Positions 1-22,320 of a stretch of DNA of 22,320 bases are shown here, one piece after another. The stretch comes from a virus. The stretch spans positions 1 through 22,320 of the IMG/VR virus record IMGVR_UViG_3300027779_000177, one strand, 5' to 3'. The position numbers and the translations under genes are program-made. The first letter of the stretch is position 1; every line of letters begins with the position of its first letter. The notes under the pieces are model-generated. The model worked only from the letters and a program-made list of their open reading frames with translations. It was not told the origin of the DNA and made no database searches.

Positions 1-218
1 CTGATAATTTTATAGGTATGTCCTCGGCAGCGTATGCTAATGCAGCTACAGCTTCTATTGTTCTTCCGGGGGGAGTTTCGTCTAACCAAACAGGTTTAAC
101 TACTAACTCAACATACTATGTTCAGACTGACGGTACTATTTCTACTACTGCTGGAACACCTAGCGTAGAAGCAGGTAGGGCGTTATCCGCAACATCAATT
201 TTATTAAAAGGTATTTAA
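1..218 (+). CDS. Tail-fibre-like protein, C-terminal part (5' end outside window)
   Basis: The open frame runs in from the left edge (first full codon at position 3) and ends at TAA 216-218, so only about 72 C-terminal residues are visible. They are rich in Ser, Thr, Ala and Gly with alternating beta-type stretches (for example STYYVQTDGT) and end in a short hydrophobic tail (SILLKGI). This composition is common at the C-terminal end of phage tail fibre or other virion surface proteins, and the downstream late genes fit. An ATG at 18 lies within the frame but has no obvious ribosome site and is probably internal. The exact family cannot be told from this fragment. Confidence 0.6.
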   Translation, partial: DNFIGMSSAAYANAATASIVLPGGVSSNQTGLTTNSTYYVQTDGTISTTAGTPSVEAGRALSATSILLKGI

Positions 219-219
219 G

Positions 220-465
220 ATGAAGACGATTATTGAGAACGGCACGAACATTAGCAAGTATATGTTTGCTAATTCAGTGGCTATTACTATGGGTGCAGAC
301 TCTATTACAACTCCTGATTTTATTATCGGAGACATGAATACAGGTAACTGTACGTTGGTTGACGGCGTAACATCCCCCTCTGGTTGGGCCGGATGCAAGC
401 ACACCTTTGATGGCATAACATGGGCTGCTAATCCAAACTGGGTTGAGCCAGAAGATCCTGAATAG
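220..465 (+). CDS. Small conserved-type phage protein, late region
   Basis: An 81-residue protein starts one base after the stop of the fibre gene, with AAGG eight bases upstream of the ATG. It is acidic, has no membrane segment, and contains WAGCKHTFDGITW followed by a Glu/Pro-rich tail (EPEDPE). Small proteins of this type often follow tail-fibre genes in podo- and siphophages. No function is known to me. The tight spacing suggests co-translation with the fibre, so a minor virion or fibre-accessory role is possible, but this is inference from position only. Confidence 0.7.
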   Translation: MKTIIENGTNISKYMFANSVAITMGADSITTPDFIIGDMNTGNCTLVDGVTSPSGWAGCKHTFDGITWAANPNWVEPEDPE

Positions 466-473
466 GCTATTAA

Positions 474-701
474 ATGTACTCCGTAGTCATTGCCATCATG
501 CTTGCGACAGGTTTGCCGCAGATGCCAGTGTTGATGACGAGTGTCAGCACAGCCAAAGCGTGTGTGTTGGAGCTAATCGAAGTGAGTAAATTACCTAACT
601 TTGAACGGGTTATTAATCCGTTTCTAGGTTATGCAGCAATTAAAGTTGAACCAAAAGCCACGACTATCGCGTTTTGTGTCAAGAACGTGGAAAGCATCTG
701 A
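474..701 (+). CDS. Small hypothetical protein with hydrophobic N-terminus
   Basis: A 75-residue protein begins eight bases after the previous stop. Its first 15 residues (MYSVVIAIMLATGLP) are hydrophobic and could be a signal peptide or anchor. The rest is a small mixed domain with two cysteines (near residues 30 and 68). The ribosome site is weak. Its TGA overlaps the ATG of the next gene (TGATG at 699-703), which supports a real translated gene in a coupled series. No family recognised. Confidence 0.5.
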   Translation: MYSVVIAIMLATGLPQMPVLMTSVSTAKACVLELIEVSKLPNFERVINPFLGYAAIKVEPKATTIAFCVKNVESI

Positions 702-877
702 TGTGGTCAAGCCCTGTTGCTCTTTATCCGGTTCACCTGGCGTCTACTCTCGCACCACTAGGACAGGCGCAGGTTATTGAGCCGCAAGTTTCAAAGCGTA
801 ATGAATATTTAGTAGTTCAGCTAATTAAAGGGCCGTATGAAATGCAACAGTATTCTCGGAGGCTTTGGATATGCTAG
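701..877 (+). CDS. Small hypothetical protein, translationally coupled
   Basis: I start this 58-residue frame at ATG 701, which overlaps the preceding TGA; a TTG at 674 would be longer but would sit inside the upstream gene. The protein is mildly hydrophobic near its N-terminus (ALYPVHLAST) and basic at the end (YSRRLWIC). It ends at TAG 875-877, overlapping the start of the next gene by seven bases. Its DNA also contains the palindromic site at 810-826, so this stretch may be partly regulatory. Coding status is uncertain. Confidence 0.4.
   Translation: MWSSPVALYPVHLASTLAPLGQAQVIEPQVSKRNEYLVVQLIKGPYEMQQYSRRLWIC
810..826. promoter_or_regulatory. Palindromic operator-like site 1
   Basis: The sequence TAGTAGTTCAGCTAATT matches the consensus TAGYAGYTSARCTRCTA at 15 of 17 positions; the right-hand edge is degraded. 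It lies 45 bases upstream of the ATG at 871, which opens the lysis cluster. See the finding on the dispersed palindrome. Confidence 0.55.
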
Positions 878-1302
878 CTGAATTAGCGATTGCTTCAGCT
901 AGCTTTAAAATAATAAAGCAATGTGTCTTAGACTCAGGCGACCTCTTAAACGCGGGTAAGGCCATCTCTGACTATTTTGGAGCAGAGCAGAAAATCGCCA
1001 AACAAGTAGAAAATGGCACTGGCGATATAATGGCTGCATTTCAGGCTAAAAAGGATCTTGCTAAAAAAGAGGAAGAATTACGCTGGCTTTTAAACAAGGA
1101 ATCGCTAATGGGCTACCATCAGTGGCTTGAATTTAAGGCTCAATATTACCGCGATCAAAAAGAAAATGAGAAAGCCGAGGCTAGGGCGAGACATAAAAGA
1201 CAACAAGCGATTGAAGAGAATCTAACAGTTGCCATAAAAGCGTTTGGTATTATTTTTATAATTATGGGCGCTGCTTTTGGCGTAGCTGTTTATTTAAAGT
1301 GA
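871..1302 (+). CDS. Coiled-coil phage protein with C-terminal membrane segment
   Basis: A 143-residue protein; start ATG 871 is chosen because GGAGG at 858-862 sits eight bases upstream, whereas TTG 865 would be only two bases away. The N-terminal part is helical (LAELAIASASFKIIKQ), the middle is a highly charged Lys/Glu helix probably forming a coiled coil (about residues 60-120), and a single membrane span lies near the C-terminus (AFGIIFIIMGAAFGVAVYL). Similar proteins occur beside holins in marine phages. The layout could suit an inner-membrane lysis accessory or spanin-like protein, or a virion protein; the sequence does not decide. Confidence 0.7.
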   Translation: MLAELAIASASFKIIKQCVLDSGDLLNAGKAISDYFGAEQKIAKQVENGTGDIMAAFQAKKDLAKKEEELRWLLNKESLMGYHQWLEFKAQYYRDQKENEKAEARARHKRQQAIEENLTVAIKAFGIIFIIMGAAFGVAVYLK

Positions 1303-1309
1303 GGTGTCT

Positions 1310-1765
1310 ATGAGCTTTCTAAGTTTTTTGAATCCAATAGCCAGTTTAGGTAGCACCTACCTAGAGGGAAAGAATCAGGTCGCCAAGGCCAAGTCAGCAG
1401 CAGCCATTGTGTCGCTTAAAGCGGAGGCTGATGTCAAAGTAGCTGGCGCAGCAGCAGCACATAAACTAGCCGAAAGCGGACAATCTCAGGACTACAACCT
1501 TGACTACATTGCCATGCAGCAAATGGATAAGAGTTATGTTGATGACATAATGATCGCTCTATTACTTGTTCCGATAGGTGCGTCCTTCGTAGGTTATCAG
1601 GAAGAAGTAACGGCAGGGTTTGAGTCATTCGCTTCTATGCCAGTTTGGTACCAACATTTAATTTTGGGCGTATATATTGTCAAATTTGGTATGCGCGGTC
1701 TCCTGACCAAGTTGGTATCAGGGAAACTGGGTGGTATAGGAGCTCTAGGGGCGCGAAAAAGCTAG
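1310..1765 (+). CDS. Putative holin (resembles three-helix GTA-type holins)
   Basis: A 151-residue protein begins at ATG 1310 with GAGGTG at 1301-1306. An Ala-rich, soluble N-terminal helix is followed by YVDDIMIALLLVPIGASFVGY and, after a short loop (VTAGFESFASMPVWYQ), a second hydrophobic stretch, LILGVYIVKFGMRG. The D-D-I...P-x-W-Y-Q pattern is typical of phage holins of the 3TM GTA type, which permeabilise the inner membrane to release endolysin. The position just before a small membrane protein and an endolysin supports a lysis role. Family assignment is from memory of the pattern, not from a search. Confidence 0.65.
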   Translation: MSFLSFLNPIASLGSTYLEGKNQVAKAKSAAAIVSLKAEADVKVAGAAAAHKLAESGQSQDYNLDYIAMQQMDKSYVDDIMIALLLVPIGASFVGYQEEVTAGFESFASMPVWYQHLILGVYIVKFGMRGLLTKLVSGKLGGIGALGARKS

Positions 1766-1778
1766 CTTTATTATAGAA

Positions 1779-1795
1779 TAGCAGTTCAGCTACTA
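1779..1795. promoter_or_regulatory. Palindromic operator-like site 2 (perfect match)
   Basis: TAGCAGTTCAGCTACTA matches all 17 positions of the consensus. It sits in the 65-base gap between the holin-like gene and the gene at 1831, 35 bases before that ATG. AT-rich sequence follows it (TTAATATACAT), so it could control a local promoter for the endolysin part of the lysis cluster. Confidence 0.65.
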
Positions 1796-1830
1796 AGCAT
1801 ATTAATATACATAGTATTTAGGGATTGATT

Positions 1831-2013
1831 ATGGATCACCGACCATTAACTGAAAGCGAGAAACAAGAAATCGCTGAGATGGCAGCAGACAGAGCGTATC
1901 AACGGTTCTACGCTGTGGTAGGGGAGAGCATCGTAAAAAAGATACTATGGGTCTTAGGTGCTGGCGCATTAGCAATATGGGTTTATTTTAATGGGGATGT
2001 GCCAAAGCCATGA
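1831..2013 (+). CDS. Small membrane protein, possible second holin or lysis accessory
   Basis: A 60-residue protein begins at ATG 1831 with AGGG about nine bases upstream; a TTG at 1825 is less likely. An acidic soluble N-terminus (LTESEKQEIAEMAADRAYQRF) leads to one membrane helix (ILWVLGAGALAIWVYF) near the C-terminus. Small single-span phage proteins with this layout commonly sit directly upstream of endolysins as holins or antiholins. The stop overlaps the endolysin start (ATGA at 2010-2013), which supports coupled expression. Topology and role are inferred. Confidence 0.65.
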   Translation: MDHRPLTESEKQEIAEMAADRAYQRFYAVVGESIVKKILWVLGAGALAIWVYFNGDVPKP

Positions 2014-2375
2014 ATTATTTCACACCTGAAGAATTACAGTGTCAGCACACAGGGGATCATGGGATTCAACCTGAATTCTTAGCCAAACTTAATGCGATTC
2101 GACATGAGTGTGGATTCCCATTCACGATTACTTCAGGTTATCGCGCACCTAAACATCCCATTGAAGCGAGAAAAACAACTCCTGGTGCACACGCTACAGG
2201 GCGGGCTGTGGATATTGGTGTTCGAGGCAATCGAGCACTACAAATAATAGAAGTGGCTCTTAAACACGGTATTACAGGTGTCGGTGTTAACCAAAAAGGT
2301 GGGGCGCGATTTATACACCTTGATGATTTAGAGCCTACAGGACACTTCCCTAGACCTACTATCTGGAGTTACTAA
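2010..2375 (+). CDS. Endolysin, M15-family peptidase (peptidoglycan hydrolase)
   Basis: A 121-residue protein with the zinc-peptidase signature of the M15 family. TSGYRAP (residues 41-47) is followed by HATGRAVDIG with His61 and Asp68 as zinc ligands, and FIHLDD with His103 as the third ligand. Enzymes of this family cut peptide bonds in the peptidoglycan stem or cross-bridge. The size is normal for the single-domain phage form, and there is no signal peptide, so release would depend on the holin. The start overlaps the preceding stop by four bases, and its own TAA overlaps the next ATG. Confidence 0.88.
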   Translation: MNYFTPEELQCQHTGDHGIQPEFLAKLNAIRHECGFPFTITSGYRAPKHPIEARKTTPGAHATGRAVDIGVRGNRALQIIEVALKHGITGVGVNQKGGARFIHLDDLEPTGHFPRPTIWSY

Positions 2376-4000
2376 TGCCAGGCTTTATTCTTGCAGACTT
2401 TGGCGGTATGTCCACTGCACTGTCACCTAAAATACTAAAAGCGAACATCGCTACTTACGCAAAGAATTGTGAGGTAGGGGATGGTCGCCTAAAACCACTC
2501 AAAACTACGGCTGCAGTATCACCTAACCCATTAACAACATCTCCACAAAGCATATATCAATACACTACTGATAAATGGTTCGAGTTTGGTATGGACGTAG
2601 ATGTTGCGCGTGTACCTAATGCGTTTGATGTAACCAATAAGGTAGTCTATACAGGAGATACTTATCCCCGAATTACACGAAATGATATTGCTATTGGCGC
2701 TAGCCCTATGCCTCTGGCTTCATACCGATTAGGGCTCCCTGCACCCACAGTTGCTCCTTCATTATCGGTGGGAGGCACTCCAGTTGTAGATTCACTAGAC
2801 GATTACCGCACTTACCTCTATACATGGGTGGATGCTTGGGGTGAAGAATCCACTATTAGCCCGTTATCTACGACTGTTAATGTCCGTGACGGTCAGAATG
2901 TGACTATTACGCTGCCAACAGCCATTACAGGTAACTATAATTTCGCGGCAGGTTCTTTTAAGCGCGTTTATCGTAGTAATTCAGGTACGGCAGCAACAGC
3001 TTTTCAGTTTGTTGCGGATGTATCTATTGGATCAGTGACTTTAGTGGATAATCTTACAGATGCAGGTTTAGGTGAGGTGATCCCTACAGTGACTTGGGTA
3101 CGTCCTCCTGATGATGACGCTGCTGACTTTCCAACGGGGCAGATGCTTGGGGCGACTGCATTACCAAGTGGTTCTATTGTAGGGTTTTCAGGCAAGTCCC
3201 TGGTGTATTCAGAAGTGTACATCCCTTACGCATTCCCGTTAGGTTATCGTTATTCTATTAAAGACGATATTGTAGGCATCTCCCCCAATTCCCAAGGTTT
3301 AGTTATTGCTACGACAGGTAAGCCTCATCTTGCTGTAGGTCACGATCCTGCCAGCGTGTCTATTATTGAGTTAGATGAATTCCAATCCTGTGTAAGTAAG
3401 CGTTCTGTAGTGGACATGGGTGAGTCAACTATTTATGCAAGTCCTGATGGGTTAGTGCTCGTATCAGGTAACCAAGTCCAAGTAGTTACTAAAGCTATTT
3501 TTACTCGCGAACAGTGGCAAGCGATCAACCCTTCTCAGATTCACGCGTATCGTTACGAAGGTAAGTATGTCGGCTTTACTGATACACAAGGTTTTGTGTT
3601 TGACCCTGAAAGCACTGAACAAGCATGGGTGTTTACAGACGTAAACGCGGCGTGCGGGTTTTATTCATCCATAGAGGATGCCCTATATATAGGGGATGGT
3701 AGTTCACTTAAAAAATGGGCCACGGGAACAGAGCTTAATTACACATGGAAGTCGAAGACTTTTGAATCACCATCACCTGTGAATCTTGCAGCGTTGAAAG
3801 TCTCATGCGCAGGTACCGTGACGGTTAAAGTCTATGGGGATGATGTCCTCCGAGCAACTGTTGTGTGTACAGACGATACATTTAGCCAACTACCCGCTGG
3901 GTATATTGCAGATGAATGGCGTATCGAGCTAGAAGGTTCAGCTCATGTGGATTATGTAAAAATAGCTACATCAGTACAGGAGCTTGCCGCCCTTGTCTAA
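2375..4000 (+). CDS. Virion-associated protein, uncharacterised (beta-rich, 541 aa)
   Basis: The N-terminus reads FGGMSTALSPKILKANIATYAKNCEVGDGRLKPL in two parts, a start shared by a group of phage structural proteins found beside tail fibres and sometimes called tail or stabilisation proteins. Around residues 145-205 a fibronectin-like strand pattern appears (YLYTWVDAWGEES, then FKRVYRSNSG). The C-terminal part is beta-rich with repeated aromatic strands, compatible with a propeller or sandwich fold. No catalytic motif is visible. TAATG coupling with the endolysin and overlap with the next fibre gene place it in one late operon. Its exact virion position is not known. Confidence 0.75.
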   Translation: MPGFILADFGGMSTALSPKILKANIATYAKNCEVGDGRLKPLKTTAAVSPNPLTTSPQSIYQYTTDKWFEFGMDVDVARVPNAFDVTNKVVYTGDTYPRITRNDIAIGASPMPLASYRLGLPAPTVAPSLSVGGTPVVDSLDDYRTYLYTWVDAWGEESTISPLSTTVNVRDGQNVTITLPTAITGNYNFAAGSFKRVYRSNSGTAATAFQFVADVSIGSVTLVDNLTDAGLGEVIPTVTWVRPPDDDAADFPTGQMLGATALPSGSIVGFSGKSLVYSEVYIPYAFPLGYRYSIKDDIVGISPNSQGLVIATTGKPHLAVGHDPASVSIIELDEFQSCVSKRSVVDMGESTIYASPDGLVLVSGNQVQVVTKAIFTREQWQAINPSQIHAYRYEGKYVGFTDTQGFVFDPESTEQAWVFTDVNAACGFYSSIEDALYIGDGSSLKKWATGTELNYTWKSKTFESPSPVNLAALKVSCAGTVTVKVYGDDVLRATVVCTDDTFSQLPAGYIADEWRIELEGSAHVDYVKIATSVQELAALV

Positions 4001-5555
4001 AGAGACAAAGCTACCTGCTATCCCGAATAGCACTGACCCTGCTGTCAAAGCGCTTAAAGAAGCCACGGAAGTACGCCTTGGTCGAAGAGGTGATCCACTT
4101 GATCGAGGGTTAACAGTCCGTGATCTCTATGAGAATGGGGTTATTACTGTATCGGGCTTGCCCGAAGTACCTATTGTCGGAGGTGGAACTGGGGGCTTAC
4201 CTATTAGTCCTCGGCCTATTATTGGCGATACGAGTCAACCGCCAGCGCCAACAAGTCTTGTCACTGCAGGCGGTTTTACGGGAATTATAGTCAGTTGGTC
4301 TAAACCACAACGTAAGGATTTAACAGCTAATGTATATCGCAATACTGTAGATAATATATCCACAGCAGTTCTCATAGGCATAGCAGCAGGCGAGATATTT
4401 TCAGACTCAGTATCTCATGGAAGTACTTATTATTACTGGGTTCGTTTCGTGTCAGCCGCAGAAGTGACAGGGCCGTTTAATGCAACCGCAGGGACAATTG
4501 CTGTCACCTCAACTATTAATGATGCTATTCCTGACGCAACGATTAACGTAGCCAAGATTGCAAATTTGGTAGTCGATATGGCTAATGTCACGGGCACACT
4601 GACTGCAGCACAGTTCGCGGCAATTACCATTGCAGCGGAAGACATTGTATCAGGCTACTTGAGCGCAGACCGAATTGATACTTCCTTACTAAACGTAGCC
4701 AATATGTTTTTGAGTGGCACTTTAAACGTTAATAACACAAACGGCGCTATTGCTTGGGGTAAGACCAGTGGTGATGATTTTAACAATACAGGTCTGTTCT
4801 TTGGTAGGACGGGTGGGCAATTACGTTTCAACATGGGTTCTTCAACGAGCTATATATATTTTGACGGCACTACTGTCCAAATGGTGGGCACCCAATCTGT
4901 TGCAGTAGCTCCAGCAGCAACAACGCAGTATGTGAATGTAGGCACTTACATTAGACCCTTGATTGGTGCTGACGTAAATAGAACGATTAACATAAAAATA
5001 TTAGGCGGTGGTGGCGGTGGTGGCGGTGGCGCTGGCGTTGGCGGTGGTGGCGCTGGCGCGGCGGGCGGATCAACCACAGTGAGAGTGAAGAGGTCCAATG
5101 GTACTACACGGCACACTTATACCGTTGGTGGAGGTCAAGGTGGGCCAGTGGGTGATTGGAACGGAATTTACAATACTAGCCCTTACAACACTTATGCATC
5201 TCATCCCGCCCCCTACAATAATGCAAATGATTATGGTGGTAGAGGGCAGTCAGTTAGTCAAGGTGGAATCTTCAATGGATCAGGGGGTGGAGGCTACAGT
5301 AATAGAGACGGTACTAACGCAAGCGGAAATGGTGCAGGCGGCGGGGGCTTCGGAGATTGGTATGACAACATTTGCGCCTCACCTGGCATTGCAGGGGCCT
5401 ACGCAGTTTATAACGTAGGAGTCAGTGCGACAACGGATTACATTGAAATCACTGTGGGCGGTGGAGGCGGTGGAAGCTATGTGAATTACGGGCAAGGCGA
5501 CTATAAAGGCAGTGGTAGCGGTGTATCAGGTGCGGCGCAAATAAACTTATCTTAG
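3993..5555 (+). CDS. Tail fibre/adhesin with fibronectin-III-like and polyglycine regions
   Basis: I place the start at TTG 3993, with AGGAG at 3978-3982 ten bases upstream; TTG 3984 is one base from that site and too close. The gene overlaps its predecessor by eight bases and encodes 520 residues. A fibronectin-III-like domain (PAPTSLVTAGGFTGIIVSW...YYYWVRFVSA) covers about residues 85-165. It is followed by a stalk with AAEDIVSGYLSADRIDTSLLNV, a pattern seen in J-like tail-tip proteins. The last 200 residues are extremely Gly-rich, including a run of at least nine glycines, with Tyr/Asn/Ser-containing loops. A receptor-binding role is likely but inferred. Confidence 0.8.
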   Translation: MSKETKLPAIPNSTDPAVKALKEATEVRLGRRGDPLDRGLTVRDLYENGVITVSGLPEVPIVGGGTGGLPISPRPIIGDTSQPPAPTSLVTAGGFTGIIVSWSKPQRKDLTANVYRNTVDNISTAVLIGIAAGEIFSDSVSHGSTYYYWVRFVSAAEVTGPFNATAGTIAVTSTINDAIPDATINVAKIANLVVDMANVTGTLTAAQFAAITIAAEDIVSGYLSADRIDTSLLNVANMFLSGTLNVNNTNGAIAWGKTSGDDFNNTGLFFGRTGGQLRFNMGSSTSYIYFDGTTVQMVGTQSVAVAPAATTQYVNVGTYIRPLIGADVNRTINIKILGGGGGGGGGAGVGGGGAGAAGGSTTVRVKRSNGTTRHTYTVGGGQGGPVGDWNGIYNTSPYNTYASHPAPYNNANDYGGRGQSVSQGGIFNGSGGGGYSNRDGTNASGNGAGGGGFGDWYDNICASPGIAGAYAVYNVGVSATTDYIEITVGGGGGGSYVNYGQGDYKGSGSGVSGAAQINLS

Positions 5556-5562
5556 GGCAATT

Positions 5563-5925
5563 ATGTACACAATTATTGATGAAACCACACGACTTGTCAC
5601 TCATTTGTCTGTAACGGCGGAAGAAAGAGATGCGATGGAGAATTACTTATTTGTGCCAGCAGATGAAGTTGAGTGTTCTGTTGGGCAAAAGCTAGACAGT
5701 AACACTGGTTTATTTTCTGACTACGTGATGACACTTGATGAGTTTAAAGAAAAACACGCCCGTATTTTTAGCGAGTCTGACATCGTTATATTACGTCACC
5801 TTGAAGGTTCTGAAACACTTACGTCTACAGTATTAGATGAGTGGAAAGCGTATCGCACTGAGTTACGCGCGCGGTTCCATAGCTACACGTTTACGGCTAA
5901 TTATCAATGGCCTACTAAACCATAA
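5563..5925 (+). CDS. Tail fibre assembly chaperone-like protein
   Basis: A 120-residue acidic protein starts seven bases after the fibre stop with AGGG five bases before ATG. It ends with a helical segment, LDEWKAYRTELRARF, followed by WPTKP. A C-terminal W-x-x-Y-R-x-x-L-R pattern is common in small proteins encoded immediately after fibre genes that help fold or trimerise the fibre (Tfa-like). The N-terminal half is a small beta/alpha domain with no recognisable motif. The assignment rests on the C-terminal pattern and the position after the fibre. Confidence 0.6.
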   Translation: MYTIIDETTRLVTHLSVTAEERDAMENYLFVPADEVECSVGQKLDSNTGLFSDYVMTLDEFKEKHARIFSESDIVILRHLEGSETLTSTVLDEWKAYRTELRARFHSYTFTANYQWPTKP

Positions 5926-5951
5926 ATGCTAACTCTATAAAAAGGCTAAAC

Positions 5952-7121
5952 ATGAATTACAGCGAATACTTACCTTATGCACGCCCTCACGAACGAGAAA
6001 AGATAGAGGCTATTACAGCAGCTGGTTCAATTAACCAGGCATGTCTTGATCTAGGGCAAGATCAACGGCAAGTGCGTCGTGCGTTAAAGCACATGAAGGA
6101 ACGCATAGCGAGAGAAGAAGGCTTCGCACCTGACGCTGGATTAAATCAGCCAACGGCTCCAAGTGAGATTCTAAAAGGGCGCTCATTCTTGAAGAAGGAT
6201 GATGATGGTACGCTCACATGGTACAAAACAGCCTTTAAAGAATCTGAAAATTTAGACATACTTCAAGACTTATTAGGTAAGGCTGCAGAGAAAATGCAGA
6301 CCATACCGCTTATCAAGCCGCCAGCCGCAACACCCAATGAAGAACTATGCACTGTGTACACACTCACGGATTTTCATTTAGGTATGTTGGCGTGGGAAGG
6401 TGAGGGTGGTGAACGATGGGATTTACCGACAGCGAAGTCAGTGATGATAAACGCATTCCAAGATTTGATTTCACAGAGTCCGCCATCTGAGTTCGCTATC
6501 TTTAACCAGTTAGGAGATTTTTTGCATTTTGACGGGCTGGACGCGGTAACGCCACAAAGTAAACATGTATTGGATGCGTCGGGTCGTTATGCCGAATGTA
6601 TTGAATTGGCTATTGAAGTGATTTGCGAAGTGACAGGGTTGCTGCTACAAAAGCACCGTACAGTTAAGTTGCTTATGTGCGAGGGCAACCATGATGAATC
6701 GGGTTCGATTTGGTTGCGTATTGCCATGAATAAGATTTTTGCAGACAATCCTCGCGTCGAGGTGAACATCGAGGCGCTGCCCTTTTATGCAGAACAGCAT
6801 GGTGACATTCTGTTAGGATTCCATCACGGACACAAAGTAGCGAACAAACGCTTACCGATGTTGTTTGCGAGTGAGCCTAAGTTTAGAAAGATGTGGGGCC
6901 AAGCTGAGTACACGTATATACACACCGGACACTATCATCATCAGGAGCAAGAAATTGCAGAAGGCGGTGGCGCGATTGTAGAAAGGCATCCTACTTTGTC
7001 AGCACGGGATGCGTATTCGGCAAGGGGTGGATACGTGAGTTGGCGATGTGCCAGGGCGGTGACTTATCATAAGAAAGATGGTGAGCTAAGTCGGACAACG
7101 GCGAAGCCCAGATTGCATTAA
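5952..7121 (+). CDS. Calcineurin-like metallophosphatase with N-terminal HTH-like segment
   Basis: The 389-residue protein has an N-terminal helix-turn-helix-like stretch (about residues 12-52: REKIEAITAAGSINQACLDL, then RQVRRALKHM). After a linker comes a metallophosphatase core: TDFHLG (Asp140, His142), LGDFLHFD (Gly188-Asp189, His192), GNHDE (245-249), HHGH (291-294) and GHYHH (326-330). These are the dinuclear metal ligands expected of calcineurin-like phosphoesterases, so it should hydrolyse a phosphoester; the substrate is unknown. Homologous enzymes occur in phages next to tail or packaging genes. It is the last gene of the late operon and ends four bases inside the opposing gene. Confidence 0.85.
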   Translation: MNYSEYLPYARPHEREKIEAITAAGSINQACLDLGQDQRQVRRALKHMKERIAREEGFAPDAGLNQPTAPSEILKGRSFLKKDDDGTLTWYKTAFKESENLDILQDLLGKAAEKMQTIPLIKPPAATPNEELCTVYTLTDFHLGMLAWEGEGGERWDLPTAKSVMINAFQDLISQSPPSEFAIFNQLGDFLHFDGLDAVTPQSKHVLDASGRYAECIELAIEVICEVTGLLLQKHRTVKLLMCEGNHDESGSIWLRIAMNKIFADNPRVEVNIEALPFYAEQHGDILLGFHHGHKVANKRLPMLFASEPKFRKMWGQAEYTYIHTGHYHHQEQEIAEGGGAIVERHPTLSARDAYSARGGYVSWRCARAVTYHKKDGELSRTTAKPRLH

Positions 7122-7477
7122 AGTGGATCCCCATATTCATCCACTTCTCTATCATCTCCAAAGAATCCCTGATCAGGACAGCTAGCTGACTCACTGTAAT
7201 CATCGTAACTCTTAGAGGGTGAATGACATCGAGAGTGTAGCAGCTTTATCTTGAACGGCCGATCTTTGGGGTCAGCATAGATTCCTTTTGTTCGATCACC
7301 ATCCCCAAGCATCTCGTAAACATCAGCACCATCGAACACTCCATGGCCGTCATAGGCAGGGTCATGATAGTTTTTGTCTGGTGTAACGAGTACACAGTCA
7401 GACTTTTCTGGCTGGTGACTCCACTTGTTCATTACCGACTCGTTACATTCGGCGCATTGCCATGAAAAGAATCCCAT
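7118..7477 (-). CDS. Small Cys-containing phage protein (MGFFSW type)
   Basis: A 119-residue acidic protein on the leftward strand; GGAG lies eight bases before the ATG. It begins MGFFSWQCAEC, an N-terminal pattern shared by many small phage proteins of unknown function, with a CxxC pair (Cys8, Cys11) and other cysteines near residues 28, 83 and 98 that could bind zinc. A middle VFDGADVYEML motif is also typical of that group. The C-terminus is strongly Asp/Glu-rich. It is the last leftward gene, beyond attP, so after integration it would lie at the opposite prophage end from the integrase. Function unknown. Confidence 0.7.
   Translation of the reverse strand: MGFFSWQCAECNESVMNKWSHQPEKSDCVLVTPDKNYHDPAYDGHGVFDGADVYEMLGDGDRTKGIYADPKDRPFKIKLLHSRCHSPSKSYDDYSESASCPDQGFFGDDREVDEYGDPL
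7121..7146 (+). terminator. Candidate late-operon terminator hairpin
   Basis: Immediately at the stop of the metallophosphatase there is an 8-bp perfect stem, AAGTGGAT and ATCCACTT, with a 10-base loop, followed by TCTCTATC. The position between convergent genes suits a terminator for rightward late transcription. The downstream T-tract is poor, and the hairpin lies inside the opposing gene, so this is tentative. Confidence 0.35.
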
Positions 7478-7550
7478 AATTATTACTCCGTATTAGTTAA
7501 ACATAGCTTACTTTTTTTTGTACACGAAACCTACACATTTTTGCATTAAA

Positions 7551-7573
7551 AAAGTGACCGCAAAAGTGACCGC
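7551..7573. repeat. Left-arm direct repeats near attP (candidate integrase arm sites)
   Basis: Two copies of AAAGTGACCGC, at 7551-7561 and 7563-7573, lie 12 bases apart. The core AAGTGACC reappears in the same orientation twice on the other side of the attachment core. Same-orientation, helically spaced short repeats flanking a core are what arm-type binding sites of tyrosine integrases look like. Confidence 0.6.
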
Positions 7574-7605
7574 TTTGGCAGGAAAGGACGGTAATTAGGG
7601 GTCAT

Positions 7606-7622
7606 TAGTAGTTTAGCTGCTA
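7606..7622. promoter_or_regulatory. Palindromic operator-like site 3, inside attP region
   Basis: TAGTAGTTTAGCTGCTA matches 16 of 17 consensus positions; only the central base differs. It lies between the left arm repeats and the tRNA-like core. It could mark a regulator site that influences integration, or a promoter near the attachment region. Confidence 0.55.
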
Positions 7623-7679
7623 TGAATATTTACTTGTAAATCAATTACTTAGTGGCATAAGTAGGGTGTATATAATAGA

Positions 7680-7701
7680 TCGAGTCTCTCCGTCCGCACC
7701 A
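7680..7701 (+). other. Candidate attP core: tRNA 3' end (tRNA-Leu-like)
   Basis: TCGAGT CTCTC CGTCCGC A CCA reads as the 3' end of a tRNA gene: the last six bases of a T-loop, the 3' side of the T-stem, a seven-base acceptor strand, discriminator A and CCA. The 5' half of a tRNA is absent upstream, so this is not a full tRNA gene. The acceptor strand would pair with GCGGACG, which resembles the start of many gammaproteobacterial tRNA-Leu genes. A weak hairpin (CCCTT/AAGGG, 7707-7724) followed by ATTTTATTT could restore the tRNA terminator after integration. An integrase gene follows at 7776. Confidence 0.7.
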
Positions 7702-7735
7702 TTCAACCCTTTGATATATAAGGGATTTTATTTGC

Positions 7736-7776
7736 AAGTGACCTTTAAGTGACCTTTTTGTACCAAAAAGTGTACC
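7736..7776. repeat. Right-arm direct repeats near attP (candidate integrase arm sites)
   Basis: AAGTGACCTTT occurs twice back to back (7736-7746 and 7747-7757), followed by two degenerate related units (TTTTTGTACC ending at 7764 and AAAGTGTACC ending at 7776). Read on the minus strand, GGTCACTT or GGTACA units recur every 10-12 bases, about one helical turn. They have the same orientation as the left-arm pair and run up to the stop codon of the integrase gene. Confidence 0.6.
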
Positions 7777-8954
7777 TATTTTCCAATTTGCTTCTTATAC
7801 TCTTCCTCTAACAAAGACCCGTGCTTGACACCTTTTTGTTGGATAAACCGCGCGTAATATTTTAATGTGGTCGTGCTGTCTTCATGCCCCATTTGTTTTG
7901 CAACATACTCTAAGTCTTCTCCAACCTGCAACATGGTCGATGCGTAAGTGTGCCGAGTTTGATAAGGGACTCGGTAGCGTACTCCCGCTTTTTTTAGCAC
8001 ATCAATCCATTGATCGCGTATTTTGTTAGTCGTGCTCCAAGGCTCATTCGTGTTTGGATTCGTAAATACAATATCATTAGGCGCTTTCGTTCTAAGAAAG
8101 GTGTACTCTTTATAGGCAAGTAAGCATTGCATTGCAGGGCCAACTAAATCGACTGTCCGAAAAGAGGCTTGCGACTTAGGAGGTTGGAATTTATTAGGGC
8201 TTGCGTCAACGATTACTTGATCTATTAGAATAGTGCATCCGATGAAATCGACACGACTCCAACAAAGACCTCTTATTTCTTCTGGGCGCAGTCCTGTGAA
8301 GAACTGAAACATTAGTTGTAATCCGAACTGTCTACGTGCAGCTTTCTTAATAGCGTCCCGTTCATCCCAAGAGAAGGGATCAACTCGAGTGGCTTCAGAT
8401 TTTATTATGACTTTAGGGCTTTTTAGTTTTTTGCCTAACAAGGGGTTTACAGTAATGATGCTTTCTTCTACTGCTGAGTTAAGCGCATCGCGCAGAACAG
8501 CGACTCGTTGAGAGCGAGTTGCTGCTAGGACATCCATCTTCAATGCCCAGTTTTTAACATCGAGCCACGTTAAATCAGCTACACGAATTTTAGCTAAAGG
8601 GGTTTTTAATACTTGGCCTTCGACGAGTCGTCTGTAAAATGTATAAGTACCAGGGCCTATAACATAGTGGTTGGCAAGCCAATGCACCATGAATGTTCCA
8701 AATAATCGTCGGTTAGCGTACAGGGCTGCTCTAGGTGACTCAGGGAAAGTTTCTGCATAATCAAAAGTACCATTCTTGATAGCAATATTGATTTGTTTTA
8801 AATGAAGGGATGCTAGTTCTAGATTAGCGGGGGTGGGCTCGAGTTTAATGAATTCACGTTGCCTCTTTTTGCCGTAAGGGTAGGTGAATCTGACGCTGAT
8901 CGTGTTTTTACCTTTAGACGGTTTGACCCCGTGGTACGTTTTTTGTCTACCCAT
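7776..8954 (-). CDS. int: Tyrosine recombinase integrase
   Basis: A 392-residue integrase with AGGAGG nine bases before its ATG. The basic N-terminus (FTYPYGKKRQREFIKL) fits an arm-site DNA-binding domain of the type found in Arm-DNA-bind/DUF3596 integrases. A core-binding SAM-like domain spans about residues 80-170. Catalytic residues are visible: Arg223 in TGLRPEEIRGL, Lys260 in the beta-hairpin, Arg334 in YQTRHTYAS (Tyr331 where many members have His), His357 in MGHEDS and nucleophile Tyr366 in LKYYARF. It should insert the phage at a tRNA 3' end. The adjacent tRNA-like core and flanking repeats fit. The excisionase frame overlaps its 5' end by 136 bases. Confidence 0.93.
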   Translation of the reverse strand: MGRQKTYHGVKPSKGKNTISVRFTYPYGKKRQREFIKLEPTPANLELASLHLKQINIAIKNGTFDYAETFPESPRAALYANRRLFGTFMVHWLANHYVIGPGTYTFYRRLVEGQVLKTPLAKIRVADLTWLDVKNWALKMDVLAATRSQRVAVLRDALNSAVEESIITVNPLLGKKLKSPKVIIKSEATRVDPFSWDERDAIKKAARRQFGLQLMFQFFTGLRPEEIRGLCWSRVDFIGCTILIDQVIVDASPNKFQPPKSQASFRTVDLVGPAMQCLLAYKEYTFLRTKAPNDIVFTNPNTNEPWSTTNKIRDQWIDVLKKAGVRYRVPYQTRHTYASTMLQVGEDLEYVAKQMGHEDSTTTLKYYARFIQQKGVKHGSLLEEEYKKQIGK

Positions 8955-9112
8955 GATTCATAGCCTCCTAGACTTATCAGTATTCTGCTATCAGGTGCGC
9001 GGGAGAACACTTCATTCTCAAGCCAGACACCTTCACTGATCTTATTCCTAATTGCTTTTTCTGTATAGCCTGACAGTTCTGAAAACTTACTTATGGTTAC
9101 TCTGTCTAACAT
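8819..9112 (-). CDS. xis: Excisionase-like DNA-binding protein
   Basis: A 97-residue protein whose first 55 residues (VTISKFSELSGYTEKAIRNK, then SEGVWLENEVFSRAPDSRIL, ending YESWV) match the winged-helix pattern of phage excisionases, including the W-x-E-x-x-x-x-x-x-P-D-x-R core. Such proteins bend attL/attR DNA and steer the integrase towards excision. The remaining 40 residues are basic and Ser/Thr-rich and are read from the 5' part of the integrase gene in another frame, so they may be a low-constraint tail. The gene lies directly upstream of int on the same strand, the usual arrangement for coupled xis-int expression. Confidence 0.8.
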   Translation of the reverse strand: MLDRVTISKFSELSGYTEKAIRNKISEGVWLENEVFSRAPDSRILISLGGYESWVDKKRTTGSNRLKVKTRSASDSPTLTAKRGNVNSLNSSPPPLI

Positions 9113-9121
9113 AGGGTACTC

Positions 9122-9418
9122 CTACTGCGCTTGAATTACCAAACGCTGTCCGAAGAAAACAACTTTCTCCGAGTCGTACAATGCCGAATTGCCGGGCTTT
9201 CCTCGCCCCTGCCTTTTCGCTGCACGACGCCAAACTGCTTTAAACGCGTTGCCTTCCGCGAAGTTCATTTCTAGTGCTTCAATAATGTCATTACATTCGG
9301 CCCAATAAGACGCATCTAGCGTCGTTGGGTGCTTAATTTCTATTTTGTAGTAAGAAGAAGATCCCCCAGTTAAAGAAGGGGTCTCAACTGAAGGATCTTC
9401 TGTGGGGTGATTGGTCAT
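9122..9418 (-). CDS. Conserved-type phage protein of unknown function
   Basis: A 98-residue protein lying nine bases upstream of xis. A disordered Thr/Ser/Pro-rich start (about 22 residues) precedes a compact domain with YYKIEIKHPTTLD, AECNDIIEALEMNFAEGNAF, KAVWRRAAKRQGRGKPGNS and EKVVFFGQRLV. I recall this AECNDIIEAL...EGNAFKA...R pattern from small proteins in many phages and prophages, without a known function. The basic middle could bind nucleic acid, which is speculation. The start codon overlaps operator-like site 4, so its expression may be directly controlled by that site. Confidence 0.75.
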   Translation of the reverse strand: MTNHPTEDPSVETPSLTGGSSSYYKIEIKHPTTLDASYWAECNDIIEALEMNFAEGNAFKAVWRRAAKRQGRGKPGNSALYDSEKVVFFGQRLVIQAQ

Positions 9419-9434
9419 AAGAGTTCAACTGCTA
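9418..9434. promoter_or_regulatory. Palindromic operator-like site 4
   Basis: On the plus strand TAAGAGTTCAACTGCTA matches 15 of 17 positions of the consensus. It abuts the ATG at 9418, sharing one base with it. A protein bound here would block transcription into, or initiation on, the gene preceding xis and int. Confidence 0.5.
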
Positions 9435-9461
9435 TTTAGGGTGTAAAAAAAGCTACTTATT

Positions 9462-9680
9462 TTATGGAGGCCCAGCACTTGATAAATTGTTACATCCTTT
9501 TCCAAAGGGCGTTTCAAGATTCGCAAACATACGCAAGCGAGCGTATGTTTCTATACGTATCCTTGGCCCGTCACGCTGAGTTAGATAACGTCCCGTATGG
9601 ATTAAGTGCCATCGATAAGTATCTTGTGATTGCCACGCCATATTGCGACTTCGGTTGTCGGTTAACTGAGTTATGAGCAT
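9462..9680 (-). CDS. Doubtful small ORF downstream of the repressor
   Basis: A 72-codon frame starts with an ATG overlapping the repressor TAA (TAATG), which would suit translational coupling. The predicted protein is basic and Arg-rich, with no domain I recognise. The opposite strand has an almost equally long open frame, and a perfect 10-bp inverted repeat lies inside, so the interval may be non-coding. I rate coding as possible only. If non-coding, the 9435-9677 gap holds just the hairpin and a possible leftward promoter for the xis-int group (TAAAAT near 9461-9466). Confidence 0.25.
   Translation of the reverse strand: MLITQLTDNRSRNMAWQSQDTYRWHLIHTGRYLTQRDGPRIRIETYARLRMFANLETPFGKGCNNLSSAGPP
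9525..9550. repeat. 10-bp perfect inverted repeat (hairpin)
   Basis: AAACATACGC (9525-9534) and GCGTATGTTT (9541-9550) are perfect inverse complements around a six-base loop, AAGCGA. No T-tract follows on either strand, so a simple intrinsic terminator is unlikely. It may be a protein-binding site or an RNA processing or attenuation structure between the repressor and the xis-int group. Confidence 0.5.
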
Positions 9681-10342
9681 TAGTCCTTTAGCTCCCAGTT
9701 AGTTGCACGGTGAGTCCCTATTACCATGTCGCATGTTTTCACTTCGTCCGATTGAAGATCATACGTGCAATTATCCTGCAGTTTCAGAATTTGCGTAATC
9801 CCTGCATTGTCATTAAAAAAGCGCCCAACGAAACGAATCCCATCGTTCAGTTCTACGAACACTTCTGCTCCAGCCTGTGGTTTAACACGATTTGAGCATA
9901 CAATGAATGAGTCTTTCGCGATGTAGGGTAGATAGTGGTCTACATCAATCTGTACTGCATAAGGCTCCAAGTCCCCTTGGATTTCTACAGATTGTATCGC
10001 TTGGATAGTTGGTTTTCCTCGTATTGCGTAGCGCACTTGTATTTCTATCTGAGGATAGAAAGAGGTGCGTACTGGTTCCATTAATTCAGGATAAATATCT
10101 AATGGGGAGACACTCATTGCCTGGGCGAAATTTACAACCGCAGTCATGTTCAAAGGAACTTTCTCGAGGAAGTATTGTGATATTGCACTTTGTTGCTTCA
10201 ATCCCATTCGTTTAGCGAGGATTGTTTGATTTAGCCCATCTTCATATTTTTGTCGATTGTATATTTGAATTATACGTTGCACAGCTCGGGCCTCAGATTC
10301 GGGGGACACGGCAGCACCTACGAGAAGACTCGCTCTAGCCAT
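9680..10342 (-). CDS. Phage repressor, HTH plus inactive-looking S24-like domain
   Basis: A 220-residue protein with AGGAAG eight bases before its ATG. An XRE-type helix-turn-helix covers about residues 36-75 (LNQTILAKRMGLKQQSAISQ then NMTAVVNFAQAM). The C-terminal half (about 125-215) resembles the LexA/CI S24 peptidase fold. At the expected GDSMxP motif it has VDHYLP, placing His136 at the Ser position. At the expected VKR motif it has VGR, placing Gly173 at the Lys position. It is therefore probably a dimerising repressor that cannot cleave itself. It is transcribed in the same direction as the early genes and upstream of the xis-int group. The alignment is by eye. Confidence 0.82.
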   Translation of the reverse strand: MARASLLVGAAVSPESEARAVQRIIQIYNRQKYEDGLNQTILAKRMGLKQQSAISQYFLEKVPLNMTAVVNFAQAMSVSPLDIYPELMEPVRTSFYPQIEIQVRYAIRGKPTIQAIQSVEIQGDLEPYAVQIDVDHYLPYIAKDSFIVCSNRVKPQAGAEVFVELNDGIRFVGRFFNDNAGITQILKLQDNCTYDLQSDEVKTCDMVIGTHRATNWELKD

Positions 10343-10375
10343 CAGGTTTCTTCCTATTCTAGTGTTTATGATAGT

Positions 10376-10409
10376 ACACCACGGAATCTTTGCTCCTTTA
10401 GGGTGGTGT
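10376..10409. promoter_or_regulatory. Inverted repeat upstream of the repressor
   Basis: ACACCAC (10376-10382) and GTGGTGT (10403-10409) form a perfect 7-bp inverted repeat with a 20-base spacer in the 72-base gap before the repressor gene. A possible minus-strand -10 box (TACTAT, 10371-10376) touches the left arm, but no good -35 is seen. It could be a control site of the repressor promoter, distinct from the 17-bp palindrome. Confidence 0.35.
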
Positions 10410-10414
10410 TATGC

Positions 10415-10846
10415 TTAATGTACAAGTTTCGAATCGAGTGTAACTAAGCATTCTCGCATTATATACTCAGCTACCCCACGCTTGTCAATAGCTGAACTGC
10501 TAAAAGATCCTAAAGTCACTGGTTGAGAAAAGTCAGTCACAATCAGGTTGTTCTTCCATTTCATCCCGAAAGGAGCATTCATACCAATTACTAAGGCAAT
10601 ATTACGCCCTTCTTGTTGTCGGGATTTTAGCCAATAATGCTGCTGCTTTGTTAAGCAGGTTTTAATCTCGGTAGTTTGTTTCTTTGGGGGATTAGCCAGG
10701 TACTTATACTCAATCCACAGGTCGCCAGCCGCACCAGAGTAGTAGGCATCAGCTACGCCGCCATGAAAGTTGTCATTAATTTTCCATTTATAGATACTGG
10801 ATGGGAGCATCTTATGTATGGATTTAATGTAACTATGCTCGTTCAT
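10415..10846 (-). CDS. PD-(D/E)xK-type endonuclease, phage VRR-NUC/resolvase-like
   Basis: A 143-residue protein with a restriction-endonuclease-like signature: GGVADAYYSG (Asp33) followed by GDLWIEYKYL (Glu46, Lys48). The spacing and the IEYK strand are characteristic of small phage nucleases of this fold, which cut branched or damaged DNA during recombination or packaging. The size is normal for a stand-alone nuclease domain. It overlaps the upstream membrane-protein gene by 14 bases. Operator-like site 5 lies within its 3' part, close to the repressor gene it precedes. The fold assignment is good; the specific substrate is unknown. Confidence 0.75.
   Translation of the reverse strand: MNEHSYIKSIHKMLPSSIYKWKINDNFHGGVADAYYSGAAGDLWIEYKYLANPPKKQTTEIKTCLTKQQHYWLKSRQQEGRNIALVIGMNAPFGMKWKNNLIVTDFSQPVTLGSFSSSAIDKRGVAEYIMRECLVTLDSKLVH
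10486..10502. promoter_or_regulatory. Palindromic operator-like site 5, inside nuclease gene
   Basis: CAATAGCTGAACTGCTA matches 15 of 17 consensus positions. It is one of two copies inside a gene (with site 1) and lies 144 bases upstream of the repressor ATG, so it may act as a roadblock site or feed back on repressor expression. Confidence 0.45.
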
Positions 10847-11033
10847 CGTCAGCTTTCTTCATTTGATTAATAAAGGATGTGTTACGGGACTCAATCCACA
10901 TTTCGCGAGCGAATTGAAGGTACTGCCGCTTTCGCCTACCCGTTAACAAATACCGCGCTATGTAAGTTAAAGCTACTCCGAAAGGAATCCCTATACTTAT
11001 GCCTATAGCGAGTCCTAATAGATCAATACTCAT
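10833..11033 (-). CDS. Small membrane protein
   Basis: A 66-residue protein with GGAG six bases before ATG. The N-terminal 30 residues are one hydrophobic segment (LLGLAIGISIGIPFGVALTY), followed by a basic, cytoplasm-type stretch (TGRRKRQYLQF) and a polar C-terminus. That predicts a single-span protein with the C-terminus in the cytoplasm by the positive-inside rule. No family is recognised. It lies between a nuclease gene and a terminator, and its ribosome site is part of the duplicated intergenic cassette. Confidence 0.6.
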   Translation of the reverse strand: MSIDLLGLAIGISIGIPFGVALTYIARYLLTGRRKRQYLQFAREMWIESRNTSFINQMKKADDERA

Positions 11034-11048
11034 GGTCTACTCCACAAA

Positions 11049-11074
11049 TAAAAAAGCCACCCCGAAGGATGGCT
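11049..11074 (-). terminator. Rho-independent terminator with TTCG loop, copy 1
   Basis: On the minus strand AGCCATCC-TTCG-GGGTGGCT forms an 8-bp stem with one C/A-type irregularity, capped by a very stable TTCG tetraloop and followed by six T residues. It lies 14 bases after the stop of the gene at 11088 and should end or reduce leftward transcription. Confidence 0.85.
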
Positions 11075-11091
11075 CTTGTTAAGGTACTTAG
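11049..11091. repeat. 43-bp stop-terminator repeat, copy 1
   Basis: This segment is 42/43 identical to 11304-11346. On the minus strand it begins with or at the TAA stop of the upstream gene, continues through a conserved GTACCTTAACAAGAG linker and ends with the terminator T-tract. Weaker similarity continues into the next gene's ribosome site (TGGAGTA). Confidence 0.9.
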
Positions 11092-11288
11092 GCCGCTATA
11101 AAACGATCAGTCTCTTTAACATACGTATGCACACTATCAATGTGGTTGATACCAAAAAATGAGTCATCCCAAGCTTTGGTAATAGATGCTTCGCTATTCA
11201 TAACCTCTATTTTCTTGTGGGCTTCTTCTTTTGAGTCTGCTTCAATGGTTAATGAACCGGTATAGGCAACTTCTGCTCTATATTTCAT
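11088..11288 (-). CDS. Small hypothetical protein framed by two identical terminators
   Basis: A 66-residue protein with GGAG six bases before the ATG. It appears to be a small alpha/beta domain: strand MKYRAEVAYTGSLTIEA, helix DSKEEAHKKIEVM, then a second half with FFGINHIDSVHTYV. The pattern resembles small double-split-strand phage proteins of unknown role. It is bounded on each side by copies of the same stop-terminator cassette, as if gene and cassette had been inserted or duplicated together. No function assigned. Confidence 0.65.
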   Translation of the reverse strand: MKYRAEVAYTGSLTIEADSKEEAHKKIEVMNSEASITKAWDDSFFGINHIDSVHTYVKETDRFIAA

Positions 11289-11303
11289 AATTTACTCCAG
11301 AGG

Positions 11304-11329
11304 TAAAAAAGCCACCCCGAAGGATAGCT
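11304..11329 (-). terminator. Rho-independent terminator with TTCG loop, copy 2
   Basis: On the minus strand AGCTATCC-TTCG-GGGTGGCT (one base different from copy 1) is followed by six T residues. The change replaces a G-C pair by a T-G wobble, so this copy should be slightly weaker. It lies just after the gene at 11343. Confidence 0.82.
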
Positions 11330-11346
11330 CTTGTTAAGGTACTTAG
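11304..11346. repeat. 43-bp stop-terminator repeat, copy 2
   Basis: This is the partner of 11049-11091, with one mismatch. The TAA of the gene ending at 11343 lies inside the repeat, at the same position as the TAA of the other gene in copy 1. Confidence 0.9.
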
Positions 11347-12032
11347 TGGATAGTTGGGTCTGTTATACCCTTCATAGCGAAGTAGGTTGACCTTGCTTGC
11401 TTATAAAGTTCAGCACCCGCTGCACCCTTATTCGCTGCTTTGAAGACTTGATAGCCTTGACCCATTCTGTTGCTTTCCTCAACTGAGGTTAACTCCCAGA
11501 CTGTTCCAAAACGATCACAATCGTAGCTGGCAATGTTAGTATTCCACGCATCAGATACCTTTTTATTAGCACCAGACATGTAGATTCGCGCAACACTGTT
11601 TATGTTTTCCCCCGTAGCATCTAAATAAGCTACAGTGTGGATACCCGTGTCTACGAGGTCATGCTCTTCTTCATTGAGGTTGTTATCGGCTAGATGCTGG
11701 TGTGCATCACCTAGGTTTTGGTGAAAGCCTTCAAAACCACCGCCTGCGGTACGCTTCTTAAAGATCGTAAATCCAGCCTCGAACTTTAAGTTTAGAACAT
11801 ACATCGCATCGAAGAAGTCGCCCGTTAAGGTATTGAAGATGTGCCCGATCTCTAGCCCCTTGAGGTGCTTAGCATCGGTTTTCTTCATTTCACCACTCAT
11901 GAGTTGTGCTAGTTTTAACTGAGGGATAGCCATATCTTCGGCAGATACGTTTTCGTTACCGAGATTTGCACCACCTAATAGGTGGGCTGGTAGGGTGTCG
12001 GCAGATTCAAAGGAAATAATTGATTTGGTCAT
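11343..12032 (-). CDS. Conserved-type phage protein, possible ssDNA-binding role
   Basis: A 229-residue protein beside recombination and replication genes. The N-terminal half contains EDMAIPQLKLAQLMSGEMKK and GHIFNTLTGDFFDAMYVLNL, a pattern I associate with a widespread phage family whose members begin with an IPxxKLxQ segment and continue as a beta-barrel-like domain; some are suspected single-stranded DNA-binding proteins. The second half has Asp/Glu-rich and aromatic strands (DRFGTVWELTSVEE) and no enzyme motif. The leader carries operator-like site 6, a good -10 box and a hairpin, and the gene ends in a strong terminator, so it may be made as its own abundant message. Function inferred only. 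Confidence 0.65.
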   Translation of the reverse strand: MTKSIISFESADTLPAHLLGGANLGNENVSAEDMAIPQLKLAQLMSGEMKKTDAKHLKGLEIGHIFNTLTGDFFDAMYVLNLKFEAGFTIFKKRTAGGGFEGFHQNLGDAHQHLADNNLNEEEHDLVDTGIHTVAYLDATGENINSVARIYMSGANKKVSDAWNTNIASYDCDRFGTVWELTSVEESNRMGQGYQVFKAANKGAAGAELYKQARSTYFAMKGITDPTIH

Positions 12033-12049
12033 TGGTTTCTCACTTTTTT

Positions 12050-12070
12050 AAAGGATAAAGGATAAAGGAT
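12050..12070. repeat. Three tandem AAAGGAT units in a leader
   Basis: Three exact 7-bp copies of AAAGGAT (plus strand) lie in the 104-base leader of the gene starting at 12032. Next to them, 12071-12099 forms an 8-bp stem (minus strand GGTCTACT with AGTAGGCC, one G-T pair). Confidence 0.75.
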
Positions 12071-12104
12071 GGCCTACTCACATTAGGGGTAAGTAGACCT
12101 TGTA

Positions 12105-12110
12105 ATTATA
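12105..12110 (-). promoter_or_regulatory. Predicted -10 box for the gene at 12032
   Basis: The minus strand has a perfect TATAAT at 12105-12110, directly overlapped by the edge of operator-like site 6. No convincing -35 is present 16-18 bases upstream (TAGCAT), so the promoter may be activator-dependent or rely on other elements. Predicted transcription would start about 65 bases before the ATG. Confidence 0.5.
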
Positions 12111-12125
12111 ACAGTTCAGCTACTA
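12109..12125. promoter_or_regulatory. Palindromic operator-like site 6
   Basis: TAACAGTTCAGCTACTA matches 16 of 17 consensus positions. Its left edge overlaps the TATAAT of the predicted leftward promoter. The same offset between site and -10 box is seen at site 7. Confidence 0.65.
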
Positions 12126-12136
12126 AAATGCTATAT

Positions 12137-12529
12137 TTAGCTAACTCTCAGGTTGACGTTTTGCTTCTCAAAAGCAACAAGACCAGGGACGGTTTTGTAT
12201 TTCTCTAGGAAACGCGGGTCTTCCATAAGTTCCTTTACATGTAGGTTGGCTACACGCTTTTGCAGGAGGTGGGTGTGTCCACTTTCCAAGATGTATTCTT
12301 GAAAAAGACTATAATCAGCAACATTGTATACTGTAGCATCCGATAGCGACACGGTAATCCCGTCCACAGCAGTACGCTCGATGCCTTCGGCGTGCATCTT
12401 TATGCGTATTTGCTGTTTAATTTCCTCAAGGCTCACACTAATTATAGTTACGTCTTTCTCAAGCGCTCGCTTGTCATCACGTAACACTTTAGCTGTGTTT
12501 AATAGCTCTTTTAAGGTCATATCGGACAT
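12137..12529 (-). CDS. Hypothetical protein with N-terminal coiled coil
   Basis: A 130-residue protein with GGAG six bases before ATG; the stop codon of the upstream gene is part of this ribosome site (TAGGAG). The first 50 residues form a charged helix (LLNTAKVLRDDKRALEKDV, then SLEEIKQQIRIKM) likely to make a coiled coil. The rest is a small mixed domain ending in LVAFEKQNVNLRVS. The layout resembles small phage proteins found near ssDNA-binding or recombination genes, such as Gp157-like ones, but I cannot confirm a family. Function unknown. Confidence 0.65.
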   Translation of the reverse strand: MSDMTLKELLNTAKVLRDDKRALEKDVTIISVSLEEIKQQIRIKMHAEGIERTAVDGITVSLSDATVYNVADYSLFQEYILESGHTHLLQKRVANLHVKELMEDPRFLEKYKTVPGLVAFEKQNVNLRVS

Positions 12530-12538
12530 GGTTATCTC

Positions 12539-12949
12539 CTATGAAGCAAGCGCAAGTTTAGTTTCGGTTTCATCTTCAAACTGCTCGCTTAAAGAGAACA
12601 TTAAACCTTGAGAATGACTAAAGCATTCGTTGATTATATCCCACTGTGGAATAGACTTTTCGATTCGGCCTAAACGACTTGTGTTCGCCCGACCCATTTC
12701 ACGGGCAGCTTCCATGTAGTCTGGAATAAGATCAGGGTCACTGAGCTTCGTGCTAAGCCCACTAAGCTTATCAACAGCCAGCTTAAACTTTTCAGCTGAT
12801 TCTGCGTCTTTAGTTAAGCGGTCACGCTCAGCTTTAACACTTTTCGTAGCCATTGCAAGGGTATGCAATAACTTGTCAAAAGGAGTCGTCACTTCGGCTT
12901 CTTTGAACGCTGCTGGGAAATCAATTGGGGTGCTAATTGAATTTGACAT
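12539..12949 (-). CDS. Hypothetical helical protein
   Basis: A 136-residue protein with GGAAG five bases before the ATG, tightly packed between the helicase gene and the coiled-coil gene. It is predicted mostly helical, with a Lys/Glu-rich stretch (KSVKAERDRLTKDAESAEKF) and an acidic C-terminal segment (SEQFEDETET). There are no cysteine clusters, enzymatic motifs or membrane segments. Co-transcription with the SNF2 helicase suggests a replication or recombination accessory role, which is inference from position. Confidence 0.6.
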   Translation of the reverse strand: MSNSISTPIDFPAAFKEAEVTTPFDKLLHTLAMATKSVKAERDRLTKDAESAEKFKLAVDKLSGLSTKLSDPDLIPDYMEAAREMGRANTSRLGRIEKSIPQWDIINECFSHSQGLMFSLSEQFEDETETKLALAS

Positions 12950-12971
12950 AGGTACTTCCTCTATATTTTAA

Positions 12972-14384
12972 TTATGCGGCAAATGCCGTGTTTTTCTGAA
13001 AAATATCTAACAAGGAACCCATAGCGGCTAATTTGCCATCCAAGGTATTGTAAGCATCTTCTTCAAAGGTATCGCGAGCTGCGATAGTGATCGTTTCTGT
13101 CTTACGCTTTTGACCCGCACGGTATATGCGCGAGTTAAATTGTGAAAACAGTTCAGATCGATTGGTAGGGCTGGCCCAAATAGTGGCGCAACCTTTTGTG
13201 AGAGTCAGTCCGTGACTCGCTGAAGCAGGATGTGCAAATAAGACTTTGAGCTTTCCAGCTTGAAAGTCTTCGACTGCTTTTTCCCGATCAGACCGTGAAG
13301 CCTCGCCATCAATAACAGCATAGGCAAAGCCCATTTTGTTGGCGAGTTTCAACAATTCGTGTTTCTGGTGTTTCCAGTTAAAGGCGACTACTGTGTGATC
13401 ACGCTCTGCAACTAGATCCATGACCAACTGGCTTCGGTCAGTGCTGAAGACTTGGGTTGCCCCGTTTTCGTCATACACTGCACCTGAACACAATTGGAGT
13501 AATTTCTGGTACTTGGCTCCCGCGTGGATGGCGTTAATGATCGCTCCACTCTCGGCTTCTAATATTGCTTCATCTTTAAGGACGGTATAACTGGCTTGCA
13601 AGCGTGGCGGCAGATCAATGTACATCATGCGACTTGTGTTCTCAGGAATGTCGATGCAATCCTCAAAACGATAGCGAATGGTAATGTCATGTATCTTGGC
13701 AGCCACTTGATCTTCGGCCCCTACATTATCAAGCCATTTGACCTGATTTGGGTTAGGCCCCACCTGTTTTGGGGTACATACTTGCAGTCTAAATCCATAG
13801 AAAGATCGACCTAGACGCTCCCCATCATCAAGTAGGACTACAGGGTGCCAGATGTCCGTTACAGAGTTCGGTGTGATGGTTCCTGACATCATTACCCTTC
13901 GCTCAAACATCCCTACAAGGTCTCGTATGGCGCTGCTACGGTCAGAGCTAGGATTCTTAAATGCCGTGACTTCATCCACGCAAATCATGTCAAAATCGTA
14001 CAATAAACTGTTGTTTTCAGGCTTGAGTAGCCACTTAACAGCATCGTGATTGGTGATGACAATTTGACAACCCGTCTCGAAGGCTTCACGGCGTTTCTTA
14101 TCTGACCCTGCCGTGCTAATCCCCCAAGTCAATTCGGGAGTCCATTGGTCAATATCGTCACCCCAAGCAGGTTTTAGGATAGATAAGGGCGCTACAACCA
14201 ACATACGTTTCGCATCGCACTGTTTGAACACCTCTAACACGCATCGAGTCTTACCTGTACCCGCGTCAGATGTGATTAAGGCCCGCTCCTGGTTAAGCAA
14301 GAACTCAATAGTCGATACTTGGTGCTCAAATAGCGGCAACAAGTCGTGCGGCACAGGTAGTGGCGTACTTCTTCCGTTCTTCAT
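12972..14384 (-). CDS. SNF2-family DNA helicase/translocase
   Basis: A 470-residue superfamily 2 ATPase. The first RecA-like domain carries the Q-like start (FEHQVSTIEFLL), Walker A DAGTGKT (40-46), motif Ia VVAPLSILKPAW, Walker B DEVT (137-140) and motif III SGT (167-169). The second carries VVAFNWKHQKHEL and motif VI QFNSRIYRAGQ (Gln415, Arg419, Arg422, Gln425), the Q-x-x-x-R-x-x-R-x-G-Q form typical of SNF2 rather than other SF2 enzymes. It probably translocates on duplex DNA during phage replication or recombination. GAGG lies nine bases before the ATG. The gene overlaps its upstream neighbour by 59 bases. Confidence 0.92.
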   Translation of the reverse strand: MKNGRSTPLPVPHDLLPLFEHQVSTIEFLLNQERALITSDAGTGKTRCVLEVFKQCDAKRMLVVAPLSILKPAWGDDIDQWTPELTWGISTAGSDKKRREAFETGCQIVITNHDAVKWLLKPENNSLLYDFDMICVDEVTAFKNPSSDRSSAIRDLVGMFERRVMMSGTITPNSVTDIWHPVVLLDDGERLGRSFYGFRLQVCTPKQVGPNPNQVKWLDNVGAEDQVAAKIHDITIRYRFEDCIDIPENTSRMMYIDLPPRLQASYTVLKDEAILEAESGAIINAIHAGAKYQKLLQLCSGAVYDENGATQVFSTDRSQLVMDLVAERDHTVVAFNWKHQKHELLKLANKMGFAYAVIDGEASRSDREKAVEDFQAGKLKVLFAHPASASHGLTLTKGCATIWASPTNRSELFSQFNSRIYRAGQKRKTETITIAARDTFEEDAYNTLDGKLAAMGSLLDIFQKNTAFAA

Positions 14385-14580
14385 CAGTCATTCCCTCTAA
14401 ATCAGTGAATTCTTTTGCTGCAATGAATGCGTAACTAGCGATAAGCGTCAATTCTTCAGGTGAGATACCATCCAGCTGACTATTTTCATGAAACATAGCG
14501 TCACCGGTGCAGCGAACATAGATAGCTTCGGCTAGCTTAGTTTCTTTGATCTTACGTTCATGTACTATGTGTTTACTCAT
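14326..14580 (-). CDS. Small hypothetical protein
   Basis: An 84-residue protein. I use ATG 14580 rather than TTG 14586 because GGAG lies ten bases upstream and ATG is the stronger codon. The protein is helical and charged: a basic N-terminus (KHIVHERKIKETKLAEA), a middle ISPEELTLIASYAFIAAKEF and an acidic TDEERKKYA segment. No known motif. It overlaps the gene upstream by eight bases and the SNF2 gene downstream by 59, which suggests strong translational coupling with the helicase. Confidence 0.6.
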   Translation of the reverse strand: MSKHIVHERKIKETKLAEAIYVRCTGDAMFHENSQLDGISPEELTLIASYAFIAAKEFTDLEGMTDEERKKYATTCAARLVAAI

Positions 14581-14890
14581 AGTCAAAAGGCTCCATTAAA
14601 AATGATTCTTCGTAAAAAGTATCGCCGTCGTGATGTTCTTTAGTAGCCATGTAGCCAATCACATTAATGTGCATACCTGACGGGCCGTATACTAAAAAGT
14701 TTAATCGGCGTCCATCCTCTTGAATGATCTCTTCGTCACCGTCCGACACTGACCAAATTTGCGACTCGGCATACCCAAGTTTCATTAACTCATGAGGGGT
14801 ATTTGCGTAATCACCACAGCAATTACCGTCATCGTCCATCCGTGAAACTTCTTCAAAGGGGAAATCTTTGTTGTGGTAAGTCTCACTCAT
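14573..14890 (-). CDS. Small acidic hypothetical protein
   Basis: A 105-residue, strongly acidic protein with GGAG seven bases before the ATG, which overlaps the TGA of the upstream gene (ATGA at 14887-14890). It contains DDDGNCCGDYANTPHELMKLGY, with a double Cys, and a beta-rich centre (RRLNFLVYGPSGMHINVIGY). The high negative charge could suggest a DNA-mimic or protein-binding role, but nothing in the sequence proves it. No family recognised. Confidence 0.6.
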   Translation of the reverse strand: MSETYHNKDFPFEEVSRMDDDGNCCGDYANTPHELMKLGYAESQIWSVSDGDEEIIQEDGRRLNFLVYGPSGMHINVIGYMATKEHHDGDTFYEESFLMEPFDYE

Positions 14891-15480
14891 GATCTATCTC
14901 CTTTAGGGCCATAGCGCCAAATCTTGTCGGAGGCTGAATGGTCATGGAATTCGTTGCGGTACAAAAGGTAACCTCCTGAACCACGCGTCCAGTTCACTCG
15001 GTTTAAGCACCGTAGTAAAATCTCGGATAAGGGGTGATCTTCAAACCTAACGAATGATTTATTATTATCTTCCACATGGATTGAAATATTACGGGTGTGG
15101 TTATCGAGGCTTATGGTTGTACAATCAATATCGATCCCAAAGCTTTTGGATGTAGGGTGTTTCTCTAGGGCTTTTTTATTAACAGTGTATTTATAAGTGG
15201 TGTGGTTAAAGTCCAGCACATCATTTACAGGTGTTGATAGCCAAGAAGTGCTCCCAGGCCATTCAGCCCTTGCAGGTATCATAGGAGGGTAGCAGCTCCA
15301 AGGCTCGCTTTTAGTTCGCTGCTTCTTTGGCTGAGCGTTAAATTCATTAGCGTAATCAGTAGCGCGTTGTTTAACTTCCTTATGGAAGTAATTTACACGT
15401 TTGATAAAGTCTGTTCGGAATTTAGGCCATTCGCGGGTAGGGATGATGTAGCCACCATCAGCGTGTTCATAACAAGACAT
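14887..15480 (-). CDS. Hypothetical protein, 197 aa
   Basis: I start at ATG 15480, with AGGAG eight bases upstream; an open frame extends to 15564 but would overlap the nuclease gene and lacks a ribosome site. The N-terminal half is helical and basic (FRTDFIKRVNYFHKEVKQRA). The second half is beta-rich, with FGIDIDCTTISLDNHTRNIS, and ends with a Tyr/Arg-rich stretch (RGSGGYLLYRNEFHDHS). No catalytic pattern stands out. It is coupled to its neighbours on both sides (11-base gap upstream, 4-base overlap downstream) in the replication operon. Confidence 0.6.
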   Translation of the reverse strand: MSCYEHADGGYIIPTREWPKFRTDFIKRVNYFHKEVKQRATDYANEFNAQPKKQRTKSEPWSCYPPMIPARAEWPGSTSWLSTPVNDVLDFNHTTYKYTVNKKALEKHPTSKSFGIDIDCTTISLDNHTRNISIHVEDNNKSFVRFEDHPLSEILLRCLNRVNWTRGSGGYLLYRNEFHDHSASDKIWRYGPKGDRS

Positions 15481-15491
15481 AAAATTTACTC

Positions 15492-16355
15492 CTAGTGGGG
15501 TGCGTAACGCCATTGGCACGCGGGGTTGTCTAAGCCTTCTTGCACTTTGGCGTGGGGACACCATCTACATGATGTAGCATTGGGCGTAGGTTTGAAGTCA
15601 ATACAGGTAGTTGCCTGATTGAATCGTAAATTGAAGCGGTCAAAAAACAGCATGGCTTGGTCGCGTGAATAACCAGTGGTCATGATTTCACCTTTGTCGG
15701 TGTAAACCATGTTACTTTTGATGTATTCAAGTTCAGGGAATAAAGCGAAAGTGCCAATAACATAGAGCAGGGCTTGCTGCCCATGTTTTACTTCATTGCC
15801 AAACTTACGCCCTGTTTTCCAATCATAAACTTGGGCCGATGTAGGCGACTCCATATCCAGCGCATCTAGCTTCATTCGGAGCCAGACGTCTTTTGCGTAG
15901 TATCCGGTTTTTTCCCAATCTCGGGTGAATCCCCAGTCTTCTTCAACATGAATAGCCCCGTCAGAATAACGCGAGCGCATGTCTTTAAAGAGCGTTTCAA
16001 ATTTAACCAACTCTTTTGGTATCTCGTCATCGATGGTTTTACCCGTGATGTAATTTTCCGCTTTGTCATGTATTTCAGTTCCTCTTTGAGCTGCAGGGCC
16101 GGCTACATCAGGACACTTCTCAATCTTGGTGAGGTACAGATGCCAGGGGCATTTCTCAAAGTTAGATAGAGATGAAAAAGATGTAGTGGGGATTAACCCC
16201 AATGGCGCTTCTAAAGGTTCGAGTCGAGCGAGCTTCACCCGCCGTGCAGATTCAATTGCTGCAAGGGGGTCAAATATAGCGCCAGCAAACACTGGCTCTG
16301 TCGCTTTGGATTTTAAGTCATGTTGTTTAGGGTTAAATTCGGGGATGTTATCCAT
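15492..16355 (-). CDS. Cas4/RecB-like PD-(D/E)xK nuclease with Fe-S cysteines
   Basis: The 287-residue protein has the RecB-nuclease order of motifs: SFSSLSNFEKCPWHLYL (Cys69), RGTEIHD (His96), a DALD acidic motif (Asp164), YDWKTGR (Asp178, Lys180) and HGQQALLYV (Gln194, Tyr198). Three further cysteines near the C-terminus (Cys263, Cys266, Cys280) with Cys69 form the four-cysteine arrangement that holds a 4Fe-4S cluster in Cas4 and AddB-type nucleases. It probably acts as a 5' or 3' end-resecting exonuclease in phage recombination or replication. No CRISPR array or other cas gene is present, so an adaptation role is not implied. TAATG coupling links it to the small gene upstream. Confidence 0.88.
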   Translation of the reverse strand: MDNIPEFNPKQHDLKSKATEPVFAGAIFDPLAAIESARRVKLARLEPLEAPLGLIPTTSFSSLSNFEKCPWHLYLTKIEKCPDVAGPAAQRGTEIHDKAENYITGKTIDDEIPKELVKFETLFKDMRSRYSDGAIHVEEDWGFTRDWEKTGYYAKDVWLRMKLDALDMESPTSAQVYDWKTGRKFGNEVKHGQQALLYVIGTFALFPELEYIKSNMVYTDKGEIMTTGYSRDQAMLFFDRFNLRFNQATTCIDFKPTPNATSCRWCPHAKVQEGLDNPACQWRYAPH

Positions 16356-16561
16356 TAGTGCACCACTGGTTTTATATTCATATATTGATACAAGCTGACT
16401 AAATGAGCTCTCATGGCTTGCGGGTCTTTAATCATGGCGGCTTCTAGCTCGCTAACGAGGTATTCATTAAGCAGTGCAACCTCGCAGCCCTCTTTTAATA
16501 GAGCTGGTTGGATAAGATGCCGCACTTCATAAGCGGCGAGTCTGTCTAAGGGTGGGTACAT
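16355..16561 (-). CDS. Small hypothetical helical protein
   Basis: A 68-residue protein with a strong ribosome site (AGGAGG four bases from ATG). It is helical throughout (RLAAYEVRHLIQPALLKEGC, then LLNEYLVSELEAAM), with one cysteine and no membrane segment. It sits between the primase-helicase and the Cas4-like nuclease; its TAA overlaps the nuclease ATG. It could be a small partner of either enzyme, which is inference from coupling only. Confidence 0.6.
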   Translation of the reverse strand: MYPPLDRLAAYEVRHLIQPALLKEGCEVALLNEYLVSELEAAMIKDPQAMRAHLVSLYQYMNIKPVVH

Positions 16562-16569
16562 AAACCCTC

Positions 16570-19149
16570 CTATTGGTTAGGTTTCTTCTTTTTAAGGTTG
16601 AATTCAGGTATGTCGACCATATTAGTCACTCGTTTTTCTGCAGGAATGACATTAGGTGCTTTATCTAAGTAATCCGTAGCAGCGTAATCAGTGAACTTGA
16701 ATCGCGTTGCAACGTATTTAGCGCGTACACCAACACCTCGCCGTACTCTCTGTTGCGTAACGTCGTTTCGAGTTAGCATGGTTGCGAACTTCTGAGCTGT
16801 TGAGTTACTGTCGGGGTTCAATACAAGGTACATTGCGTGTGCTTCCGCAACAGCGACTAAGCTCGGCAGCTCATTGACGGCTTCATCAATCCATTTAGTC
16901 AGCACCTTCTCAGCGCTCTGTTTAACATTAAGTAAGTGTGATGGCGTGGTTTGAAGCGCATTCATGTTCTCCACAAAGTAGTCAAGATCACCTTCTCGTA
17001 ATGCAAAGCAGAATTTCTGATGAACCCCCATACCAGCCACGCGCATATTTCGTTTAGCCTCGTTTTCCATAACGGTTGTAGCAGCGTGTTGGTCGTAATC
17101 GAAAGAGTGCAGGAAGGCGTATAAGTCCTCAACTTCAGCGGCGAGTAATGATTTTAAGTCAACGTCATTTGTAAACAGTTCAGGGTATGCCTCAGTGATT
17201 TTCAGCGGTTGCGGGAAGCCCACGTTATGTCGACGATCACCATCTTCTAGTCGAGCTACGTCACTGTGGTTGGAGAAAAATATGAAGTTAACGAACAGTC
17301 TCATATTCTTGGATTCACGGTACATTGACCTAACGTCTACATTCTCTCCACCTGTGTAGTATTTAAGCGTGTCCATAAGTTTGAGGTCTTGTTTCGAGTC
17401 TGTGACATGAAACTCGTCTATAGCGACAAACAGTTTGTCAGAGAGGAAACTGTTGAAGGTGTCCTCTATTGCCGATAGCGCTTTAGTTGCAACATTGGTT
17501 TTACCAATCATTGGCGTGAGCACATAATTGAAGAACAAGCCTTTACCTGTACCTTGCGTACCTGAGAATATCCACACAGTTTGTAAGGGTTCTTTTTTAT
17601 CAATGGCTGCAGCGAGCCAATTAATGAAGTGCTCGAATTCCTTTTCAGTACTGCCTGTCATGTGCCACATCACTTTGTATATCTGAGGGCACAGTTGTTT
17701 CAGTAGGGCACCACCCATGTTGCTGTCACTTTCAGGGTGGTAGGTTATGCCTTGAAATTCAGGGTCGATTGCCTTGGGTGTTTTTACGTGTTTAGGTGCG
17801 TGATACTTATTGACGAGGCCATTAAGTTCGTGGCGGACTGTCGTAGTCTCCATCGGGTTGTAAACGTAGTGCAACGATTGGATAGGGTCAGGTAAGGGTT
17901 GCCCGTACTCAGAGAGCCAACCTTCCAAATGGTTAGATTTAGACTCATAAATGTATATGTCGTCGTTCTCAAGGCCAGGTAAAATCTCATCATCTTTTGC
18001 GTTGTAGAGCACTGTGAAGTGTTTATCTGTACGAATGTCTCGAAAGACCAAGGCAGTCTCGTCGGTGACTTTATCTATGTTGCTCTCATAAGCGGACAAG
18101 AACTCCGCGTAGCCTTCAGGGTCGGCTTTTGGGAACTCGAAACTGTCCTCACCGTTCCAGCAATGGATGATGTGCGGGGAGGTTAAACGAGCCCAATACT
18201 TATAACTTTCGGAACTACCCGCGTTAAAGCGCACGAATTCATCGTCTATATCACAAACCGTCAGTTTGAATTGGTCAGGGTTTGTGACAACTCGTAACTT
18301 ACCTTCTTTTGTGATGTAGTCTTTCTTCTTCGGGCGATAAGGCTTTAAGGTTATTATTTTACGAAGAGCATCTATATGCTTAGTTTTAGTTGCGTGTATC
18401 ACACCTTCATTCAATAGCAAAAGTGGCGCTGTTAAATACAATAGGTCGCTGCCTTTCTCTACAAGACAGAATCGATGCTCTGGGCTTAGAAAAGGGTCTT
18501 CTTTGCCCACAAATTTGGGTGGAGCGATGAAGATTAAACTCGAATTACTAGCGACAGCAGGGTCTACTATTGATTTAACATCAGTGTTCTTGTCCCCTAA
18601 TACGAGGTGTTTAGAAATATCTTCACATGAGAAATTCATGTGAGAGATGTAACTCTTTAACACGGCTGGGTTAACAGGGGCGTCCAATACGAATTCAATA
18701 TGGATCGAGATAAATGCAGACTCAGACAAGCCCATAGAATTTGAAGCGTGGCCTATATAGCTCACGTTTTGTAGTTCAATTGGCAGCATTGAAACTACTC
18801 GCGCACAGAGGGACTCTACGTCGGAACTTCGTAGTTTTGAGGTTGAGGCGGTGTAATTCTCCAGATGCAGCTTATCAATATCTAGGAATAGGGTTGGGTT
18901 GGGTTTTGTTTTGTCAGTAAGCCCCTTACGGCTTTCTTTATATAAAACCTTACTCAGCTCACCGCGAATCATACAGTGGCCTTTAGCGGCGTGCTCCATC
19001 ATCAAGGCATAGCGCTCTTGTATTGTGGCGGGTTGATACTCGTAACTATTGAGTTCTACAACCGCAGGAACCTTGCCCTTTTTTGTTTTTGTGTAAGTTT
19101 TACAGAGGTGTGTACCGTTGGCTGCTTCAAGGAAGGTCAGCTTAGTCAT
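16570..19149 (-). CDS. Primase-polymerase (AEP-like) fused to SF3/D5-type helicase
   Basis: I start at ATG 19149 (AGGAG five bases upstream), giving 859 residues. The N-terminal part fits an archaeo-eukaryotic primase: LFLDID with Asp90 and Asp92, then FISIH with Ser148 and His150, then SIVDPAVASNSSL with Asp196, in the usual order of AEP motifs. The C-terminal part is an AAA+ SF3 helicase: Walker A GTQGTGKG (530-537), Walker B LFVAIDEF (573-580), sensor-1 FIFFSN (622-627) and an arginine pair in GDRRHN (637-642). Such fusions prime and unwind at phage or plasmid origins. The AEP part is divergent and aligned by eye. No DNA polymerase gene is visible here. Confidence 0.85.
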   Translation of the reverse strand: MTKLTFLEAANGTHLCKTYTKTKKGKVPAVVELNSYEYQPATIQERYALMMEHAAKGHCMIRGELSKVLYKESRKGLTDKTKPNPTLFLDIDKLHLENYTASTSKLRSSDVESLCARVVSMLPIELQNVSYIGHASNSMGLSESAFISIHIEFVLDAPVNPAVLKSYISHMNFSCEDISKHLVLGDKNTDVKSIVDPAVASNSSLIFIAPPKFVGKEDPFLSPEHRFCLVEKGSDLLYLTAPLLLLNEGVIHATKTKHIDALRKIITLKPYRPKKKDYITKEGKLRVVTNPDQFKLTVCDIDDEFVRFNAGSSESYKYWARLTSPHIIHCWNGEDSFEFPKADPEGYAEFLSAYESNIDKVTDETALVFRDIRTDKHFTVLYNAKDDEILPGLENDDIYIYESKSNHLEGWLSEYGQPLPDPIQSLHYVYNPMETTTVRHELNGLVNKYHAPKHVKTPKAIDPEFQGITYHPESDSNMGGALLKQLCPQIYKVMWHMTGSTEKEFEHFINWLAAAIDKKEPLQTVWIFSGTQGTGKGLFFNYVLTPMIGKTNVATKALSAIEDTFNSFLSDKLFVAIDEFHVTDSKQDLKLMDTLKYYTGGENVDVRSMYRESKNMRLFVNFIFFSNHSDVARLEDGDRRHNVGFPQPLKITEAYPELFTNDVDLKSLLAAEVEDLYAFLHSFDYDQHAATTVMENEAKRNMRVAGMGVHQKFCFALREGDLDYFVENMNALQTTPSHLLNVKQSAEKVLTKWIDEAVNELPSLVAVAEAHAMYLVLNPDSNSTAQKFATMLTRNDVTQQRVRRGVGVRAKYVATRFKFTDYAATDYLDKAPNVIPAEKRVTNMVDIPEFNLKKKKPNQ

Positions 19150-19177
19150 ATTTGCTCCTGGACTGTCTAGGACAGCG

Positions 19178-19462
19178 TTATAGTGGTGTGAGGTACCGAG
19201 GCCAGTAGTCACCTACGCGAGAGGAAGGTGTGACCATGCAGGGGTTTTTAAGGAAGGCGGATCTTTCGACTTCAAGTTTTCGTCGGTTAAACGCTTTTTC
19301 TCTTCCGTTCCTTGCCGAAAGATTTAGTCGGCAGGCTTGAACGCGTATACTACCCATGCTTCGTTCCAATACTTGCGCTAGTTGCGCAGTGGTTAGTTCA
19401 TCAAATTTTGCGGTGAGGAAATCGATCTCCTCTTGGCTCCATAGATTGCTAGCCTGCGTCAT
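19178..19462 (-). CDS. Myb/SANT-like DNA-binding protein
   Basis: ATG 19462 is chosen (AAGGA eight bases upstream, overlapping the previous stop as TGATG), giving 94 residues. The first 45 residues read LWSQEEIDFLTAKFDELTTA, then QLAQVLERSMGSIRVQACRL: a three-helix Myb/SANT-like or sigma-4-like helix-turn-helix, W-x-x-E-E-x-x-F-L...L-A-x-x-L-x-R-x-x-x-x-I-x-x-x-x-x-R-L. The C-terminus is basic, then aromatic. It is likely a small transcription or replication regulator. It lies in the transcript that begins at operator-like site 7, so it might be part of the circuit using those palindromes; this is speculation. Confidence 0.7.
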   Translation of the reverse strand: MTQASNLWSQEEIDFLTAKFDELTTAQLAQVLERSMGSIRVQACRLNLSARNGREKAFNRRKLEVERSAFLKNPCMVTPSSRVGDYWPRYLTPL

Positions 19463-19662
19463 CACAGAAGTCCTTTTCGTGCAGATAAGATCGTCCAATC
19501 ATCACGGCAATCAACGTCACAAAAACGAAGCCCTTGCGCTAAAGGCTCCGTGCAGTTGTGACAAAACCCTTTTGGCACAGGGCCGTCTGAAGGTCGATTG
19601 TTTAACGCAATAGATAGATAAAGCTCTGACGTTTTGCTCGCGTCATCACAGAAGTCGCTCAT
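19462..19662 (-). CDS. Small zinc-finger protein
   Basis: ATG 19662 has AAGGA five bases upstream and gives 66 residues. The C-terminal half contains GFCHNC...RFCDVDCRDDW, a CxxC plus CxxxC arrangement with about 12 residues between the pairs, typical of small phage zinc-ribbon proteins. The N-terminal half is polar and probably flexible. It is the first gene after the promoter/operator at 19695-19723 and is coupled to the Myb-like gene, so the pair may be co-regulators. Target unknown. Confidence 0.72.
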   Translation of the reverse strand: MSDFCDDASKTSELYLSIALNNRPSDGPVPKGFCHNCTEPLAQGLRFCDVDCRDDWTILSARKGLL

Positions 19663-19694
19663 CAAAATCCTTGTTCTTTTTGAAACGAGCTTCT

Positions 19695-19723
19695 ATGTTA
19701 ATAGCTGAACTACTATTTCACAA
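19695..19723 (-). promoter_or_regulatory. Predicted leftward promoter overlapping operator-like site 7
   Basis: The minus strand shows -35 TTGTGA (19718-19723), a 17-base spacer and -10 TAACAT (19695-19700), with the ATG of the zinc-finger gene about 33 bases further on. Operator-like site 7 fills the spacer and overlaps the -10. Confidence 0.5.
19699..19715. promoter_or_regulatory. Palindromic operator-like site 7
   Basis: TAATAGCTGAACTACTA matches 16 of 17 consensus positions. It lies in the 67-base gap between the DUF932 gene and the zinc-finger gene and overlaps the predicted -10 box with the same offset as site 6. Confidence 0.65.
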
Positions 19724-19729
19724 TACAGT

Positions 19730-20617
19730 CTAAGCAGCAATTGCGTAGTCTTCTAACTTAGCTAATTGCTTAAATGAAGCGCCTTGTATAATGGATTGGA
19801 TCTCATTTTCCATTCTGAGCTTTTTCGCCATTTGGCACGAACCCTCCCTTTGAGTCTCAATGTGAGTCGATAGGTGAGTAAGGGTGTTATACACTTTGTA
19901 CGCATCATTAGGCATCTGATAGCTGTCATGAATGTGCATGATGTAGTTCAAACGGGCTTTGTTTGTCTCGATGCCGGTACGAGTCTTTCGACTTGCCAGG
20001 TTCTCGCTATAGAAGTCCAACGCGGCATCGTTAGAGACAGGTACGTTGCGCAGATAGTTCATCATATCAGCTTCTCGGGTCAACATTGTGGGCCAAGCCG
20101 ATGCTACTGCACCCATGACTTCAGGCATTGAGTTAGCGGTGTGTTTTTGGGCCATTGAGGTGTTTTCCGCAATACTAATCATACCATTTAAGCAGGCTAA
20201 ACGCATTATCATTGCACTGACTTGACGGCGGAATTTCTGATCGTGTGAATCCACAACTTTGATCTTTAAGCAGGCAGGTTCGTTCAGTTGGCGAACAAAA
20301 TCGTGGTTTGGTAATACGATTTCTGCTCTAAACGAAGCGTCCCTGTTATAGCCCCAAAAGTTCGTTGTAGCACCGGTTAGGTCTAATGAAGATTTGAGTA
20401 AACCTTGACGTAGTGATTCCCACATCAGGTTAAAGTTGACGGGTCTATGCTGAGTTTTTCCATCGCCAATCACTTGATCGGTTCTGGGGTTAATGACCCA
20501 GAATTTGTCGATTACAGTCGTGCCGTTGCGCGTCTGTGGCTCTCGAATAGGGTCGTAATTTAGTTTTTCGGGTAATGCTAGGATTGAGTCTTGTTCTATG
20601 ACTTCGTAAGCTCCCAT
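19730..20617 (-). CDS. DUF932 phage/plasmid-type protein
   Basis: A 295-residue protein with AAGGAG six bases before ATG. It carries the hallmarks of DUF932 proteins: an N-terminal DKFWVINPRTDQVIGDG region, FWGYNRDASFRAEIVLPN, and MRLACLNGMI (138-147), the conserved R-L-x-C-x-N-G-M motif. The C-terminal half is helical. The family is widespread in phages and plasmids, often near recombination genes, but I know of no established biochemical role. Here it is in the leftward early region upstream of the promoter at 19700. Length is normal for the family. Confidence 0.8.
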   Translation of the reverse strand: MGAYEVIEQDSILALPEKLNYDPIREPQTRNGTTVIDKFWVINPRTDQVIGDGKTQHRPVNFNLMWESLRQGLLKSSLDLTGATTNFWGYNRDASFRAEIVLPNHDFVRQLNEPACLKIKVVDSHDQKFRRQVSAMIMRLACLNGMISIAENTSMAQKHTANSMPEVMGAVASAWPTMLTREADMMNYLRNVPVSNDAALDFYSENLASRKTRTGIETNKARLNYIMHIHDSYQMPNDAYKVYNTLTHLSTHIETQREGSCQMAKKLRMENEIQSIIQGASFKQLAKLEDYAIAA

Positions 20618-20627
20618 GATGTACTCC

Positions 20628-20852
20628 TTAGTTAGTTATTTTCTTCTTTAACGTGGTCTCCATGACCGCTCTGAATTGAAAATCAGAGTCTGATTCTGGA
20701 CCAGCTGTGTACTGGTCCCCTTTGATCTCATTGGCTGCAAATGTGTCCAGGTCACCATATTTAGTGATAGCACGTTTATACTCAGTGTCAGTGAGCTCGA
20801 AACCTGCAATTACATCGAAGCTCACTGTTGCTTTTGCTAAAAAACTTCTCAT
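20628..20852 (-). CDS. Small hypothetical protein
   Basis: A 74-residue protein with GGAG eight bases before the ATG. It contains MRSFLAKATVSFDVIAGFEL followed by TDTEYKRAITKYGDL and a polar, acidic middle, ending in a basic tail (LKKKITN). It looks like a small alpha/beta domain. Its first 65 bases also encode, in another frame, the end of the small zinc-finger gene at 20788-20928. No family recognised. Confidence 0.6.
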   Translation of the reverse strand: MRSFLAKATVSFDVIAGFELTDTEYKRAITKYGDLDTFAANEIKGDQYTAGPESDSDFQFRAVMETTLKKKITN

Positions 20853-20928
20853 AAGGCTTTCTCCAAGTTGACCTAAGTGTTAACTTTTGACCATCACAAA
20901 CCTTGCATCTGTATTGTTGCTTACTCAT
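20788..20928 (-). CDS. Very small zinc-finger protein overlapping its neighbour
   Basis: A 46-codon frame runs from ATG 20928 to TGA 20788 with AAGGA six bases upstream of the start. The translated product begins MSKQQYRCKVCDGQKLTL and ends SELRCNCRFRAH, giving a CxxC pair and a CxC pair about 27 residues apart, plus a basic content suited to nucleic-acid binding. Small Com- or Ogr-like phage regulators have comparable size and cysteine content, but I cannot assign it to them. It overlaps the next gene by 65 bases in a different frame and fills an otherwise empty 85-base gap. Confidence 0.55.
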   Translation of the reverse strand: MSKQQYRCKVCDGQKLTLRSTWRKPYEKFFSKSNSELRCNCRFRAH

Positions 20929-20937
20929 GAGTCTTCC

Positions 20938-21201
20938 TTAATCGTTAGTATGTTTGTCCATCCAATCGCGTTGGTGTTGGCTGATTTCGTTTTTATCCAG
21001 TTGCGAAAGGTATTGGTCAACGCAGCCGGGTTGGTGTTGGCTGATTTCGTTTTTATCCAGTTGCGATGGATCTTCTAACGCAAGTAATGCGTCTACCTGC
21101 GCTGCGCATCTGTCTAAGGTTTCTTTGTGAGTCCAATTAGGGGATGACCCTCTAATCATTTCACACAGTTCGTCGTATTGTTCCTTGTATTGTTCTTCCA
21201 T
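20938..21201 (-). CDS. Small acidic protein with a duplicated C-terminal segment
   Basis: An 87-residue protein with AGGA about six bases before ATG. The N-terminal 45 residues are helical (EEQYKEQYDELCEMIRG; LDRCAAQVDALLALED). The C-terminus has the 12-residue sequence SQLDKNEISQHQ twice, 20 residues apart, encoded by a 37-bp perfect DNA repeat. The linkers that follow each copy are only partly similar (PGCVDQYL and RDWMDKHT). The length of the duplication keeps the reading frame. No function recognised. Confidence 0.65.
   Translation of the reverse strand: MEEQYKEQYDELCEMIRGSSPNWTHKETLDRCAAQVDALLALEDPSQLDKNEISQHQPGCVDQYLSQLDKNEISQHQRDWMDKHTND
20970..21006. repeat. 37-bp direct repeat, copy 1
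   Basis: Identical to 21030-21066, with a period of exactly 60 bp. It encodes SQLDKNEISQHQ on the minus strand. Confidence 0.95.
21030..21066. repeat. 37-bp direct repeat, copy 2
   Basis: Identical to 20970-21006. The 23 bases outside the identical core of each 60-bp unit are only about half identical between units. Confidence 0.95.
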
Positions 21202-21222
21202 AGGTCTTCCTCTAGTTATTAG

Positions 21223-22311
21223 TTATTCGTAGTCTCGGATTGCTACACCAGTAGGGAACTGGGGCAGTCCTGAGTCTCGGTACTTCTTTTGATACTTCAC
21301 AGTCATGAATTTACCAATAACATCGGCGTTACCCGTGATGAACTTGGCTCTGTTGGTGTCTTTGTCTCCTTTAAGGACGCAAGTAAACGAGTAATCGCCA
21401 CTCGCTAACCGAAAGACAGGGTTGCCGTCTTTGTCTTCGAGGATGCCCTTAATCTCAAATTCTTCATCTAAGAATGTTTTATACTTTTGAAGATCGGGGG
21501 ATCGATGCCCTGCTTTATACAGGCCAGCGGGGTTGCGTAGAATAAGACCTTCATACCCTGTTTTAATATACAGCTTATGGCGTTCTTTCATTTCTGCTTC
21601 GGAAGCAACCAGCGTATTTTCAACGATGTGTATGGGGCCATTAACTAAGGGGTTATGTTTGTAGGTACTACATAGCCATTTATTGCGGGACGCATCGGGG
21701 GCGTAACTGCTCTGCTTAAAATAGTCGAAGACCCAAAAATCAATATCAGCTGTGCTAGGTTTGGTTTTTTTAACAGCGGACACAATGTCCTCTAACTCTT
21801 TACCATGAACGTACAGCTCACCATCTAGGATCATGCCCACTTCGAGGTGCTTGATCGCCCACGCTTCGATGTGGCTAAGATCAGCGGCAAATTCTTTACC
21901 TGTACGAGACGTGATGGACACAACGTCGTCGCTAACTCTTTCGAGCAACGCCCTTACACCGTCTAGCTTAGGCTGTACAGCGCAAGGGTAGGGCATGCGG
22001 TGTCCTGCTTTGTGATAATCCATGGCTAACATGGGTTTTTTGCAGGCTGTTGAAGAATCAACAGTCAGGCCGTAGCCTTTACGATCTTTACGCTCGATCC
22101 ATTTGGCTTCGGCTTCTTTGAGTGCTTGCTCACTGCCTGTGCTTTCGTTACTGCGACCTACATTTTTAGGTGTGCAGATGGTGGTTTTGTCTTGGATTTT
22201 TCCACCTACTTTCCCGTGGGAAATTGTGTAAGAATCATCGTTGACTGCGATAGACCAGATACAGGGGTTACCTTTAGTGTCTGGTTTATATAGGGGTTGG
22301 AATTGGGGCAT
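21223..22311 (-). CDS. ATP-dependent DNA ligase with N-terminal WGR-like domain
   Basis: A 362-residue ligase. Nucleotidyltransferase motifs are clear: motif I QPKLDGVR with adenylation Lys115, motif III DGELY (163-167), motif IV EGLILRN (254-260) and motif V LQKYK (274-278). An OB-fold follows (about 285-362, ending GVAIRDYE). Residues 15-75 (CIWSIAVNDDSYTISHGKVG, then GGKIQDKT, then ALKEAEAKWIERKDRKGYG) resemble a WGR domain, a DNA- or nick-sensing module also found in some viral ligases. It should seal nicks during phage replication or recombination. The frame stays open to the window edge, but ATG 22311 gives a sensible N-terminus. Confidence 0.9.
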   Translation of the reverse strand: MPQFQPLYKPDTKGNPCIWSIAVNDDSYTISHGKVGGKIQDKTTICTPKNVGRSNESTGSEQALKEAEAKWIERKDRKGYGLTVDSSTACKKPMLAMDYHKAGHRMPYPCAVQPKLDGVRALLERVSDDVVSITSRTGKEFAADLSHIEAWAIKHLEVGMILDGELYVHGKELEDIVSAVKKTKPSTADIDFWVFDYFKQSSYAPDASRNKWLCSTYKHNPLVNGPIHIVENTLVASEAEMKERHKLYIKTGYEGLILRNPAGLYKAGHRSPDLQKYKTFLDEEFEIKGILEDKDGNPVFRLASGDYSFTCVLKGDKDTNRAKFITGNADVIGKFMTVKYQKKYRDSGLPQFPTGVAIRDYE

Positions 22312-22320
22312 TTTGGGCCT

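Follow-up and report, generated by a model that had tools for sequence, protein, structure and literature searches.

An attP with a tRNA-Leu(UAG) core in a viral DNA fragment, and arm motifs that vary with the integrase N terminus among its relatives

In phage lambda, attP consists of a central core with arm-type sites on both sides and flanking IHF sites, and is accompanied by an adjacent gene for an integrase (Int) with an arm-binding N-terminal domain, and by xis. In a 22,320-nucleotide (nt) viral DNA (IMG/VR record IMGVR_UViG_3300027779_000177, positions 1 to 22,320; the whole stretch analysed is hereafter referred to as the window), a tRNA-like core flanked by short repeats beside an integrase gene raises two questions: whether this locus is an intact attachment site of that kind, and which of its parts stay fixed or change among related phages. 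Here we report that the window very probably contains an intact attP of the lambda type, belonging to a temperate tailed phage, and that in its wider family the core is shared whereas the arm motif and the N-terminal residues of Int vary together.

Architecture of the attachment region

The attP spans positions 7552 to 7754, beside a tyrosine integrase gene. Its common core, TCGAGTCTCTCCGTCCGCACCA (7680 to 7701, + strand), occurs once in the 22,320-base record and is identical over 22 nt, including CCA, to the 3′ ends of tRNA-Leu(UAG), providing the identity with attB that is expected of a lambda-type attP. At least 119 stretches carrying the core were among the matches listed in a scan of viral contigs, and all 54 of the listed tRNA genes with the exact core (11 distinct sequences, identified with ARAGORN) are tRNA-Leu(UAG). 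A reading made from the sequence alone had proposed a tRNA 3′ end and a tRNA-Leu target; both proposals hold, and the predicted target of the window attP can be specified as tRNA-Leu(UAG). Absence of the core from tRNA genes, named beforehand as an outcome that would count against that reading, is not observed. A search of PLSDB with the full tRNA-Leu(UAG) sequence gave no exact organism, the best match (95%) being to chromosome-size Neisseria records. No complete tRNA was found in the window, as would also be the case if the core were a chance resemblance or a fragment of a tRNA gene with no role in attachment. However, the match is exact over 22 bp and is retained beside the int genes of relatives while their flanks diverge, which makes that explanation barely credible.

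The window contains exactly four copies of the repeat AAGTGACC, all on the + strand and two on each side of the core, in agreement with the same-orientation repeats reported earlier and with the arm sites on both sides of a lambda-type core. P1 (7552 to 7559) and P2 (7564 to 7571, 12 bp after P1) lie to the left, and P′1 (7736 to 7743) and P′2 (7747 to 7754, 11 bp after P′1) to the right. The chance expectation is 0.74 copies per window, and four copies were reached in 1 of 100 shuffles, a count made without demanding clustering within 203 bp around the core. A probable third left-arm site, and fifth arm site overall, is the inverted GGTCATT with one mismatch at 7600 to 7606 (− strand); inverted copies, exact or near-exact, occupy like places in the related loci L109 (−81), L012 (−69) and L021/L022 (−57). 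Furthermore, the exact IHF consensus WATCAANNNNTTR occurs in the 22-kb window only at 7639 (+) and 7704 (−), as AATCAATTACTTA (7639 to 7651) left of the core and TATCAAAGGGTTG (7704 to 7716) right of it, the latter at the same place in most relatives. Both matches bracket the core and lie between it and the arms, where IHF would be expected to bind. At least one exact consensus is present in 12 of 13 attPs, compared with shuffle means of 0.01–0.05; none was found in the L016 attP. The two IHF-consensus sites and the probable inverted arm site had escaped the sequence-only reading.

The integrase gene (7776 to 8954, − strand) encodes 392 residues (phrog_1), with an arm-DNA-binding domain (PF12167) at residues 20 to 74 and a PF00589 domain, both over the curated cut-offs; together with the core and the two arm pairs, this bears out the earlier proposal of an intact attP beside an integrase. 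On the same strand lie an excisionase-like gene (xis; 8819 to 9112, phrog_9668), which overlaps int, and a repressor-like gene (9680 to 10342, phrog_4). Genes left of the core lie on the + strand (a virion protein with 35% identity to a protein of Aeromonas phage phiARM81mr, an M15 peptidase and an exonuclease), and those on the right lie on the − strand (int, xis, repressor-like, helicase, primase-like and ligase genes). Thus, phage genes occupy both sides, as previously noted, and the locus is not a prophage edge; host sequence in the flanks, named beforehand as an outcome that would count against this, is not seen, the flanks being phage sequence in relatives. The att site sits where the two gene halves meet, as it does in lambda.

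Two stretches near the attP drew separate attention. The ORF at 7118 to 7477 is flanked by a 9-bp direct repeat, TTGCATTAA (7113 to 7121 and 7541 to 7549). It is found in L003, L008, L009 and L010, is missing from L004, L006, L016 and L026, and gives way to other sequence in L002, L012, L014 and L020–L024; judged by this distribution, it is a present/absent cassette adjoining attP. Within 5900 to 12500, the stretch with DNA similarity to catalogued phages is approximately 9137 to 9354 (ORF 9122 to 9418, − strand), with 69–82% similarity, mostly to T7-like enterobacterial phages, among the matches listed; the ORF product resembles the C terminus of a polynucleotide kinase family (phrog_7063).

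In the mechanism that we propose, Int would bridge the core and the arm sites (P1, P2, perhaps the inverted P3, P′1 and P′2), while IHF would bend the DNA at two positions. Strand exchange would take place within the stretch common to attP and tRNA-Leu(UAG), so that integration would rebuild the tRNA 3′ end, and the strand cuts would plausibly fall in the T-loop TTCGAGT, between the GAGAG and CTCTC stem halves. That this phage would integrate in this way is suggested by sequence features: the tRNA-Leu(UAG) core, the arm repeats, the positions of the IHF consensus, the homology of Int and Xis, the phage genes on both sides and a layout kept in relatives.

Related attachment sites and their genomic setting

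Our widest scan revealed related integrases at 29 IMG/VR loci, plus one further lineage, and the related attPs (Int 59–92% identical) have the core and layout in common with the window. The core lies 76–83 nt past the int stop in 25 loci (L006 has a core with one mismatch) and is also found beside int in L109, L165, L166 and L173; used as a query for additional lineages, the L109 integrase matched itself alone. Across 14 attPs the arm-pair positions are near-constant. Counted from the first core base, the right pair is at about +57/+68 in most attPs and at +68/+79 in L173, and the left pair is at −127/−115 in the window, L002 and L109 and at about −115/−103 in the others. A third arm site, direct or inverted, lies between the left pair and the core in most attPs.

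The sequence-only reading had suggested looking for prophages bounded by the core with this integrase. None came to light: the related IMG/VR loci and a scan of GTDB representatives yielded no integrated copy, host, lysogen or attL/attR junction, and the single match in the GTDB scan (27%) was irrelevant. This result would suit a degenerate or inactive region, a relic of lost integration ability left in a phage that has since become strictly lytic. Against such decay, int, xis and the repressor-like gene are all open, and the arm repeats are perfect copies that vary in step with Int from lineage to lineage, a pattern to be expected if selection continues; we therefore give the relic only a slight probability. 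A marginally greater, though still small, probability attaches to a window that joins two tandem prophages, or belongs to a prophage array, within a chromosome. A double lysogen also has a full attP at its centre, and within 22 kb the structure would look the same in this virus-fragment record, for which no completeness is stated. Yet none of the related IMG/VR loci with the core beside int has a tRNA junction, the attP being present inside the contig without a tRNA, and arrays should also yield some attL/attR contigs. The earlier suggestion of a free, circular or packaged genome is therefore compatible with the intact attP but is not uniquely indicated by it, and an intact attP of a temperate phage remains our preferred reading.

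Other phages occupy the same site: contigs with a complete tRNA or a second core copy encode integrases with 24–29% identity, located approximately 150–200 nt from the core, and in the isolate-derived record 2663763493_000001 the tRNA and a second core copy lie near opposite ends. Moreover, additional bases resembling the tRNA adjoin the core on its left in the attPs of L020, where the match extends to GAGAGTTCGAG, and L021, which has T for A. In the near-identical attPs of L021 (3628 to 3649) and L022 (2763 to 2784), the base immediately to the left of the core is T, as in the tRNA, and A, respectively. These bases may be the footprint of past integration and excision, or of exchange with the tRNA.

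At greater distance the core differs. A 44%-identical integrase in L170 (932 to 1350) adjoins another tRNA 3′-end core, TTCAAATCCTGCCGTCCCGACCA, which we read as probably that of tRNA-Pro, and the identity of the core thus seems to follow the catalytic part of Int. The closest catalogued phage integrases (38% identical) belong to Pseudomonas phages including vB_Pae_CF60a, and the core was not found beside int for three distant phage integrases checked (35–39% identical). Within the family, L003, L018 and L026 have exonucleases 95–97% and helicases 90% like those of the window, yet their integrases are 71–81% identical and their arm motifs differ; conversely, L002 has a 92%-identical Int yet a different replication-side gene (27% identity). 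These combinations indicate that the integration module has been exchanged between backbones, and phages with differing arm motifs may be alike enough to share a host.

Arm motifs and the integrase N terminus

With the register set by hand, the arm motifs fall into six classes over 12 integrases with a fixed core: AGTGACC (window, L002 and L166), GTGGACA (L003), GCTGGCA (L004, L011, L014 and L022), GCTGCGG (L012 and L173), GCTGACA (L020) and TGTGACA (L109). The copies of an attP all change in concert, and none of the attPs contains an exact copy of the motif of another class. A tree built from Int residue 38 onward implies six or more changes of motif. Int residues 1 to 37 follow the motif rather than ancestry: L003 and L004, with different motifs, are 66% alike over these residues and 97% and 92% alike in two later parts, whereas L004 and L022, with the same motif, are 89% alike there and 77% and 74% elsewhere. 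Across 11 lineages, N-terminal identity and motif identity remain correlated once the rest of Int is controlled for (partial Mantel r 0.58, p 0.0005); in this set, only three motif classes have more than one member and independent changes are few.

Within each motif class, Int residues 20 and 22, which fall on the middle strand predicted for the N-terminal sheet, do not vary; the same holds for several other Int columns. They are S/R with GTGAC, E/V with GCTGGCA, E/E with GCTGACA, Q/E with GTGGACA and E/R with GCTGCGG; this final pairing occurs in two separated branches. Residue 20 agrees with arm base 2 in four of four independent pairs, a number too small for significance. An AF2 model of the N-terminal domain (mean pLDDT 77) has three strands (residues 10 to 12, 19 to 23 and 32 to 36) and a helix (42 to 61), resembling AP2 and the arm domains of the HPI, HAI7 and Tn916 integrases with Z scores of 3.3–4.9, under the level clear of chance; Foldseek gave no significant match for this model. 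The full-length Int model was poor (pLDDT 63) and served solely for the secondary structure of this domain.

The DNA encoding Int residues 1 to 45 (8820 to 8954, − strand), which include the predicted arm-binding β-sheet and the motif-tracking residues 20 and 22, lies within the xis–int overlap (136 nt at 8819 to 8954 in the window; 133–136 nt in L109, L166 and L173). It also codes for the C-terminal tail of Xis, and a change in arm specificity would thus likely alter Xis as well.

Presumably, the host tRNA holds the core constant in the wider family while the arm motif and the Int N-terminal domain change together. Differing arm motifs in like phages could be explained by insulation between co-resident prophages or by neutral co-drift. 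We tentatively put forward, as a minority possibility, a specific form of insulation: phages with a common backbone that use one and the same tRNA-Leu core as attB would be selected for mutually unreadable arm codes, so that the Int and Xis of one phage could not excise or capture the prophage of another, and a small residue-to-base code at Int residues 20 and 22, re-used across lineages, would set specificity. The family offers a ready-made comparative series: against a fixed core, 12 integrases record at least six changes of arm motif, and candidate specificity residues are named. This makes arm recognition, and the reason why phages with the same attB diverge in their arm sites, directly testable.

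Comparison with known attachment systems

The window attP itself is an ordinary, textbook lambda-style site. It has in common with the lambda Int–IHF–Xis system a central core, arm-type sites to left and right, predicted IHF sites flanking the core, a separate arm-binding N-terminal domain in Int, and int adjacent to attP together with xis. It differs from lambda in that its core is a tRNA 3′ end, its four exact arm sites (perhaps five) have another motif and its xis overlaps int by 136 nt. In Cluster K1 mycobacteriophages, the common core lies at the 3′ end of the tmRNA gene and is accompanied by two arm pairs, and differences in arm consensus among close relatives go along with differences at Int residues 17 and 19 (PMC3203893). 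The window family is similar in its RNA-gene 3′-end core, its two arm pairs and its arm-linked Int residues two apart. However, the Cluster K1 difference is small and concerns very closely related integrases, whereas the window family spans six motif classes and pairs GCTGCGG with E20/R22 in two separated branches. The Oenococcus IntF and IntB-F prophages likewise have attB in common and different arm repeats, with substitutions concentrated in the N-terminal 66 residues of Int (PMC8074189), but they comprise two types only and belong to a different host group. Collectively, co-variation of arm sites and Int is already known on a small scale, and the window family is a larger and broader case of it.
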